Positions 1 to 64,000 of a stretch of 64,000 bases of DNA are shown one piece after another. This DNA comes from Domibacillus indicus. GTDB lineage: Bacteria > Bacillota > Bacilli > Bacillales > Domibacillaceae. The DNA is taken from assembly GCF_023715895.1 (NCBI RefSeq), contig NZ_JAMBOO010000021.1, positions 1 to 64,000 on the forward strand, read 5' to 3'. Each line of letters starts with the position of its first letter. The stretch's first letter is position 1. The notes under the pieces are model-generated. The model did no database searches. It was not told the DNA's origin and saw nothing but the letters and a program-made list of their open reading frames with translations. The position numbers and the translations under genes are program-made.

Positions 1-120
1 ATATGTGCTAGGATTATTTGTCATGTCTAAAACTAGAATTTAAATCTTAGTCTCATTCTTTCAGGAACATGGTCTTTTAATTATTTGATGGAAATAAAGA
101 AAATCTGTTGACTAATCGTA

Positions 121-204
121 AGAAAAAAAGCCTGCAGACACTGCCTTCGAAATGAAGGCTTTGTCTACAAGCTGAAACGGCTTCCTTGTACGGAAGCCGT
201 TTTT
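121..204 (-). terminator. Double-hairpin terminator after the rlmI-like gene
   Basis: Directly after the minus-strand stop codon lies a perfect stem (ACGGCTTCC / GGAAGCCGT, about 175-203). A second, longer imperfect hairpin (about 130-172) follows and ends in a minus-strand T-run at 123-129. The first hairpin also has a plus-strand T-run (200-207), so it could stop transcription entering from the left as well. Confidence 0.75.
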
Positions 205-1404
205 TTATTTCTTTTTAATTTTTACAAACATCACTTTTAAATAATGGCCTTCAGGAAAAGCCTCTATAGTTCGAAAATCTTCCGGCAGCCCGTATTGCTC
301 GACAATCTCATAAGACGCTCCCTGCTCCTTGCAGGCTTCTTTAATAAACTTCTTAAATGTTTTTACATCCACAGCGCTGCTGTTTGTAGAGACGACAATG
401 ATGCCTTTATGCTTCGTTAACTGAATCGTTTCTTCAAGCAGCTTTGTATAATCTTTTGCTGCGCTGAAGGTCCGTTTTTTTGTTTTCGCAAAACTGGGCG
501 GGTCGACAACAACAAGATCAAAGGTCCGCTTTTTTCGGGCAGCGTATTTAAAATATTGAAACACATCGTCCACGACGATTTCCTGCTCCGAGACATCGAT
601 TCCGTTCGCTTCAAATTGCTGGATCGTCTTTGGCCTGCTTCGGTTGGCGACATCAACACTTGTTGTTTTTACAGCGCCGCCAAGCACAGAAGAAACAGAA
701 AATGCGCCTGTATAGGAAAACATATTAAGCATTTCCGCATCTTTGGCATATCTTGTGCGGATCGCATTTCTTACTTCACGCTGATCAAGAAAAATCCCGG
801 TCATGGCACCGTCATTTAAATCCACACAAAAATTCACGCCATTTTCTTTGATCAGCATTGGAAACTCACCGCGTTCTCCTTCTACAAAGTCATCATCTTC
901 AATATACTGTCCTTTCTGGTCAAAGCGCTTTTTCTCGTAAATCCCTTTGAATTCGAGCTTCTCGCGCATGGCAGCCAGGATGTCTTTCCGGAATGAGTAA
1001 ATACCCCCACTGTACCAGTGAATAACATAAAAGCCGTCATAGTAATCGATAATTAACCCGCCAATTCCGTCTCCTTCACCATTAAACAAGCGAAAAGCCG
1101 TCGTATCAGGGTCTTTCATCAGCTCTTTACGGTGCTGAAAAGCCGCCTCTATTTTGCGGGCAAAAAAAGCGGCATCGATATATTCTTCTGGCTCCCGGGT
1201 GATGATCCAGCCAATGCCTTTATTTTGTACGCCGTAATAGCCGGTACCGATATAGTTTTTTTTATCATCTAAAATACGGAGAATATCTCCTTCTTCTTTG
1301 AGTGCTTTCGGGTTTTCAATCGCTTCTTTTTCAAGAAGAGGGTATCCCGCGCGAAGCTTTGCTGCCGCTTTTTTGTTTACCTTTATATTGATCAGTGTTT
1401 TCAT
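205..1404 (-). CDS. Class I rRNA large-subunit methyltransferase, RlmI/YwbD family
   Basis: This is a SAM-dependent RNA methyltransferase of the RlmI (YccW) type; the E. coli homologue makes m5C in 23S rRNA. It has an N-terminal PUA-like domain (about 1-75), a linker with the conserved DQRE motif (207-210), SAM motif I FSYTGAF (229-235) and motif IV DPPSFAK (301-307). Its 399 residues are normal for the family. The ATG follows GGGGGCTGGA, which fixes the start. Where E. coli RlmI has a Ser-Cys-Ser segment near the C-terminus, this protein has STNSS (339-343) with no cysteine, so the modification made cannot be assumed to be m5C. It is monocistronic between two terminators. The fold and family are secure; the target base is inference. 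Confidence 0.9.
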   Translation of the reverse strand: MKTLINIKVNKKAAAKLRAGYPLLEKEAIENPKALKEEGDILRILDDKKNYIGTGYYGVQNKGIGWIITREPEEYIDAAFFARKIEAAFQHRKELMKDPDTTAFRLFNGEGDGIGGLIIDYYDGFYVIHWYSGGIYSFRKDILAAMREKLEFKGIYEKKRFDQKGQYIEDDDFVEGERGEFPMLIKENGVNFCVDLNDGAMTGIFLDQREVRNAIRTRYAKDAEMLNMFSYTGAFSVSSVLGGAVKTTSVDVANRSRPKTIQQFEANGIDVSEQEIVVDDVFQYFKYAARKKRTFDLVVVDPPSFAKTKKRTFSAAKDYTKLLEETIQLTKHKGIIVVSTNSSAVDVKTFKKFIKEACKEQGASYEIVEQYGLPEDFRTIEAFPEGHYLKVMFVKIKKK

Positions 1405-1601
1405 TCCAGCCCCCTGAACGCTTTTTTCTTTATCTTATCAAAACCTAGGTGCAAACAGCACGTTTTAACTATGATGATACAATGAAAAAGGGTTGGGGAG
1501 AGATTTTTACACCACGGTAAAAATAGTGCAGGGTCTCTGTAAAAGGCTGTTTTTTTCAGGGCTTTGCTCATTGCTGCGGTTACGTTTTGACCGCCTTCCG
1601 T

Positions 1602-1643
1602 AATAAAACAGCGGCTCTTTTTATGTATACAGAGCCGCTGTTT
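1602..1643 (-). terminator. Terminator overlapping the end of the GGDEF gene
   Basis: Stem AACAGCGGCTC / GAGCCGCTGTT (1607-1618 with 1631-1642), with the GGDEF stop codon (1621-1623) inside the loop and a short minus-strand T-run beyond. The terminator is therefore built partly from coding sequence. Confidence 0.75.
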
Positions 1644-2682
1644 GATCATTATATAAAACGACGCAATTGCGTCCCTTCTTTTTCCCTTCATACAAGGCAC
1701 AATCTGCTTCATGAATGATGTGTTCAATTTCTTTTCCTATCCGCCATTCAGCCAGGCCGATCGTAACCGAAATAAAAAGTGTGCGATCCCGGTTAACGAC
1801 CGGCTGATGTGCAACGGAACGCCGTATTTTTTCTGCCAGTGCTGCCGCTTCTTCTTTTGTTTCGCTTCGCAGCATGATCAAAAATTCCTCGCCGCCCCAG
1901 CGGGATACAGAGCCTGTTTCACCGGCCAGCTGCTCAATCACTTTCGCGCACGTTACAAGCGCTTTGTCTCCGCAATCATGACCGTAGCAGTCATTAAATT
2001 GTTTAAAATAATCGATATCCAGCAGCAAAACAAAAAACGGAAGCTGCCCTCTAATCCCTTTATCAAGACAAGTATACATTTTCCTTCTTGTAAACAAGCC
2101 GGTTAACGAATCTGTACTGGCCATGATGTTGAGTTTTTCATTTGTTTCATTTAAATGATCAATCATCCGGTCAACGGAACTTCGAAAAAACGAGCCAAGA
2201 AGTGCAATAATAAGAAAAGCCGCCGCTATATTTAACACATAGAGGAAATCAATCATATGGGCAGAAAGAGAAATGATTGCCCGATCACTAATAAAGTACA
2301 ATCCAATATAAAGAGAAATGCTCAGTATAGCAGCGGTACATTTATAACTTTTACTCATTTTTGGAAAAAAGAAAGCACCGTACACAGGAATAATGCCGTA
2401 ATAGTGAAAGCCTGCTTCCCATCCAAAAGTGAAAGTAGACAGGCATGCATGAATGGAAATTTCTGATAATGCTAAAATAAAATATAAGCGGTATGCTTCA
2501 TTTTTAACAAGAAAATAATTCACTATATAGAGGAAGCAGCTTGCAATATTGGCTGCCACTAAAAACGGCACCTCCAGCCATATAAAAAGCAAAGCCCACA
2601 CAAAATGAATGATAAAAGCCATATACACCGACTGTTGTAAAATAACCATGTAGTTTGCATCCGAGGAAACTTTTTGCGCCAT
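1621..2682 (-). CDS. Membrane-bound diguanylate cyclase (GGDEF)
   Basis: Makes cyclic di-GMP from two GTP at the membrane. The N-terminal half is a string of hydrophobic helices (about five to six, residues 10-170) with no recognised extracytoplasmic sensor fold. The C-terminal half is a GGDEF domain with the TDSLTGLFTRR entry motif, LDIDYFKQFND, and an active-site GGEEF (about 263-267), a variant compatible with activity. The RxxD product-inhibition site that normally sits just before this loop is missing (the stretch reads GETG). No EAL or HD-GYP domain is attached. An ATG 30 nt upstream is in frame, but the ATG at 2682 has the better ribosome site (AGGAAGGCGG, 6-7 nt away), so I start there. 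The signal sensed is unknown. Confidence 0.88.
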   Translation of the reverse strand: MAQKVSSDANYMVILQQSVYMAFIIHFVWALLFIWLEVPFLVAANIASCFLYIVNYFLVKNEAYRLYFILALSEISIHACLSTFTFGWEAGFHYYGIIPVYGAFFFPKMSKSYKCTAAILSISLYIGLYFISDRAIISLSAHMIDFLYVLNIAAAFLIIALLGSFFRSSVDRMIDHLNETNEKLNIMASTDSLTGLFTRRKMYTCLDKGIRGQLPFFVLLLDIDYFKQFNDCYGHDCGDKALVTCAKVIEQLAGETGSVSRWGGEEFLIMLRSETKEEAAALAEKIRRSVAHQPVVNRDRTLFISVTIGLAEWRIGKEIEHIIHEADCALYEGKKKGRNCVVLYNDQTAALYT

Positions 2683-2758
2683 ATTGATCCGCCTTCCTGA
2701 GTGCCTTGGCATTGGAGCTCTTCTTTATTGATAGTATATAGGAAGTAGGTATATATGA

Positions 2759-3762
2759 CTACTGGTTTTTTTGAGCTTTAAATTCAAATTGAACGGTGCC
2801 TTCACTTTTATCCTTCCAAACGAGATAAGCGTCAAATGGCCGCTTTCCTTTAAAGCCCTTGATTAAGTTCGTTTTTCCTTTCTCGAGAAGCTTTTTTACA
2901 TTCGCTGCACTGATTGACTTGCCGAGCATTTTTTTGCCGAGTATAAACCCGCATTTCGATGATTGGTAAGCGGAACAGCCGAAAAATTTCCCTTTATCTA
3001 CAACAGCGCTTCCGCATTTCGGGCATGCACCGAGCGGCTGACTGTCACGTGCGGCTGGCTTAGACGGCGCATCAAATGACCAGCCGGAAGAGTGCTCTAT
3101 GGCATCCTGCACAATTTTTTGGGCGAGCCGCTTTGACTGTTCAATAAACACATTGGCCGGCGCTTGCCCTTTGCCAATTTCTTTTAAGCGCTGCTCCCAT
3201 CTGCCTGTTAATTCTGGTGAAGCGAGCAGCGTATTTTCCACAGCATCAATCAGGACGAACGCCTTGGCCATTGGTACTACGCGGTGCTCTTCTATCTTCA
3301 TATAGTCAAGCTGCTTCAGGCGCTCGATAATATTAGAGCGTGTACTTTCCTCTCCAAGGCCGGAAACCGATTTTAATACATTGCCAAGCTCTTTATCCTC
3401 CACTGTGTAACCGACATTTTTCATGGCGGTAATAAGTTCCCCTTCTGTGTACCGTTTCGGCGGGACGGTTTTTCCTTCGACGACTTTTACGTCCTCTGCT
3501 ATGCCTTTTTGTCCTTCTTTCACATTCGGCAGCAGCACATCCTCTTTTTCCTTTTCAAACAAAACCGGACGCCACCCGGGCTCAATCAGCCGCTTTCCGT
3601 TCGTCACAAAGATGTGCGGCCCGACCGCTGTTCGGATAGTCGAATGTGCAAACAGAGCCGGGTTATAATGGGCAGCAATCAATGAACGAGCAATTAGATC
3701 ATAAATCTTTCGCTCATCACCGCTTAATGAATGAAGAGATGGAACTTTTTCTGTTGGAATAA
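2759..3762 (-). CDS. topB: DNA topoisomerase III, 3' exon (intron-split gene)
   Basis: C-terminal part of a type IA topoisomerase III. After splicing, the first bases TT complete an Ile codon begun in the upstream exon, giving DHYA-I-IPTEKV, the conserved core motif of the family. It carries the rest of the catalytic toroid and a C-terminal zinc-ribbon-like module (CPKCG...CSAYQSSKC) plus a basic tail. With the 5' exon (6405-7545) it makes 2,145 nt, a 714-residue protein close to the usual B. subtilis TopB length. An ATG at 3784 lies inside the intron and would give an N-terminally nonsensical fragment; it should not be taken as a start. Function in vivo depends on intron splicing. Confidence 0.92.
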
Positions 3763-3863
3763 ATAGGAATAGGTAATGTTCCACTTCGACATTACTCGTT
3801 AAGTGTACTTATTTTCCCCTCCTTCACACCGTACGTGATAGTTTCCCATCATACGGCGTTCCA
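3763..3863 (-). ncRNA. Group II intron domains V and VI
   Basis: Domain V (3825-3861) is a 34-37-nt hairpin with a GGAAAC apical loop region and paired CGCCGTATGATG / TATCACGTACGG arms. Domain VI (3763-3824) is a longer hairpin closed near CACTT/AAGTG; it should hold the bulged branch-point A a few nucleotides from the 3' end. The exact bulge was not resolved by eye. Confidence 0.8.
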
Positions 3864-5690
3864 TCATGTATCAAAAGTTAAATAAATTCCGTCCAGTTTA
3901 CAATGTCTTCTAAGCTCATTTAGTTTTTCGAGAGCTTTTTGATTTATTATGTGAGATCGATAATTCCGAATCGTTTCTGTGTTAGTCGCATGTATCAACT
4001 TATGGATCGCTTTGTGAACGATTTTTAAATTCTGATATTCGTCCGTACCTCCGAAATGTCTTGGTGTCACATGATGACACTGGACTTGCTCAACGTCTAG
4101 TTCAAGCCCCGTTACTTCACATTTCATTCCACACATAGAGGCCCTTGAAATTCTGTTGTCGTTATATTCGGCACTTTCGTATGGATTATATCTCCTCGCC
4201 AGTTCGATCACTTTTGATCTCGTTCGGCATGTTAGTTTCTTTGATGAAATGGCTCTCCCGGAGGGAGAGTAGTCACATATGTCTTGAGAGAAATTTAGCA
4301 GTCTCTCATGTTTTACGTAACTAATGGGATATATATACACATTACGAAGTTTCCAAATTTTTAGCTTCGAATTTCCATATAGCCTTTGATGTATAGGTGA
4401 CATTTCCTCAACTACCGGTACACCGTATTTCGCGATTTGCCTAAGTTTGTGATGCATGAACTTTTTTACAGAGAAAGCTAATTTGGCAAAGTCTATACTT
4501 ACATGTGTGGCACTCTTATAATACTCCTGCCATCCTAGTATCATGCTGTTGAGCTTCGTCACGTTATTAGAATTAACTTCTTGATAAATCAGAGAAACTT
4601 GTTGTTTGATTGCTTCTTTCAAGCGTGACAATGCTTTATCACAGACATGTGAGTGGACTACATATCCGTGCCTAGACTTACCTAATTTTACAGCTTTGAT
4701 TTTAAATCCAAGGAAGTCAGATGAATTTTTCTTCAAGTTGATTATTTTTGATTTTTCATCGCTAATATCGAGTTTCAGTCTGGTTTTTAGCCACCTTGTA
4801 GTAGCTTCATAAATTTTCTTGGCAGTGTGGAAGTCTTTACACATGATTTTAAAATCATCTGCGTACCTTACTATATGAATCTGTTTAAGATTAGTTTTCC
4901 TTAACTGATTCTTTTGGCTCACTTTGGTTTTATATCGTTTTACTGTTTCAAACGTTTCCCATTGTGAAGAAATCCACCAATCAAATTCATTCAGTACTAC
5001 GTTTGCTAGGAGTGGTGATAAAATACCTCCTTGCGGAGTTCCTTTGCTTGGTATTCCAATTCCTTGAATCGGCGCTTTTAACATCTCTTTAATGACACTC
5101 AAGAGTTTTCTATCCTGTATTCCCAAGGAATACAGCTGTTTAATTAATTTGGTGTGGTTGACGTTATCGAAAAATCCTTTAATGTCAATGTCTACCGTAT
5201 AATAAAACTTACCCGTATTGATCAGAGTGGCCATTCTTGAGAGTGCATGTTTACTGCTTCGATTCGGTCGGAAACCATAACTATGTGGATGAAACTGTGC
5301 TTCACAGATAGGTTCTAATACTTGCTTAATACATTGCTGGATAATCCTATCTACCATAGTTGGAATACCTAACGGTCTTGTTTTACCGTTTGCTTTCGGA
5401 ATATACACTCGCTTAACACTATTTGGCTTGTACCATTTTAATTTCTCTTTGATCAATTGCACATATTCCTCGATATTGCTGTCTTTAATCTCTTTTATAG
5501 TTATTCCATCTGTTCCTGCTGTATTGCTTCCTGTATTCGTCTTTATCATTCTAAATGCTAATCTTATGTTATTGTCGCTTCTGACAATATCCATAAGTCT
5601 ATTAAATGACTTACCATCTTTTGATTTCTGGTAAAGCCCATCTAATATTTCTGTCATTCCATAATAATCATTGTATCTGTATTTGTTCAT
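3864..5690 (-). CDS. Group II intron-encoded reverse transcriptase/maturase with HNH endonuclease
   Basis: Multifunctional intron protein that assists splicing and copies the intron into DNA targets. Visible parts: RT0-like N-terminus, RT blocks with TAGTDGI, YTVDIDIKGFFDNVNH, GTPQGGILSPLLANV and the catalytic YADD (about 276-279), a maturase (X) region after SDFLGFKI, and a C-terminal HNH nuclease (CEVTGLELD, CHHVTPRHFGG, last about 80 residues). So it has the full RT-X-En complement and no internal stop. I start at ATG 5690 (MNKYRYNDYYGM), which has AAAGGAG about 16 nt upstream, a long spacing. A GTG at 5741 would add 17 residues but has no ribosome site. The stop lies 2 nt from domain V. 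Confidence 0.93.
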   Translation of the reverse strand: MNKYRYNDYYGMTEILDGLYQKSKDGKSFNRLMDIVRSDNNIRLAFRMIKTNTGSNTAGTDGITIKEIKDSNIEEYVQLIKEKLKWYKPNSVKRVYIPKANGKTRPLGIPTMVDRIIQQCIKQVLEPICEAQFHPHSYGFRPNRSSKHALSRMATLINTGKFYYTVDIDIKGFFDNVNHTKLIKQLYSLGIQDRKLLSVIKEMLKAPIQGIGIPSKGTPQGGILSPLLANVVLNEFDWWISSQWETFETVKRYKTKVSQKNQLRKTNLKQIHIVRYADDFKIMCKDFHTAKKIYEATTRWLKTRLKLDISDEKSKIINLKKNSSDFLGFKIKAVKLGKSRHGYVVHSHVCDKALSRLKEAIKQQVSLIYQEVNSNNVTKLNSMILGWQEYYKSATHVSIDFAKLAFSVKKFMHHKLRQIAKYGVPVVEEMSPIHQRLYGNSKLKIWKLRNVYIYPISYVKHERLLNFSQDICDYSPSGRAISSKKLTCRTRSKVIELARRYNPYESAEYNDNRISRASMCGMKCEVTGLELDVEQVQCHHVTPRHFGGTDEYQNLKIVHKAIHKLIHATNTETIRNYRSHIINQKALEKLNELRRHCKLDGIYLTFDT

Positions 5691-6404
5691 ATCTCTGTTG
5701 GGACAACTCCTTTCTTTAAGAAGTTGCTTTCCCTGTCTCACCAGAAAAACAGAGTTTTTGACCGAATTTATTTAACTTTAAAATCCATGACTAATGCCTA
5801 TCCCTCCACAGCTTATTATCACTGCTTCATAGGTACTGTGGCATCACTCTCGTCAGAATAAAGCAGCTTATAACCTAGTCGGTTTTTCGACTGCACCTAT
5901 CCCCGGCCTATGGGTTTTAACTTAATTAGTGATAGTTTCTAACTTTCCACGTTCCAAGTATTCCCGCTTATTATGACACTTAGGTGTTTCCTTTGAGCCT
6001 GTTAGCTTGATACCATCATCGCTTGGTATAAGGATTTTCATAACGCAAAATCTTACTCATCCTCACTAACGTACCGTATTCGGTACACCTTTATCTTCTC
6101 AGATAAAGATTACACTTATAGACCCGTACATTCAGAAATTCGTCAGTATCTCTTGATACATTCTCACCGTATGTCACGCCACCCGACTACTCTGATCTAC
6201 AATTCCCTAGATTTCTTGTAGATTTCGCCGACTTCACCCTGCTTTTAACAAGTCCGTTATAGCCCACTTTCCTGCTAAAGGGAGTATTAGTGTGAAAGTT
6301 TCAGCCTAGCATGAAGGCTTTCATTCCTTTCAAGGATTACTTAGTTTTCTAATAAACCATCCCACCTATCATTTCTTCAAGGATTTCAGGTTAACGTGTC
6401 GCAC
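5691..6404 (-). ncRNA. Group II intron 5' RNA domains I-III, non-coding
   Basis: About 710 nt with no supported ORF, as expected for the folded 5' half of a group II intron. The last six exon bases (ATGCCA, the IBS1 position) could pair with TGGTAT at 6010-6015 or TGGCGT at 6176-6181 on the minus strand, each allowing one G-U pair. Either may be EBS1. Covariance folding would be needed to choose. Confidence 0.75.
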
Positions 6405-7545
6405 TGGCATAATGATCGCTTACTTTTTTTGAGTCTACATACCGTTTATCCGACAGGATGGAACGTGTCGTCCCGGCGGCCCATTGTTTGTACGGCTCGA
6501 GCTGGGATAACTTCCTTAAGATAGCTGGAAAAGCCGCAGCTTCTTCTGGATTTACATGATTGCTGTCGGTCCGGGGATAGGTCACGTAAGACCGTTCATA
6601 AAGAGACTGCGTCACCTCCAATGTTTTCTTTGGCGAAAAATTAAACCGCTTGTTCGCAAGTGCCTGCAGCGTGGATAAACTGTGAAAAGCAGGCGGCGGC
6701 ACCGGTTTGTTTTCCGTTTTCACTTCCACTGCTTCCGCTTCTTTTCCCATGCACTCGTCCCGGATTGCTTCTGCATTCTCCCGTTCATAAAAGCGCGTTT
6801 CTTTTTCTTTTATCCATTTTCCTTCATATAAAGCTCCATCCATGTTAAAAGACGCCACAACTTCATAAAATGGCTTGGATACAAAGGTAAGAATCTCTTT
6901 TTCCCGCTTGACGACAAGAGCAAGCGTAGGTGTCTGCACGCGCCCGACGGCGTATACATCCCGCCCTGCTCCTTTTGTTTTAGACTGAATTAAGAGCGTA
7001 TAAGCACGGCTCGCATTCATGCCGATGAGCCAGTCTGCATAGCTGCGGGCCATCGCTTCGTGGTAAAGCGGCATCGTCTCTTCAATGGGCCGCAGATTAG
7101 CAAAAGCCTGCTCCACGGCTCTCGGTGTTAAGCTGCTTACCCAAAGGCGCCGCATCGGTTTATTAACACCAGACATGCGGACAACGAGCTGCACAATGAG
7201 CTCTCCCTCACGTGCCGGGTCCCCCGCGGAGATAATTTCGGTTACGGCCGGATTTCGAATAATTTCCTTGACTGCTTTGAACCGGCTCGTTTTAGCTGGA
7301 ATGATTTTATATTTAAATGTTTGTGGAATCATTGGCAGTGTTTCAAGGTGCCATCTCTTTAATTTAGGGTCCATCTCATGCGGCGGTACAATTTCAAACA
7401 AGTGGCCGCTGCACCAGGCGAGCAGCGCACCATCTGGAAATGTTTCACACGGTGCAATCTCAATGTGTGTTCCTTTTTTCGCATGGCGGAATGGAGCGGC
7501 AAGCGCCTCGGCCTGTGATGCTTTTTCAGCAATGATCGCCTGCAT
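6405..7545 (-). CDS. topB: DNA topoisomerase III, 5' exon (intron-split gene)
   Basis: N-terminal 380 residues plus the first base of codon 381 of topoisomerase III, which relaxes and decatenates single-stranded regions during replication and recombination. It shows the TOPRIM start AIIAEKASQA, the metal-binding DPAREGE (109-115) and the active-site tyrosine in SYVTYPRTDS (Tyr323). Read without splicing, the frame runs four codons into the intron and stops at 6391. Start: ATG at 7545 behind AGGAGGAAAAGCC. The break lies immediately after DHYA, in the universally conserved DHxAIIPT motif, so the unspliced product would be dead. Confidence 0.93.
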
Positions 7546-7617
7546 GGCTTTTCCTCCTATCTACAAAAACAAACGTTCGATATCCTCATTATAAAGGGGG
7601 GATTTCTTTTTCGCAAA

Positions 7618-7656
7618 CGCAAAAAAAAAAACGAAGCCGGCTTTAGGCTTCGCTCT
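7618..7656 (-). terminator. Terminator after the MBL-fold gene
   Basis: Stem CGAAGCC / GGCTTCG (7632-7652) followed on the minus strand by an uninterrupted run of T (plus-strand A at 7620-7631). It separates the MBL-fold gene from topB. Confidence 0.85.
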
Positions 7657-7660
7657 TTTT

Positions 7661-8371
7661 TCAGCTCAGTTTTCTCTCTGCTTCGCCAATTGCCTGGCGT
7701 ATGGCGCTCTCTGGATTTGGCACCATCTTGCCGTGGCCCGCCGCAAGAAGCGCTGGCTGAAGCGCCTGAATCCGTTTGGCACTTTCGATCGCGGTCTCCT
7801 TATCCCACGTTCCGAATGCAGGAAAAGGGAACAGCGGTTTAAACGTGCCGGCAACCGCCATTCCTCCGTGTGTTTGAAAAGCATCTCCAACAATCAGGTG
7901 CTTGTTCCGGGTGTCCCATAACGACATGGAACCCGGCGTATGGCCTGGCGTAAACACGGCTTCGAGCGAGCCAATTCGATCTCCTTCATTCAGTTCTACA
8001 TCCGGTTTTGTGCTCATTCTTTTTGGAACACCGCCTTTGATAGGCTTTTGTGCTTCATCCGCATCAACCGTCAAATCTCCGTTCAAAATCCGGGCGTCGC
8101 GTGCAGATATATAAACGGGCACATCAGGCATAAATGCTTTTAATCGATCGACTGAGCCAATATGGTCTTCGTGAGCATGCGTAAGTACAATGTGTTCAAT
8201 CGGCTTGCCCAATCGTTTCACCATATTCATAATGGCGGCTGTACTAAATGGAAGCGCTGCATCAATCAACGTAAGAAATCTTTCTTCCTCAACCATATAG
8301 CAGTTAACCGGAAATAAGGAGGGCATAAAAGAAATTTGATATAAACTTCCCGTTTTTTGAATGCGGACCAT
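7661..8371 (-). CDS. MBL-fold metallo-hydrolase
   Basis: Small single-domain zinc hydrolase of the metallo-beta-lactamase superfamily. It contains THAHEDHIG (HxHxDH, about 65-70), a GHTPGSMSLWD motif with the next metal His, and a late AAGHG. It resembles the YflN/glyoxalase-II-like group; the substrate cannot be deduced. The frame is open to 8419, but that extension runs through the terminator of the upstream amidase gene. The ATG at 8371 has a strong site (GGAGGAGATTGTC), so 236 residues is the better model. It is probably monocistronic. Confidence 0.85.
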   Translation of the reverse strand: MVRIQKTGSLYQISFMPSLFPVNCYMVEEERFLTLIDAALPFSTAAIMNMVKRLGKPIEHIVLTHAHEDHIGSVDRLKAFMPDVPVYISARDARILNGDLTVDADEAQKPIKGGVPKRMSTKPDVELNEGDRIGSLEAVFTPGHTPGSMSLWDTRNKHLIVGDAFQTHGGMAVAGTFKPLFPFPAFGTWDKETAIESAKRIQALQPALLAAGHGKMVPNPESAIRQAIGEAERKLS

Positions 8372-8388
8372 GACAATCTCCTCCGATG

Positions 8389-8421
8389 AAAAATGGCTTC
8401 CGTTCAAGACGGAAGCCATTT
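8389..8421 (-). terminator. Terminator after the SLH amidase gene
   Basis: Perfect 13-bp stem AAATGGCTTCCGT / ACGGAAGCCATTT around a 5-nt loop, ending in minus-strand TTTTT, immediately after the amidase stop at 8423. Confidence 0.85.
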
Positions 8422-8422
8422 T

Positions 8423-9820
8423 TTATTTGTAATAAGCATCTACGCTAAACCCTTTTGCTTTGTAATAATCAAGGATCCCATTGTAAATCGCAATAGACAT
8501 TTTATTCATTTGAGCATCAGATGCCATCTTGGCAGCGTCTCCTGCATTTGTGATAAAACCAAGCTCAAGCAATGTGGCTGGCATGCTGTTTTCCCGAAGA
8601 ACCGAGTAATTGCCCGGTTTCGTACCGCGGTCGCGAAGGCCCCATGCGGCAAGCATACGTGCATGAATCTTTTCGCCAAGAAGCTTGCTGTCGGCTGCAT
8701 GCTGGTTGCCGGCTGAATAATAATACGCTTCTGTACCTGTTGCTGCAGGTGTTGCGGCATTTGCATGGATACTGACAAAAATATCTCCGTCTTCATTTTT
8801 CGCAAACGCAGAACGGTCAAGCAGTTCAATAAAGACATCCGAAGACCGGGTCATTTTTACCGTAAACGGTGTTCCTTTTAAAAGGCTGCTTACTTGCAGG
8901 CCGGCTTTGAGCACAACGTCTTTTTCTTTTAAGCCATTGCCGACCGCGCCGGAATCTTTGCCCCCATGGCCCGGATCTAAAATAATCGTTTGCCCGGCCA
9001 AAGCAGAATCCATATTTGGTGACGGAGCTGGAGCCGGTGCATCAGGCGCTGTACTTCCTGACGATGAGCGCAAATAAGAAGAACTGATAAAACCGGTCAG
9101 AGACCCTGCTTTTACATAAGTCCAGCCGCCTACAGAATGGGCACCCGATACTTTTGTGTTGGCCGAAATTTTGCCGATAGACGTGTAATCCGTTGATGGA
9201 CCAGTCCGAATATTTAAGTTGTTTGTGGTTGACACAAGTGCTGACTCAAAAGAAGCTGACTGTTTCAAGCGAAAAGATGGATTCACGGCACGCGCAAGAA
9301 ACACCGCAAAATCCGCGCGGGTAATCGTTTTATTCGTGCCAAATGTGCCGTCTTCCATTCCGCTGGCAATCCCAAGCTTTAAAAGAGCCTGTTCAGCATT
9401 TCCGGAATAACCGAATGCTCTTTGTAAAATGATGGCCATGTCACCGCGTGTAACGGCTTTAGAAGGGAAAAATCGATTTTCTGGTGTATCGAGCATAATG
9501 CCTTTATCAACCATGGCTTCAATATAGCCGGACGCCGTGTTCCCTTTTCCCACGTCGGAAAAACGAGTATCCCTCTGCTGTCCATTAAGCTGCAGGGTCC
9601 GTCCGACAAAAATGGCCACTTGCGCCCGCGTCAATGTTGCTCCTGGAGCAAATGATGACGGAGTAACACCGTAAATAACTTTTCCTTGCGTTAAGTAATT
9701 TACTTCCTTAACTGCACGCGATGGAACATCGTTAAATCCCGCTGCCTGAACAGGTGCTTGAATGCCCAGCAGAGAAAGAACCAGGCATAATGCCGTGATA
9801 AACATCGTCCATTTTTTCAC
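8423..9820 (-). CDS. Secreted N-acetylmuramoyl-L-alanine amidase with SLH and SH3 domains
   Basis: Cell-wall hydrolase cutting the MurNAc-L-Ala bond. Order: signal peptide (MKKWTMFITALCLVLSLLG, cleavage near VQAA), three S-layer-homology repeats (FNDVPSRAVKEVNYL; FSDVGKGNTASGYIEAM; a shorter third ending TRADFAVFLARAV), a bacterial SH3 domain (LNIRTGPSTDYTSIG), a Pro/Ala linker, and an Amidase_3 catalytic domain with zinc-ligand motifs LDPGHGGKDSG, VSIHANAA and a terminal LELGFITN. SLH repeats anchor such enzymes to pyruvylated secondary wall polymer. The likely start is GTG at 9820 (GGAGGCAACAAA in front); an ATG at 9838 overlaps that ribosome site. Autolysis, daughter-cell separation or spore-related lysis are all possible roles. 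Confidence 0.92.
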   Translation of the reverse strand: MKKWTMFITALCLVLSLLGIQAPVQAAGFNDVPSRAVKEVNYLTQGKVIYGVTPSSFAPGATLTRAQVAIFVGRTLQLNGQQRDTRFSDVGKGNTASGYIEAMVDKGIMLDTPENRFFPSKAVTRGDMAIILQRAFGYSGNAEQALLKLGIASGMEDGTFGTNKTITRADFAVFLARAVNPSFRLKQSASFESALVSTTNNLNIRTGPSTDYTSIGKISANTKVSGAHSVGGWTYVKAGSLTGFISSSYLRSSSGSTAPDAPAPAPSPNMDSALAGQTIILDPGHGGKDSGAVGNGLKEKDVVLKAGLQVSSLLKGTPFTVKMTRSSDVFIELLDRSAFAKNEDGDIFVSIHANAATPAATGTEAYYYSAGNQHAADSKLLGEKIHARMLAAWGLRDRGTKPGNYSVLRENSMPATLLELGFITNAGDAAKMASDAQMNKMSIAIYNGILDYYKAKGFSVDAYYK

Positions 9821-9920
9821 TTTGTTGCCTCCATTCAAAAATATGCCGCTTTTAACCTATACATCGTTTCTATTTATTTCATTTTAACGTTTTTTTTGGG
9901 TCAATTGTATTTCATTTCTG

Positions 9921-10823
9921 TTACAGACCGTTAAAACGACGTAAAGAAGAAGCAGCATAAATAGCCTGGCGGGCATGCAAAACCGGGTCATTCGAACACT
10001 CTATCCCATCCGGAAGCACAGTTGGATCGAAAATGACCCGGTCATTTGGCTGGAGAATTTTTTCTCTTATTTCCAGACGACCAACAGAAATACGCGGCCG
10101 GTCTTCAGGCCAAAGTACGGTTGAATCGTCCGTGGCATCTCCCGATTTTCCTAGAATAATAGAAAGTGTAAAGCTGACAGGCAGCTCATCTTCCAATTCC
10201 TTTTCTAAGTAATCTGCGGGATGGGTAACGGCTTCTTTTTTTGCTTCTGCGCTAAACGATTTCTCTGGTATCCATTCATATTTTACAGGCTGCCTGTCGC
10301 CTGCTTCATTGACAAAGTAAAATGTATGAATAGGAAAATAGCGGCTCGTTGAATAGCTGACGAACGGCTTCATTTGTTTTAAAATCTGAAAAGCCGCTTT
10401 GCTTTCCGGATAGTCGATAAACAATTTTATTAAATCTCTTGGTCCCGGCCCTTCTGCGGCAAGCTTCATCATTTCCACGAACGCTTCCGGTGTTTTCGTT
10501 AAAAAAACCGGAACATTTACACTAACCAAATAGGTTTCTTCTCCATTGGGCAGGTGAAACTGAACAGACATCCCTTTTACTGGTGATAGACTATCGATCA
10601 TATTTGGATTTGGTGAGCTGTCTGAAAAACGGACGACTGCCGGCACCGGTTTCTGCTGCAAATGCGCGGCTTTTGTATACGGTGCAGCCTCCCCATTTGG
10701 AACAAAAACAGCTTGATAAAAGCAGCCTTTTGCATGCGCTCTCCGAAATCCTGGATGAGTGCCTGCAATTTTTTCAATGGACTGGATCGCCGTTTCGGCT
10801 AAGCCCGTGTACTTTTCGTTCAT
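9921..10823 (-). CDS. SrpA-like catalase-family haem protein
   Basis: Compact catalase-superfamily protein of about 300 residues, much shorter than true catalases (about 480). Features: HPGFRRAHAKG near the N-terminus (distal His region), VVRFSDSS, the SVNVPVFLT segment matching the catalytic Asn region, and a C-terminal FDPTVLPDGIE...HARQAIY where the Tyr is the expected haem ligand. Family members are weak peroxidases rather than efficient catalases. The ATG at 10823 behind AAAGGAGGCAGCGAT is chosen. An in-frame extension to 10877 would begin inside the terminator of the MATE remnant. Confidence 0.85.
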   Translation of the reverse strand: MNEKYTGLAETAIQSIEKIAGTHPGFRRAHAKGCFYQAVFVPNGEAAPYTKAAHLQQKPVPAVVRFSDSSPNPNMIDSLSPVKGMSVQFHLPNGEETYLVSVNVPVFLTKTPEAFVEMMKLAAEGPGPRDLIKLFIDYPESKAAFQILKQMKPFVSYSTSRYFPIHTFYFVNEAGDRQPVKYEWIPEKSFSAEAKKEAVTHPADYLEKELEDELPVSFTLSIILGKSGDATDDSTVLWPEDRPRISVGRLEIREKILQPNDRVIFDPTVLPDGIECSNDPVLHARQAIYAASSLRRFNGL

Positions 10824-10855
10824 ATCGCTGCCTCCTTTTTTATTCATCCATACCC

Positions 10856-10898
10856 AAAAAAGCCTTTGCTGATTCAAGTTTGATCAGCAAAGGCTTTC
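10856..10898 (-). terminator. Terminator retained from the lost MATE gene
   Basis: Stem AAGCCTTTGCTGAT / ATCAGCAAAGGCTT with the remnant's TGA stop (10874-10876) in the loop and minus-strand TTTTTT. It is an orphan terminator whose original gene is now truncated. Confidence 0.75.
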
Positions 10899-11173
10899 TT
10901 ATCCATGTCCCTGTCCCTCTCAGGCGGAAACAGTCGGCGTCCAAGCGCCGGCATATAAGAAACAAGAGAAACAGAACGAGCCAGTGTAAAGCTTATAAAA
11001 GCGAGCCAAAGACCGTGATTCTCAAAAGCCGGAACACTTGCCCATTGAATTATTCCCAGTGCTGCTGCAATAGAGTTGCGGACAGGAGCCGCCTGTGAAG
11101 CACCGGTAAAGACACCATACAGTGCAAGGCCTACTGCCCCGCTTGCCGGAAACCGGAGCGGGCAGGTAATAAT
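10874..11173 (-). pseudogene. 3' remnant of a MATE-family (DinF-like) efflux transporter
   Basis: The minus strand is open for 99 codons but has no usable start and an in-frame stop at 11174-11176. From about residue 6 it reads like the last membrane segments of a MATE/DinF transporter (RFPASGAVGLALYGVF, then LWLAFISFTLARSVSL), ending in a charged tail. Its own terminator follows. The rest of the transporter (about 350 residues) is missing, and the sequence just upstream is ordinary AT-rich DNA, so a 5' deletion is the simplest explanation. Family assignment is by eye. Confidence 0.65.
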
Positions 11174-11307
11174 TTAAAAATAGAACGCTCCTTTAAATTA
11201 GTCAGAAATCTGTTTCGTCTGCTCCCTGTTCTCTCCCTTCTCTCCTTACAAACATGCGGATATGCTGTATACTGTTAAGGGCTTACTACAAAAAGAAGGT
11301 GATGCGC

Positions 11308-12258
11308 ATGATCCGAACGGCTGCCATTACGGCTGATCAAGCTGTGTTGCATAACATCCCGCTTGAAGACCTTCGCGGAAACAACATCCTTTGGTACTGG
11401 GTGGACCTTGACCAGCCGACAAACGAAGAAACGACGATTTTACAGGATTTTTTCGCGTTTCACCCGCTGGCGATTGAAGACTGCCTGCATTTTATTCAAC
11501 GGCCAAAGCTGGATTACTATGAAGATCACAACTTTATGATTATTCAATCCATCAATCAAAAAACGCTTGATCCGGAAGAGATTGATATTTTTTGGTGTGC
11601 AAACTATATTGTAACTTTTCATCGGAAAAAGTCTGTTGAAATTGACACAGTATGGGAACGTCTGCTAGATGCTAAAAAAATAAAAAACTTAAACCCAGTT
11701 CAGGTTTTATACCATCTTGTTGACAAAGTAGTCGACCACTTTTTCCCGAGCGTCTATCAGATTGAGGACAGCTTAATCCAGCTCGAAGCAGAGGATGCAG
11801 ACCAGGCGAGCACAGATGATTTATTTGATATTCGAAAAGAGCTGCTGAAGCTGCGCCGGATTATTTTTCCGATGCGGGAATTGTTATACCGTGTACTGAA
11901 TTCAGACCGGATTCAAATGGGTAAAAAAAGCAAACTATATTTTAAAGATATTTATGATCATCTTTTAATGCTGACAGAAATCGTTGAATCAAACCGGGAA
12001 CTCACAAAAGATATGCGTGACAGCTATCTTTCGGTGAACTCAAATCGTATGAACAGCATTATGATGACATTAACAGTCATCACAACGATTTTCATGCCGC
12101 TTACGTTTATTGCCGGCATTTACGGAATGAATTTTGATCATATGCCGGAATTACACTGGCACTACGGTTATTTTATCGTTCTTGGTGTCATGGCTGGCAT
12201 TTCCCTGTCCATGTTTGTCTTTTTCTGGAGAAAAGGCTGGTTCCGGCAGGATCATTAA
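11308..12258 (+). CDS. corA: CorA-family magnesium/cobalt transporter
   Basis: Homopentameric divalent cation channel. A long acidic cytoplasmic N-terminal domain precedes the stalk helix, and two C-terminal membrane helices carry the family signature YGMNF between them (FMPLTFIAGIYGMNF, then HWHYGYFIVLGVMAGI). 316 residues from the ATG at 11308, which has AGAAGG 8 nt upstream. The frame opens at 11254 but lacks a ribosome site there. Monocistronic, with its own terminator. Confidence 0.92.
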   Translation: MIRTAAITADQAVLHNIPLEDLRGNNILWYWVDLDQPTNEETTILQDFFAFHPLAIEDCLHFIQRPKLDYYEDHNFMIIQSINQKTLDPEEIDIFWCANYIVTFHRKKSVEIDTVWERLLDAKKIKNLNPVQVLYHLVDKVVDHFFPSVYQIEDSLIQLEAEDADQASTDDLFDIRKELLKLRRIIFPMRELLYRVLNSDRIQMGKKSKLYFKDIYDHLLMLTEIVESNRELTKDMRDSYLSVNSNRMNSIMMTLTVITTIFMPLTFIAGIYGMNFDHMPELHWHYGYFIVLGVMAGISLSMFVFFWRKGWFRQDH

Positions 12259-12260
12259 TG

Positions 12261-12297
12261 AAAAAGCACTGGTGAAAAGCACCGGTGCTTTTTCCAT
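12261..12297 (+). terminator. corA terminator
   Basis: Stem AAAGCACTGGTG / CACCGGTGCTTT with an AAAAG loop, then TTTCCATTTTTT, 4 nt after the corA stop. Confidence 0.8.
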
Positions 12298-12700
12298 TTT
12301 TTCCAGCTGTTTCTTTTTTAAAGAGCAGGGAAAAATGAAATGTATCTAACTAAAAACGGACTCTTTTTTCACGAAACTCTTCCTCTTCTTTTTGTTTATA
12401 TTCCCAAACAAGCGAAAAAAATTTTTATTTCTCCACAAACAATTTTTCTATCAATCAATGTTAAAATGGGCATACGCTCCAGATTGTAAGCGGTATCAAA
12501 CAAGTCGTATCAAGGATTCTCTTGATTCATTCTTCACCAGCTTCCCTGTTTCAGCAAAAAAGGAGGTTATGTTTCTTTCTTATTTTTCTTGCCAACCGAA
12601 ACAGCACAGGGATACAATGAGAAAGTGCGTTAATTTCTTGAAGCATCTCAGAGAAATTTTTTCCATTTTGGAGCCTATTTTAAGGAAAGGAAGAACACAA
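12298..12700 (+). other. Long leader in front of the amino acid permease
   Basis: About 400 nt with no separate gene. A TTAAAAT -10-like box lies near 12469 in AT-rich DNA. The permease frame is open through the whole leader, and an in-frame ATG at 12569 is preceded by AAAAAAGGAGG, but with only two bases between GGAGG and ATG, which is too close for efficient initiation. No clear T-box or other riboswitch was recognised. Confidence 0.5.
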
Positions 12701-14098
12701 ATGGCACAACTAGAGTCAAAGAAAATAGCGCCTCAGCCAAACAACAGCAATGAACTGCACCGTGGATTAGAAGAAAGGCATATTACACTTATGTCACTCG
12801 GCGCAGCCATCGGCGTCGGGCTTTTTTTAGGTTCCGCTACCGCGATTAAAATGGCCGGTCCAGGAATCTTGCTTGCTTATGCTGTGAGTGGCATGGTGAT
12901 GTTTTTTATTATGCGTGCGCTTGGTGAAATGGCGATTGAAAAGCCTGTTGCCGGTTCATTTAGTAAATACGCGCGTGATTATCTTGGCCCGCTGGCCGGA
13001 TTTATAACTGGATGGAACTATTGGTTTTTATGGGTTGTAACCTGTATGGCGGAAATTACCGCAGTCGGCGTTTATATGGGCTTCTGGTATCCGGATGTTC
13101 CAGCCTGGATTTGGGCATTAGCCGCCTTGGTTATTATGACAACCGTTAACTTTTTAGCGGTAAAAGCATATGGGGAATTGGAGTTTTGGTTTGCCCTCAT
13201 CAAAATTGTTGCGATTCTTTCGATGATTGTAATCGGTGTGTTAATGATCGCTTTCGGAATCGGAAACGGTGGTATTGCAACCGGAATCAGCAATCTTTGG
13301 GAGAACGGCGGCTTTTTCCCGAATGGTGCAAAAGGACTTCTGTTATCTTTGCAGATGGTTATGTTCGCTTATTTGGGCATTGAATTAATCGGTGTTACAG
13401 CCGGGGAAGTAAAAAACCCGGAAAAGTCATTATCCAGAGCGATTGACTCTGTGTTTTGGCGGATTTTAATTTTTTATGTGGGCGCTTTGTTCGTCATTAT
13501 GTCTATTTATCCGTGGACCGAAATTGGTACACAAGGAAGCCCGTTTGTCCTGACATTTGAAAAAGTGGGTATTCCAGCAGCAGCCGGCATTATCAACTTT
13601 GTTGTCCTAACGGCCGCTCTTTCATCTTGCAACAGCGGTATTTTCAGTACAGGACGCATGCTGTTTAATCTGGCAGAACACGGGGAAGCACCTTCTTCTT
13701 ATCAAACGCTGACTCGAAACGGTGTTCCGGGCAAAGCGATTATTGCTTCTGCCGGCGTGCTGCTCATTGGCGTTTTGTTGAACTATCTTGTACCTGCTAA
13801 AGTTTTTACATGGGTAACGAGCATTGCAACATTCGGAGCGATTTGGACATGGGCGGTTATTTTGCTTTCACAAATTCGCTACCGAAAAAGCTTGAACCCG
13901 CAACAGCAGCAAGGACTTAAATACAAGGTTCCGCTATTTCCTTTTACTTCATACATCTCTCTTGCGTTTCTAGCAGGCGTCATTGTTGTAATGGGCTTTA
14001 GTGCGGACACAAGAATTGCCCTGATTGTCGGTCCGCTTTGGCTGCTTTCATTAACGGTTGTATATTATGCCAAAGGTTTTCACCGCAAAAATGCATAA
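12701..14098 (+). CDS. Amino acid permease, APC superfamily (AAT family)
   Basis: Proton-coupled amino acid importer with about 12 membrane helices in 465 residues. The N-terminal signature HRGLEERHITLMSLGAAIGVG and TM1 GLFLGSATAIKMAGPG are typical of the AAT group that includes proline, alanine/serine and GABA permeases. TM6 shows FAYLGIELIGVTAGE. The substrate cannot be fixed by eye. Start ATG 12701 behind AAGGAAAGGAAG. A GC-rich terminator follows. Confidence 0.9.
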   Translation: MAQLESKKIAPQPNNSNELHRGLEERHITLMSLGAAIGVGLFLGSATAIKMAGPGILLAYAVSGMVMFFIMRALGEMAIEKPVAGSFSKYARDYLGPLAGFITGWNYWFLWVVTCMAEITAVGVYMGFWYPDVPAWIWALAALVIMTTVNFLAVKAYGELEFWFALIKIVAILSMIVIGVLMIAFGIGNGGIATGISNLWENGGFFPNGAKGLLLSLQMVMFAYLGIELIGVTAGEVKNPEKSLSRAIDSVFWRILIFYVGALFVIMSIYPWTEIGTQGSPFVLTFEKVGIPAAAGIINFVVLTAALSSCNSGIFSTGRMLFNLAEHGEAPSSYQTLTRNGVPGKAIIASAGVLLIGVLLNYLVPAKVFTWVTSIATFGAIWTWAVILLSQIRYRKSLNPQQQQGLKYKVPLFPFTSYISLAFLAGVIVVMGFSADTRIALIVGPLWLLSLTVVYYAKGFHRKNA

Positions 14099-14110
14099 GA
14101 GCTCTTTCAA

Positions 14111-14148
14111 CGGACCGGTCCTGCCCTGAGCAGGCCGGTTCTTTTTTA
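14111..14148 (+). terminator. Permease terminator
   Basis: Stem ACCGGTCCTGC / GCAGGCCGGT (14114-14139), then TTCTTTTTT. Confidence 0.8.
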
Positions 14149-14151
14149 CGA

Positions 14152-14601
14152 TCAGCCATATTTTTTCTGATGTTCTTTTTTCAATTTTAAGTACTCCTGA
14201 TCTTCGCGCACAGCTTTCCATTTGGTCTGGAAAATCGCTGCTGACTGCGCTTTTTCTTCATCAATATTCCGCTCGTTTATCTTTCCTTCTTTATTATATT
14301 TGCGGCCGCCTTTGTAGTTTGTGTAACGGCGTGCCCGCGTATAGCCCATCTGCAAAAACTTGCGTGCCATATCCATGCCGACAAAATCATTTTTTTCTTT
14401 GTATTCCAAAAACATGCTGTAAATCTTTTCTGATGATTCCCGGGCAATATCGGGTGTTTTAAAGCGCCAGTGCGGCAAAATTTCACTTTTGTAGGGCTCC
14501 ACAAGCAGTACCCCCTGCTCACCCCGGCCGACACGGTATTTTTCGGGGTCTTTTCGAAAGTCAATATGGTCAAAGTCGAGCGAATAATCAAATGCCATCA
14601 T
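14152..14601 (-). CDS. DUF4385 family protein
   Basis: Cytoplasmic protein of 149 residues matching, from memory, the DUF4385 family: MAFDYSLDFDHIDFR start, YRVGRGEQGVL, HWRFKTPDIA, a DMARKFLQMGYTRARRY motif and a basic, Lys-rich end. No catalytic function is known to me. The ATG at 14601 (MMAF) has AAAGGAGAGAAGC in front and is preferred over the ATG at 14655. It converges with the permease and diverges from the lipoprotein gene. Confidence 0.8.
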   Translation of the reverse strand: MMAFDYSLDFDHIDFRKDPEKYRVGRGEQGVLLVEPYKSEILPHWRFKTPDIARESSEKIYSMFLEYKEKNDFVGMDMARKFLQMGYTRARRYTNYKGGRKYNKEGKINERNIDEEKAQSAAIFQTKWKAVREDQEYLKLKKEHQKKYG

Positions 14602-14717
14602 GCTTCTCTCCTTTTTCTTCTTTTTACCCGTCCTTTTAAGAGCCAAACGAAGCAAAAAAAGCGTTTAAAACGGTGTCATTTGTAAATAGTAGTAAAAAAG
14701 ATGAAAAGGGGATCATC

Positions 14718-15182
14718 ATGAAAAAAACCTACTATGCTGCTTCTTTTTTCCTGGCAGGGATGCTGACAGCCGGATGCGGAACGGACGAAAGTGAACAGCC
14801 TGTACTGGATACCGAAACCGATACCATCGAGGAACAGGCGCGTGATTTGCCAAGTAAAATTCAAAATGTACAAAGTATGCTTGACCGCGTAAACACCCAT
14901 ATTGAATCCTCTGAAAGCGGTGAGGAGCTTCAAAAAGCCGGAGAAAGCCTGGAAGAACATTGGGATTTAGCTGAAGCTGAAGTGGAAGAGCAATATCCAG
15001 AAGAATACACAGCTATTGAAAAAAGCCTTTACCCGCTTATAGCCGAAGCACAAAAAGACACTCCTGATCTTCAAAAAATGAAACCATGGGTAAAAGATGC
15101 CAACGACAAATTAACAGCTCTTTTAGAAAAAGCATCTGCTCCTAAAAAAGAAGAAGATGGGTTAGACACAGAACAGAAATAG
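14718..15182 (+). CDS. Small predicted lipoprotein, unknown function
   Basis: 154 residues starting with a lipoprotein signal (MKKTYYAASFFLAGMLTAGC, lipobox LTAGC). The mature part is acidic and almost all helical, with spaced Leu/Ile (ESLEEHWDLAEAEVEEQYPE), probably a small helical bundle on the outer membrane face. I do not recognise a named family. Start ATG 14718 behind AAAAGGGG. The next gene begins 16 nt after the stop, so the two are probably co-transcribed. Confidence 0.8.
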   Translation: MKKTYYAASFFLAGMLTAGCGTDESEQPVLDTETDTIEEQARDLPSKIQNVQSMLDRVNTHIESSESGEELQKAGESLEEHWDLAEAEVEEQYPEEYTAIEKSLYPLIAEAQKDTPDLQKMKPWVKDANDKLTALLEKASAPKKEEDGLDTEQK

Positions 15183-15198
15183 AAAGGAGTCCCGTGAA

Positions 15199-15924
15199 AT
15201 GGCCAACGCTTTCAGTGAAACGAGCCAGCGTCCTTTTGCGCTCCCTTCTTCTCCCTGGATCGCAGCACAGCAATGGGATTTTATGCTTTTTCTTCACTGG
15301 CCTGTTTCAGCCAAGAAGCTCGAACCACATATCCCAGCCGCTCTTTCTCTTGATTTGTTCGGCGGCAGCGCCTGGGTCAGCATTGTGCCTTTTTTAGCCC
15401 GCGGCACCCGCCTGCGCGGCCTGCCGCCTTTTCCTTTTTATCATTCCTATTTAGAAATCAATATACGCACTTACGTCACGTATAAAGGCGTTCCCGGTGT
15501 TTACTTTTTCAGCCTTGGTGTCGATAAATGGCCGGTCGTTTTGGGGGCACGGGCCGCTTCTCTTCTTCCGTATTACCATGCTCAAATGAAACTGCTTGTG
15601 CGCAATCAAAGGGTGAACTTTCAATCAGGAAGCAAACATCCTTTTCGTGCGGTTTATTTCCCTTCTTCCTCTGTCTTTATCCCGCAGGAAGGCAGTATAG
15701 ACTTTTGGCTGCTTGAACGCTATTGCCTGTTTGATCAAAAAGGCGGCTTTGTTTTCCGCGGAGATATTCACCATGACCGGTGGCGTGTGGCAGAAGCGCG
15801 CTGTACGGTTTTGGATCCGCCGTCCCTTTCTTTTTTGCCGGATGCGGTTTTTGAGCAAAAGCCGCTCGCTCATTTTGCCCATAAAAAAAACGTGTTTGCC
15901 TGGCCGTTACAAATCGCCAGGTAA
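15199..15924 (+). CDS. YqjF-type DUF2071 protein
   Basis: 241-residue cytoplasmic protein of the DUF2071 (COG3361, YqjF) family. Recognisable features are the N-terminal QQWDFMLFLHWPVSAKKLEP, FGGSAWVSIVPFLARGTRLRG and EINIRTYVTYKGVPGVYFFSL. The biochemical role is unknown. ATG 15199 has AAAGGAGTCCCGTGAA upstream. The stop codon sits inside the terminator shared with the convergent oxidoreductase gene. Confidence 0.85.
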   Translation: MANAFSETSQRPFALPSSPWIAAQQWDFMLFLHWPVSAKKLEPHIPAALSLDLFGGSAWVSIVPFLARGTRLRGLPPFPFYHSYLEINIRTYVTYKGVPGVYFFSLGVDKWPVVLGARAASLLPYYHAQMKLLVRNQRVNFQSGSKHPFRAVYFPSSSVFIPQEGSIDFWLLERYCLFDQKGGFVFRGDIHHDRWRVAEARCTVLDPPSLSFLPDAVFEQKPLAHFAHKKNVFAWPLQIAR

Positions 15925-15936
15925 ACACGTTTTTTC
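15884..15936. terminator. Bidirectional terminator
   Basis: Stem AAACGTGTTTGCCTGGC / GCCAGGTAAACACGTTT, with A-runs on the left and T-runs on the right. It serves both the DUF2071 gene and the convergent oxidoreductase gene, and overlaps the end of the former. Confidence 0.85.
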
Positions 15937-16902
15937 TTATGAAGTAAAGACGACGCCGGCCTGTCTGCGCGCTTCTTCCGTGATCTCGATCACAATTTCG
16001 CTTATGTTCCGGTAGTGCTCATACAGGTTGCGGTCATTTGACTGAATCGCTTTTGCAATCGCTTCTGCTTCATACATCATATCGTTTTCTTCTTCTGCAA
16101 CGGCAAGCTGTTCCTGCTCCCCTGAAAAACGATCTGTAAACTGGATGCTTGCAATTGGTGCCACGTGATCAAGGCTGATCGTGCCGTTTTCGCCGCTGAT
16201 TTCACCCGGCAGGAACGAATCCGTTATTTTTGAGAACATTGTGGTACACACATGTGTGCCGTAATCCAGAATAACCGAACCGCTTCCATCCACTCCTGTC
16301 GGCAGCATCGTCACATGGGCGCTGATACGCTCTGGCTTGCCAAACAAGGAAACAGCCAGGCTGATCGGATATACGCCTAAGTCAACCAGCGCACCGCCGG
16401 AAAACTTCGATGAGAAAATATTCGGCTCTTCCCCAGCCAGTACATTATCGTAGCGGGACGAGTATTTCATATACTGCAAAAATGAATGACGGATCGGACC
16501 GACTTTTTCAACCACCTCTTTTAAGCGTGCATGGTTTGGCGTATACAAATTGCGGAACGCTTCAAATAAAAATACGCCATTTTCTTCCGCTGTTTGAAAG
16601 GCTTCTCTGCACTGGTCAGCCGTTGAAAACATTGGTTTTTCACAAATAATATGCTTTTTATGCTTCATTAAAAAAAGCGCCTGCTCAAAGTGAAGTGAAT
16701 TAGGCGAAGCGATGTATACAACATCAACGGTTTCATCAGACGCCAGCTCCGCAAGGTCTGTGAAAATGCGCGGTGCTCCCAGCCCCTTTGCTTTTTCGAC
16801 CGAACGGGAGAAAGCGCCGGCAAACGTCAATGCATCTGTTTTGCTGACAGCATCAATAAACCGCTCTGTAATCATGCTTGTACCAATCGTTGCGATGTTC
16901 AT
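15937..16902 (-). CDS. Gfo/Idh/MocA-family NAD(P)-dependent oxidoreductase
   Basis: 321 residues. N-terminal Rossmann fold (IATIGTSMITERFIDA, a GxG variant), VDVVYIASPNSLHFEQA, the family-defining CEKPM and a C-terminal alpha/beta domain with DLGVYPISLA, which supplies the usual D...H-type substrate site. Members act on sugars, inositols or related polyols; no specific substrate can be argued. ATG 16902 follows GAGAGGGATTACAT. It diverges from hxlR. Confidence 0.85.
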   Translation of the reverse strand: MNIATIGTSMITERFIDAVSKTDALTFAGAFSRSVEKAKGLGAPRIFTDLAELASDETVDVVYIASPNSLHFEQALFLMKHKKHIICEKPMFSTADQCREAFQTAEENGVFLFEAFRNLYTPNHARLKEVVEKVGPIRHSFLQYMKYSSRYDNVLAGEEPNIFSSKFSGGALVDLGVYPISLAVSLFGKPERISAHVTMLPTGVDGSGSVILDYGTHVCTTMFSKITDSFLPGEISGENGTISLDHVAPIASIQFTDRFSGEQEQLAVAEEENDMMYEAEAIAKAIQSNDRNLYEHYRNISEIVIEITEEARRQAGVVFTS

Positions 16903-17001
16903 ATGTAATCCCTCTCTTATCCAAAATACTAGCCGCTGTTCTTTGTTATTTTCTCAGCAAAACGCTCCAAGATCAACTGCCGGCCAAACAAGTTTCTTTT
17001 T

Positions 17002-17030
17002 GAACTGTACATACATATTGTATACTGTTC
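17002..17030 (+). promoter_or_regulatory. Putative HxlR operator upstream of hxlR
   Basis: Imperfect inverted repeat with arms GAACTGTAC and GTATACTGTTC. The right arm, read on the other strand, is GAACAGTATAC, nearly identical to GGACAGTATAC upstream of hxlA (17458-17468). HxlR is known in B. subtilis to bind near the hxlAB promoter; assigning this motif to HxlR is inference. Confidence 0.45.
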
Positions 17031-17048
17031 GAAAAGGGGGGCTTGCAA

Positions 17049-17423
17049 GTGGGACATGTATGCGCAAGAGAATTCAACTGTGAAAAAGAACTGACGCTGG
17101 CGGTGATCGGCGGGAAATGGAAAATGCTGATTCTTTGGTATTTAGGGAAAGAAGGAACAAAACGGTTCAACGAATTAAAATCGTTAATGCCCGGCATTAC
17201 GCAGCGTATGCTTGTGAATCAGCTGCGTGAGCTTGAATCGGATTTTATCGTTCACCGTGAAGTGTATCCGGTTGTGCCTCCAAAAGTAGAATATTCCTTG
17301 ACGGACCAGGGCCGGACTTTAATGCCCATTCTTGAATCGATGTACGATTGGGGCAAGAAATATAAGGAATTTATTGAAGAACAAGTGGATGAACCTGCTG
17401 TAGAAATTGGACATAATAAATAA
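17049..17423 (+). CDS. hxlR: HxlR-family transcriptional activator of formaldehyde detoxification
   Basis: 124-residue winged-helix regulator, the type member of the HxlR family, which switches on hxlAB in response to formaldehyde. It keeps the N-terminal Cys in [19 protein letters not shown], the redox/formaldehyde-sensing position in the family, plus the RFNELK...[14 protein letters not shown] recognition region and [16 protein letters not shown] at 17049 is preferred (GGGGGG 7-8 nt away); a TTG at 17043 is too close to the ribosome site. In B. subtilis hxlR diverges from hxlAB, whereas here it is upstream in the same direction, separated by a terminator. Confidence 0.92.
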
Positions 17424-17425
17424 TC

Positions 17426-17455
17426 AAGAGAGTGTGCGAAGCACGCTCTTTTTTA
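17426..17455 (+). terminator. hxlR terminator
   Basis: Stem AGAGAGTGTGC / GCACGCTCT with a GAA loop and TTTTTT. It separates hxlR from hxlAB so the latter need their own promoter. Confidence 0.8.
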
Positions 17456-17457
17456 TT

Positions 17458-17529
17458 GGACAGTATACTTTTCAGCACTATATGAGTTTAAAGTGCGTAC
17501 TTCTTTTTTGCTCAGCTTCACTTTACAAT
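17458..17529 (+). promoter_or_regulatory. hxlAB promoter region with putative HxlR sites
   Basis: GGACAGTATAC (17458-17468) and GTGCGTACTTC (17493-17503) precede a -10-like TACAAT near 17524. No good -35 box is present, as expected for an activator-dependent promoter. Confidence 0.45.
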
Positions 17530-17561
17530 GAACAACATCAAACAAAAAAGGAGCATGTATC

Positions 17562-18203
17562 ATGAAATTACAATTAGCGTTAGACCTTGTAAACATTCCG
17601 GAAGGTATCGAGCTTGTGAAGGAAGTACAGGACCACGTTGACATCGTTGAAATTGGCACGCCCGTTATCATTAACGAAGGGCTTCACGCGGTTAAAGCTA
17701 TGAAAGAAGCGTTCCCGAACCTGGACGTGCTGGCGGATCTTAAAATTATGGATGCAGCCGGCTACGAAGTGTCACAAGCTTCAGCAGCAGGTGCGGACAT
17801 TGTGACCATCCTTGGCCAGGCGGAAGATGCATCCATCAAAGGCGCCGTAGAAGAAGCGAAAAAACAAGGCAAACAAATTCTTGTGGATATGATTGCGGTC
17901 AAAGACATTAAAACACGCGCGCAGGAACTTGACGCCCTTGGCGTTGATTACATCTGTGTTCATACGGGCTATGACTTGCAGGCAGTCGGTAAAAACTCCT
18001 TTGAAGATCTGCATACAATTAAAAGCGTTGTAAAAAATGCGAAAACAGCGATTGCCGGTGGGATTAAGCTTGAAACACTTCCGGAAGTGATTAAAGAACA
18101 GCCCGATCTTGTTATCGTCGGAGGCGGGATCACAAGCCAAGATGATAAAAAAGCAGCAGCTGCCGAAATGCAGAAGCTTATCAAAGACACGGTTACGGTT
18201 TAA
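17562..18203 (+). CDS. hxlA: 3-hexulose-6-phosphate synthase
   Basis: Condenses formaldehyde with ribulose 5-phosphate, the first step of the ribulose monophosphate pathway. 213 residues, a TIM barrel of the OMP-decarboxylase-like family: MKLQLALDLVNI, VDIVEIGTPVII, DVLADLKIMDAAGYE (metal/phosphate site), DYICVHTGYD and a phosphate-binding VIVGGGIT. The start follows AAAAAAGGAGCATGTATC. It overlaps hxlB by one base (TAATG), so the two are translationally coupled. Confidence 0.95.
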   Translation: MKLQLALDLVNIPEGIELVKEVQDHVDIVEIGTPVIINEGLHAVKAMKEAFPNLDVLADLKIMDAAGYEVSQASAAGADIVTILGQAEDASIKGAVEEAKKQGKQILVDMIAVKDIKTRAQELDALGVDYICVHTGYDLQAVGKNSFEDLHTIKSVVKNAKTAIAGGIKLETLPEVIKEQPDLVIVGGGITSQDDKKAAAAEMQKLIKDTVTV

Positions 18204-18748
18204 TGACCAAGCAGCTTGAACGCATTCTGCAGGAGGTTCACACAACCGCTCAGCTTATCCGTGATGAAGATGCAACGCAGCTTGTAAATCACATCCTTGA
18301 AGCGAAAAAAATCTTTGTAGCGGGCGCAGGACGCTCCGGGTTTATGGCAAAATCTTTCGCGATGCGCATGATGCATGTCGGCTTGGATCCGTACGTTGTG
18401 GGCGAAACGATCACGCCGAATGTAGAAGAAGGCGATTTGTTTATCGTCGGTTCTGGCTCGGGTGAAACAAAAAGCCTTGTGGCGATGGCGGAGAAAGCCA
18501 AGTCGATCGGCGCGGATGTAGCGGCTATTACGATCGTGCCGGATTCATCGATCGGCCAGATTGCAGACATCGTCATTGAGATTCCTGCTCAGACAAAAGC
18601 CGATACAAGCAATAAATCGATTCAGCCGATGGGTTCTTTGTTTGAACAAAGCTTATTGCTGTTTTATGATTCGCTTATTTTAACGATCATGGAAAAACGC
18701 GGAATGAATTCCGGCCGTATGTACGGGCGCCATGCCAATTTAGAATAG
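18203..18748 (+). CDS. hxlB: 6-phospho-3-hexuloisomerase
   Basis: Isomerises hexulose 6-phosphate to fructose 6-phosphate, the second step after HxlA. 181 residues with a single SIS sugar-isomerase domain: FVAGAGRSGFMAKSFAMRMMH, SGSGETKSL and AAITIVPDSSIGQIAD. The partner order and overlap with hxlA match B. subtilis. Confidence 0.94.
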   Translation: MTKQLERILQEVHTTAQLIRDEDATQLVNHILEAKKIFVAGAGRSGFMAKSFAMRMMHVGLDPYVVGETITPNVEEGDLFIVGSGSGETKSLVAMAEKAKSIGADVAAITIVPDSSIGQIADIVIEIPAQTKADTSNKSIQPMGSLFEQSLLLFYDSLILTIMEKRGMNSGRMYGRHANLE

Positions 18749-18751
18749 CTG

Positions 18752-18788
18752 TAAAAAAGGCCGCTTATTTAAAGCGGCCTTTTTTTAC
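18752..18788. terminator. Bidirectional terminator hxlB / DinB gene
   Basis: Stem AAAAGGCCGCTT / AAGCGGCCTTTT with A- and T-runs on both sides between convergent genes. Confidence 0.85.
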
Positions 18789-18789
18789 T

Positions 18790-19263
18790 TTATGTAGATG
18801 GATTGTCCCGCAAAAAATAAATAAAATCAGTCGGGCAGCTCCCATATCCTGCTGTTCTCAGCATCGCTACCACATTTCCACGGTGGGAAGTGCCGTGATT
18901 GACCACATGGGTCACAAGCTCAGATAACGTATTTTGAAAGAGCACCCCTTCTTTCGTTCGATAGTTAATCATTGTATCACCGCTTCGTACTTCCTGTAAA
19001 AACCTGCTCATTTCTTTTCCGAGATCCGTAAAAGCTTTTTTCGCTTCTGCCGCAGTCGAAAAGGTTGTTTCGCCGCCTGCCGGTTCACTGGATTCTTTCA
19101 TTCGTGAAAACCATATTCGGTCTACGTCATAAATATGCTCAAATGTCCGAGCGATAGAGGAAAACGGCCCTGCCATCGGTTTGGTAAAAACGGAAGGGTA
19201 TGAAGCCAGATGATCCAGCATTCGTTCGTTCGCCCATACATGATAATCATATAACTGATTCAT
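18790..19263 (-). CDS. DinB-family putative metal-dependent enzyme
   Basis: 157 residues, a four-helix DinB fold. The usual three metal-binding histidines are visible: one in FEHIYDVDRIW and two in THVVNHGTSHRGN. Bacillus members include thiol-dependent transferases and DNA-damage-linked proteins; no substrate can be assigned. ATG 19263 lies behind AAAGGCGGATTACAA. Its neighbours handle formaldehyde, so a thiol or adduct substrate is conceivable but is only inference. Confidence 0.8.
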   Translation of the reverse strand: MNQLYDYHVWANERMLDHLASYPSVFTKPMAGPFSSIARTFEHIYDVDRIWFSRMKESSEPAGGETTFSTAAEAKKAFTDLGKEMSRFLQEVRSGDTMINYRTKEGVLFQNTLSELVTHVVNHGTSHRGNVVAMLRTAGYGSCPTDFIYFLRDNPST

Positions 19264-19296
19264 TTGTAATCCGCCTTTCTTTATGTTAAATGTTCC

Positions 19297-19321
19297 TTGT
19301 TTCTACTATAACAGGAAACAA
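19297..19321. promoter_or_regulatory. Inverted repeat in the dinB-adh divergent promoter
   Basis: TTGTTTC-N11-GAAACAA, with a minus-strand TATAGT -10-like box in the centre. Its position between divergent genes suggests an operator; the regulator is unknown. Confidence 0.35.
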
Positions 19322-19416
19322 ACCCTGTACCATTTAAAAGGAATACGCGTTTTTTCAGCATAATATTCCGTCATGCGGGTAAAAGAAAACTATTCTAAAA
19401 ATCAGGAGGTTTTTTC

Positions 19417-20559
19417 ATGCGCGCAGTTACCTATCAAGGCATTAAAAACATGCAGGTAAAGAATGTAGCAGATCCAACGATTCAAAAGCGGGAAGACATT
19501 ATTGTCCGTATTACCTCAACAGCCATTTGCGGCTCTGATTTACACATTTACCAGGGTGCCCTGCCGCCGGCAGAAGACGATTATGTAATCGGCCATGAAC
19601 CGATGGGAATTGTAGAGGAAGTCGGGCCGGACGTCACAAAAGTCAAAAAAGGCGACCGCGTGGTGCTGCCGTTTAACGTTTCCTGCGGCCAGTGCTTCTA
19701 CTGTAATCACGATATGGAGAGCCAGTGCGACAACTCTAACGCCAACCCTCATATTGATTCGGGCGGTTATTTCGGCTTTACACAGCGCTACGGAAACTTC
19801 CCTGGCGGCCAGGCAGAATATCTGCGCGTGCCATACGGAAACTTTATGCCCTTTGTGATTCCGGAATCATGCGAGCTTGAGGATGAATCGGTTTTATTCC
19901 TATCCGATATTCTGCCGACTGCTTATTGGAGCGTTGAAAATTCCGGCGTGAAAGCAGGAGATACGGTCGTTGTACTTGGCTGCGGACCGGTTGGCTTATT
20001 AACACAGAAGTTTGCCTGGATGAAAGGCGCAAAGCGGGTCATTGCTGTGGACCACGTTCCGTATCGCCTGGCTCATGCCAAGAAGATGAATAACGTTGAA
20101 GTATTTAATTTCTCAGAATACAAAAACATGGGTGATCATTTAAAAGAAATCACCAATGGCGGCGCGGATATTGTCATTGACTGTGTCGGCATGGACGGAA
20201 AAAAATCGCCGGTTGAAGCGATCGAGCAAAAACTCAAGCTGCAGGGCGGCACATTAAGTGCGATCCAAATCGCCTTGAGAGCGGTTCGCAAGTTCGGAAC
20301 AATCCAGCTCACTGGCGTTTACGGTTCTTTGTATAACATGTTCCCGCTCGGCTACTTGTTTGAGCGGAATATTACCGTAAAAATGGGCCAGGCACCTGTG
20401 ATTCACTACATGCCGGAGCTGTTTGAGAAAATTACAGCCGGCGAGATTGACCCGACAGAAATCATTACCCACAAAGTGCCGCTCGAGCAGGCAGGCGAGG
20501 CTTATCAAATGTTTAACGATCACGCAGATGAATGTATTAAAGTAGTCCTAAAACCATAA
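19417..20559 (+). CDS. adhB: Zinc-dependent alcohol/formaldehyde dehydrogenase, AdhB-like
   Basis: Medium-chain dehydrogenase of 380 residues. Catalytic zinc motif STAICGSDLHIYQG, GHEPMGIVEEVG, four structural-zinc cysteines in CGQCFYCNHDMESQC, and NAD-binding VVVLGCGPVGLLTQ. It resembles glutathione-independent formaldehyde dehydrogenases and B. subtilis AdhB. Proximity to hxlRAB supports aldehyde removal. Start ATG 19417 with AGGAGG 8 nt upstream. The symbol is by resemblance and moderately sure. Confidence 0.85.
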   Translation: MRAVTYQGIKNMQVKNVADPTIQKREDIIVRITSTAICGSDLHIYQGALPPAEDDYVIGHEPMGIVEEVGPDVTKVKKGDRVVLPFNVSCGQCFYCNHDMESQCDNSNANPHIDSGGYFGFTQRYGNFPGGQAEYLRVPYGNFMPFVIPESCELEDESVLFLSDILPTAYWSVENSGVKAGDTVVVLGCGPVGLLTQKFAWMKGAKRVIAVDHVPYRLAHAKKMNNVEVFNFSEYKNMGDHLKEITNGGADIVIDCVGMDGKKSPVEAIEQKLKLQGGTLSAIQIALRAVRKFGTIQLTGVYGSLYNMFPLGYLFERNITVKMGQAPVIHYMPELFEKITAGEIDPTEIITHKVPLEQAGEAYQMFNDHADECIKVVLKP

Positions 20560-20565
20560 AATGAA

Positions 20566-20600
20566 ATATCCGCCTCTTACAGGGCGGATTTTATTTTTTA
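20566..20600 (+). terminator. adhB terminator
   Basis: Stem ATCCGCC / GGCGGAT and TTTTATTTTTT right after the stop codon. Confidence 0.8.
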
Positions 20601-20642
20601 TATAGAAACAGCCACTAATCAAAAGTATACGATTCAAAAAAC

Positions 20643-20676
20643 AAAAGAAAAAGAGCGGTCCTGTACGGACCGCTTC
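20643..20676 (-). terminator. Terminator of the tctBA-HPr-like operon
   Basis: Stem AGCGGTCC / GGACCGCT with a TGTAC loop and minus-strand CTTTTTC, just after the HPr-like stop at 20678. Confidence 0.8.
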
Positions 20677-20677
20677 T

Positions 20678-20929
20678 TTATTCATTCACTTCTACCGGCA
20701 TATGAAACTGGTGAAATACTTTTACCATTTCCTGCTTTGCCTCTTCTTCATCCGGCCCATGAATCTCAAGCTGAAATGTCTTGGAGGTTAAAACGGAATG
20801 CGTCAGTCCTAAAATACTTTTTACATCAATGCTGCGATGATCTGTTTTTAACACGATGCTCGATTGAAACGGCTGAGCCGCTTTGTTTAATTCCACCACG
20901 AAACGGGCAAATGTCCCTCCGAGTTCCAT
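20678..20929 (-). CDS. HPr-like protein lacking the active-site histidine
   Basis: 83 residues resembling PTS HPr/Crh. By eye, GTFARFVVEL aligns with HPr GIHARPATVL, so the phosphorylatable His15 is Phe and the following Pro is Phe. VKSILGLTHS aligns with LKSIMGVMS, keeping the regulatory Ser46. The first beta strand of HPr looks missing. It cannot carry PTS phosphate on His; like Crh it might act through Ser phosphorylation. It starts 12 nt after tctA with AAGGGGGAGCCGAT in front, and shares the terminator, so it is the last gene of the tct operon. Remote similarity only; function is inference. Confidence 0.65.
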   Translation of the reverse strand: MELGGTFARFVVELNKAAQPFQSSIVLKTDHRSIDVKSILGLTHSVLTSKTFQLEIHGPDEEEAKQEMVKVFHQFHMPVEVNE

Positions 20930-20941
20930 ATCGGCTCCCCC

Positions 20942-22468
20942 TTAATCTTCTTCGTTAATAATGACGGAACGGCCACGCATTTTCATAATAAGCGGAATAC
21001 TGATCCATAAAGCGCCAATCAGCAGAAACAGCAGTGACACCGGGCTTGTGACAAAAATAGAAAAATCACCATTGGAAGAAGTAAGGGCGCGGCGCATATT
21101 ATTTTCAATCATCGGACCAAGCACCAGCGCTAAAACGAGCGGCGCGACCGGATAGTCATTTTTCGTTAAAAAGTAACCGAGCAGTCCGCAGGCAAGCAGT
21201 AAAGCCAAATCAAAAATGTTAAATTGTACGGCATACACACCGAAAATGGAAATTGCCACAATAATCGGCAGCAAGTATTTGGCAGGCGTATCAATCACCT
21301 TGGCAAACACTTTTACAAGCGGCATGTTTAAAATAAGCAGCATCACATTACCGATAAACATACTGGCAATCAAGCCCCATGCTACCTGCGGGTTATCTTC
21401 AAACAACAGCGGACCCGGCTGTACGTTATACATAATAAGAGCTCCCATCAAAATAGCGGTTGTGCCGGAGCCTGGAATACCCATTGTCAGGAGCGGGATC
21501 ATGGCGCCGCCGGATGCTCCATTGTTGGCAGACTCAGGTGCAGCTACTCCCGCAATTGCTCCGTGACCGAATGTTTCCGGACGTTTGCTTATTTTCTTTT
21601 CGGTAATATAAGAAAAGAAAGAGGCAAGCGTCGCGCCCGCACCCGGCAGCACCCCAATAAAAAAGCCGAGCAGTGAGCCGCGGACGATCGGTCCAGTGCT
21701 TTCTTTCATATCCTGTTTTGTCGGCAAAATCCGTCCTACTTTGGCGACCTTGCCGTCATCATTGTCTTTGTCCAGAATCGTCCGGAATACTTCACCAAGT
21801 GCGAATAACCCCACCGCCACTGTTAAAAACTCAAGTCCTGAATATAAATAAGGGTTATTATACGTAAAGCGGGAAACGCCGGATACATTGTCCATTCCGA
21901 TGGTCGCTAAAAGCAGGCCGGCCACTGTCATGATCAGTGCTTTTGTAATTGAACTTCCTGCCAGTCCGCTGACCGCGCACAAGCCGAGAAGCATCAGCGA
22001 AAAATACTCAGCCGGCCCGAATGAAAGAGCTAATTGGGACAGCGGCTTTGCCAGCAAGGTTAAACCCAGGAGCGCAACAATCCCTGCCACAAATGAGCCG
22101 ATAGCAGAAATAGAAAGTGCTGCTCCAGCCCGTCCCTGCCTTGCCATTTGGTAACCATCCAGCGCCGTTACAACTGAAGAAGATTCTCCCGGCGTATTTA
22201 ATAAAATCGAGGTAGTCGATCCTCCATACATGGCTCCATAATATACACCTGCAAGCAAAATAATCGAACTGGCAGCAGCGCTTTGCGGGTCAAGGCCTGA
22301 CGTAAGCGTTGCGGTAATCGGAATTAAAAGAGCCACGCCGCTCATGGGCCCAATTCCCGGCAGCACGCCCACCGCCGTTCCAATCAGGACACCGCAAAAA
22401 GCAAACAATAAGTTTTGCCACTGCATGGCAACCCCGAACCCATTCATTAAAAATTGTACTGTATCCAT
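20942..22468 (-). CDS. tctA: Tripartite tricarboxylate transporter, large membrane subunit
   Basis: 508 residues with about 12 membrane helices. TctA signature regions: VGVLPGIGPMSGVALLIPIT, GVYYGAMYGGSTTSILLNTPGE and the repeated GFFIGVLPGAGATLASF. With TctB it forms the membrane part of a cation-driven, binding-protein-dependent importer for citrate-like acids. AAAGGAGGTGCTTACAC precedes the ATG. 20 nt separates it from tctB. Confidence 0.95.
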   Translation of the reverse strand: MDTVQFLMNGFGVAMQWQNLLFAFCGVLIGTAVGVLPGIGPMSGVALLIPITATLTSGLDPQSAAASSIILLAGVYYGAMYGGSTTSILLNTPGESSSVVTALDGYQMARQGRAGAALSISAIGSFVAGIVALLGLTLLAKPLSQLALSFGPAEYFSLMLLGLCAVSGLAGSSITKALIMTVAGLLLATIGMDNVSGVSRFTYNNPYLYSGLEFLTVAVGLFALGEVFRTILDKDNDDGKVAKVGRILPTKQDMKESTGPIVRGSLLGFFIGVLPGAGATLASFFSYITEKKISKRPETFGHGAIAGVAAPESANNGASGGAMIPLLTMGIPGSGTTAILMGALIMYNVQPGPLLFEDNPQVAWGLIASMFIGNVMLLILNMPLVKVFAKVIDTPAKYLLPIIVAISIFGVYAVQFNIFDLALLLACGLLGYFLTKNDYPVAPLVLALVLGPMIENNMRRALTSSNGDFSIFVTSPVSLLFLLIGALWISIPLIMKMRGRSVIINEED

Positions 22469-22488
22469 GTGTAAGCACCTCCTTTAAT

Positions 22489-22935
22489 TTAAACCGGAAA
22501 TCCTGGCAGCGAGCCTTGTAAAAGACCGACAAAAATATAGTAAACGCCAAAAGAAAACGCCGCGGCGATCACAATGCTTTTCAGCCAGCCGCCCCTTTCC
22601 AGCACTTGAAATCCAATCAGCAAAAATAAAAAGGTTGTAATCACATAACCAAGCGGCTCCAGCAGCACAATGTAAAGAATGGCGGCTGCAAAGATAATGA
22701 AAAACCTTTTGTAATCCGGCTTTTCTCCTCCTCTTGCTTCCTGTTTATTTTTTACGGCTTCGGTAAAAAGCTTAATACTTAATAAAATAAGTAAAATGCC
22801 GAGTCCGATTGGAAAAATATCCGGTCCCACGTTACTTCCGTAAGAAGTGGCAGCAATTTTGCGGCTTTCTGTGATAAAAAAGACGCCTATTAGAAGAAAG
22901 ATGATGCTGGCATAACGATCGAATGTCCTGCTCAT
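22489..22935 (-). CDS. tctB: Tripartite tricarboxylate transporter, small membrane subunit
   Basis: 148 residues with four predicted membrane helices (ASIIFLLIGVFFI; FPIGLGILLILLSI; a central paired hairpin IIFAAAILYIVLLEPLGYVI; SIVIAAAFSFGVYYIFV), as expected for TctB. ATG 22935 is preferred over the ATG at 22944 because GCGGGGGTG is then properly spaced. First gene of the minus-strand operon. Confidence 0.9.
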   Translation of the reverse strand: MSRTFDRYASIIFLLIGVFFITESRKIAATSYGSNVGPDIFPIGLGILLILLSIKLFTEAVKNKQEARGGEKPDYKRFFIIFAAAILYIVLLEPLGYVITTFLFLLIGFQVLERGGWLKSIVIAAAFSFGVYYIFVGLLQGSLPGFPV

Positions 22936-22966
22936 TTCATACACCCCCGCATTTATTTCGTTTAAA

Positions 22967-22980
22967 TGTAAACGCTTTCT
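22967..22980 (-). promoter_or_regulatory. cre-like CcpA site upstream of tctB
   Basis: TGTAAACGCTTTCT matches the cre consensus TGWAANCGNTNWCA at 13 of 14 positions. It lies about 30 nt upstream of the tctB start, a position compatible with repression by CcpA. Confidence 0.6.
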
Positions 22981-23161
22981 TAAAAAGTATCAGCTTCTGC
23001 CCGCCGATAGAAGTTTTTCTCCATAACTTGAATAACGATCATATTTTCAACGCAGCATTTATTTTCCATGAAAAATATGACGTTAATACCGTTTAATGAT
23101 CTTTATGAGATGAATGAGCAGAAACTATTCCTGTTCATTCGTTGGTGGTACCATTTGTAAA

Positions 23162-23175
23162 TGAAAGCGTTACCA
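23162..23175 (+). promoter_or_regulatory. cre-like CcpA site upstream of tctC
   Basis: TGAAAGCGTTACCA matches the cre consensus at 13 of 14 positions and lies about 20 nt before the tctC start, overlapping the likely leader. Together with 22967-22980 it places both arms of the divergent tct locus under probable carbon catabolite control. Confidence 0.6.
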
Positions 23176-23194
23176 AAATAAAGGGGGCATTTCA

Positions 23195-24235
23195 ATGAGT
23201 GTGACGTTCAAGGTAAAAAAGTGGGGCAGTCTGATTACGGCCGGTGCGCTTGCACTTAGTTTAGCAGCGTGCAGCAATTCTAATTCTTCTTCCTCTGGAG
23301 GAAGCAAAGAAGAAAATGCTGCTTATCCGGAAAAGCCGATTGTCATTAATGCGCCGTCTGGAGCAGGCGGCGGGCTTGATACAACTGCACGCGCTTTAAC
23401 GAAAGTATTAAATGAAACGGGATTAACAGAGCAGTCCATGACCGTTGAAAACAAGCCAGGCGGCGGACAGGCAGTCGGCCTCGCGGATTTTATCAGCCAG
23501 GATCCTAAAGACCCTTACCGGCTCTTTCTTCCTTCTGTTCCATTGCTTATTAATAATTTGAAAAAAGAAGGAAACAGCCCGCATTCCTATAAAGACTTAA
23601 CGCCAATCGCCCAGCTTACGAAAGATTATGGAGCGATTGTCGTTCCGGCAGATTCAAAGTATAAAGATTTAGAATCACTGTTTAAGGACTTAAAAGCGAA
23701 GCCGGACAGTTTAACACTGGCAGGCGGCTCGTCTCCGGGGTCTCAGGATCATTTAGTTGCCATGCTCCCTGCTGTAAAAGCGGGTGTTGACGCTGCGAAA
23801 ATCAAATATGTTTCCTATGATGGCGGTGGAGAAGCAATGACTGCTCTGATCGGCGGCAATGCCGATGTGCTTGCTACAGATATTTCCGGCACAGGGGAAT
23901 ATTTAAAAGCAGGAAAAGTTCGTGTTCTTGGCGTATCTTCTCCAGAGAGGTTAAAAGGCACATATGCGGATATTCCAACATACAAGGAAGCCGGAATTGA
24001 TGCGGAATTTACGATTTGGCGCGGTTTGTTCGGACCGAAAGAAATGCCGGACTACGCGGTAGATTACTGGAACAAAACACTTTCAGAAATGGTGAAAACA
24101 CCAGAATGGCAAAAAGTTCTCGAAACAAACGGATGGGAAGACGGCTATAAAAATTCTGAGGAATTCACGGCTTTCCTAGAAGAACAAGAAAAATTGGTAC
24201 AGGAGATTTTAGAGTCGCTTAATATGCAAAAATAA
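23195..24235 (+). CDS. tctC: Tripartite tricarboxylate transporter solute-binding lipoprotein
   Basis: 346-residue Bug/TctC-family receptor anchored by a lipid: signal ends LAAC, then a Ser/Asn-rich linker. The fold shows EKPIVINAPSGAGGGLDTTAR, VENKPGGGQAVGLADF and ADVLATDISGTGEYLKAGKVRVLGV. It delivers the acid to TctAB, encoded divergently. B. subtilis has a homologue (YflP) next to citST. ATG 23195 has AAAGGGGGCATTTCA. Confidence 0.93.
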   Translation: MSVTFKVKKWGSLITAGALALSLAACSNSNSSSSGGSKEENAAYPEKPIVINAPSGAGGGLDTTARALTKVLNETGLTEQSMTVENKPGGGQAVGLADFISQDPKDPYRLFLPSVPLLINNLKKEGNSPHSYKDLTPIAQLTKDYGAIVVPADSKYKDLESLFKDLKAKPDSLTLAGGSSPGSQDHLVAMLPAVKAGVDAAKIKYVSYDGGGEAMTALIGGNADVLATDISGTGEYLKAGKVRVLGVSSPERLKGTYADIPTYKEAGIDAEFTIWRGLFGPKEMPDYAVDYWNKTLSEMVKTPEWQKVLETNGWEDGYKNSEEFTAFLEEQEKLVQEILESLNMQK

Positions 24236-24265
24236 GCTTATTCTGCTCAAGGAGGGGGAATCTTT

Positions 24266-25048
24266 TTGCAAGAATCAACAGAAACAGCCAAGCAGCGGGT
24301 GAAAAGCCAGTTTGGAAAATCAGCCGAGCACTACGTTACAAGCAGTACCCATTCAACAGGAACGGATCTTGCCCTTCTCCCTGAATGGCTGAAGATTGGT
24401 CCCGATTCTCTTGTCCTTGATATTGCAACAGGAGGCGGCCATGCAGCGAAAGCGCTGGCCCCTCATGCTGCTCATGTGTTTGCCACTGATTTAACCGTGC
24501 CGATGCTCGAAGCCGCCAAAAAGCATTTAGCGTCATCCGCCAATAATATCTTTTACGTCGCAGCAGACGCAGAAGCGCTTCCGTTTTTGCCGCATACGTT
24601 TGATGCAGTCACCTGCCGGATTGCTGCGCATCACTTTCCAAATCCGCATCTGTTTGTACAGGAAGCGGCCCGCGTACTAAAGCCGGGCGGACGTTTCGTC
24701 TTGATTGATAATATTGCACCTGAAGACCCGGCCCTGGATGCTTTTGTGAATCGGCTCGAATCTCTGCGTGACCACAGCCATGTGCGCAGTTATACCATTC
24801 CTGAGTGGAAGGGCTGGTTTCAAGAAGCCGGATTCAGCCTGGTAAAAGAGCAGGTGCGCAAAAAAGAACTTGGCTATCCGGAATGGGTCCACCGCACGAC
24901 CGCTTCTCCTGAGCAGGTTCAGGAAGTGGATGCTCACCTTCTCTCTGCAGACACGTCTGTTTCCACATACTTTTCAGTAAAAATGCAGGGTGAAAGCATT
25001 GCATCCTTTCAAATTGATGAATGGATGGTCCTGGTTCAACGAAATTAA
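24266..25048 (+). CDS. Class I SAM-dependent methyltransferase
   Basis: 260 residues, Methyltransf_11/UbiE-like. SAM motif I LDIATGGGHAAKALAP, ATDLTVPMLEAAKK, DAEALPFLPHTFDAVTCRIAAHHF and VLKPGGRFVLIDN. It resembles B. subtilis YcgJ; the substrate is unknown. The start is TTG 24266 behind a strong AAGGAGGGGG. It is 30 nt downstream of tctC with no terminator between, so probably in the same transcript, although no functional link is evident. Confidence 0.87.
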   Translation: MQESTETAKQRVKSQFGKSAEHYVTSSTHSTGTDLALLPEWLKIGPDSLVLDIATGGGHAAKALAPHAAHVFATDLTVPMLEAAKKHLASSANNIFYVAADAEALPFLPHTFDAVTCRIAAHHFPNPHLFVQEAARVLKPGGRFVLIDNIAPEDPALDAFVNRLESLRDHSHVRSYTIPEWKGWFQEAGFSLVKEQVRKKELGYPEWVHRTTASPEQVQEVDAHLLSADTSVSTYFSVKMQGESIASFQIDEWMVLVQRN

Positions 25049-25052
25049 GCGC

Positions 25053-25088
25053 TGGTGTTCCACATATGTGGGGCACCTTTTTACTTTT
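25053..25088 (+). terminator. tctC operon terminator
   Basis: Stem GGTGttCCACATATGTGGggCACC, then TTTTTACTTTTTT. The T-run overlaps the end of the convergent response regulator gene. Confidence 0.8.
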
Positions 25089-25776
25089 TTCGATATCTTC
25101 GTTCCGGACGGCCAATCGTTCCATACATAATTTCTACTTCTGCTTCTTCAGCTGCCACGAGATATTCTAAATATCTTCGCACAGTGGAATTGCTGGCACC
25201 AGTCGCGCGTGCTGTTTCTTCAGCATTAATGCTTGAAGAAGCTTCATGTAAGTGTGTACGTACTTTTTTCAGCGTATGTTTATCAATTCCTTTTGGCAGC
25301 TGATCCGTTTGCTCTACATATTCGGCTCCGGCCGCCTGACTCATAATGCCAAAAAAACGATTAACTTCTCCCTGCTCAATAAGAGCGGATTGAGACAGTT
25401 TCTTTTTTGTTTCTTTGTACTGCTCAAGCGTAGATAAAAACTGGTTGATCATAATAGGCTTCAGCATGTAACTGTACGCACCGCCCCGAATGGCTTCACT
25501 AACGGTTCGAACATCATTGGCAGCCGTAATCATAATGACATCCACACTCCGCACTTCTTTACGGATTTCCCACAACAAATCAGTCCCGTTCATATCAGGC
25601 AGGTAAACATCAAGCAAAATAAGATCAGGTGTAAATACGTTTAGTAATTCCAGCGCCTGCTTTCCGAGGCTTGCAGATGCTACAATTTCGAATCCATCTA
25701 CCTTCTGCACAAACTTTTTATAAATATTGATTGTGGTCTCATCGTCTTCGATAATCATTACTTTAATCGGTGCCAT
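25081..25776 (-). CDS. Response regulator, CitT/DcuR family
   Basis: 231 residues. N-terminal receiver with acidic pocket IIEDDETT, phospho-Asp in LILLDVYLPDMNG (about 57) and Lys in YSYMLKPI. The C-terminal helix-turn-helix (INAEETARATGASNSTVRRYLEYL) is of the CitB/DcuR class. It pairs with the kinase immediately upstream (21 nt) and most likely controls the neighbouring tct genes, as CitST does for citrate transport in B. subtilis. Confidence 0.9.
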   Translation of the reverse strand: MAPIKVMIIEDDETTINIYKKFVQKVDGFEIVASASLGKQALELLNVFTPDLILLDVYLPDMNGTDLLWEIRKEVRSVDVIMITAANDVRTVSEAIRGGAYSYMLKPIMINQFLSTLEQYKETKKKLSQSALIEQGEVNRFFGIMSQAAGAEYVEQTDQLPKGIDKHTLKKVRTHLHEASSSINAEETARATGASNSTVRRYLEYLVAAEEAEVEIMYGTIGRPERRYRKK

Positions 25777-25797
25777 AAAAGCGGTTCCCCCTTTTGT

Positions 25798-27384
25798 TTA
25801 CTGCTTTGGAATGGTAATGGTAAATTGCGCACCGCCAAAGGAGCTTTTCGAAAGATAAAGATCTCCTTTTAGCTTCTGCAGTGTATTTTTCACAATCGCA
25901 AGTCCAATTCCGTGATTGTCCCCATCCTTCGTCGTAAATCCTTCTTCAAAAATCCGGTCCTGCTCTTCAGGCGGAATACCCGGACCGTTGTCTTCAATAT
26001 CAAAAATAAGTTCATGGCCGATATCAGTAAACGAAACACGGACTATCGCTTCTTCTCCCCTTAATCGTACGGCTGCCTCCATTGCATTATCAATCATATT
26101 TCCTAACACCGTTACAAACAGCTTGGTGTCAAAAGAAGACGGCACAACGGATAAGTTGCTGTCTTCGTCTATCTGAAAATGGACTTTCATTTCTTTGGAG
26201 CGGTGGATTTTGCCAAGAAGACAAGCCGCAATATACGGATCTTTTACAGAGGAAGTTAAAAACACAACGACATCCTGCCGCTCTTTTACTTCGTCCGCTA
26301 TAAATGACCTTGCTTCCTCATATTGCTCCAACACTATCAACCCATAGATGGTGTTTAATTTATTTAAATACTCATGATTTTGTGCCCGGATGTTGTCGGT
26401 AATGCTTTTGACCGCTGACATTTCCTCCTCTATTTTCTCGATTTCTGATACAGGGCGGATCGTTAAAACCGCCCCCTTTGTTTGATTATTCTGCCAAATC
26501 GGCGCACCATCCGCTACATAAAGCTGATGCCCAAACAAAAACCGCTGCCGCACAATGCTTGTCTTTTGGTCGATGATCGATTCAGCCATCCCAACGAGGC
26601 GGCTGTTTGTTATTTTTCCTTTCTCGCTAATTTGCCCCTCCAGCAGATTTCTCGCTCTTTTGTTGATAGACGTTATGTGATGATCGTTATTTACTGCAAT
26701 GGTTGCATCCCGAATAGATTCAAGGGTCGCTTCTTTTTCTTTAAATAAAAAAGAAATCTCTTCCGGTTCTAAATTAAAAATCAATTTTTTCACCCGTTTC
26801 GCTATCGTAACAGCTCCTGTTACGCCAAATAAACTAATAAACAGGGCGAAACATAGCAGCTTTAACCAATAGGCATTTCTCGCTTTATCTACTTCTGTTG
26901 TTAAAAAACCGACAGAAGCCACTCCAATGATTTCTCCATTTTTGTTGTAAATAGGGGCTTTCGCTTTAATGGCTGAACCCGAGATACCTGTCCCTTTGTA
27001 CACGACAGATTTTCCTGCTGAGAGGCTTTCCCTGCTGCTCGTCCCCATTTTCTTACCGATATGTTTTGTTATGTGATGGGAATAACGGACGTTATGTTTA
27101 TTGCCGATCACAACATATCCTGCGCCAGTTGATTGCCTGATGTTTTCAGCAATAGGCTGAATGCGCAGAGGCGGATTTGGATCATCAAACGCCTGGATAA
27201 TCGTTTCATTTTGAGCAGCCATTTTAGCCACTGTCATCGCCTGGCTGCCCAGTGACTTTTCAGCCAAATCTCCCATAAGAGTAAGAAAGATAGCGCTTAC
27301 AAAAAGAATCGTTAAAAAAACGACCATAGAAATAAGACCAATCATCTGCCCGAGCAGCTTAGGCCGCCTCCAAAGAATCGACAT
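25798..27384 (-). CDS. Sensor histidine kinase, CitA/DcuS family
   Basis: 528 residues. Two membrane helices (about 13-35 and 172-192) bracket an extracytoplasmic PAS-like (CitAP/PDC) sensor domain with SAGKSVVYKGTGISG. A cytoplasmic PAS (AIAVNNDHHITSIN-like) follows, then the SPOB-type phosphoacceptor region with His in QNHEYLNKLNTIYGL, and the ATPase with N-box NMIDNAMEAA, DNGPGIPPEE and GIGLAIVKN. The family senses citrate, malate or fumarate outside the cell. ATG 27384 follows GGGAGGTTAC. Confidence 0.92.
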   Translation of the reverse strand: MSILWRRPKLLGQMIGLISMVVFLTILFVSAIFLTLMGDLAEKSLGSQAMTVAKMAAQNETIIQAFDDPNPPLRIQPIAENIRQSTGAGYVVIGNKHNVRYSHHITKHIGKKMGTSSRESLSAGKSVVYKGTGISGSAIKAKAPIYNKNGEIIGVASVGFLTTEVDKARNAYWLKLLCFALFISLFGVTGAVTIAKRVKKLIFNLEPEEISFLFKEKEATLESIRDATIAVNNDHHITSINKRARNLLEGQISEKGKITNSRLVGMAESIIDQKTSIVRQRFLFGHQLYVADGAPIWQNNQTKGAVLTIRPVSEIEKIEEEMSAVKSITDNIRAQNHEYLNKLNTIYGLIVLEQYEEARSFIADEVKERQDVVVFLTSSVKDPYIAACLLGKIHRSKEMKVHFQIDEDSNLSVVPSSFDTKLFVTVLGNMIDNAMEAAVRLRGEEAIVRVSFTDIGHELIFDIEDNGPGIPPEEQDRIFEEGFTTKDGDNHGIGLAIVKNTLQKLKGDLYLSKSSFGGAQFTITIPKQ

Positions 27385-27557
27385 GTAACCTCCCGCTTTC
27401 TAATGGAAAAACTCTTTCTTTTATTTATCTCAATCCATAGAACATTGTCAATATTTTGTTCATTTTGTTCACGGTTTTTTATGATTTTCGCATTTCAAAT
27501 TAGGGAAAAACGGTGTATCTTTGTACGTATAGCATCTATTTTCTGGGGGCCGTTAAA

Positions 27558-28409
27558 ATGAATAACGAAATTCGAATTCTTGGAAAGAAACTGTCTGAGC
27601 TAAAATATGAAATTGCCCAGGAAATTCATCAAAGCCTTTCGCATATAACAAGTATTCAAGAAAAAGCCGGCTGGGAGAAGGAACGGGCAATCGAACACCG
27701 TGCCCAATTTATTCAAATGTTCGCAGACACTTTAATCGAACAGCCTGACCACGAACTTTCTTTAAAACGCTTTAGCAAATGGGGAGCGAAAACTGGAGAG
27801 ATCGCCTGCAGCCTGAATGCGCCAATGGATGATGTACTGCAGACGACAACCATATACCGGACGGCTATTTGGGATGTATTAAAGCAGGAAATGAAGCAGA
27901 AGCAAATGTCTGTTGAAACGGTTTTTGACAGCATCGCCCTTATCGATCCGCTGCTTGATCAAGCCGTTTATGCGTTAAGCATCACTTATGTGAAGTTTCA
28001 TCGAGAAGCACTTGAGCAATCGGCTCAGGCACTTTTGGAACTTTCTGTACCGGTTGTGCCGATCACAAAAGGAGTAGCTGTACTTCCGCTGATTGGCAGC
28101 ATGAACACGGAACGGGCAGCTCTTTTGATGGAAGAAGTACTGCAAAAAGCAGCCAAGCTTACGCTTTCCCACCTTCTACTTGACCTGTCCGGTGTTGTAA
28201 CGGTTGATACGATGGTTGCCGATCAAATTTTCAAGGTGATCGATGCCTTGTCCCTGCTTGGCGTAAGAGCGTCACTTATTGGTATTCGTCCTGAAGTAGC
28301 CCAAACGATGGTGACAATCGGTATTAACGTGGGCGAATTGGATGTAAAAGCAAATTTGGAAGCGGCATTAAAAGATTTGCAGCAGTCCGCCCATTTGTTT
28401 TCCTCTTAA
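27558..28409 (+). CDS. RsbR-type stressosome protein with STAS domain
   Basis: 283 residues from ATG 27558 (TGGGGGCCGTTAAA upstream). The N-terminal half is the helical non-haem-globin-like sensor module of RsbR paralogues. The C-terminal half is a STAS domain with DLSGVVTVDTMVADQIFK and GIRPEVAQTMV, which keep both threonines that the RsbT kinase phosphorylates in B. subtilis RsbRA. RsbR paralogues build the stressosome that controls sigma-B. No rsbS, rsbT or sigB gene is nearby, so this is a dispersed paralogue (RsbRB/RC/RD-like). Confidence 0.85.
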   Translation: MNNEIRILGKKLSELKYEIAQEIHQSLSHITSIQEKAGWEKERAIEHRAQFIQMFADTLIEQPDHELSLKRFSKWGAKTGEIACSLNAPMDDVLQTTTIYRTAIWDVLKQEMKQKQMSVETVFDSIALIDPLLDQAVYALSITYVKFHREALEQSAQALLELSVPVVPITKGVAVLPLIGSMNTERAALLMEEVLQKAAKLTLSHLLLDLSGVVTVDTMVADQIFKVIDALSLLGVRASLIGIRPEVAQTMVTIGINVGELDVKANLEAALKDLQQSAHLFSS

Positions 28410-28450
28410 AAAGCAATCGAATTCCTTTTCACGATCATCCGGTAAAATTG

Positions 28451-28490
28451 AAAAAAGGCTGCCTCAATGAAATGAGACAGCCTTTCTTTT
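28451..28490. terminator. Bidirectional terminator
   Basis: Stem AAAGGCTGCCTCA / TGAGACAGCCTTT with A-run left and T-run right, between the convergent rsbR-like and ABC substrate-binding genes. Confidence 0.85.
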
Positions 28491-29510
28491 TCATTCGTGT
28501 GCAGGTAAAAATTCAGTTGTAAACATCTCACTTGTTTTAAAGTCTTCTTTCAGAAGGCCAATCTCAAGCAGCTGTTGTTTCAAGGTGTCCCAGCGCTCTT
28601 CTGTCATATAGCCAATACCATGTTCGGCAGCATCCTTGCCGTAAATATATTCGTGCTGCGTTTTCGTTTCAAAATTCAAAGCTTCCAGCGCGATATTCGG
28701 GTTTTCTCCAACAATGACTTTATTGATCTCGTCTGAAGATTGTTCGTAAGACTGCCAGCCTTTTATATAAGAAGAAACAAACTTCTGGACGATTTCCTTG
28801 TGGCTTTCCAAATAATCTTTTGTTACAAACAGCACAACGTTATAAGGATCATATCCTGACTCGGAAACAAGCATCGTTTCCACCGGTACTTTTTCCTGCT
28901 CCATAAAAAACGGCTCGGACGTCACAAAAGACTGGGTCACCGATGTTTTATTGTCGATAAAATTAACATGCTGGCCGTTATAGCCAAGTTCGGTTACCTT
29001 GCTGAGGTCATATTTGTTTTTAAGAAAATCCCAATACGTAATGCCCGGTTGAACAAACACTTCCCGTCCATTTAAATCTTCAAAGTCCTGAATGTCTTCT
29101 CCCTTATGGTACATAAATGCCTGTGGACTGCCCTGCATGGTGGCGGCGACTGCTACAAGCTCAATGCCTTGATTGCGGGCAATCAGCATTTGGTCGGCAT
29201 GGGCCAAACCGAATTGGGCATCACCGGCTGCAACAATTTGAACAGGCGATACTTGTGGTCCGCCCGGTTCTACTTCTACATTCAGCCCGTTTTCTTCAAA
29301 GGTTCCTTCTTCCAGAGCGCTGTATACACCGCCGTGCTGTGATTTCGGGAACCAGTTTAGAACAAGCTTTACATCTTCTGTTCCCCCGCTTGTATCGGCT
29401 GCTTCACTCTCGGTTTCGGTTGCCCTCTCGGATCCGCACGCTGAAAGCAGCAGCCCCATGGCTAATACAGAAGCCAGAACCCCTCTTGTCTTCCATTTTA
29501 CGTTCTCCAT
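28491..29510 (-). CDS. ABC transporter substrate-binding lipoprotein (NMT1/THI5-like)
   Basis: 339 residues. Lipoprotein signal ending LLLSAC, then an NMT1/THI5-SsuA-type receptor: VKLVLNWFPKSQHGGVYSALEEG, VAAGDAQFGLAHADQMLIA and LNGREVFVQPGITYWDFLK. This family binds pyrimidines (HMP), purine/hydantoin derivatives, nitrate or sulfonates. The adjoining purine genes make a purine or related heterocycle the best guess. ATG 29510 follows AAGGGGGAAGAAAA. Last gene of a three-gene operon. Confidence 0.87.
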   Translation of the reverse strand: MENVKWKTRGVLASVLAMGLLLSACGSERATETESEAADTSGGTEDVKLVLNWFPKSQHGGVYSALEEGTFEENGLNVEVEPGGPQVSPVQIVAAGDAQFGLAHADQMLIARNQGIELVAVAATMQGSPQAFMYHKGEDIQDFEDLNGREVFVQPGITYWDFLKNKYDLSKVTELGYNGQHVNFIDNKTSVTQSFVTSEPFFMEQEKVPVETMLVSESGYDPYNVVLFVTKDYLESHKEIVQKFVSSYIKGWQSYEQSSDEINKVIVGENPNIALEALNFETKTQHEYIYGKDAAEHGIGYMTEERWDTLKQQLLEIGLLKEDFKTSEMFTTEFLPAHE

Positions 29511-29529
29511 TTTTCTTCCCCCTTGCCGT

Positions 29530-30390
29530 TTATTTTTCTGATTTCATCGCTGATTCATGCCAGCTGCCAAGAAGCATGTTCGAGAACAAGCTGACAACGA
29601 GGTAAAAACCGATGCCAAGAATAGCAGCGGCAATGCCGCATGAAAATAAAAAGGATGTCTTTACTTGAATGGCGGCGACTGTAATTGCATAACCAAGACC
29701 TCCGTTTCCACCGCCAATACCCGCTACATACTCTCCAACAATGGCGCCGACAATCGACAGCGTGCATGAAATTTTCAATCCTGTCATGATATACGGCATG
29801 GCCGCTGGAATACGCAGCTTCCACATACGCTGCCATTTCGAGGCATTGTAAAGCGTAAACAGCTCATCCATATTTTTATCAACCGAATTAAGCCCCATCA
29901 ACGTATTGGAGATCACCGGGAAAAATCCGATTAAAAAAGAAATGACCACAATAGAATTGAAGCCGGCCCCAAACCAGATCACAACGATAGGGGCAACAGC
30001 CACAACCGGGATGGTCTGCAAAATAATAGCGTACGGATAAATACTCCGCTCTAATATTTTCGAGCTGGCTAAAAACACTGATACCCCAATGCCAATAACT
30101 GCACTCAGGAAAAAGCCAATCACTGATTCAAAAATGGTAATGCGGATTGCTTCCGACAGCAGAGCCCAGTCCGAAACGGTTGCTTCCCATACATCCGTCG
30201 GCTTCGGCAAAATATAATGCGGCAATCCGAGCGCTAAAGGGATGGCCTGCCAGAGTGTAAGAAACAAAATAAACGCGATCATAGGTCCGAGATAAAGCTC
30301 TTTAAAGGTTGAAGCAAATGGCCGCTTTCTCTTAGGCACAGCTGCGAGCATGCTTTGCTGCTTTGTTATTTCCATTTCAGGCATCGCCAT
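29530..30390 (-). CDS. ABC transporter permease (SsuC/ThiX type)
   Basis: 286 residues with six predicted helices and the BPD_transp_1 EAA loop (LFTLYNASKWQRMWKLRIPAAMPYIMTGLKI). It pairs with the ATPase and binding protein on either side. ATG 30390 begins directly after the ATPase stop, with AAAGGAGACGG upstream. Confidence 0.9.
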   Translation of the reverse strand: MAMPEMEITKQQSMLAAVPKRKRPFASTFKELYLGPMIAFILFLTLWQAIPLALGLPHYILPKPTDVWEATVSDWALLSEAIRITIFESVIGFFLSAVIGIGVSVFLASSKILERSIYPYAIILQTIPVVAVAPIVVIWFGAGFNSIVVISFLIGFFPVISNTLMGLNSVDKNMDELFTLYNASKWQRMWKLRIPAAMPYIMTGLKISCTLSIVGAIVGEYVAGIGGGNGGLGYAITVAAIQVKTSFLFSCGIAAAILGIGFYLVVSLFSNMLLGSWHESAMKSEK

Positions 30391-31182
30391 TTATACCGTC
30401 TCCTTTCGGGATTCATGAGACTCAAGGCTCGCTGAAGCGGTCTCCACATACTTTGAAAACGCCGGTTCTGTTCTCATGCCGAGCTCACGCGGGTAAGGAA
30501 GATCCACATCGATAACAGAGGAAAGCCTGCCTGGCCGGGCGGACATTACGGCAATTTTAGAAGACAAAAAAACGGCCTCGTACACATTGTGGGTCACAAA
30601 CAAAACCGTCATCTCTTCTTTTTTCCAGATATCAAGCAATTCCATTTGAAGCGTCTGGCGGGTCATTTCATCAAGAGCCGCGAACGGTTCATCCATGAGA
30701 AGAAGCTTCGGCTTCGCAGCGAGTGCCCGCGCAATCGATACGCGCATTCTCATACCGCCTGAAAGCTGGCGCGGGTAGGAAGTTAAATGGTCTTTTAAGC
30801 CGACCATCTCAAGAACTTTTTGAGCGGTTTCTCTCTTTTCTTTTTTGCTGCCTCCACGCAGTTCAAGAGGCAGCAGCACATTGTCCAGCACACTCCTCCA
30901 CGGAAGCAGGTTTGCATCTTGAAAAACAAAAGCAATGTCATTCGTATGTTTAATCAATTCTTCTGGAGGCTTCCCGAAAACAGATACTTCTCCTGAGGTG
31001 GGGGCACCGAGCCCAGCCACCATACGCAGTGCTGTAGATTTACCGCAGCCCGATGGTCCAAGAAAACTGACAAACTCCCCTTCTTTTACCGGAAAATCAA
31101 AATGATGAAGAGCAACCGTGCCTGTGTTATACACTTTACTGACATGCTTAAAATAAACAGCCTGCTTTTGGTCCATCGCCAT
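30391..31182 (-). CDS. ABC transporter ATPase (SsuB/TauB type)
   Basis: 263 residues. Walker A GPSGCGKST, Q-loop FVFQDANLLPW, signature LSGGMRMRVSIARAL (a Met-containing variant typical of the nitrate/sulfonate/taurine group), Walker B LLLMDEPFAALD and H-loop VTHNVYEA. ATG 31182 has AAAGGAGAGAATGAC; the upstream frame to 31278 has no ribosome site and includes promoter-like DNA. First gene of the importer operon, separated from pucE by a terminator. Confidence 0.92.
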   Translation of the reverse strand: MAMDQKQAVYFKHVSKVYNTGTVALHHFDFPVKEGEFVSFLGPSGCGKSTALRMVAGLGAPTSGEVSVFGKPPEELIKHTNDIAFVFQDANLLPWRSVLDNVLLPLELRGGSKKEKRETAQKVLEMVGLKDHLTSYPRQLSGGMRMRVSIARALAAKPKLLLMDEPFAALDEMTRQTLQMELLDIWKKEEMTVLFVTHNVYEAVFLSSKIAVMSARPGRLSSVIDVDLPYPRELGMRTEPAFSKYVETASASLESHESRKETV

Positions 31183-31293
31183 GTCATTCTCTCCTTTCGA
31201 TCTCTTTATGTAACATCTATTGACATCATAATAAGAGAAATAGCCAAGCTCAATGTGTATGATGACCAAATTTAACAAGGTTAGTTAGAAATA

Positions 31294-31336
31294 AAAGAAA
31301 AAAAGAGTGTAACCCCAATAAGATTACACTCTTTTG
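31294..31336 (-). terminator. Terminator at the end of the puc operon
   Basis: Perfect 12-bp stem AAAAGAGTGTAA / TTACACTCTTTT with minus-strand TTTCTTTTAT beyond. Confidence 0.85.
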
Positions 31337-31357
31337 CGTCAGATTATCTAACAGAAT

Positions 31358-31849
31358 TTATGAAGAACAAGCCCGCTGAACAGACCGGATGATGCCGCCA
31401 TACCCTGTGCACCGGCAAAGATTGCCCGAAAAGGCTTCCTGAATCGCCGCTTCATTCGGCTTTGGATTTGATTCAAGCAGGCATTTTGCCGCCATGACCA
31501 TGCCCGGTGTGCAATAACCGCATTGAAAGCCGCCTTCTTCGAGAAATGCTTCTTGAATAGGATGCACTCCGTTTTGATCAGAAAGCCCTTCAACCGTTTC
31601 CACCGAAGCCCCTTCAAGCTGATAAGCGAGTGTCAGGCACGAAACAGACAGTTTACCATTGATCAAAACCGAACAGGCTCCACAGCGTCCGATGCCGCAT
31701 GAAATTTTTGTGCCGGTTTGACCAAGCTCATTTCGCATTAAATCAACAGCTCTCATAACAGACGGAACGGTTAATTGAACAGGCTTACCATTTAACTGAA
31801 AGGACAGCTCTATCACTCCAGCGCCTGCTTTTTCAGGATTGATTTTCAT
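31358..31849 (-). CDS. pucE: Xanthine dehydrogenase, [2Fe-2S] subunit
   Basis: 163 residues. N-terminal plant-type ferredoxin cluster (CGIGRCGACSVLINGK...C) and C-terminal helical domain with the second cluster (CGYCTPGM, CRCTGY), the standard arrangement in molybdenum hydroxylases. It passes electrons between the Mo and FAD subunits. ATG 31849 (GGGGTGTCCTGT upstream) overlaps the pucD end by 17 nt. Confidence 0.93.
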   Translation of the reverse strand: MKINPEKAGAGVIELSFQLNGKPVQLTVPSVMRAVDLMRNELGQTGTKISCGIGRCGACSVLINGKLSVSCLTLAYQLEGASVETVEGLSDQNGVHPIQEAFLEEGGFQCGYCTPGMVMAAKCLLESNPKPNEAAIQEAFSGNLCRCTGYGGIIRSVQRACSS

Positions 31850-34067
31850 ACAGGACACCCCTTTCCATCGACTGCAGCACAGCCTCCGGCTTTACCGGCA
31901 GACGGCTGACCCGAAAGCCGATTGCATCGTAGATCGCATTGGCAATTGCCGGCGCTACAGCTACCGTTCCAATTTCTCCAACACCCCGCGGGCCGTAATG
32001 ATCTCCAGGAGGAAGCGTCTCAATCGCTTCAAGCTCCAGGTCAAACGGTACATCTTGAATGCCTGGAACCAAATAAGAATCGAAGTTTTCTGTCGCATAC
32101 TGTCCTTCTGTCATCACCACATCTTCCATTAAAGTATAGCCAAGCGCCATTACGCCGCCGCCCTCAATTTGCCCCCTATAGCCCATTTCGTTTACAACAG
32201 GGCCGGCTGCTGTAGACTGATGCAGTCCGGTGACTTTTATTCTTCCAGTTAAAATATCAACCTCTGCCTGGGCCACTACACCGCTGTATGTGTATAAGTA
32301 GTGAGCCGAGTCTATTGCGTCCGGTGAAACCGGAAAATCAAACTGGGTGGAAACCACAATCGGCTCTTTGCCGGCTGCAAGAGATTCAAAGGAAAGCACG
32401 CATTTTCCATTCTTCCAAACACCGCCCGGTCCAATCGAAAGCACATTCTCTTCTGCACCCGTTTTTTGGGCGGCCCGTGCAAGCACCTGCTTTATAAAAG
32501 ACCCTTTTAACCGCTGAAGTGAATGCCAGACCATACTTGTTCCGCGTGAAGCGGTAGTGGAACCGGACGAAGGAACGAGAGCCGTATCTCCAATGACAAT
32601 GGAAAGGTCTTCTTTTCGGCATCCTAATTCTTCTATTGTCACCGCTTCAATCACAGCCAGAATTCCCTGCCCCGCTTCTTCAAATCCAAAGGCAATTTCA
32701 ATCTTTCCATTTTCTTTTAAAGAAAGCCGCCCGCCGGCAGGGTCCATTCTCCCAAAGCCAAGCCCGCCGCCGTGCATCGTTACAGCCATGCCGATACCGG
32801 TCCGCTTCCACTCGCTCGCTTTCGGCATCTGCTGCTTTTTCGCCTGGTATACTTGAGCTGCCGACTCTAATACCTCTAAAGCACCATTTGTCTGGACAAT
32901 CCGCTGCCCGAGCGGTCCAAGGTCCTGTTCATGGCGGATATTAAGCCGCCGCAGCTCCAGGGCATCCATCCCGATTGCAGCAGCCAGCCGGTCCATCTGC
33001 CCTTCCAATGCAAAAGTAATCTGATTGCCTCCAAATCCACGAAACTCCCCGGAAACACCATTGTTTGTAAAAACAGAGACACCCTTTGTGTCTACTGCCT
33101 CAATCATGTACGGGCCACATGCGTGCTCAACAGCGAAGTCTAAAATTGCCGGTCCTAATGTAGCGTAGGCCCCTGTATCGGCTGTAATCGTTGTTTGATG
33201 GGCAAGCAGCCGCCCATTTTGATCGACGCCGGTTTTCATTGTAATGCTCATCGGGTGCCGTTTAATGCTTGAACGCATGGATTCCTGCCTTGTTTGGTGA
33301 ATTTTCACCGGCCTGCCTGTTGCAAGCGCAAGCAGCGCCCCATACGGCTGAATATTCAATTCATCTTTTCCACCGAATGAGCCGCCCATCGGACTGGAAA
33401 TAATCCGAATTTTTTCTTCCGGCATGCCTAAAATACGAGATAATTGAAACCGGTCTTTAAAACCGTGCTGCGTACCGACATATACTGTCAGCGCCCCGTC
33501 TTTTTCAGGCACGATAACGCCGCCTTCTGTTTCCATATAAGCATGAAGCTGCCGGGGAACTTCATATGTTTCTTCTACAATGTTTACGCATCGCGAAAAT
33601 GCTGTTTGGATATCGCCTTTTTGAAAGCCGGCACGGTGAAGGATATTGCCGCCTGGGTGAAGGAGAGGAGCCGACTTGGCCAATGCTTTTTCTGGACTGT
33701 CCACTACAGGAAGCGGTTCATAGTGCACCTCGATCAGTTCAAGCGCTCGTGCAGCAATTTCTACCGACTCTGCAGCAACAGCTGCAACCGCATCTCCCAC
33801 ATACCGAACTGTATCTTTACATAAAACCGGCTGATCCGGGGTAACGATGCCAAATCCGTTTAAGGCAGGCACGTCTTCGTGGGTAATAACCGCCTGTACA
33901 CCTGGCAGCTGACGGGCTTTCTCTGTGGAGAGGGAGAGGATACGGGCATGAGGGTAAGCGCTTCTTAGCACTTTTGCCCAGAGCATCTCTGGAAATGTAA
34001 GATCCGTTAAATATTTTAAGCGGCCTGTTACTTTCTCTTTGCCGTCCGGCCGAATTTTTTTCTTCAT
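31833..34067 (-). CDS. pucD: Xanthine dehydrogenase, molybdenum-binding subunit
   Basis: 744 residues. It oxidises hypoxanthine and xanthine to urate at a molybdopterin centre. Recognisable parts: the small N-terminal domain IRPDGKEKVTGRLKYLTD, the Mo-domain SSPMGGSFGGKDE, GEFRGFGGNQITFALE and the C-terminal catalytic Glu in GPRGVGEIGTVAVAPAIANAI. ATG 34067 with AAAGGAGATTGGCT is favoured over a TTG 6 nt earlier. Confidence 0.94.
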   Translation of the reverse strand: MKKKIRPDGKEKVTGRLKYLTDLTFPEMLWAKVLRSAYPHARILSLSTEKARQLPGVQAVITHEDVPALNGFGIVTPDQPVLCKDTVRYVGDAVAAVAAESVEIAARALELIEVHYEPLPVVDSPEKALAKSAPLLHPGGNILHRAGFQKGDIQTAFSRCVNIVEETYEVPRQLHAYMETEGGVIVPEKDGALTVYVGTQHGFKDRFQLSRILGMPEEKIRIISSPMGGSFGGKDELNIQPYGALLALATGRPVKIHQTRQESMRSSIKRHPMSITMKTGVDQNGRLLAHQTTITADTGAYATLGPAILDFAVEHACGPYMIEAVDTKGVSVFTNNGVSGEFRGFGGNQITFALEGQMDRLAAAIGMDALELRRLNIRHEQDLGPLGQRIVQTNGALEVLESAAQVYQAKKQQMPKASEWKRTGIGMAVTMHGGGLGFGRMDPAGGRLSLKENGKIEIAFGFEEAGQGILAVIEAVTIEELGCRKEDLSIVIGDTALVPSSGSTTASRGTSMVWHSLQRLKGSFIKQVLARAAQKTGAEENVLSIGPGGVWKNGKCVLSFESLAAGKEPIVVSTQFDFPVSPDAIDSAHYLYTYSGVVAQAEVDILTGRIKVTGLHQSTAAGPVVNEMGYRGQIEGGGVMALGYTLMEDVVMTEGQYATENFDSYLVPGIQDVPFDLELEAIETLPPGDHYGPRGVGEIGTVAVAPAIANAIYDAIGFRVSRLPVKPEAVLQSMERGVLYENQS

Positions 34068-34088
34068 AGCCAATCTCCTTTCCCATTT

Positions 34089-34943
34089 TTATCGGTCAGA
34101 TCGCAAAGCCGCTAACAGCAGATTGGCTGCGACGATGCGACGGTAATCCGCTGAGGCGAACACATCACCGATCAAAGCCGATTCTTCTTTGATACTTTCT
34201 GACAGTGACGCCAGCACATCATCCGTCAGTTCCTTTCCAATGAGCTCTCTCTCACACATCTTCAAACGACGCGGTGTGTTTACTCCGCCGCCCGCCACCA
34301 TCCGAATTTCTTTAATGGTCTGCTCATCTGTCATTTCTCTGTACATGGCAACCGTCACAACAGATGGAATAAACGCTTCTCTCCGTCCGACTTTCCGAAA
34401 AAAACAGCGCCCTTTTATAGGAGAAGAAACCGTAATATCCGTTAAAATGGCGGATGCTGCCGGAGATTCCTGCTCACTTACATAATCATATATCCATTCA
34501 GACCGAATGCCGTTTTCACAAAACCACGAAAGGCGCGCATCAAGTGCCAGTAAGACCGGAATGGCATCACCGACGCCATAAAGGATATTGCCGCCGATTG
34601 TACCCCGGTTACGCACAGCTGGCGAGGCAATGGTGCTGATCGCTTCTGATAAAACCGGGCACTTTTCTTTTACAAGCGGATGATTCCGGCACGTTTCCAG
34701 GTCGGTCAGCGCCCCTATTCTGATCGAACCGTCGACCGTTTCCTCAATGTCTGCGAGTTCCCGAATCCCTTCCAGGCTGATTAAATGAGGAGGAAAGGAT
34801 AGGCCCTGCTCCCGCTGCATTTGCATAAGTGTTCCACCCGCAATAAACCGCGATATTCCGTCAAGCTCTTTCTTTAAAGACCTCGCTTCCTCCAGACTCT
34901 GTGGCTGCCAGACAGATGTTGGCACCGGCATTTGCATTGTCAT
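34089..34943 (-). CDS. pucC: Xanthine dehydrogenase, FAD-binding subunit
   Basis: 284 residues, CoxM/PucC family. FAD contacts: FIAGGTLMQM near residue 35 and SPAVRNRGTIGGNILYG. It hands electrons to NAD. ATG 34943 follows GGGAGGGGATGGA. The first 83 nt overlap the 3' end of pucB in another frame, an unusually long overlap (see findings). The conserved N-terminus (WQPQSLEEA) lies in the overlap, so the start cannot be moved past it. Confidence 0.92.
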   Translation of the reverse strand: MTMQMPVPTSVWQPQSLEEARSLKKELDGISRFIAGGTLMQMQREQGLSFPPHLISLEGIRELADIEETVDGSIRIGALTDLETCRNHPLVKEKCPVLSEAISTIASPAVRNRGTIGGNILYGVGDAIPVLLALDARLSWFCENGIRSEWIYDYVSEQESPAASAILTDITVSSPIKGRCFFRKVGRREAFIPSVVTVAMYREMTDEQTIKEIRMVAGGGVNTPRRLKMCERELIGKELTDDVLASLSESIKEESALIGDVFASADYRRIVAANLLLAALRSDR

Positions 34944-35556
34944 TCCATCCCCTCCCGGCCACTTGTTTATAGTCCTGCATCGTATCAATATCAAAAAAAG
35001 AACGGGATTCTTGGCAATCAATCATTCGTCCGTGCCGCGCAAAAGAAGGCTGCTTCAGCAAACTGCCCGCTCCCCGGTCTCCCTTTAACTCCTGCAGCAC
35101 AGGGAAACAGCCGTTCGAGAAAAGAACAGGCGGGCGCGGAATACCATCCAGACAAGCCGCCACAAAAGGAGCCTTTGTTTTTTTGTAGGTGTGGACGATT
35201 TGATTGATTAATTCCACCCTGGTAAACGGCTGGTCTGCCAAAAGAATCACCGCTGCCTGCGCATTCATTTGTTCTGCGGCCCTCAAGCCAAATGAAAGTG
35301 TATGCGCCTGCCCGCGGCTGGCTTCATCACAGACGGCATACGACCAATTCTCTTGTTTAAAAAAAGCGGGCCCAATCCAGCCGGCCCGGCTCTCTCTCTT
35401 TCCCGCCACAATAACATGATCCAGTGCCGAGGAAAGAGCCGCATCGAGCGAAGTACTGCCAATCGTGGCACCGCCAAGCGGCAGCGCCAGCTTATCGCAC
35501 CCCATCCGAACACTATTTCCGGCAGCAAGCAAAATACCAACAATCGGCCTGCTCAT
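34861..35556 (-). CDS. pucB: Molybdenum cofactor cytidylyltransferase-like protein
   Basis: 231 residues of the MobA/MocA nucleotidyltransferase fold: VGILLAAGNSVRMGCDKLALPLGG (GTP/CTP loop), DEASRGQAHTLSFGLRAA, ILLADQPF (metal Asp) and GIPRPPVLF. It probably prepares the cytosine form of molybdopterin and assists XDH maturation. It extends about 30 residues past the usual end of such proteins, into pucC. ATG 35556 overlaps the pucA stop (ATGA). Confidence 0.88.
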   Translation of the reverse strand: MSRPIVGILLAAGNSVRMGCDKLALPLGGATIGSTSLDAALSSALDHVIVAGKRESRAGWIGPAFFKQENWSYAVCDEASRGQAHTLSFGLRAAEQMNAQAAVILLADQPFTRVELINQIVHTYKKTKAPFVAACLDGIPRPPVLFSNGCFPVLQELKGDRGAGSLLKQPSFARHGRMIDCQESRSFFDIDTMQDYKQVAGRGWNDNANAGANICLAATESGGSEVFKERA

Positions 35557-36557
35557 AAACAAGCTGCTTCCCGCAGCTGAATGGAATGGCTCACTTGAAT
35601 CAGCTGAGCGACAATACTAATCGCAATTTCTTCGGCTCCCTGCGCTCCAATTGACAAGCCGGCCGGAGAAGCAATCCGTGAAGGAATGGCATCAGCCCCA
35701 AACAAGCGGGCTGTTCTTTTTCGGGAACCGAGAATACCAAAATACCGAAGCTCCTGCTCCCTTAACGCCTCAATCAGCTCCCGGTCCCGTTTAAAGTTAT
35801 GCGTCATCACGACCACACAGTCTTCTGGTTTTAAAGCGATAGAAGAAAGCACTTCGTTCGGAAAACCGACCATGTGTTTTTCAGCATCAGGAAAATGAAA
35901 AGCCGAACAAAACGCCGGGCGCCAGTCGGAAACGGTAACCGAAAAGCCAGCGGCCGCTGCGAACGAAACGAGCGGCCGCGCATCTGGTCCTGCCCCAAAT
36001 ACAACAAGCCGCCGCTTTGGATGAATTTTGTGTACATACACTTCACTGTCGAGCGCTTTACTAAAAAACATGCCACGCTCAATAACCCGGCAGTCGTCTG
36101 GTACTTCCCCCTCCCACTGACCAAACGCACGTCCCGAATCGGGAATAAAAAGGTAACCGGGGCGGACGCCGCGCTTTTTAATCATAAAAACGGACTGTCC
36201 GGACCTTAGCACTTCTTTTAACTGCAATAGGTGGGCCGTATACTCTTCATCCAGCCGTTCTGTCCATACATGAATAACCCCGTTGCAGCCCGAGCCCTCT
36301 CCCCAGGAAAAATCATCCTCACCGCGCATATCGTATACAAATTCGCCGTACGGCTGATCCACTGTTTTCAGCCGTTCATTCAAATCTTCTTCCAGGCAGC
36401 CCGCACTAAGCAGGCCGACCTGCGTGCCATCCGGTTTAAACAGCATCGCTGCTCCTTCTTTTTTATAAGCAGAGCCTGCGACTTTAACGACCGCCGCCAT
36501 TACACCACCAACAGTGGAGGCATCCATGGCATCAAGCAATTCATGAATATCTTCCAT
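35553..36557 (-). CDS. pucA: XdhC-family xanthine dehydrogenase accessory protein
   Basis: 334 residues. XdhC/CoxI N-terminal domain (AVVKVAGSAYKKEGAAMLF, LSAGCLEEDL, GCNGVIHVW) and a Rossmann domain (LVVFGAGPDARPLVSFAAAAGF, VVMTHNFKRDRELI, YFGILGSRKRT). Such proteins bind and hand over sulfurated Mo cofactor to XDH. ATG 36557 with TGGAGGGAAACGAT; longer in-frame starts lack ribosome sites. It overlaps pucB by 4 nt. Confidence 0.9.
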   Translation of the reverse strand: MEDIHELLDAMDASTVGGVMAAVVKVAGSAYKKEGAAMLFKPDGTQVGLLSAGCLEEDLNERLKTVDQPYGEFVYDMRGEDDFSWGEGSGCNGVIHVWTERLDEEYTAHLLQLKEVLRSGQSVFMIKKRGVRPGYLFIPDSGRAFGQWEGEVPDDCRVIERGMFFSKALDSEVYVHKIHPKRRLVVFGAGPDARPLVSFAAAAGFSVTVSDWRPAFCSAFHFPDAEKHMVGFPNEVLSSIALKPEDCVVVMTHNFKRDRELIEALREQELRYFGILGSRKRTARLFGADAIPSRIASPAGLSIGAQGAEEIAISIVAQLIQVSHSIQLREAACL

Positions 36558-36704
36558 ATCGTTTCCCTCCAGTGTATAGTCCAAAAAAGGGCACTGGTTC
36601 AAAAAAATCACAGCCCCCTTCTCACTTCTTCTATTCTTAAATTGGGCTGATGAAAGAGGCGGGTCCGCCCAGCCGTCCTTGAGTTTCATTTAAAACCCGG
36701 ATGG

Positions 36705-37217
36705 TCACGGCTGGCATGCGCTGGGTTCTTCCTGGATGACAATGTCTTCAATTCGGAATCTGGCTATTTTAAACACTTCTGCTAAGGCTGTTTCAAATTC
36801 CGTTTCCTTATCGTTTTGAAGACGCTGCTTCATCTGAACGCAGATTTCTTCTTTTGTTTTGCCTTGCACTGCCATGATAAAAGGAAAAGAGAACTTTTGG
36901 GTGTATGCCTCATTTAACAGAGAAAACTGATTAAATTCCTCTTTGGACAAAGAAGCCAGCCCGGCAGCTTTCTGCTCTTTCACAGAAGCGTCGGTCATTT
37001 TCATATTTGCCCCAAGATTCGGATGGTTTCGAAGCAGAGCCAGCTGATCGGAACGAGACGCTTCCTGAACAAAAGCGGTCATCTTATCACATAGAGTTTG
37101 CACAGACTCAAATGGACGATCCCGCACCGCCTGTTCCGCTACCCAAAGTGAATGTTCAAATACGCTGCCGAAGTGCTGGACGAACATCACTTTTTTCATT
37201 TCGTTTACTGCTTTCAT
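36705..37217 (-). CDS. OHCU decarboxylase, stand-alone
   Basis: 170 residues. It converts 2-oxo-4-hydroxy-4-carboxy-5-ureidoimidazoline to (S)-allantoin, the last step of urate breakdown. Family motifs: FGSVFEHSLWVAEQA, the catalytic-His RNHPNLGANM, SVKEQKAAGL and the FPFIMAVQGKTK segment. In B. subtilis this domain is the N-terminal part of PucL, fused to uricase. Here the frame ends at 36705 and the 147 nt before pucA contain no uricase remnant. ATG 37217 has GAGGG upstream. First gene of the puc operon. Confidence 0.9.
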   Translation of the reverse strand: MKAVNEMKKVMFVQHFGSVFEHSLWVAEQAVRDRPFESVQTLCDKMTAFVQEASRSDQLALLRNHPNLGANMKMTDASVKEQKAAGLASLSKEEFNQFSLLNEAYTQKFSFPFIMAVQGKTKEEICVQMKQRLQNDKETEFETALAEVFKIARFRIEDIVIQEEPSACQP

Positions 37218-37366
37218 AGTCAGCACTTCCCTCACGCCCTTTCCTAACTTAAATGTGTAATAAATAATAACATATGATTAGTTTACAAGGAAAATTATGT
37301 GTTGTCACTGGCTTAAATGACCAAAATATTAGATTTTTTTCTTCTTTTTCACAATTTATTAATAAT

Positions 37367-37389
37367 TTGTGTTATATAATATTACACAA
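37367..37389. promoter_or_regulatory. Inverted repeat over the pucR -10 region
   Basis: TTGTGT-N11-ACACAA surrounds TATAAT about 25 nt before the pucR start, in the AT-rich divergent region between pucR and the puc operon. Likely an operator; binding by PucR itself is a guess. Confidence 0.4.
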
Positions 37390-37414
37390 TATAAATTTTT
37401 AGGGAGTGTTTCAG

Positions 37415-39031
37415 TTGAAATTACAAACCTTGCTTGCCCACGCTCCTTTTCAAGATATTCCATTAGCTGCGGGCGCCAGAGGGATGGCAAATGATATTAC
37501 GAATGTGACGATGATGGATGCTCCGGATATTCTCCCTTATTTAAAGTCGAACGACCTGCTCGTGACAACCGGTTATCACGTTAAAGATAAGCCAGGCGAG
37601 CTGATCAGCTTGATTGAGCAAATGGCCCAGAAAAACTGCGCTGCCCTTTTTATTAAAACAAAGCGTTTTTTCGGCCACCTTCCAAAAGAAGCAATCCAGC
37701 TCGCAGATCAGCTTGGGTTTCCGATTGTTGAAATTCCTGAAAACTGGTCACTCGGTGAAACCGTCAATCAAATGCTTAATATTATTTTAGATAAGAGAAC
37801 GAGCGAGCTTCGGGGCGCAATCGAAACGCACAAGCTGTTTTCAAGCCATATCATAAGCGGAAAAGGATTAAATGCGCTGCTTGCAAACTTAACAGAGCTT
37901 ACCAGCCACCAGGCTTTTTTATCGACAGTGTACTTTTCTGCCATTGCCGGCGATCATTCGCTGGCTGAAGCTTTTTTGCCGTTTAAGAAATGGGCGTCTA
38001 AGCACGGCTCTTTTCTGCCGGCCGGCTCTGCTTTTACCATGTTCAGCACGCTGGACCAGAAAGAGAGCTACACACTGTTTCCCGTTTACACACACGAGAA
38101 AAAAGCTGCCCTGCTTTTGCTCAAAGGCTTTGTTTATCCAACAGAGCAGGTGAAACTTCTTACGATCGAACAGGCACTCAATGTGATCTCATTTGAGCTG
38201 TTGAAAGAAGAAGCCGTAAAACAGTCTACCCGCCGTATTCGCAATGAGTTTTTCTCCAATTTTTTAGATGACGCTTTTTCAAGCGAAGAGGAAACGATCA
38301 GCCGTGCAAAAGAATTCGACCTGCCTTTAAAACAAAAATACGTGTGCGCGGTTGGCCGAATCGATGCACCGGAAGAAGAATGGTCTTATTACACGAACCA
38401 GAAGGAACTGGATGAAGTCTATTATTTTTTCGAAAAAGAACTGCACACAATGGATATTCCCTGCGATTTATTTACAAAAGGAGACACCGTAATCATTCTG
38501 TCAAAAGTACCCGATCATATGAAAGACACCCAGTTATTTACGGCTTCTTTTTTAGAAAAGCTGCAAAGCCGGCTCAGTCGGGAACATAACATGACCATTT
38601 CTTTTGGTGTCAGTCATCTATGCTCGTCTCTCCTATTTGTCCGGCAGGGGTATAAAGAAGCGCGCGATGCCTTAAAAACAAACCGGCTGTCCAGCGGCCC
38701 CTCCTCCATTCACTTCCACCGGACAAAGGATGTAAACGAGCTGCTGCGGATGCTCCCGCCAAAAGACTTAAGCCAGTTTTATAAACACACAGTTCAGCAC
38801 TTAAAGCTGAATAATCTAGAAGAAGAAAGGTCACTGCTGGAGACACTGTTTGTTTATATGGAAAGCCATTGCCATATTTCCGAAACGGCCAAGCGGCTGT
38901 TTGTCCACCGTAACACAGTTGTATACCGGCTGGAGAAATGTGAAGAGCTGCTCGGTATTTCGTTGAAAGACCCCGATTTTTCCCTGCAGGTCCGCCTCGC
39001 CCTCCGTATCAAACACCTGCTGAATGCTTAA
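37415..39031 (+). CDS. pucR: PucR-family transcriptional regulator of purine catabolism
   Basis: 538 residues in the standard order: N-terminal PucR sensor domain (LLVTTGYHVKDKPGELISLIEQMAQKNCAALFIKT), a GGDEF-like CdaR middle domain and a C-terminal HTH_30 (HISETAKRLFVHRNTVVYRLEKCEELLGI). In B. subtilis PucR activates puc genes and senses allantoin-type intermediates. It diverges from the puc operon. I choose TTG 37415, 8-9 nt after AGGGAG; a GTG at 37406 is too close to it. Confidence 0.92.
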   Translation: MKLQTLLAHAPFQDIPLAAGARGMANDITNVTMMDAPDILPYLKSNDLLVTTGYHVKDKPGELISLIEQMAQKNCAALFIKTKRFFGHLPKEAIQLADQLGFPIVEIPENWSLGETVNQMLNIILDKRTSELRGAIETHKLFSSHIISGKGLNALLANLTELTSHQAFLSTVYFSAIAGDHSLAEAFLPFKKWASKHGSFLPAGSAFTMFSTLDQKESYTLFPVYTHEKKAALLLLKGFVYPTEQVKLLTIEQALNVISFELLKEEAVKQSTRRIRNEFFSNFLDDAFSSEEETISRAKEFDLPLKQKYVCAVGRIDAPEEEWSYYTNQKELDEVYYFFEKELHTMDIPCDLFTKGDTVIILSKVPDHMKDTQLFTASFLEKLQSRLSREHNMTISFGVSHLCSSLLFVRQGYKEARDALKTNRLSSGPSSIHFHRTKDVNELLRMLPPKDLSQFYKHTVQHLKLNNLEEERSLLETLFVYMESHCHISETAKRLFVHRNTVVYRLEKCEELLGISLKDPDFSLQVRLALRIKHLLNA

Positions 39032-39063
39032 AAAAGCCCGGGAGCTGTCCCTGGCTTTTTTAT
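39031..39063 (+). terminator. pucR terminator
   Basis: Stem AAAAGCC-C-GGGA / TCCC-T-GGCTTTT followed by more T, directly after the stop. The next 165 nt (to 39230) show no gene or recognisable signal. Confidence 0.75.
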
Positions 39064-39230
39064 ATGCAGTTAATCCTAATGTTGGTCCGTTTTTTTCGTC
39101 TAGAGAAAGCGAAATGGCTCTTCATTGGACAACAGTTTTTAGCCTTACACTTCCCTCCTGATCATTCACTTGAATGAATCGTGTTTTTCGCAATACAGAA
39201 AAAACAATGTAAGGTTTTCTTCCACTTTAG

Positions 39231-39259
39231 TTGAAGCGTCTCCCGCTTCCTCTTATTCT
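39231..39259 (+). promoter_or_regulatory. Sigma-A-type promoter of the riboswitch-deaminase unit
   Basis: TTGAAG (39231-39236), a 17-nt spacer and TATTCT (39254-39259). This would start RNA a few nucleotides before the riboswitch aptamer. Confidence 0.5.
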
Positions 39260-39273
39260 AATGATAAGATACC

Positions 39274-39344
39274 TTTTTCGTATATCCCCAGCGATACGGG
39301 CTGGGGGTCTCTACTTGGGACCGTAAATTCCAGGCTACGAAAAA
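39274..39344 (+). ncRNA. Purine (guanine-class) riboswitch aptamer
   Basis: Three-way junction matching the purine riboswitch. P1 TTTTTCGTA / TACGAAAAA (39274-39282 with 39336-39344); J1/2 beginning T at 39283 (U22 equivalent); P2 CCCCAGC / GCTGGGG with L2 GATACGG; J2/3 GTCTCTAC, keeping the U47, U49, C50, U51, A52 and C53 equivalents; P3 closed by the conserved L3 CCGTAAA. The specificity nucleotide (39335, C74 equivalent) is C, the guanine/hypoxanthine type, not the U of adenine switches. The preceding base is G where xpt has A73. Confidence 0.9.
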
Positions 39345-39379
39345 TCAGCATGGGCGCTGGTTTTTTCGTGGCTTTTTTT
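39334..39379 (+). terminator. Riboswitch-controlled terminator, exclusive with aptamer P1
   Basis: GCTACGAAAAATCAGC (39334-39349) pairs with GCTGGTTTTTTCGTGGC (39356-39372), about 16 bp with one bulged T and a T-G pair, followed at once by T7 (39373-39379). The 5' arm consumes the J3/1 bases and the whole 3' strand of P1. Ligand binding should therefore block the terminator and allow transcription. Confidence 0.8.
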
Positions 39380-39399
39380 ATTGACTGGGAGGGATGGAG

Positions 39400-40737
39400 A
39401 TGGGAAGTTTACTTATTAAAAATGCTCAAATCGTAACGATGAATGCGCAGGAAGAGATTATAAACGGAGATATTCTCATTCGGGACAGCCGGATTGAAGC
39501 AGTCAGACCGGCTTTGGACGAAACGCCGGCTGACCGTGTGATTGACGCTTCAGGCCGAACCGTGATCCCCGGCTTTGTTCAAACCCATGTGCACCTATGC
39601 CAAACACTGTTTCGCGGCAAAGGTGATGACCTTGAATTGATGGACTGGCTGAAAAAGCGGATTTGGCCGCTTGAAGCGTCCCATGATGAAGAATCTGTTT
39701 ATTATTCGGCGATGCTTGGGATCGGCGAGCTTCTGCAAAGCGGCACAACCACGATCGTCGACATGGAAACCGTTCATCATACCGATTCTGCATTTCGTGC
39801 GATTGCCCAAAGCGGTATTCGTGCGCTCTCCGGTAAAGTTATGATGGATAAAGGCAGTGAAGTGCCGCTTGCCCTGCAGGAAAACACAGCAGCATCCATC
39901 CAAGAAAGCGTGGACCTGCTGGAGAAATGGCATATGTACGACAGCGGGCGTATCCAATATGCTTTTTCACCGCGCTTTGTCGTTTCCTGTACAGAGGAAT
40001 TATTGAAAGAGGTACAAAAACTGTCCGTCCACTACAACGTTCATGTGCATACCCATGCTTCTGAAAACAGGGGGGAAATCGCTATTGTTGAGCAGGAAAC
40101 CGGGATGCGCAATGTTATATATCTCGATCATCTCGGTCTTGCCAACGAACGGCTTATCCTGGCCCACTGCATCTGGCTGGACGAAGAAGAAAAGCGGATT
40201 ATCCGGGAGAAAGGTGTGCATGTCAGCCATTGTCCGGGCTCGAACTTAAAGCTTGCATCCGGTATTGCCGATGTTCCTGAGCTGCTTGATGCCGGTTCAT
40301 CCGTAAGCCTTGGAGCAGACGGTGCTCCGTGCAACAACAACCTCGATATGTTCAATGAAATGCGTCTTGCCGCCTTGATTCAAAAACCGATCCACGGTCC
40401 AACCAGCATGAACGCCCGCACCGTTTTCCGCATGGCTACAATCGGCGGCGCCCGGGCTGTTGGACTGGGGCATGAAATCGGCAGTATTGAAGCCGGAAAA
40501 AGGGCAGATCTGGTGATGTTAAACTTAAATCATTTCCATACCTTCCCTTCTTACGATGTAGATCCCATCTCACGCATCGTTTATTCGGCTACCCGTGCAG
40601 ATGTGGAAACGACCATTGTCGACGGGCGAATTGTCATGGAAAACGGCATGATGAAAACGATCGACAAAACGACTGTGCTAAGAGAAGCAGATGCATCAAT
40701 TAAACGGCTGCTCAAAAAAACAACAATCATGCATTAA
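39400..40737 (+). CDS. Amidohydrolase, probable purine (guanine-type) deaminase
   Basis: 445-residue metal-dependent hydrolase of the Atz/Trz/MtaD/guanine-deaminase branch. Metal ligands: FVQTHVHLCQTLFRG (HxH), VHTHASENRGE, ILAHCIWLD and the catalytic Asp in SLGADGAPCNNNLDM; a late RADLVMLNL strand closes the sandwich domain. Guanine, 8-oxoguanine, 5'-deoxyadenosine/SAH and triazine deaminases share this scaffold. The guanine-class riboswitch directly upstream and the adjoining xanthine dehydrogenase genes argue for a guanine-like substrate giving xanthine. ATG 39400 has GGGAGGGATGGAG; the ATG at 39394 is too close to it. Confidence 0.87.
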   Translation: MGSLLIKNAQIVTMNAQEEIINGDILIRDSRIEAVRPALDETPADRVIDASGRTVIPGFVQTHVHLCQTLFRGKGDDLELMDWLKKRIWPLEASHDEESVYYSAMLGIGELLQSGTTTIVDMETVHHTDSAFRAIAQSGIRALSGKVMMDKGSEVPLALQENTAASIQESVDLLEKWHMYDSGRIQYAFSPRFVVSCTEELLKEVQKLSVHYNVHVHTHASENRGEIAIVEQETGMRNVIYLDHLGLANERLILAHCIWLDEEEKRIIREKGVHVSHCPGSNLKLASGIADVPELLDAGSSVSLGADGAPCNNNLDMFNEMRLAALIQKPIHGPTSMNARTVFRMATIGGARAVGLGHEIGSIEAGKRADLVMLNLNHFHTFPSYDVDPISRIVYSATRADVETTIVDGRIVMENGMMKTIDKTTVLREADASIKRLLKKTTIMH

Positions 40738-40743
40738 ACTCAT

Positions 40744-40789
40744 CCAAAAAGCGATTCGGCCAAAGATTTCGGCCGAACCGCTTTTTGCC
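40744..40789. terminator. Bidirectional terminator
   Basis: AAAAAGCG-A-TTCGGCC / GGCCGAA-C-CGCTTTTT between the convergent deaminase and GH127 genes. Confidence 0.85.
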
Positions 40790-40801
40790 TGTTAGAACAA
40801 G

Positions 40802-42742
40802 TCAGCTCTCCTCGCGAATCCACACGGCCATTTCACCCGGCTCGCGGTTGCACCAGGAAAAGTAAGGAATCGCTTTGATAGAAACACCAACAGAGTGCTT
40901 ATGAACGGGCTGATATAATGCCTCTCCCCATAACTCTTCCCTTTCCCGGACACCTTCTCCCTCGATCACAACGACTCCGCCAAGTACATCCGGCTTGAAC
41001 GCAGCAGAAAACACAGAATGCTTATTTATTTTAATCGAAGACAGCTCTTTTCCGTTATCTGCTTCCTCCAGGCAGTATACGACCGGTCCGCGCTGCAAAG
41101 CGGCTTTCCCGGCGTTTTCTTTTACTTTTGGATTCGCCCGGATTTTTTCTACCGGCATAGGAAACAGAAGCTCAATTTGATCTCCCTGCATCCACTTACG
41201 CTTCAAATATACGTAACCTCTTTTTATAAAAGCCTCATAATCTATTTTTTCACCATTTACTCGAAGTTCAGCCTGTTTACACCAGCCCGGAATGCGAAGC
41301 GCAACGGTAAAAGTCCCCTCCTCATCAGGCATAACTGTCAGCTTCACGGTTTCATCCCACGGATAGCTTGTTTCCTGATGGATCGTGACCTGTTGTCCAT
41401 TGAGTTCAACAGCCGCTTTATTGCCTGCATACAGGTGTACGTGCAATTCATCCTGCCGGACTGTATACATATATTGGCCAATTGATGAAAGCAAGCGTGC
41501 CAAATTAGGTGGACAGCATGCACAGCTGAACCATTTTTGCCGGACGGTTTTAACGTGATGGTGATCCTGGCGGTAACGGCTTGTCTCGGGCTTTACCTCC
41601 AGCGGATTCACATAAAAAAACTTTTTTCCATCCAAGTCCATTCCGCTGATCGTTCCGTTGTAAAGAGCCCGCTCCATCACATCGGCATACTTTGCGTCTG
41701 CCTGGAGTTCAAGCATTCTCTTTGCCCAGAAAACGAGGCCAATCGACGCGCACGTTTCCGTATAAGCAGTGCCGTTCGGAAGGTCATAGTCAGTTGAAAA
41801 TGCTTCGCCAAATTCCATTGATCCAATGCCGGCAGTAATGTACATTTGTTTCGTCGTGACATTCTCCCATAAATCCTCACACGCTTTTTTTAATGTTTCA
41901 TCATTCAGTCTAAGCGCAAGGTCTGCCATCGCCGTGTACATATACATCGCCCGGACAGCATGCCCAACCGCTTTTTTTTGCTTCCGGGCTGGCACATGGG
42001 CTTGGTGGTAGCCATAGCTTTCATTCCAAAAAAACGGACGATTATCCCCTCGCTTTTCTCTTTCCACATCAAAAAAGTGCGGCTGCTGCCCGCGTTCGTC
42101 AATAAAATAGCGGCTTAAATTCAAATACTTTTGATCACCTGTCACATCATACAGCTTCACAAGCGCCAGCTCGATTTCCTGGTGCCCGTCGTACCCGCGG
42201 ATTTTGCTCTCTTCCCGGCCAAACGTTTCATCAATATAATCGGCAAATCGGCACATCATATCCAAAAAGGCTTTTTTTCCAGTCGCCCGGTAATAAGCTA
42301 CGGCTGCTTCCATCATATGGCCGGCACAATAAAGCTCGTGCTGGTCCCGCAGATTGCTCCAGCGCCCATTTGGCTCCTTTACCGTAAAATATGTGTTCAA
42401 GTAGCCATCTTTTTGCTGTGCCCGGCCAATTAAAGCAATGACCTCGTCTGCCGCCTGCTCCAGCACTTCATCCCGTTCATTTTCCAAACAGAATGCTGCT
42501 GCTTCAAGCCATTTCGCTACATCACTGTCTTGAAAAACGAAACCGTGAAACTCGCCCGCCGCTTCTCCCGCGGCGATTTTAAAGTTTTGGATTGCGCGGC
42601 TCGGCACAGCACCTGGAATCCGATCGTTTAATGCTTCCCACTGATAAGGGAGAACTTCCCTCCGGACCACATCCATATACCGCTTCCAGAACGAATCTGT
42701 TACTTGAACAGATACATCGTTTTTCATTTTTGTATGCGCCAT
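40802..42742 (-). CDS. GH127 beta-L-arabinofuranosidase
   Basis: 646-residue cytoplasmic glycosidase (no signal peptide) of family GH127, formerly DUF1680, which releases beta-linked L-arabinofuranose. The catalytic/zinc site is visible: AYTETCASIG (Glu and Cys ligands) and FSCACCPPNLARLLSSIGQY (paired cysteines, one the nucleophile in HypBA1). An (alpha/alpha)6 barrel is followed by beta-sandwich domains. ATG 42742 with GGAGG 6 nt upstream. It diverges from an AraC regulator that probably controls it. Confidence 0.93.
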   Translation of the reverse strand: MAHTKMKNDVSVQVTDSFWKRYMDVVRREVLPYQWEALNDRIPGAVPSRAIQNFKIAAGEAAGEFHGFVFQDSDVAKWLEAAAFCLENERDEVLEQAADEVIALIGRAQQKDGYLNTYFTVKEPNGRWSNLRDQHELYCAGHMMEAAVAYYRATGKKAFLDMMCRFADYIDETFGREESKIRGYDGHQEIELALVKLYDVTGDQKYLNLSRYFIDERGQQPHFFDVEREKRGDNRPFFWNESYGYHQAHVPARKQKKAVGHAVRAMYMYTAMADLALRLNDETLKKACEDLWENVTTKQMYITAGIGSMEFGEAFSTDYDLPNGTAYTETCASIGLVFWAKRMLELQADAKYADVMERALYNGTISGMDLDGKKFFYVNPLEVKPETSRYRQDHHHVKTVRQKWFSCACCPPNLARLLSSIGQYMYTVRQDELHVHLYAGNKAAVELNGQQVTIHQETSYPWDETVKLTVMPDEEGTFTVALRIPGWCKQAELRVNGEKIDYEAFIKRGYVYLKRKWMQGDQIELLFPMPVEKIRANPKVKENAGKAALQRGPVVYCLEEADNGKELSSIKINKHSVFSAAFKPDVLGGVVVIEGEGVREREELWGEALYQPVHKHSVGVSIKAIPYFSWCNREPGEMAVWIREES

Positions 42743-42819
42743 TTTCATCCTCCATTTTTGTATCGCGTTTGGTTCAATGATTAGCTAAAACTGACCTTAT
42801 CCATTCATCCCTTTTGTTC

Positions 42820-42833
42820 GAAAAGCGCTTTCA
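42820..42833 (-). promoter_or_regulatory. Partial cre-like site upstream of the GH127 gene
   Basis: On the minus strand TGAAAGCGCTTTTC matches cre at 12 of 14 positions with an intact GCGC core. It lies about 80 nt upstream of the GH127 start. Confidence 0.45.
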
Positions 42834-42842
42834 ATAGAAATC

Positions 42843-42871
42843 TTGTTCAAAGAATAGCATATTGATACAAT
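42843..42871 (+). promoter_or_regulatory. Promoter of the AraC regulator gene
   Basis: TTGTTC (42843-42848), 17-nt spacer, TACAAT (42866-42871). A weaker cre-like TGAAAGCGCATAAT follows at about 42884. Confidence 0.55.
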
Positions 42872-42945
42872 AAAAATCAGTAAATGAAAGCGCATAATTT
42901 GTGGACAAAACTGACTATGTTTCGATTCAAAAAAGAGGGATGAAA

Positions 42946-43851
42946 ATGCTGAAGGAATATATACATGCATCAATCCAACAGCCAGTTCGATACAGGCTGG
43001 GCGGAAAATTTGTTACAGATATCCCCTGGACACATATGAAACGCTCAATGGGCGATTACGAGCTCATTATCGCTCTTCATGAAACGCTGTATATTGAATG
43101 TGAATCCACCCAATTTGAAGTACAGCCGGGTGATGCGCTTCTTTTGCCGCCCGATAAAATACATCAGGGCTTTCACGAATGCCCGCCTGGAACCTCTTTT
43201 TACTGGTTTCACTTCTTGTTTCCAGACGAAAGAGAAGCGCCCGTGATAAACGAGCAGGAGCTGGACCAGCACATTAAAACGCGTCAAACAAAACCAAGGC
43301 TCCAGCACGGAGATACAGACATCTTTCTTCCGTTTTTCTCTACGCCCAAACAAATTGAGCGGCTGACCATTTTGTTCACCCAGCTTCTTGATGTAGCAAA
43401 CGGACATTACGGTCACAGCCGGGCGGCTGACTATCTGGCTACCTCCCTTCTGATTGAATTGTCTGAGCAGACGGTTAAAAATTTCCACCTTACTGCTGAA
43501 CAAACGAGTACAGACAGAAAAATCGCTTCTATTTTGGAATGGATCCGCCTTCATTCGCTTGAAAAGCTGTCAACCGGCATGATAGCCGATCAGTTCAACT
43601 ATAACCGTGACTATTTATGCCGCTTTTTTAAAAAAGAAACGGGCTGGACAGTGCAGTCGTACATTCATATGTTGAAGCTTTCCAAAGCGAAGGATTTACT
43701 TACTCTTTCGAATGAAAGCATTGGAAGCATCGCCCGGACAGTTGGCATTTCAGATGAACGGTATTTTATGAGGCTGTTTAAACAATATGAAAAGCTGACG
43801 CCCTCCGAATACCGCAAAGCTTACCATCGTATTCAGCTCAATAAAGAATAA
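42946..43851 (+). CDS. AraC-family transcriptional regulator
   Basis: 301 residues: N-terminal cupin-like sugar-binding domain (FEVQPGDALLLPPDKIHQGFHE) and C-terminal double helix-turn-helix (MIADQFNYNRDYLCRFFKKETGWTV; SIARTVGISDERYFMRLFKQYEKLTPSEYRK). It diverges from the GH127 gene, so an arabinose-related effector is likely. ATG 42946 follows AAAAGAGGGATGAAA; in-frame GTG 42901 and ATG 42940 are less well placed. Confidence 0.9.
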   Translation: MLKEYIHASIQQPVRYRLGGKFVTDIPWTHMKRSMGDYELIIALHETLYIECESTQFEVQPGDALLLPPDKIHQGFHECPPGTSFYWFHFLFPDEREAPVINEQELDQHIKTRQTKPRLQHGDTDIFLPFFSTPKQIERLTILFTQLLDVANGHYGHSRAADYLATSLLIELSEQTVKNFHLTAEQTSTDRKIASILEWIRLHSLEKLSTGMIADQFNYNRDYLCRFFKKETGWTVQSYIHMLKLSKAKDLLTLSNESIGSIARTVGISDERYFMRLFKQYEKLTPSEYRKAYHRIQLNKE

Positions 43852-43925
43852 AAGGTGGGCAGAACCAGCTTGAGCAGAATCTAAACCTTTCAGACCATGA
43901 TTTTTCTTTGCCGCTCCACCAAAAA

Positions 43926-43964
43926 CAAAACCGGCTTAAACGGTAAGGTTTAAGCCGGTTTTCA
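43926..43964. terminator. Bidirectional terminator
   Basis: Perfect 15-bp stem AAAACCGGCTTAAAC / GTTTAAGCCGGTTTT between the AraC and alpha-glucosidase genes. Confidence 0.85.
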
Positions 43965-43970
43965 TTACTA

Positions 43971-45635
43971 TTAGAGGCGGTACACACGTGTTTCATATGG
44001 GTGTAGCACCAATTCACGAGCCGGACTGTCTTCCTGAACTCTATAATTGTGCAGCAGCAGCTGAGCGGCATCATAAGAGACACCTTCCTGCTCCGGAACC
44101 GGTACTGGCTGATCTGACAAGTTAGCAAGCACGATTACCCGGTCGCTTCCGAGAGTGCGTGTGTATGCAAATAAGCGTTCACTTTCCTCAATCACTTCTT
44201 TATAAGCACCGTACGTAAACACATCGTGCGCTTTTTTCATTCGAATCATTCGTTTGTAAAAATGTAAAATAGAGCGTTCATCCTGCTGCTGCGCTTCTAC
44301 GTTAATGCGCGTATAGTTGTCATTCAGTTTGATCCACGGCGTTCCCGTCGTAAAGCCGGCATTGCTCTCGGCCGACCACTGCATCGGCGTGCGTGAGTTG
44401 TCACGGCTTGAATTCCAAATAATTTGCATCATCTCATCATGGTGAATGCCGGCTGCAGTGCCAAGCCGGTACATGTTTTTCGTACGAACGTCGTTATAAT
44501 CTTCAATGCTTTCATATTTCACATTGGTCATACCAATTTCCTGCCCCTGGTAAATAAAAGGCGTTCCCTGCATTAAAAAGTACACCGCCGCAAAAGCCGT
44601 GGCGCTTTCATACCAGTATTCCCGGTCGTTGCCCCACGTGGAAACCACGCGCGCTTTATCATGATTTTCAATGAACAGTGCATTCCAGCCTTTGTTTTCA
44701 AGCGCTTTTTGCCACTTTGTCATCACTTTCTTGTACCCTGGAATATCCAGGCCCGTTTCTTTTTCAGCATTCCAAAGCTCAAGATGTTCAAATTGAAAAA
44801 TCATATTAAATTTCCCTTTTTCTTCACCGACCCATTCATTGACGTCTTCCGCTGTCACACCGTTTGCTTCACCGACTGTCATAATGTCGTACTTAGCGAA
44901 TGTTTCAGCTTTTAATTCTTCAAGAAACGGCTGAATGCCTTCTACATTCATATGGTAATCGTAAGAAGGCACATACTTCATTTCCTTCGGATTCGGCAAA
45001 TCAGGCAGTCCTGCTTTTTTCTTAATATGGCTGATCGCGTCAACCCGGAAGCCGTCGATCCCTTTGTCGAGCCACCAGTTAACAGTTTCGTAAAGGGCCT
45101 GGCGCACTTCGGGATTTTCCCAGTTTAAGTCTGGCTGCTTTTTTGAAAACAGATGCAGGAAAAACTGGTCTGTAATCTGATCATATGCCCACGCCGAGTC
45201 GCCAAAAATACTTTCCCAGTTATTCGGTTCCCCTCCATTTTTGCCATCGCGCCAAATGTACCAGTCACGTTTTGGATTATCCTTAGAGGAACGGGATTCA
45301 ATAAACCATGGATGTTCGTCACTCGTATGGTTGATCACGAGGTCAAGAATCAGCTTCATTTCCCGTTCATGTACAGCTTCCAGAAGCTCGTCAAAATCAT
45401 CCATCGTCCCAAACTCATTCATAATTTCTTTGTAATCGCTAATATCATATCCATTATCATCATTCGGCGATTCAAACATCGGACAGATCCAGATTACATC
45501 AATGCCAAGATCTTTTAAGTAGTCCAGCTTGGAGATCACCCCTTTAATATCTCCAATTCCATCTCCGTTCGAATCCATGAAGCTGCGCGGATAAATTTGA
45601 TATGCGACCGCTTCCTTCCACCATACTTTGTTCAT
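43971..45635 (-). CDS. GH13 alpha-glucosidase (MalL/oligo-1,6-glucosidase family)
   Basis: 554-residue cytoplasmic glycosidase. GH13 motifs: LDLVINHTSDEHPWF, nucleophile Asp in GIDGFRVDAISHIKKK, acid/base Glu in VGEANG and FIENHDKARVVSTWG. The residue after the nucleophile is Ala. In the literature on dextran glucosidases Val here goes with alpha-1,6 and Ala/Thr with alpha-1,4 preference, so maltose-type substrates are favoured (inference). ATG 45635 follows GGGGGGCGTCAT; the ATG at 45659 lacks a site. It diverges from the PTS-phosphatase operon. Confidence 0.92.
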   Translation of the reverse strand: MNKVWWKEAVAYQIYPRSFMDSNGDGIGDIKGVISKLDYLKDLGIDVIWICPMFESPNDDNGYDISDYKEIMNEFGTMDDFDELLEAVHEREMKLILDLVINHTSDEHPWFIESRSSKDNPKRDWYIWRDGKNGGEPNNWESIFGDSAWAYDQITDQFFLHLFSKKQPDLNWENPEVRQALYETVNWWLDKGIDGFRVDAISHIKKKAGLPDLPNPKEMKYVPSYDYHMNVEGIQPFLEELKAETFAKYDIMTVGEANGVTAEDVNEWVGEEKGKFNMIFQFEHLELWNAEKETGLDIPGYKKVMTKWQKALENKGWNALFIENHDKARVVSTWGNDREYWYESATAFAAVYFLMQGTPFIYQGQEIGMTNVKYESIEDYNDVRTKNMYRLGTAAGIHHDEMMQIIWNSSRDNSRTPMQWSAESNAGFTTGTPWIKLNDNYTRINVEAQQQDERSILHFYKRMIRMKKAHDVFTYGAYKEVIEESERLFAYTRTLGSDRVIVLANLSDQPVPVPEQEGVSYDAAQLLLHNYRVQEDSPARELVLHPYETRVYRL

Positions 45636-45759
45636 ATGACGCCCCCCGTATCCTCTCATATACTTCTTACGTGTATTTTAGCATGGAAAACAGAAAAACA
45701 TGTGTGAATATCCCGCTTCCCTCTGACACTTCTTTTTTGTTTTTGCTGTTTGATACGCC

Positions 45760-45799
45760 CTAGTATAAACTAGACGAAAAATCAATGCAATCGTTTTCA
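45760..45799 (-). promoter_or_regulatory. Alpha-glucosidase promoter with cre over -35 and palindrome over -10
   Basis: Read on the minus strand: TTGCAT (45790-45785), a 17-nt spacer and TATACT (45767-45762). A cre-like site (TGCAATCGTTTTCA, 45786-45799, 13 of 14) covers the -35 box. The palindrome CTAGTATAAACTAG (45760-45773) covers the -10 box, a likely operator for a specific repressor. Confidence 0.65.
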
Positions 45800-45891
45800 T
45801 AAAAATAAATTCAATATTCTTTGGTGAATACTTATCTTTCTGTTAAAACAAGCGAAATACACAAGAGAAATCCGTTCTTTAAAAATTATTC

Positions 45892-45942
45892 TTGCTAAAT
45901 GAAAGCGCATTTATTAGAATAAGGTCCATGCAAACGTTTTCG
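45892..45942 (+). promoter_or_regulatory. PTS operon promoter with cre-like sites
   Basis: TTGCTA (45892-45897), 17-nt spacer and TAGAAT (45915-45920). A partial cre (TGAAAGCGCATTTA, 45900-45913) fills the spacer and a second cre-like TGCAAACGTTTTCG (45929-45942) lies just downstream. Confidence 0.6.
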
Positions 45943-45983
45943 TTACATTTCACTATTACACTTAATCAAGGAGAGAATGGGGT

Positions 45984-47630
45984 ATGAAAAAGTTAACGTC
46001 TTTTGATTTTTGGCAAAAACTTGGAAAAGCGCTACTCGTCGTCGTTGCCGTGATGCCTGCAGCCGGGATTATGATATCCGTCGGCAAACTGATTGCCATG
46101 ATGAGCGGCGATATCAGCTTTGTGCAAACAGCAGCACACGTGATGGAAGATATCGGCTGGGCCATTATCGGCAATTTACATATTTTGTTTGCGGTTGCCA
46201 TCGGAGGCTCCTGGGCAAAGGAACGGGCAGGCGGCGCATTTGCAGCCCTTTTAGCTTTTGTTCTGATTAACCGGGTGACCGGCGCTTTATTTGGTTTAAA
46301 CAATGAAATGATAAGTGATCCAAAAGCATCTGTCTCATCTTTTTTTGGCAGCGAGTTAATTGTAAGCGATTATTTTACTTCTGTGCTCGGTGCTCCAGCG
46401 CTTAATATGGGCGTGTTTATTGGTATCATTTCCGGTTTTGCCGGAGCCGTGATTTTTAATAAATATTATAACTTCAGCAAACTGCCGGCTTCTCTTGCTT
46501 TTTTTAACGGAAAACGGTTTGTGCCTTTTGTGGTCATTGCCTGGTCCGTTGTGATAGCCGTTTTGCTGGCGGCCGTCTGGCCGTTTATTCAAGGCGCCTT
46601 GAACGAATTTGGAAAATGGATTGCCACTTCAAAAGATACGGCACCGATTATTGCGCCTTTTGTATTCGGTACACTTGAACGTCTGCTTCTGCCTTTTGGC
46701 CTGCATCATATGCTGACGGTTCCGATTAACTACACGTCACTTGGCGGCACGTATACGATGCTGACCGGCTCTTCGGCCGGGCAGGTTGTAGCCGGGCAGG
46801 ACCCGCTTTGGCTTGCCTGGGCGGCAGATTTAAATAATTTAAAAGCAGCGGGCGATATGATGGCGTATCAAGCACTGCTGAACGAGGTAACGCCTGCCCG
46901 CTTTAAAGTGGGCCAAATGATTATTTCTACTGCCTCACTTATTGGAATTGCGCTGGCCATGTATAAAAATGTGGACAAAGACAAACGTGCTAAATACAAG
47001 CCGATGTTTTTATCTGCCGGACTTGCTGTTTTTTTAACAGGTGTAACAGAACCAATTGAATTTATGTTTATGTTTGCTGCCCCTCTTTTATATGTGGTAT
47101 ATGCGATTTTAACCGGCTTGAGCTTTGCTGCAGCTGATCTGGTCAACCTTCGTCTTCATTCATTCGGACTGATAGAGTTTTTAACACGCATGCCTATGGC
47201 GGCAAAAGCAGGACTGACACGTGATATTTTCAACTTTGTTATTACATGCTCTGTGTTTTTCGCTTTAAACTTTACGATCGCGAATTTCCTGATCAAAAAG
47301 TTTAACTTTCCAACGCCAGGCCGGGCGGGCAATTACACAGATGATGAGGAAACAAACGCCAAAGCTGAAAGCGCTGCGCCGGCGGCAGAAGGCACAGCGG
47401 CCGCTGCCATCATCCGGCTGCTGGGCGGTACCGATAACATTGAAGATGTGGATGCTTGTATGACACGGCTTCGCGTGACCGTTAAAGATGTGGAAAAAGT
47501 ATCGGGAGAAGCAGAGTGGAAAAAAAACGGGGCACTTGGTTTAATTTTAAAAGACAAAGGCGTGCAGGCCATTTACGGCCCTAAAGCTGATGTGATTAAA
47601 TCCGATGTACAGGATTACTTAGGAGTGTAA
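45984..47630 (+). CDS. PTS EIICB permease, maltose/alpha-glucoside type
   Basis: 548 residues. The EIIC domain (about 1-430, ten helices) has QKLGKALLVVVAVMPAAGI, LPFGLHHMLTVPINY and FLTGVTEPIEFMFMFAAPLLY. A flexible Ala-rich linker leads to EIIB with phosphocysteine Cys492 in DACMTRLRVTV. No EIIA domain is present, so EIIA must come from elsewhere. The disaccharide arrives as its 6'-phosphate. Subfamily by eye and by the MapP-like gene 3 nt downstream. ATG 45984 behind GGAGAGAATGGGGT. Confidence 0.9.
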   Translation: MKKLTSFDFWQKLGKALLVVVAVMPAAGIMISVGKLIAMMSGDISFVQTAAHVMEDIGWAIIGNLHILFAVAIGGSWAKERAGGAFAALLAFVLINRVTGALFGLNNEMISDPKASVSSFFGSELIVSDYFTSVLGAPALNMGVFIGIISGFAGAVIFNKYYNFSKLPASLAFFNGKRFVPFVVIAWSVVIAVLLAAVWPFIQGALNEFGKWIATSKDTAPIIAPFVFGTLERLLLPFGLHHMLTVPINYTSLGGTYTMLTGSSAGQVVAGQDPLWLAWAADLNNLKAAGDMMAYQALLNEVTPARFKVGQMIISTASLIGIALAMYKNVDKDKRAKYKPMFLSAGLAVFLTGVTEPIEFMFMFAAPLLYVVYAILTGLSFAAADLVNLRLHSFGLIEFLTRMPMAAKAGLTRDIFNFVITCSVFFALNFTIANFLIKKFNFPTPGRAGNYTDDEETNAKAESAAPAAEGTAAAAIIRLLGGTDNIEDVDACMTRLRVTVKDVEKVSGEAEWKKNGALGLILKDKGVQAIYGPKADVIKSDVQDYLGV

Positions 47631-47633
47631 AAC

Positions 47634-48401
47634 ATGAATTTACTCACACTGAACTGCCATTCCTGGCAGGAAGAGAACACCCTCCAAAAACTAACGGAAC
47701 TCGCTCAAACGATTGCCGAAAAATCATACGATGTTGTGGCGCTTCAGGAGGTAAGCAAGTCGGATAAAGCCGGGCACGCGAATTACGCGGAGCTGCTTGT
47801 GCAAAAACTGCATAACCTCGGTGAAACGGATTACACATTCATTTGGGATATGTCGCACTTCGGCTATGAGATTTATGAAGAAGGCGTAGCCATCATTACG
47901 AAACATCCTGTAAAAAGCTATGATTCTTTTTTTATTACAGACCAGCACGACATGGATAACTGGAAAACACGTAAAATTGTTCAAGCTGTGATCGATATCA
48001 ACGGTGAGCCTGCCTCTTTTTTCTCCTGTCACCTCGGCTGGTGGCAGGACGAGGAGGAACCCGCAAAAAAACAGCTTGACCGCCTCCTAGCCAGGGCTGC
48101 ATCCAAAGAGCTTACCTTTTTGATGGGTGACTTTAACGGAGATGCCGCTGTGCGAAATGAAAATTACGATTATCTGTTAGCAGCCGGGTTTTGGGACACG
48201 TACACCCTTGCTTCCGAGAAAGATGAAGGATACACCGTTAAAGGGAAGATTGACGGCTGGGATGGAAACAAAAAAGATCTGCGAATTGATTATATCTTTG
48301 TGAATAGGCCCATCGAGGTCGCATCCTCCCGAGTGATTTTTAACGGTATCCATAAGCCGGTTGTATCCGATCACTTCGGCGTTGAGGTGGTCATCCGCTA
48401 A
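47634..48401 (+). CDS. mapP: MapP-like maltose 6'-phosphate phosphatase (EEP superfamily)
   Basis: 255 residues of the endonuclease/exonuclease/phosphatase fold: MNLLTLNCHSWQ (metal Asn), VVALQEV (metal Glu), FFSCHLGWW, FLMGDFNGDA and RIDYIFVN...VVSDHFGVEV. Not a nuclease by context: in Enterococcus faecalis MapP, of this fold, dephosphorylates maltose 6'-phosphate made by a maltose PTS. Here the gene starts 3 nt after the PTS permease stop, the same pairing. Free maltose would then be cut by the divergent alpha-glucosidase. Symbol by context and resemblance. Confidence 0.8.
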   Translation: MNLLTLNCHSWQEENTLQKLTELAQTIAEKSYDVVALQEVSKSDKAGHANYAELLVQKLHNLGETDYTFIWDMSHFGYEIYEEGVAIITKHPVKSYDSFFITDQHDMDNWKTRKIVQAVIDINGEPASFFSCHLGWWQDEEEPAKKQLDRLLARAASKELTFLMGDFNGDAAVRNENYDYLLAAGFWDTYTLASEKDEGYTVKGKIDGWDGNKKDLRIDYIFVNRPIEVASSRVIFNGIHKPVVSDHFGVEVVIR

Positions 48402-48403
48402 AA

Positions 48404-48440
48404 AGAAAGGCGTTCTCCTATGGGGAGAGCGCCTTTTTTA
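48404..48440. terminator. Bidirectional terminator
   Basis: AAAGGCGTTCTCC / GGGGAGAGCGCCTTT then TTTT, between mapP and the convergent SGNH esterase gene. Confidence 0.85.
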
Positions 48441-49064
48441 TTATAACAGTCCTTTTTCGCGTACGGCTTGCAGCCAGGTCCGCGCCATCAGTGTATTTCC
48501 TGTTGAGTTCATGTGAACCCCGTCTGTCGTCAGCTTATGCTCACCTTCCGCACTTACATACTCGATGAAAGCCTGGTGCATCGGCACAAGCACAGCACCA
48601 TATTCGCCGGCCAGCTTTTGAACAATCTCAACATACGGCTTTAGAAGCTCGTTGCCTTCGGAGCGCGGATCTTCTTCAATAATCGTCGGCTCCATTAACA
48701 CAAGCCGAGTGCTCTCAGATTGATCAAGTAAATTACGGTATACCTGTTCAAATTTCCCGGGTAATATTTGGTTCATTTCTTTTGAATCAAGCTGCCGCCA
48801 TACATCGTTGATTCCGATTGATATGGACAGGACTGTTGGCCGTTCGTTTAACACATCCTGCTCCCACCGCTCTGCCAGATCGGTTACCCGATTGCCGCCA
48901 ACCCCTTTATTAATAATAGCAGGTGCGTTCATAGGCGACTCGCAAATAAGCTGATCACGAATCATCCTTACATATCCATCTCCCAGCTCTTCCGGCTCTG
49001 CCCGGCGTCCAGAATCGGTAATACTGTCTCCAATAAATACAATCCGGTCTTCCTTCGTCAGCAT
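48441..49064 (-). CDS. SGNH/GDSL-family esterase
   Basis: 207-residue cytoplasmic hydrolase. Block I FIGDSITDSG (nucleophile Ser), block II Gly in GVGGNRVTDL, block III SIGINDVW and block V DGVHMN (Asp/His). Relatives deacetylate xylan, arabinan or rhamnogalacturonan oligosaccharides. As the last gene after two GH43-like genes it probably removed acetyl groups from imported oligosaccharides. Still intact although the genes upstream are broken. ATG 49064 behind AAAGGAGGAATAGAA. Confidence 0.88.
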   Translation of the reverse strand: MLTKEDRIVFIGDSITDSGRRAEPEELGDGYVRMIRDQLICESPMNAPAIINKGVGGNRVTDLAERWEQDVLNERPTVLSISIGINDVWRQLDSKEMNQILPGKFEQVYRNLLDQSESTRLVLMEPTIIEEDPRSEGNELLKPYVEIVQKLAGEYGAVLVPMHQAFIEYVSAEGEHKLTTDGVHMNSTGNTLMARTWLQAVREKGLL

Positions 49065-49151
49065 TTCTATTCCTCCTTTAACAAAACTGCTTTTTCCAGC
49101 TCACTTTTATTAAGATGCCCGCATGCTTTGAGCTGAATTCGCCCGTTCCAC

Positions 49152-50010
49152 TTATACCGGTCTTTCCCCCATCAGCTCTTCCATATTCAGAAAAACAGCC
49201 CGTTCATGGGGTGACTGATTCGGCGCATGAATAGCCAGCCGCCTCTTGCCGGTAAAATCCCGAAAAATCATTCCATGGCCGCCGTCTTGATCAAGCAGCG
49301 GTTCTGCCTCATGAATCCACGGTCCCTCAACAGCTCCTGATAAGGACCGGGCAATACCGACTGCATAGCCTTTTCACTATAGCTCGACCAAATCATTTCA
49401 AGCTCTCCGTTTTCTGTTTCGTAAAGAAACGGACCATCTGTAATGTAATTGGCTTCCCTCACCGGCTTTGTCCATGGCGCCTGGGAAGCCGTGAATAATA
49501 AAACCGGTTCACCGTGTACAGCCTGAAAATCCTCGGATAACCGCAGGGCATACATCTCTCCGTCTTTTACTTGAAGCCATTCACGGCAAAAAACCATCAG
49601 GGAATGCCCTTTTTATCCATAAACAAAGTTCCGTCAAGGCATTCCCATTCTTTCGGTGTAATCGGCCCCTCCGTCAGCGGCTTAAAAGGGCCGAGCGCAG
49701 ATTGAGCTTTTAAAATCTGTGTGCCCCGGCACCGTTTATCTGATTTGAATGTAGCCAGTATATAATAAGCGTTCTTCCATTCGTATACTTCCGGCGCCCA
49801 AAAGTGCTGATCCGCCCAAAAACGAAACGGCGGCTGAAAAGCCTGAAACGGACCTTCCCACTCCTGTAAATCCCCGCTTTGATACACTTGAAAACCGGAA
49901 GCAGGGCCTGTCCACACATTTTCATCCGTTGTTCCGTAAAGATAATAGGTTTTTGCTTGCTGATCCGCCACCACAAATGGATCCCGAATCCGAATATCAC
50001 TTGTTCTCAT
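49152..50010 (-). pseudogene. GH43-family glycosidase, two frameshifts
   Basis: Three pieces in different frames together make a GH43 five-bladed propeller enzyme: RIRDPFVVADQQ (catalytic-base Asp), HFWAPEVYEW, LDGTLFMDKKGIP, then (shifted) MVFCREWLQV, EANYITDGPFLYE and WSSYSEKA, then (shifted) GYAVGIARSLSG, LDQDGGHGMIF to the stop at 49152. Each shift is repaired by adding one G: near 49598 (CCCTG-ATG should be CCC TGG ATG) and near 49369 (AAG-GCT should be AAG GGC). Repaired length 286 residues, substrate probably arabinan or xylan oligosaccharides. ATG 50010 with GGGAGGAAACATAAGC. Confidence 0.82.
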
Positions 50011-50012
50011 GC

Positions 50013-50924
50013 TTATGTTTCCTCCCGCAGGCAAAATGAAAATAAAGCATTCCGGTCACAGGTAAGTACCCCGTCTTGCAGCTCAAGCTTTGCTGCCTGT
50101 AAAGAAGATCTTTTCGACTGGGGATGACGGCTGCGGTCTGGATGTGTAAAGTAAAAAATATAGGCCTCCCCACCGCTTACATGCACATCCGCATGCAGAC
50201 CGATTGTTCCGTCATCCTCACGCGTACCGGGCTTATGCAAAATCTTTCCGTTGCAGCGCCAATCCTCACCGTTTTCTGACCCATAAACAGCCAGGCCCGA
50301 CCATTCATCCACAATGAGTCAGTATGTATTCCGCCAAAAAAAGACGTTTGGCCCTTCATGGGGCTGATGGGCTAAAACAGTACCTACAGGCTTCCACTGG
50401 TATAAATCGTCACTGTCAGCGGCGTATGTGGCAGAATCGGCTGCTTCATCCTTATACCACATGCGCCATCTGCCATCGGGCATTGGATGAATGCATGCGT
50501 CAATCACGTAATCAGAGCTCAGCTTCAAAACAGATTGGAGTGTCCAAATCCATAGGTTTCGGCTCGTATAGTGAACAATATCCCTTCGGTGTCCAGTCCA
50601 TTCAGACGGAACGCCCCGGATGTAGCTCACATACATATGGTACAAGCCGTCGTGCCATAGAATTTCCGGTGCCCAAAACGTGTTTTGACCCTGTTCAAAT
50701 TCAAGTCCTTGAAGAACACCCCGGTACGTCCATGTTTCTCCTCCGTCCTGCGACGAAGCAACACCAAGGTTTGTGCCGTGCACCCAGGCAACGCCCGGCC
50801 CTTCGACTGAAGCCCTCCGGCTTGTGTAAACGATCCACCATTCCCTTTCTTCCCGGTTCCAAATAAGAACCGGATCTGCAGCGCCATCATAAATAGGGTC
50901 ACGAAAAAGCGGCGCTTTCGGCAT
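50013..50924 (-). pseudogene. GH43/GH32-like glycosidase with internal TGA
   Basis: One frame from ATG 50924 (GGAGGAAGACT upstream) to TAA 50013, 303 codons, interrupted only by TGA at codon 202 (50319-50321). TGG there would give FFWRNTYW-LIVDEW, fitting the propeller pattern. Motifs: DPVLIWNREEREWWIVYTSR, TFWAPEILWHDGLYHMYVSY and GLHADVHVSGGEAYIFYFTH. It is first in an operon with the broken GH43 and the SGNH esterase. Read-through or reinitiation at GTG 50312 is possible but unlikely to give an active enzyme. Confidence 0.8.
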
Positions 50925-50935
50925 AGTCTTCCTCC

Positions 50936-50964
50936 TTTAAAAAGCCCGGCATCGCCGGGCCTGC
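50936..50964 (-). terminator. Terminator after the ABC exporter genes
   Basis: GGCCCGGCGATGCCGGGC hairpin (about 50944-50961) with minus-strand CTTTTTAAA. Confidence 0.8.
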
Positions 50965-50976
50965 GTTTTGATTGTA

Positions 50977-52758
50977 TTATCCAGCCTCTAAAGCACGGCG
51001 CTGCGATAAATAAAGCTTTGAGTACGCGCCGCCTTTTTTCATTAGTTCATTATGCGTTCCCTGCTCCACAATTCGACCACCGTCAATAAAGAAAATACGA
51101 TCAGCGTTTTGTATCGTGGACAGACGGTGCGCAATAATAAAAGAAGTTCGCCCTTCAAGCAGCTGCTCCAATCCTTTTTGAAGAGCCATTTCCGTTTCGG
51201 TATCAATGCTTGATGTTGCTTCGTCCAAAATTAAAATTTTCGGGTCCGCCAGAAGAGCCCTTGCAAACGAAATAAGCTGGCGCTGGCCGGATGAAAGACG
51301 TGTGCCGCGCTCATTCACCTCTGTTTCGTACCCTTCTTCCATTTCGCTAATAAAACGGTGTGCCTGAACCGCTTTTGATGCTTCAATCACTTCTTCATCT
51401 GTCGCATCAAGGCGGCCATACCGGATATTGTCCATGATCGTGCCGGAAAAAATAAACGGATCCTGCAGCATGACACCCATCTGGCTGCGCAGCGACGAAA
51501 GCGTGACCGTTTTAATGTTTGTTCCGTCCACTCGTACACTGCCGCTCTTCGTATCATAAAACCGGCTGATTAAATTGATGATCGTCGTTTTTCCAGAGCC
51601 GGTCGCCCCAACAAGCGCGATCGTGTCTCCCGGATTTACCGTAAAGTTCACGTTCTCAAGAATGTTTTTCTCTCCTTCGTAGCCGAACACGACATGATCG
51701 AATGTTACCTCACCGCGTACAGGCGGCAGTACACCAGCATTTGGCGCATTTTGAATGGCCGGTTCTTCATCGATCGTCTCAAAAATGCGCTCTAAATACG
51801 CCATCGCATTAATAATGGCATTATAGAAATTGCCGATATTCGCAAGCGGCTGCCAGAACATCCAAATGTAGCCGACAAACGCGACCAATTCCCCCGCTGT
51901 GACACTTCCGTTCAGCCAAAAAATACCGGTAACATAAACGAACGAAACGGTAATCACCGAAATATTTTCAATGACAGGCCATAAAAGAAATTGAATTTTT
52001 ACTCCCTTCATCCAGGCGGAACGGTAGCTGTTGGATACTTCACGAAAAATTTGCTCGTTTTCTTCCTCACGCGCAAAGGCCTGTGTCACTTTAATTCCAT
52101 TTAAGCTTTCATGAATATACGCATTCATATTAGACTGCTTGTTGCTGAGCTGCTGCCACGCTTTACGCTGAGCTGTTTTAATAAAAAAGATAAACCCGAT
52201 CAAAAATGGGAAGCCTGCCATGGCAGCCAGTGTCATTTTCACGTCAATCGCCAGCATAAAGCCCACAATGACCAGAATGCTGAACAAATCTGTAATAACG
52301 TTAATAATACCGTTGGATAAAAGATCGCTGAGTGAGTTCACATAGTTTACGACACGCACTAAAATTTTGCCGTGAGGCCGGCTGTCGTAGTACGAAAACG
52401 ACAGCGTCTGCAAATGAGCAAACAAGTCTTTCCGCAATTGTAAAATGACACTCTGCCCGATTTGAGACATCATTCGGATTCGATATTTTAAGCAAAAGCC
52501 TGTGACCGTGATAGCCGCTAAATAAAATCCGGCAAGCACTGCAAGTCCGCCCACGTCTCCGTTTGGGATTTTGTCGTCGATCGCCGTTTTAATTAAATAT
52601 GGACCAGTCAACGTTGCCCCGCTCGCCAAAAGCATCAGGAGAACAGTAAGTATGAGTTTTCCTTTAAACGGCTTTAAATACTGAACCATCCGTTTTAACT
52701 GGTTTATATCAAAGGCAGACTCCAGCTCTTCATCTACATCAAATTTATTACGTGCCAC
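50977..52758 (-). CDS. Heterodimeric ABC exporter, canonical-ATPase half (YfiC-like)
   Basis: 593 residues: six-helix ABC_membrane domain then ATPase with Walker A GATGSGKTT, Walker B ILILDEATSSID (catalytic Glu present) and H-loop IIAHRLST. Its own signature is LSSGQRQLI, a departure from LSGGQ. With the upstream half-transporter it forms an asymmetric exporter: this Walker site pairs with the partner's normal LSGGQ to give the active ATP site. GTG 52758 starts right after the partner's stop. Drugs or lipids are the usual cargo of such pairs. Confidence 0.9.
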   Translation of the reverse strand: MARNKFDVDEELESAFDINQLKRMVQYLKPFKGKLILTVLLMLLASGATLTGPYLIKTAIDDKIPNGDVGGLAVLAGFYLAAITVTGFCLKYRIRMMSQIGQSVILQLRKDLFAHLQTLSFSYYDSRPHGKILVRVVNYVNSLSDLLSNGIINVITDLFSILVIVGFMLAIDVKMTLAAMAGFPFLIGFIFFIKTAQRKAWQQLSNKQSNMNAYIHESLNGIKVTQAFAREEENEQIFREVSNSYRSAWMKGVKIQFLLWPVIENISVITVSFVYVTGIFWLNGSVTAGELVAFVGYIWMFWQPLANIGNFYNAIINAMAYLERIFETIDEEPAIQNAPNAGVLPPVRGEVTFDHVVFGYEGEKNILENVNFTVNPGDTIALVGATGSGKTTIINLISRFYDTKSGSVRVDGTNIKTVTLSSLRSQMGVMLQDPFIFSGTIMDNIRYGRLDATDEEVIEASKAVQAHRFISEMEEGYETEVNERGTRLSSGQRQLISFARALLADPKILILDEATSSIDTETEMALQKGLEQLLEGRTSFIIAHRLSTIQNADRIFFIDGGRIVEQGTHNELMKKGGAYSKLYLSQRRALEAG

Positions 52759-54510
52759 TTACATCACTTCCTCGCCAAATTGGCGGCTGTCAAAGTCACC
52801 AAATTGATTTTTGAATACATTGAAGTAACGGCCTTTACGCTTCAACAAGTCTTCATGCCGGCCGCGCTCTACAATCCGCCCGTCCTCTAACACCAAAATC
52901 AGATCTGCTTCTTTAACGGAGGAAATGCGGTGGGCGATAATAAAGCACGTTTTTTTCTGCAAAATGGACCGGAGCGTTTTTTGAATGCGCATCTCCGTTT
53001 CTAAATCAACCGCGGACGTCGTATCGTCTAAAATTAAAATGGGCGCATCCAAAAGCAGTGCTCTCGCCAGAGAAATCCGCTGCCGCTGTCCGCCTGACAA
53101 ACCGACGCCGCGCTCACCGATAATCGTGTCGTACCCCTCTGGAAGCTTGGATATAAACGCATGCGCTTCTGCTTTTTCTGCTGCCATCTTCACTTGCTCC
53201 ATCGTCGCGTCCGGCATTCCATACGCAATGTTTCCTTCAATCGTGTCGGAGAATAAAAAGATATCCTGCATAACCATAGCGGTATGCCGGCGCAGAGACC
53301 GGATATCCCATTCCTTCACATTCATTCCTTCCACTTTCACTTCACCGCTGTCTGCATCATAAAAGCGGCAAAGCAAATTGACGATCGTCGATTTCCCAGC
53401 ACCTGTCGGACCGACAATCGCGACAGTCTGGCCTGGCTTCACCCCAAATGTAATATTGGATAAAACCGGTTCATCTTCATAGCGGAACGTTACATCCTGA
53501 AACTGAACAGACAGTTCGCTGCCAGCCGGTTCCTTTTTCGATAATGTATTGGCAACACCCGGCTGCTCATTGAGCAAATCTTCAATCTTTTCAGCGGATG
53601 CGATAAACCGCTGAACGTCATTAATCAGCCAGCCCGCCATTCGCATCGGGTTGTTCAGCGCCCAAATAAGAGAATTGAACACGACAAGCTCCCCAATAGT
53701 CAGTGACCCTTGAATGACCATAAACCCACCGGCTAAAATCATAACAACAAGCAGCACCCCCGCCAGTGAATCAAGCACAGGAAGATACTTTTCCCATACA
53801 CGTGCCGATTGAATATTCTTTTCTTTAAAAGCTTTGTTTTCGGCTGAAAACTTACCAATCTCATGGTCTTCCTTGGCAAAGGCTTTGACAACCCGGTTGC
53901 CGCTGATGTTTTCCTGTACAACGGAGTTTAAACGCGCGAACTGCGCCCGAATTTCTGAGAATGTCGGCCGGACCTCACTGCTCATTCGATAAGCAAAAAA
54001 GGCGATCACCGGTGTTACAGCGATCATTGCCAGTGTCAGCGGCGCATGAATGGTAAACATAAAAACAATGGCAAACAATAGTACACATACGTTTTCCACA
54101 ATCATATACGTTGTCCAGGCAGTAAAATGGCGCACTGCTTCCATATCACCTGTCATCCGCGCCATAATGTCGCCCGTTTTTGTCCGGTCATAAAAACGAA
54201 AATCCAGCTCATTCAGTCTGGCGTACAGCTGCTCGCGAAGCGTAAAAATCACCCGCTGGGAAGTACGCTCAAACAGGAGCTGAAAGCTGTAGCGGATAAC
54301 CGTTTTCACCAGCGTAACCGCTATCATAAAACCGAGCAGTACCCAAAGCAGCTCCATCTTTCCTCCGTACACTACGTCATCAACAATTCGTCCTGAAAAA
54401 TACGGATTCAGCATGTTCAATCCTGCAACAAGAAGTACAAGTGAAAACCCCAAAAAAAGGCCGGATTTGTAGTCCCTCATATACGTCCAAATCCATCTTA
54501 AACTATGCAC
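52759..54510 (-). CDS. Heterodimeric ABC exporter, degenerate-ATPase half (YfiB-like)
   Basis: 583 residues: six-helix membrane domain, Walker A GPTGAGKST, signature LSGGQRQRI and Walker B ILILDDTTSAVD in which the catalytic Glu is Asp. This Asp, facing the partner's LSSGQ, makes the non-hydrolysing site typical of BmrCD/TM287-288-type exporters. B. subtilis YfiBC is the closest pair I recall. GTG 54510 follows AGAAGGGAATGGAAC. First gene of the two-gene operon. Confidence 0.9.
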   Translation of the reverse strand: MHSLRWIWTYMRDYKSGLFLGFSLVLLVAGLNMLNPYFSGRIVDDVVYGGKMELLWVLLGFMIAVTLVKTVIRYSFQLLFERTSQRVIFTLREQLYARLNELDFRFYDRTKTGDIMARMTGDMEAVRHFTAWTTYMIVENVCVLLFAIVFMFTIHAPLTLAMIAVTPVIAFFAYRMSSEVRPTFSEIRAQFARLNSVVQENISGNRVVKAFAKEDHEIGKFSAENKAFKEKNIQSARVWEKYLPVLDSLAGVLLVVMILAGGFMVIQGSLTIGELVVFNSLIWALNNPMRMAGWLINDVQRFIASAEKIEDLLNEQPGVANTLSKKEPAGSELSVQFQDVTFRYEDEPVLSNITFGVKPGQTVAIVGPTGAGKSTIVNLLCRFYDADSGEVKVEGMNVKEWDIRSLRRHTAMVMQDIFLFSDTIEGNIAYGMPDATMEQVKMAAEKAEAHAFISKLPEGYDTIIGERGVGLSGGQRQRISLARALLLDAPILILDDTTSAVDLETEMRIQKTLRSILQKKTCFIIAHRISSVKEADLILVLEDGRIVERGRHEDLLKRKGRYFNVFKNQFGDFDSRQFGEEVM

Positions 54511-55015
54511 GTTCCATTCCCTTCTTTCCGCGTATTTTCATCATGGCCTGTTATGGTGACAATCGATCTTTGATGAAAATAAGGACCCCTTCCATACAGT
54601 GGAATTGAAATACGTTCATTTTATTCCTTCGAGCCTCACGTATCCATTCTTTTTACTTAAAAAGAAAAAATTCTCTGTTTATTGAACAAATCTTCAAAAA
54701 ATCAGGAAGAAACAGATGAAGATCTGCTGTTTTTCGACACAAAAAATAAAGATAACGACCTCGTTTTCTTCATTCTTATCATTTATCTGATGAAATGAAT
54801 ACTCCTTTAACCAGCATATAGCCACTGTTCATTTATGAAAGAATAATAGAAGTCCTTCCGCTAAAGCAGAGCAGGGTTCATCCGGCCAGTTCTAATCATC
54901 TGCTTTTAGCGTCACACTGCTATTTTTTAAGTGATTTACTAACAGAAATGTGCTTTAGACATACACGTGTTTCCCTCCAAATAAGACCGTATCAGCAGAA
55001 CCGGGCTGGGCTTTT
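54511..55015. other. Gene-poor AT-rich region
   Basis: Some 500 nt upstream of the exporter operon with no ORF I can support on either strand. It holds the exporter promoter (not resolved) and one long-range inverted repeat at 54859-54911. Confidence 0.6.
54859..54911. repeat. Inverted repeat, unexplained
   Basis: CGCTAAAGCAGA (54859-54870) pairs with TCTGCTTTTAGCG (54899-54911), 12 bp with one bulge around a 28-nt GC-richer interior. There is no T-run, so it is not an ordinary terminator. Confidence 0.45.
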
Positions 55016-55201
55016 TTAAATCTTGTGATATGCAGATGGTATCATACCTATCTTAGAAAATAGAAAAGCATGTTTACCAATACATTCGCAAAAATCTTTG
55101 TTTCTCTTTTTTAATTCAGCACGCAATAAACATGACAGAAGCACCGAAAAACCAAGCATCAGCAGCACTGCAAAAAAAAATAGCTCTTTCAAAAGAGCCA
55201 T
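55016..55201 (-). CDS. Possible small membrane peptide
   Basis: 61 codons: two charged residues, one hydrophobic helix (FFFAVLLMLGFSVLLSC), then a basic stretch RAELKKRNK, a plausible single-pass protein. Its ATG directly abuts the stop of the small ORF upstream (TAGATG), suggesting coupling, but there is no Shine-Dalgarno. The first codons also form a 6-bp hairpin followed by T8, which could instead be the terminator of the upstream ORF. Low confidence. Confidence 0.3.
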   Translation of the reverse strand: MALLKELFFFAVLLMLGFSVLLSCLLRAELKKRNKDFCECIGKHAFLFSKIGMIPSAYHKI

Positions 55202-55345
55202 CTACCGATCGTTATTTTGATAAAAATTATTAACTTTGATTAATTCTTTGCATAAAGGGCTGTCTGCACCTGGGAACGACATACTGCGGTCCGAGTTCTT
55301 AGAAAACAACTCTTGTACTTTAGGCGTTTTCTTAAAGCGGCTCAT
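55202..55345 (-). CDS. Possible 47-residue soluble peptide
   Basis: ORF starting MSRFKKTPKVQELF and ending NNFYQNNDR, hydrophilic, with a Pro-Gly-Ala-Asp turn in the middle. Its composition looks protein-like and a terminator-like hairpin follows the stop at once. Against it: no recognisable ribosome binding site and no family I know. Confidence 0.35.
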   Translation of the reverse strand: MSRFKKTPKVQELFSKNSDRSMSFPGADSPLCKELIKVNNFYQNNDR

Positions 55346-55507
55346 TAAATGACATGGAATAAAAGAATCTTTTCATTTTGCAAGATGATTTTTAAAAGTA
55401 GACGGGGCTTACAGCTGAAGCAGGCGCTTGTAGAAGTTTGAACTCGTATGGACAAGCATCTTTAGAGTAAGAAATAGGAAACTTGATTTGATGCCAGTTT
55501 ATATATA

Positions 55508-55545
55508 GAAAAACAAAAATAGCCTCAAGTGGCTATATAAAAACG
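55508..55545 (-). terminator. Terminator after the repeat-bearing coat protein gene
   Basis: Minus-strand ATAGCC-ACTTGA-GGCTAT followed by TTTTGTTTTT. The 160 nt between it and the small ORF start (55345) carry no visible gene. Confidence 0.7.
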
Positions 55546-55588
55546 TCTTCCCCATATCCGCTCTTTCTTTCTGCAAAAGAGCAGCAGA

Positions 55589-57289
55589 TTACTTTTTCAT
55601 CATTTCCCGTTCCATTCTTTTTTCCCGCAATGCTTTATACTTTTTTTCCGCCTGCTTCATGAGAGAATAATATTGAGATTCAAGATATTTTTCTGTTTCT
55701 TCAGTTGTAACAACAGGCACCCATGCTTCTTCTTTTTCTTCTATTGGAATGTTCAGAGGAAGACAAGTACTTGACTGACCTAGTGTGGAATCAATACATT
55801 TTTCCTTTTTTGCTTTGAACCTCTTTCCCTCCCGATTTCTTTGAATATGCGTCTGATTAAACGAAGAATCTTCTAGAGAACTATTGATAATGTTTTCTCT
55901 TTCTGTATCGGCAGACATATCTTTAGTCGTCTTTCCTCTAGTCCATATTTCCTCTTCTTCCTGATTAGCAGCAATTTGTTGTCTTGCAGGGTTTCTTGCT
56001 TCTTTTATTTGTTTTAAGTGTCTCTTTCTCTGCACTTCAACTTCTTTTCCTTTGAAAGATGCTTCGTTTTCATTTATTTCATTTTGTCTTGTCATCTCAG
56101 TGACCGGTTCTTCTTCCTGCTCTTTCGGTTCTTCCCAGCTGTTTGAGAAGGCTTCCTCTTCATTTATTTCTTTCTGTTCTTCCATCTGAGCGACAGGTTC
56201 TTCTTCCTGCTCTTTCTGTTCTTCCCACCCGTTCGAGAAAGCTTCCTCTTCATTTATTCCTTTCTGTTCTTCCATCTGAACGACAGGTTCTTCTTCCTGC
56301 TCTTTCTGTTCTTCCCAGCCGTTTGAGAAAGCTTCCTCTTCATTTATTTCATTTTGCTCTTCCATCTGAGCGAAGGGTTCTTCTTCCTGCTCTTTCTGTT
56401 CTTCCCACTCGTTCGAGAAAGCTTCCTCTTCATTTATTTCTTTCTGTTCTTCCGTCTGAGTGAAAGGTTCTTCTTCCTGCTCTTTCGGTTCTTCCCGGCC
56501 GTTTGAGAAAGCTTCCTTTTTATTTATTTCTTTCTGTTCTTTCGTCTGAGCGAAAGGTTCTTCTTTCTGCTCTTTCGGTTCTTCCCGGCCGTTTGAGAAA
56601 GCTTCCTTTTTATTTATTTCTTTCTGTTCTTCCGTCTGAGCGAAAGGTTCTTCTTTCTGCTCTTTCGGTTCTTTCCGGCCGTTTGAGAAAGCTTCCTTTT
56701 TATTTATTTCTTTCTGTTCTTCCGTCTGAGCGAAAGGTTCTTCTTTCTGCTCTTTCGGTTCTTTCCGGCCGTTTGAGAAAGCTTCCTTTTTATTTATTTC
56801 TTTCTGTTCTTCTATCTGAGTGGAAGGCTCCTCTTCCTGCTCTTCGGTTTCTTCAGTATCAGCAAGCTCATGAACACCTGGGAATATATTGATAATGCAT
56901 GCATTTTGCACAATTATTTTTTCTTCCCCACTAATGAGAATAAGATGGTCATCAAAGACCCGGCTTAAAAAGCCTGTAACAAACTGATCGTTATAACAAT
57001 TGATCGTTACCCAGCTATACTTACACTGTTCTAAAATTTCATGAAGCTGTTCTGCCTGTAAATAATTCTTAGTAACCGTATTTGTCTGCATATCTTTTGC
57101 ATTTTTTGAAACAGACTTTATCTGCGCAAGGTGATGGTAAATGTATTTTTCTTCTGTAATCTGTAAAATTAAATAATCTTTTTTTACATCGACCATTATT
57201 CCTTTTATAAGTATCCCATCATTTGAGAAGACACCTACCGAATAACCAATAAATGGTCTAAGTGCATCAGAAAAAAAAGGGCTCGACAT
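55589..57289 (-). CDS. CotB-like spore coat protein with 30-residue acidic repeats
   Basis: 566 residues. The first about 140 contain two Sm-like modules as in CotB (FIGYSVGVFSNDGILIKGIM...HHLAQIKSVSKN and CKYSWVTINCYNDQFVTGFL...ACIINIF), similar to the adjacent 57444-57956 gene. Then come about nine 30-residue repeats of the type KEQ-EEPFAQ-EEQKEINKKEAFSNG, very rich in Glu, followed by a basic C-terminal part (AEKKYKALREKRMERE). B. subtilis CotB also has a long repetitive tail, but Ser/Lys/Arg-rich. ATG 57289 behind GAGGGGGAAAGAA is preferred to GTG 57304. Spore-coat role is by family and neighbour. Confidence 0.72.
   Translation of the reverse strand: MSSPFFSDALRPFIGYSVGVFSNDGILIKGIMVDVKKDYLILQITEEKYIYHHLAQIKSVSKNAKDMQTNTVTKNYLQAEQLHEILEQCKYSWVTINCYNDQFVTGFLSRVFDDHLILISGEEKIIVQNACIINIFPGVHELADTEETEEQEEEPSTQIEEQKEINKKEAFSNGRKEPKEQKEEPFAQTEEQKEINKKEAFSNGRKEPKEQKEEPFAQTEEQKEINKKEAFSNGREEPKEQKEEPFAQTKEQKEINKKEAFSNGREEPKEQEEEPFTQTEEQKEINEEEAFSNEWEEQKEQEEEPFAQMEEQNEINEEEAFSNGWEEQKEQEEEPVVQMEEQKGINEEEAFSNGWEEQKEQEEEPVAQMEEQKEINEEEAFSNSWEEPKEQEEEPVTEMTRQNEINENEASFKGKEVEVQRKRHLKQIKEARNPARQQIAANQEEEEIWTRGKTTKDMSADTERENIINSSLEDSSFNQTHIQRNREGKRFKAKKEKCIDSTLGQSSTCLPLNIPIEEKEEAWVPVVTTEETEKYLESQYYSLMKQAEKKYKALREKRMEREMMKK
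56036..56845 (-). repeat. 90-bp in-frame tandem repeat, about nine copies
   Basis: Nine 90-bp units (56845 down to 56036), the last one diverged. The four N-terminal copies share Lys-rich NKKEAFSNGR; the next four share NEEEAFSNGWEEQ, so there are two sub-families, a sign of local duplication. Inner copies are nearly identical at DNA level (56513-56782). Confidence 0.88.
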
Positions 57290-57443
57290 TTCTTTCCCCC
57301 TCACAGGTTAAAAACCCTTTTATCAAACAAAAGTCCCTTTGAACGAAGAGAATATGACATAATTGCTTAGCCCATTCTTCATTTCAAAGAGACTCCGATT
57401 TCTTTCCTCTTGATTATTAATACGAATAATTATTGCTTTCTGT

Positions 57444-57956
57444 TTATTGAGTTTCTTCCTCTTTTTCTTTCTTGTCTGATTCTTTCTTGTTCTTTTCATC
57501 CTCTTTTTCTTTTTTATCTTTATCCGGATCCTCAATTTTCAAATCGTAACTGATGTTTTTAATATGGAACGTCGATACACGAATAACTTCTTCATTATAA
57601 ACAATCGTGACATAATCATCATTAATATCATCGAGTACGCCTTGATATTTTTCATGCCCGCCCCGATTAATTGTCACCCATTTATACTTTAAATTGTTCA
57701 TAACGTCTGTGAATAGTTTTCCACCGATATACGTAAAATCTTCAGGAACAAGGAGGTCGAATCCGAGACCTTTCTTAGTGTTGTCGGTTAAGCTTTTAAC
57801 ATGATGGCCTTTGTAGTAAAGAACACCGTCTTCTTTTGTAAGGAGTACGAAATAATCTTCTTCTACTGCAAGTAATTGTCCAACCCGAGAATCATGACCA
57901 CCTCTATTGACCTTAACGACTTTACCAACTAATGAACTTAGAATTTCCTTATTCAT
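57444..57956 (-). CDS. cotB: CotB-like spore coat protein
   Basis: 170 residues, matching the N-terminal core of CotB: GKVVKVNRGGHDSRVGQLLAV...YYKGHHVKSLTD, then KYKWVTINRGGHEKYQGVLDD...VIRVSTFHIKNIS, two Sm-like modules with the NRGG(H/P)E hallmark. The tail is a short charged Lys/Glu/Asp run. Short CotB homologues like this are common in the B. cereus group. ATG 57956 behind AGGAGGAGTAGACGA, with a sigma-K-like promoter upstream. The 150 nt to the next gene are AT-rich and empty, so both coat genes may be co-transcribed. Confidence 0.82.
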   Translation of the reverse strand: MNKEILSSLVGKVVKVNRGGHDSRVGQLLAVEEDYFVLLTKEDGVLYYKGHHVKSLTDNTKKGLGFDLLVPEDFTYIGGKLFTDVMNNLKYKWVTINRGGHEKYQGVLDDINDDYVTIVYNEEVIRVSTFHIKNISYDLKIEDPDKDKKEKEDEKNKKESDKKEKEEETQ

Positions 57957-57989
57957 TCGTCTACTCCTCCTATTTTAGAAAGTTCCCTG

Positions 57990-58018
57990 TAATTATATGC
58001 AGAAACCAAGAGAAGGTA
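57990..58018 (-). promoter_or_regulatory. Possible sigma-K promoter of cotB
   Basis: Minus strand: ACC at 58017-58015, about 15 nt, then CATATAATTA, near the sigma-K pattern AC-N16-CATANNNTA. It fits late mother-cell coat expression but is a loose match. Confidence 0.35.
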
Positions 58019-58145
58019 CTGCTTCAATCGTCGGTAGGTCTTATTTTTTAAAATAGAGCCGATAAAATGTTTTATTCCTTAACATTCAATACTTTGTATA
58101 TTTTCAGACATAAAAAACACTTAGTGTGTAGAAGTATGAATAAAC

Positions 58146-58195
58146 AAAAAAACCGCTTAGGAGACAACAATTGTTGTCTCCTAAGCGGTTTTTTA
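58146..58195 (-). terminator. Terminator, 48-bp perfect palindrome
   Basis: Exact palindrome 58147-58194 (AAAAAACCGCTTAGGAGACA and its complement around AATT) after the MurE-like stop, with T-runs on both strands. It is unusually long and mismatch-free. Confidence 0.85.
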
Positions 58196-58216
58196 ACTAC
58201 AATCTAATTCGTTAAT

Positions 58217-59773
58217 TTAAAATAGACTTTTTTGGATTTGTGCTACATACACACTTTGTTCTGCACCAAATTTCATTGCCTGTGAGAATGAAGCACTGTT
58301 AAAAAACTCATTAATAATTGCCTCGTCTGAATGAGGAATATGCTTTCCTGCTACGATTTGACAGCCATTGATGCAGCCACTCGTAAGCAGGATAATGTCG
58401 TTCGGCCTGCTTTCCTCAAGTGACCGGATCACACCTTCCCGTCTTGTGGCAGCCGTCAAAATGAGTTCTTTTGGATTTGAAAACCCACTGACTACGCGTC
58501 CAATAATGTCGTTTGGATTATGGGGTCCCGGGTGATCTACCGTTACGACGATCACATCTGCTTTTCCTTCTGCCGCCTGTGCCATTTTTGGCATTTTCCC
58601 AAAGTCTCGAATACCAATGCCCGCGATCATCGCAATCAAGCGAGCATGTGGAATACGCCGTACTTCAGTTAAAATTTGATCAAGAGCTACGGGCGTATGA
58701 GCATAGTCTATAATGACTTTCCGGTTGTCCGGTCCGTGAATCACTTGAAAACGGCCCTCTACCTGTTTCATGTTTGGCAGAACAGAAACGATTTCTTCCA
58801 TACTGATCCCAAGAGACAAAGCCGCTGCAACCGCTGCTGTAAGGTTTCCGGCATTATATTCTCCGTAGAGCGGTACAGATATCGCATATGGTTTCCCGCT
58901 ATACAACAGTTGAAATGTCATGCCTTCCTCATGATGCCGGCAGTCTGTCCAAATTAGATCAGCTCCTGACAGCGGTTCGCGGCTGTACGTAATAAGACGG
59001 CCTTTAGCTGATTTAAGAATATCCTCTGACATGCCTGCATCATCTAGATTCACCACACCGACTGACGACTGCTCAAAAAGCTGCAGCTTAGACTGCTTAT
59101 AATGCTCCATTGTTTTATGATATTCCAAATGCTCTTCTGAAAAGTTGGTATGAATGGCTACATCAAATAAAATGCCTTCCACCCGCTTTTGGTCGAGTGC
59201 AATAGAAGAAACCTCCATCGCTGCCGCTTCATGATTCGAATTGTGCAGTTCCTTAAAAATAAAATGAATGTCCGAGGACATTGGCGTAGTCGGTGTGCTT
59301 TTGTTGTATGGCATTTTTTCAGCTGCTTTCCAAATCCCGGTTGTCCCAAGCATGCCGCATGGAATATGAAGCAGGTTGAATAAACTTTGCACATACGTAG
59401 CCACTGTCGTTTTACCGTTTGTACCCGTGACTCCTACTTTGATGAGGCGTTCCTGTACATGTTCATAAAAATAATCCGACACATGAGCCATAGCCGCACG
59501 AGAATCCGCTACTGAAACGAATGTAACAGCTGGAAACCGCTCGTGAAACGAATGAAGAATCTCTTCATCGGTGCCAATTACAGCAGATGCACCGGCTTCA
59601 ATCGCCTGCTCAATATAATCGTGGCCGTCCGCGTTCTCCCCTGCGATAGCAAAAAAAGCAAAACCGGGCTTTACTGCCTGTGAATTGTATGTAACTCCAG
59701 AAATGTCAGGACGGGACGGGCCAAAAAGATGGATGGCAGAAACAGCAGGTAATTGTTTAAATGGAATGTGCAT
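58217..59773 (-). CDS. MurE-family amino acid ligase paralogue
   Basis: 518 residues with the three Mur ligase domains: uridine-binding N-terminus (ISGVTYNSQAVKPGFAFFAIAG), ATP domain with VGVTGTNGKTT (about 113-123), MEVSSIALDQKRV and the carbamate-Lys region, and a C-terminal domain with VIIDYAHTPVALDQIL and MIAGIGIRDFGKM. The residue-selecting DNPR motif of DAP-adding MurE is replaced by DHPGPHNP, so meso-DAP addition is unlikely. It is alone, away from a division/cell-wall cluster. It may add another amino acid or act on another UDP-muramyl substrate. ATG 59773 with GAGAGGAACGATCC. Confidence 0.85.
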   Translation of the reverse strand: MHIPFKQLPAVSAIHLFGPSRPDISGVTYNSQAVKPGFAFFAIAGENADGHDYIEQAIEAGASAVIGTDEEILHSFHERFPAVTFVSVADSRAAMAHVSDYFYEHVQERLIKVGVTGTNGKTTVATYVQSLFNLLHIPCGMLGTTGIWKAAEKMPYNKSTPTTPMSSDIHFIFKELHNSNHEAAAMEVSSIALDQKRVEGILFDVAIHTNFSEEHLEYHKTMEHYKQSKLQLFEQSSVGVVNLDDAGMSEDILKSAKGRLITYSREPLSGADLIWTDCRHHEEGMTFQLLYSGKPYAISVPLYGEYNAGNLTAAVAAALSLGISMEEIVSVLPNMKQVEGRFQVIHGPDNRKVIIDYAHTPVALDQILTEVRRIPHARLIAMIAGIGIRDFGKMPKMAQAAEGKADVIVVTVDHPGPHNPNDIIGRVVSGFSNPKELILTAATRREGVIRSLEESRPNDIILLTSGCINGCQIVAGKHIPHSDEAIINEFFNSASFSQAMKFGAEQSVYVAQIQKSLF

Positions 59774-59966
59774 GGATCGTTCCTCTCTTCATTCGTCTTT
59801 TTTAGACTTACTTCCCGGTTCAGACTTCCTCTACTCTTTTTGTGAACAGTTTGTGTGCTTTTTCTTTGTTTTTTGACACCTTTGTGATCCTAAAGCGGTT
59901 TTCATTCGTTTTGTTTTCAACAGTGGTATAGTGTTTATGAACCATTTATGAATTGAGGTGAATCAA

Positions 59967-60506
59967 TTGAAAAAAATCTTTGTTTTCCTTTTTGGCTTAT
60001 TATTTCTGTTTTCGCCTGCTGTATCCGCCCATACGGGATTGGAAAGTTCTTCTCCTGCGGACGGGGACACGGTAAAAGAGCCGATTAACAATCTTTCTTT
60101 GACATTTGAAACGCCAATTGAACAAGGAAGCAGCTTTACACTGAAAAATGAAACCGGAGAGGTTTCGCTTGAAAATGTTCAAGTACAGAACAATGTATTA
60201 AGCGGTTCTGCGGCAGAACCGCTGAAAAACGGTTCTTATACGGTTGATTGGCGGATCGTCGGTGAAGACGGGCACTTAATCGAAGGAACGTATAGATTTA
60301 CAGTTGCAGCCGAGCCGGCGGAAGAGCCGGCAGAAGAAGCAGCGCCAGAGGAAGAAGCAACAACAGATCAAACAGAGGAACAACCCGCTGCTGATGTGCA
60401 GCAGGAAGAAAACGGATCTTCTTCCTCCATGCCGATTATTATCGGTGTGATCGTAGCTGCCGCATTGCTTGCCGTTATTCTGCTTATGAGAAAAGGGAAA
60501 AAATAA
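59967..60506 (+). CDS. copC: CopC-domain copper-binding protein
   Basis: 179 residues: signal peptide ending AVSA, mature N-terminus HTGLESSSPADGD supplying the His1 copper ligand, further His in EDGHLIEGTYRF, a Glu/Ala-rich linker and a C-terminal membrane anchor (MPIIIGVIVAAALLAVILLM). It corresponds to the CopC part of B. subtilis YcnJ. TTG 59967 lies 8 nt after GAGG; a GTG at 59958 abuts it. It overlaps copD by one base. Confidence 0.87.
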   Translation: MKKIFVFLFGLLFLFSPAVSAHTGLESSSPADGDTVKEPINNLSLTFETPIEQGSSFTLKNETGEVSLENVQVQNNVLSGSAAEPLKNGSYTVDWRIVGEDGHLIEGTYRFTVAAEPAEEPAEEAAPEEEATTDQTEEQPAADVQQEENGSSSSMPIIIGVIVAAALLAVILLMRKGKK

Positions 60507-61588
60507 TGGCTGTGCTTTATGCGTCGGAAACTCTTTTATACAGCTGTTTTTCTTTGTTAATGGGCGCTTTCCTTATACAGCTTGTTCCTGCGCATAAAAA
60601 GCCAGCGATCCTCGTTAGAGAGCGCTGGCTTTACGGAGCTGTAGCCGGTATCGCTCTTTTTGCTTTTGTGCCGGCAGCTGTATTGATTCTAGAACTTGCG
60701 GCAGGAAGCAGCGTAATGCCTGTGGCACAAACGGTCATTCTCGGCTTTACTATTGGGAAAGCCTGGGCATTCACTCTTGCTGTTGCGCTTTTTTTCGCAC
60801 TGTACTTGTTTACGTTTCCTGTTTTAACAGATAAACGTTTTACAGCTGGCGGACTCGGTTTTATTCTTTTGCTGATTGGATCGGCCAGCTGGTCGAGCCA
60901 TGCAGCTTCTTTAACCGATTGGACCGGTGTCCTTTCCCATGCCGTGCATTTTACAGCAGTATCCGTTTGGGCTGGCCTGCTGCTAATGGCTGGCTGGTTT
61001 GCACGTGATGAAGCAAACTGGCTTGCTTTTTTAAAATGGTTTTCGCCAGTAGCCGCTATTTGTTTGTTATTCACCGCTCTGTCTGGCTTTTGGATGATGA
61101 CCATCATTTTAGACATTCATGACTATGCAAGCGACTGGTCACTTAATTATGGACAGGCACTTTTAATCAAGCACTTACTGGTTCTGCCGGTTTTGCTGTT
61201 TGCGTTTATAAATGGGTTTCTTTTCAAACGAAAGCTGCAAGAGCGCCGGGACGTTCACCCGAAGCCCTGGATAAAAGCAGAAAGCCTTGTTTTATTGTTG
61301 ATCTTTGGTACAACAGCGTTTCTTGGCCAGCAGGAGCCGCCTCATGCAGTCAGCGAGGGCCGTTACTCACCGTTATTTGCTTTCTTTTACAACGGCTCCC
61401 TGCCGCCCGCTTTGCCGCTGTACCTTGGCTGGTCACCGTTAAATGTGCTGTTTATGTTTCTTGCCCTTGTTTTTTTAGCAATTGGCTTTTGGGGATATCG
61501 AAAAAAAGAAGCGGGCATTACATTTTTCATGAGTATGCTGCTTGTTTTTTCTCTTTATCTTGCCCTGATTACCGGTCTTTCATCTTAA
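60506..61588 (+). CDS. copD: CopD-family copper transport membrane protein
   Basis: 360 residues, about eight to nine membrane helices, with the CopD helix motifs GSASWSSHAASLTDW, LSHAVHFTAVSVWAGLLLMAGW and LLIKHLLVLPVLLFAFING bearing conserved His/Trp. With CopC it likely imports copper. In B. subtilis both parts are fused as YcnJ; here they are two coupled genes (TAATG overlap). Confidence 0.87.
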   Translation: MAVLYASETLLYSCFSLLMGAFLIQLVPAHKKPAILVRERWLYGAVAGIALFAFVPAAVLILELAAGSSVMPVAQTVILGFTIGKAWAFTLAVALFFALYLFTFPVLTDKRFTAGGLGFILLLIGSASWSSHAASLTDWTGVLSHAVHFTAVSVWAGLLLMAGWFARDEANWLAFLKWFSPVAAICLLFTALSGFWMMTIILDIHDYASDWSLNYGQALLIKHLLVLPVLLFAFINGFLFKRKLQERRDVHPKPWIKAESLVLLLIFGTTAFLGQQEPPHAVSEGRYSPLFAFFYNGSLPPALPLYLGWSPLNVLFMFLALVFLAIGFWGYRKKEAGITFFMSMLLVFSLYLALITGLSS

Positions 61589-61618
61589 AAACCGCCTTAG
61601 CAGAGGCGGTTTTTTTAT
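61585..61618 (+). terminator. copD terminator
   Basis: ACCGCCT / AGGCGGT stem and T7 right after the stop. Confidence 0.85.
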
Positions 61619-61916
61619 TATCAGCTTCCTCTTTTTCTCTCCCTGCCTCTCTATTGTTAGATTTTCTCACAATGTTTTTTCATCATTCGAAGCTTTATAC
61701 GAACCTCTTTTCAGTGAATTGAATACTGTTTAAAACACATAATAAATACGGTAATAAAGCGATAGTAACCGATTACAAGATTTTTGTTACAAACAAACAG
61801 CATTTCCCTTTTGTGTTTTTTCACAAATGATCTTCGTTTTTTTTAACATTCAAAACGATGTCATTTTTTTCTTTTTCTCCTACAATAAAGGCAACAAATA
61901 CGAGAGGATGATCGTG
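61619..61916 (+). promoter_or_regulatory. AT-rich leader of ald
   Basis: About 300 nt without a gene. TACAAT at 61881-61886 is a fair -10 box, about 30 nt before the ald start, but no -35 box matches, which fits activator-dependent control (AdeR activates ald in B. subtilis). Nothing else is seen. Confidence 0.4.
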
Positions 61917-63044
61917 ATGTTAATTGGGATCCCAGCTGAAATTAAAAATAATGAAAACCGTGTGGCTATTACGCCGTCAGGAGTTGCTACACTTGTGGCC
62001 GCAGGACATGATGTCATGATCGAAAAAGGAGCCGGCTTAGGAAGCGGATTTACAGACGCAGAATATGAACAGTACGGCGCTCAAGTACTTGATTCAGCAA
62101 GAGATGTTTGGAACCGGGCAGATATGGTGATGAAAGTAAAAGAACCGCTTGCTTCTGAATATCAATATTTCCGTAAAGACCTTCTTCTTTTTACTTACCT
62201 TCACCTTGCAGCTGAACCAGCGCTTACAAAAGCGCTAGTCGACAGCGGTGTAACCGGTATTGCTTATGAAACCGTTACAGCAGGCGGTACGCTGCCTCTC
62301 CTTTCACCAATGAGCGAGGTTGCCGGGCGGATGGCTACGCAAATCGGGGCTCAATTTTTAGAAAAGAATAACGGCGGAAAAGGCGTTCTGCTCGGCGGTG
62401 TTCCAGGGGTGAAACGAAGCCGTGTAACCATTATCGGCGGCGGTATGGTTGGTACAAATGCAGCCCGCATTGCCGTTGGGCTCGGAGCAGACGTTACGAT
62501 CATTGACTTAAGCGCAGACCGTCTTCGCCAGATTGAAGAAATCTTTGGCGCAAGTGTTCAAACTCTTATGTCAAATCCATTAAACATCGCTGAATCTGTA
62601 AAAGAATCCGATCTTGTTATTGGAGCCGTTTTAATTCCGGGTGCTAAAGCGCCGAAGCTAGTAACAGAAGAAATGGTAAAAGCAATGTCCCCAGGCTCGG
62701 TTGTCGTGGATGTAGCAATTGACCAAGGAGGTATTTTTGAGACAGTAGATCGTATTACAACTCATACAAATCCGACTTATGAAAAACATGAGGTTGTTCA
62801 TTATGCTGTAGCAAATATGCCAGGAGCAGTTCCGCGTACTTCTACCATTGCATTAACCAACGTTACGGTACCTTACGCTCTCCAAATCGCAAATAAAGGC
62901 TTTGAGCAGGCTATTAAACAAAATCCAGCCCTTGAAAGTGGCGTAAATACGTATGGCGGCCATGTAACCTTTGAAGCCGTTGCGCGTGATTTAGGATATG
63001 AGTTCAAAAATGTGAAAAGCCTGCTTGATTCACTAACTGTTTAA
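61917..63044 (+). CDS. ald: Alanine dehydrogenase
   Basis: NAD-dependent oxidative deamination of L-alanine to pyruvate, important in Bacillus sporulation and germination. 375 residues, as usual: [44 protein letters not shown] fold [19 protein letters not shown] and [19 protein letters not shown] 61917 with GAGAGG 9 nt upstream; the frame extends to 61827 without a ribosome site. Confidence 0.96.
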
Positions 63045-63045
63045 A

Positions 63046-63087
63046 TAAAAAAAGCTGCTTCCAGCACTGGAGGCAGCTTTTTCTTTT
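63046..63087 (+). terminator. ald terminator
   Basis: AAAAAGCTGCTTCCAG / TGGAGGCAGCTTTTT hairpin with a T-run. Confidence 0.85.
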
Positions 63088-63118
63088 ATAAGGACAAGTA
63101 CTAATACTTCTTTACATA

Positions 63119-63166
63119 TAAAAAAGCAGCTTCTGTTTTCTTTGAAAACAGAAGCTGCTTTAAACG
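63119..63166 (-). terminator. tRNA operon terminator
   Basis: Perfect stem AAAGCAGCTTCTGTTTTC / GAAAACAGAAGCTGCTTT (63123-63163) followed on the minus strand by TTTTTTATA. It ends the minus-strand tRNA cluster. Confidence 0.85.
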
Positions 63167-63167
63167 A

Positions 63168-63251
63168 TACCGGCGGCCGGGGTCGAACCGGCACTCCCGT
63201 GAAGGAACTGGATTTTGAGTCCAGCGCGTCTGCCAATTCCGCCACGCCGGC
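63168..63251 (-). tRNA. tRNA-Leu (CAA)
   Basis: 84-nt class II tRNA. Acceptor GCCGGCG / CGCCGGT, D-loop GGAATTGGCAGACG, anticodon loop CTCAAAA with CAA, TPsiC GGTTCGACCC. CCA is not encoded. Confidence 0.95.
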
Positions 63252-63258
63252 ATATACA

Positions 63259-63333
63259 TGGAGCGGAAGACGGGATTCGAACCCGCGACCCCCACCTTGG
63301 CAAGGTGATGTTCTACCACTGAACTACTTCCGC
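63259..63333 (-). tRNA. tRNA-Gly (GCC)
   Basis: Acceptor GCGGAAG / CTTCCGC, anticodon loop TTGCCAA (GCC), GGTTCGAATC T-loop, encoded CCA. Confidence 0.96.
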
Positions 63334-63481
63334 ACTTGAACAGGATGTTCTAGGTTCTCCGTTGCACACAGGACGTGTGCGCTTTTAGAAGAAGTTCCTC
63401 TTTCATGTAAGACTTTGTAAGAAGTCTTTTATCAAATATACAGGCTGGCGAAAGTGAATACTTTCGTCAGCCTGTAAAAGA
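63334..63481 (-). other. 148-nt spacer inside the tRNA operon with hairpins
   Basis: No tRNA is recognisable. A strong hairpin (ACAGGCTGGCGAAAGT / ACTTTCGTCAGCCTGT, about 63440-63476) and a smaller one (GCACAC / GTGTGC, about 63364-63380) lie between tRNA-Leu(TAG) and tRNA-Gly. There is no minus-strand T-run, so it is more likely a processing spacer than a terminator. Confidence 0.55.
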
Positions 63482-63563
63482 TGCGGGTGAAGGGACTTGA
63501 ACCCCCACGCCTTGCGGCGCCAGATCCTAAGTCTGGTGCGTCTGCCAATTCCGCCACACCCGC
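63482..63563 (-). tRNA. tRNA-Leu (TAG)
   Basis: Class II tRNA. Acceptor GCGGGTG / CACCCGC, anticodon loop CTTAGGA (TAG), variable arm GCGCCGCAAGGCG, no encoded CCA. Confidence 0.95.
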
Positions 63564-63573
63564 TAAGTATAAA

Positions 63574-63648
63574 TGGCTGGGCTAGAAGGATTCGAACCTT
63601 CGCGTGACGGAGTCAAAGTCCGTTGCCTTACCGCTTGGCTATAGCCCA
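63574..63648 (-). tRNA. tRNA-Gln (TTG)
   Basis: Acceptor TGGGCTA / TAGCCCA, anticodon loop CTTTGAC (TTG), discriminator G, encoded CCA. Confidence 0.96.
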
Positions 63649-63654
63649 TTTATA

Positions 63655-63731
63655 TGGGGCGATCGAGGGGAATCGAACCCCCGAATGTCGGAGCCACAAT
63701 CCGATGCGTTAACCACTTCGCCACGACCGCC
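63655..63731 (-). tRNA. tRNA-His (GTG)
   Basis: Acceptor GCGGTCG / CGATCGC with the extra G-1 pairing the discriminator C, anticodon loop TTGTGGC (GTG), encoded CCA. Confidence 0.96.
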
Positions 63732-63751
63732 ATTATATCATATTTTTTAAT

Positions 63752-63825
63752 TGGCAGGGGCAGTAGGAATCGAACCCACACTGGAGGTTTTGGAGACCTC
63801 AGTTCTACCTTTAAACTATGCCCCT
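63752..63825 (-). tRNA. tRNA-Trp (CCA)
   Basis: Acceptor AGGGGCA / TGCCCCT, anticodon loop CTCCAAA (CCA), encoded 3' CCA. Confidence 0.96.
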
Positions 63826-63830
63826 ATAAA

Positions 63831-63914
63831 TGGTGGAGGGGGGCAGATTCGAACTGCCGAACCCGAAGGAGCGGATTTACAGTCCGCCGCGTTTAGCCAC
63901 TTCGCTACCCCTCC
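63831..63914 (-). tRNA. tRNA-Tyr (GTA)
   Basis: Class II tRNA. Acceptor GGAGGGG / CCCCTCC, anticodon loop CTGTAAA (GTA), long variable arm, encoded CCA. Confidence 0.96.
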
Positions 63915-63942
63915 ATATGAAGAGAAAATTTCAAATGAAAAA

Positions 63943-64000
<58 letters not shown>

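Follow-up and report, generated by a model that had tools for sequence, protein, structure and literature searches.

The window analysed here is a stretch of 64,000 nucleotides from Domibacillus indicus, in which cmscan places a purine aptamer with its flanks at 39258-39357 of the plus strand, a member of the Rfam purine riboswitch family (RF00167) at 73.3 bits against a gathering threshold of 37 (E-value 4.5e-11). The aptamer lies directly 5' of a plus-strand gene (39394-40737) encoding an amidohydrolase, a probable guanine deaminase according to profile searches and sequence comparison; judged by eye, an alternative start at 39400 is better suited to the preceding GGGAGGG. Upstream are the gene for a PucR-type purine catabolism regulator (37406-39031, plus strand; PF07905 and PF13556) and, on the minus strand, the genes for xanthine dehydrogenase (XDH), its accessory proteins and an OHCU decarboxylase (31833-37235), of which only pucD and the OHCU decarboxylase score over their cut-offs. 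A consensus scan of 39000-39400 returned no promoter over threshold; by eye, TTGAAG at 39231 and TATTCT at 39254 (8 of 12 matches) would place a candidate RNA start just 5' of P1. Just 5' of the aptamer, at the place expected of a promoter, there is also a hairpin resembling a terminator, with a T-rich tail behind it (39233-39249, plus strand).

The segment 39274-39379 folds with -44.3 kcal/mol, compared to a mean of -26.7 kcal/mol (sd 3.35) for 200 shuffled sequences (z -5.25), and the aptamer has both P2 and P3 as well as the loop bases which form the kissing contact in the purine family. All its parts are on the plus strand, and its positions are given in what we take to be the xpt numbering. 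P1 comprises nine pairs between 39274-39282 (UUUUUCGUA; Rfam match and folding) and 39336-39344 (UACGAAAAA; folding), the latter strand being common to aptamer and terminator. J1/2 (39283-39285) contains U22, A23 and a U at position 24, and is followed by P2, with seven pairs and loop L2 (39286-39306; Rfam match and folding), by J2/3 (GUCUCUAC, 39307-39314), which contains U47 (39308), C48 (39309) and U51 (39312), and by P3 with loop L3 (39315-39333; folding), where position 54 (U, 39315) stands opposite position 72 (G, 39333); J1/2 and J2/3 were read from the sequence and the Rfam match. J3/1 (39334-39335; Rfam match and junction reading) consists of G73, an A in the guanine-I consensus, and C74. 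The latter is the ligand-pairing base of the purine family (PMC13374515), and our numbering agrees with that paper.

Thus, the contact bases of guanine-I aptamers are all present, namely U22 (39283), U47, U51 and C74 (39335), and the A73 and C54-G72 of that class are replaced by G73 and U54.G72. A first-pass annotation of this DNA had described the element as guanine-class, a description that holds for the four contact bases and has to be qualified at C48, G73 and the loosened 54-72 pair, which depart from the guanine consensus as they do in permease, XDH and FAD-dependent dehydrogenase aptamers; these departures, together with the U at position 24, go beyond what had been recorded there.

Folding places a terminator hairpin at 39333-39373 of the plus strand (-21.6 kcal/mol), with a U tract (U7) at 39373-39379; the consensus scan of 39000-39400 lists its core as 39339-39366, and no other plus-strand terminator-like site between aptamer and gene. 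Because the stem takes up G72, G73, C74 and the whole 3' strand of P1, terminator and P1 are mutually exclusive, and no separate terminator with an antiterminator using the P1 3' strand was seen on folding the leader. The first-pass annotation had claimed a single terminator reusing the P1 3' strand and the pocket bases, which is what we find, and the ON-type layout recognised there is confirmed. Growing transcripts were folded from 39268, comparing the unconstrained fold with the aptamer fold by energies that leave out tertiary contacts and rates. The aptamer is the best fold, or within 0.8 kcal/mol of it, until the transcript reaches 39367, one pair of P1 being lost from 39361 on; the unconstrained fold is ahead by 3.1 kcal/mol at 39370 and by 9.6 to 11.0 kcal/mol from 39373 on, and the predicted switch from aptamer to terminator fold falls between 39367 and 39373. 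A nanomolar ligand, as expected from guanine-I affinity, would supply about 9.6-11 kcal/mol. The earlier caveat that a core hairpin might persist in the bound state proved real: with P1 closed, a hairpin of 5 bp with U6 can form at 39345-39366 of the plus strand; it is weak (-5.3 kcal/mol), and some leak is possible.

The conservation of this arrangement was assessed in the best 80 of 367 loci of protein relatives from a species-genome collection, using a covariance model built from 18 purine aptamers, with the window and 12 of these 80 loci contributing to it. The model detects an upstream aptamer at 65 of these relatives, including a degenerate one in L024 (23.5 bits), and returns no match upstream of the gene in the other 15. 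In the 54 distinct rows, 94.2% of the cells pair and 15 of the 21 pairs changed on both sides, with none of 500 shuffles as high, these covariation counts being favoured by an alignment fitted to the model; both P2 and P3 covary among the relatives. Under a strict test, a terminator overlapping P1 is present in 60 of the 65 aptamers, against 26 of 650 dinucleotide-shuffled downstream sequences, and since the rows are related species the 60 positives do not amount to 60 independent cases. The exclusion of the terminator by a closed P1, which marks a transcriptional ON switch, is thereby found both on folding the window and in these 60 relatives, the five failures being L024, L030, L042, L049 and L060. 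Leaving L024 aside, C48 occurs in 56 and G73 in 61 of the 64 relatives, the other 3 having A73; position 24 is variable (29 U, 34 A, 1 G), and a C54 opposite G72, where the window has U54, occurs in 9. In the degenerate element (L024 4838-4912, Paenibacillus validus), P3, P1 and the downstream hairpin with its U run are recognisable, and the P2/junction region is not.

To relate layout to gene function, 72 aptamers from 15 genomes were compared, comprising 6 of the D. indicus genome and 66 of the 67 (G003:C1:5668509 was left out) of 14 other genomes, which were picked for their aptamer variants and hence non-randomly. Genes were labelled with our own sequence patterns; 12 of the 72 are unlabelled, among them pbuG of D. 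indicus (L003), which was named by eye. The strict test finds the ON-type terminator at all genes for PRK07228-type deaminases (6/6), XDH (2/2), guaC (1/1) and adenine deaminase (1/1), at part of those for FAD-dependent dehydrogenases (4/6), NCS2 permeases (3/13) and EamA-type transporters (1/2), and at 1 of 24 aptamers of xpt (0/13), guaA (0/3) and purE (1/8, the positive being L192). It is absent at the nucleoside transporter (0/1), 8-oxoguanine deaminase (0/2), PRT (0/1) and dioxygenase (0/1) genes, and present at 3 of the 12 unlabelled ones. This test has false negatives, as it misses both 8-oxoguanine-type aptamers, L241, which resembles guanine-II, L242 from the pair resembling xanthine-II, and 2 of the 6 aptamers of FAD-dehydrogenase genes. 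Within the D. indicus genome it marks guaC and the deaminase, and not purE, xpt, pbuG or the nucleoside transporter gene; a loose version also flagged xpt, purE and pbuG, with 4 P1 bases paired. The ON response predicted by the first-pass annotation thus gains support from comparison, given the 60 relatives with a P1-overlapping terminator and a layout that appears to track degradation genes. The guaC element of D. indicus (L001 1501-1600; G000:C136:101155-101254) combines a U48/A73 guanine-type aptamer with an ON-type terminator and precedes the gene for a GMP reductase (TIGR01306), and a second guaC-like gene (L257, G353) displays, by eye, a similar ON arrangement.

Matches to the combination of C48 and G73 number 33, the window included, and come from 31 genomes out of 398 belonging to the same class as the window. 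The genes behind them encode an FAD-dependent dehydrogenase (17, from one family), the deaminase (12 including the window, 11 assigned by BLAST and one by genomic place), an NCS2 permease (2) and an XDH operon (2), so the pattern is not exclusive to the deaminase gene. A73 is present in all 24 xpt, purE and guaA aptamers read, with C54-G72 in those whose junction could be read by script. G73 also occurs in NCS2 permease aptamers without the ON layout; of the 13 permease aptamers sharing this junction, 10 are without it. Furthermore, a deaminase orthologue in G149 (L232) lies behind an A48/A73 aptamer with the ON layout, from which we conclude that G73 is dispensable for the control of this gene. 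Across most rows of the 15 genomes, G73 accompanies a loosened 54-72 pair and A73 accompanies C54-G72, with L217 carrying G54-C72 and A73; a co-evolution of 54-72 with position 73 is possible. The FAD-dependent dehydrogenase-like genes preceded by C48/G73 aptamers (for instance L152 5792-7222, and loci L092-L108) come from 17 genomes of one family, and their product has no NCBIfam family over cut-off. At two loci (L149 11408-19901 and L150 5208-15934; genomes G149 and G373), an NCS2 permease gene and an XDH operon are divergent, each with its own window-type aptamer.

The product of the downstream gene is 98% identical to that of the nearest named record, Domibacillus sp. PGB-M46, and passes the cut-off of NCBIfam PRK07228 (5'-deoxyadenosine deaminase; 741 against 522 bits), a name that is the annotation of the members of this family and no proof of substrate. 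The cut-offs for guanine deaminase (TIGR02967, 262 against 375.4 bits) and for the NCBIfam 8-oxoguanine deaminase (309 against 532 bits) are missed. The protein has the motif HVHLCQ, in which Gln70 occupies the position of the catalytic Gln after the metal-binding HxH; according to the excerpts of PMC13054789, a Gln mutant of a guanine-type hydrolase is inactive, and the Gln is 98.4% conserved in the cluster of E. coli GuaD. The three best PDB matches (one MTA/SAH deaminase and two amidohydrolases by name) have Met at this site, and 7ww2, named 8-oxoguanine deaminase, has Gln. This residue does not fix the substrate, because it is shared by a haloarchaeal protein of the same NCBI name and by a second amidohydrolase of D. 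indicus (L088). Regarding other guanine deaminases in the genome, none was found: no TIGR02967 match is over cut-off, that of the window protein included, three of the four PF00383 matches are, by eye, TadA, dCMP deaminase and cytidine deaminase, and the fourth, a 365-residue frame, is from its length guessed to be RibD. At only 7 of the 80 loci (six Domibacillus and L060) do puc-type genes lie no more than about 5 kb from the deaminase gene, and synteny gives no wide support for the substrate. Our best guess is that the amidohydrolase of the window is a guanine deaminase, a reading favoured by Gln70, by the failure to find another guanine deaminase in the genome and by the adjacent XDH genes, while the NCBIfam family name and the score under the TIGR02967 cut-off speak against it. 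The second, COG0402-like amidohydrolase (L088 176-4060, contig C44) falls under every NCBIfam cut-off shown, and is flanked by two genes which by eye resemble N-carbamoyl amino acid or allantoate hydrolases.

Several known systems share parts of this arrangement. In the pbuE layout, a terminator using the P1 3' strand is prevented by a closed P1. The same blocking is seen in the window; the pbuE/add adenine riboswitch, however, has U at position 74, where the window has C, and an adenine-type aptamer with U74 (L224, G459) precedes an adenine deaminase gene in the same layout. The guanine-I riboswitches (RF00167; xpt, purE and guaA type) have in common with the window the three-way junction, the kissing loops and U22, U47, U51 and C74, and differ in A73, C54-G72 and an OFF layout; at salvage and synthesis genes they are OFF switches according to the excerpts of PMC9295807. 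The first-pass annotation had opposed guanine OFF switches to adenine ON switches, a contrast that is incomplete, as guanine-II and xanthine-II riboswitches, built on the same scaffold, are predicted to be ON in the same excerpts (PMC9295807). There, guanine-II aptamers are described as keeping U51, having a one-base insertion in J2-3 and lying at PRT genes, and xanthine-II aptamers as ON-like elements of degradation genes with U51G and larger insertions; a 2'-deoxyguanosine variant is also described and an 8-oxoguanine variant mentioned (PMC9295807). L241 matches the description of guanine-II, and L235 and L242 that of xanthine-II, all three with CCAGGC preceding the P1 3' strand, a motif absent from the window. 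With guanine-II the window shares U22, U51, C74 and the predicted ON direction (PMC9295807), L241 having, moreover, a G before C74. Regarding the J2-3 insertion, U54 of the window could be either paired with G72 or unpaired, and J3-1 would read G-C, or G-G-C if 54-72 is open. A guanine-II identity was rejected, since the window has nothing like the CCAG insertion in J3-1 of L241; its gene, moreover, is for a deaminase and not a PRT. Likewise, the window resembles xanthine-II in its ON layout at a purine degradation gene (PMC9295807), but it has U51 where L235 and L242 have G51, and the rejection of this identity rests on the absence of both U51G and the J3-1 insertion.

The present analysis shows the anatomy, the mutual exclusion on folding, the conservation and the gene association; which ligand is bound, in which direction the switch works in vivo and what the enzyme deaminates are inferred. 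The aptamer would be transcribed first and is predicted to be the best fold until about 39367. Binding of the ligand, most likely guanine, via C74 would keep P1 closed and its 3' strand unavailable, so that no terminator could form and RNA polymerase would read into the deaminase gene; without ligand, 39367-39373 would capture the P1 3' strand and the resulting terminator would stop transcription. The element is very probably an ON switch, and its ligand is likely to be guanine. The full combination, a guanine-type ON riboswitch responding to guanine before a guanine deaminase gene, is held with fair confidence.

The departures from guanine-I at C48, G73 and U54.G72 could alter which ligand is bound. 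A broader proposal, possible rather than probable, is that G73 aptamers form an unrecognised class of the purine scaffold, structurally between guanine-I and guanine-II, with the last P3 pair loosened and A73 replaced by G, whose ON-layout members run a degradation set (deaminase, XDH, permease and FAD-dependent dehydrogenase) and whose selectivity would differ from that of guanine-I, perhaps through discrimination against xanthine, which the deaminase produces. The G73/54-72 pattern may also offer a glimpse of the origin of the guanine-II and xanthine-II pockets. An unlikely alternative retains the ON mechanism and assumes that the G73/C48 pocket favours an oxopurine other than guanine itself (hypoxanthine, xanthine or some modified guanine). 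The frequency of G73 at the deaminase gene, against 0 of 24 xpt, purE and guaA aptamers, speaks for it, as does the degradation and transport set of genes behind C48 and G73; its contact bases are nonetheless those of guanine-I, and A73 precedes the same deaminase gene in three relatives and in L232. C74, in addition, suits guanine at least as well as other oxopurines.

If, instead, the hairpin left with P1 closed terminated transcription in the bound state too, the element would respond little; alternatively, it might act as an OFF switch like xpt. Besides this hairpin and its U6, the flagging of the D. indicus xpt, purE and pbuG aptamers by the loose test and the OFF behaviour of guanine-I at salvage and synthesis genes in the excerpts of PMC9295807 could be read in this sense. 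Against this, the terminator itself uses the P1 3' strand, with no separate terminator and antiterminator pair, and under the strict test the window aptamer is marked and those of xpt, purE and pbuG are not; such behaviour is very improbable.

Members of the 8-oxoguanine class are ON switches before 8-oxoguanine deaminase genes in Paenibacillaceae, and share with the window the predicted ON direction, a deaminase gene and C74. Seven proteins exceed the 8-oxoguanine deaminase cut-off (in 118 genomes of one family), and two of them (L158, 2931-3005, minus strand; L161, 1276-1350, plus strand) have an upstream aptamer with A73 and GGGGGCUCUAC in J2/3, and thus without U47; these two are probable members of the class. 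That the window element belongs to it, with a gene for 8-oxoguanine deaminase, is the least probable reading of all: it would account for an ON layout at a COG0402-type deaminase, for the occurrence in Paenibacillus of close relatives of both the gene and the aptamer, and for a Gln70 common to an 8-oxoguanine deaminase, but we reject it on a protein below the family cut-off and a pocket unlike that of L158 and L161, the comparison being with these two aptamers rather than with the published consensus, and on a genome (G462) that has both kinds, that of L158 and L161 at its 8-oxoguanine deaminase gene and the window kind at a PRK07228-type gene.

Regarding a guanine-type ON switch responding to guanine, our search of the open-access literature found no report of an ON switch of guanine-I type preceding a gene for guanine deaminase. 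ON members of the scaffold have already been published; the novelty, within the open-access literature searched, lies in an ON layout joined to the contact bases of guanine-I, in the presence of both layouts in one genome, and in the G73 sub-type. If correct, this interpretation would mean that a single bacterium uses guanine sensors of one type with both regulatory signs, a natural test of one aptamer coupled to opposite outputs; it would also suggest a substrate for the family at present called 5'-deoxyadenosine deaminase, and give a clue to the regulation of the FAD-dependent dehydrogenase that has no NCBIfam match over cut-off.

Elsewhere in the window, two group II intron matches lie on the minus strand, at 6172-6349 (group-II-D1D4-5) and 3763-3861 (Intron_gpII), and a tRNA gene cluster occupies 63168-64000 of the same strand, with a Bacillaceae-1 RNA at 63337-63404.
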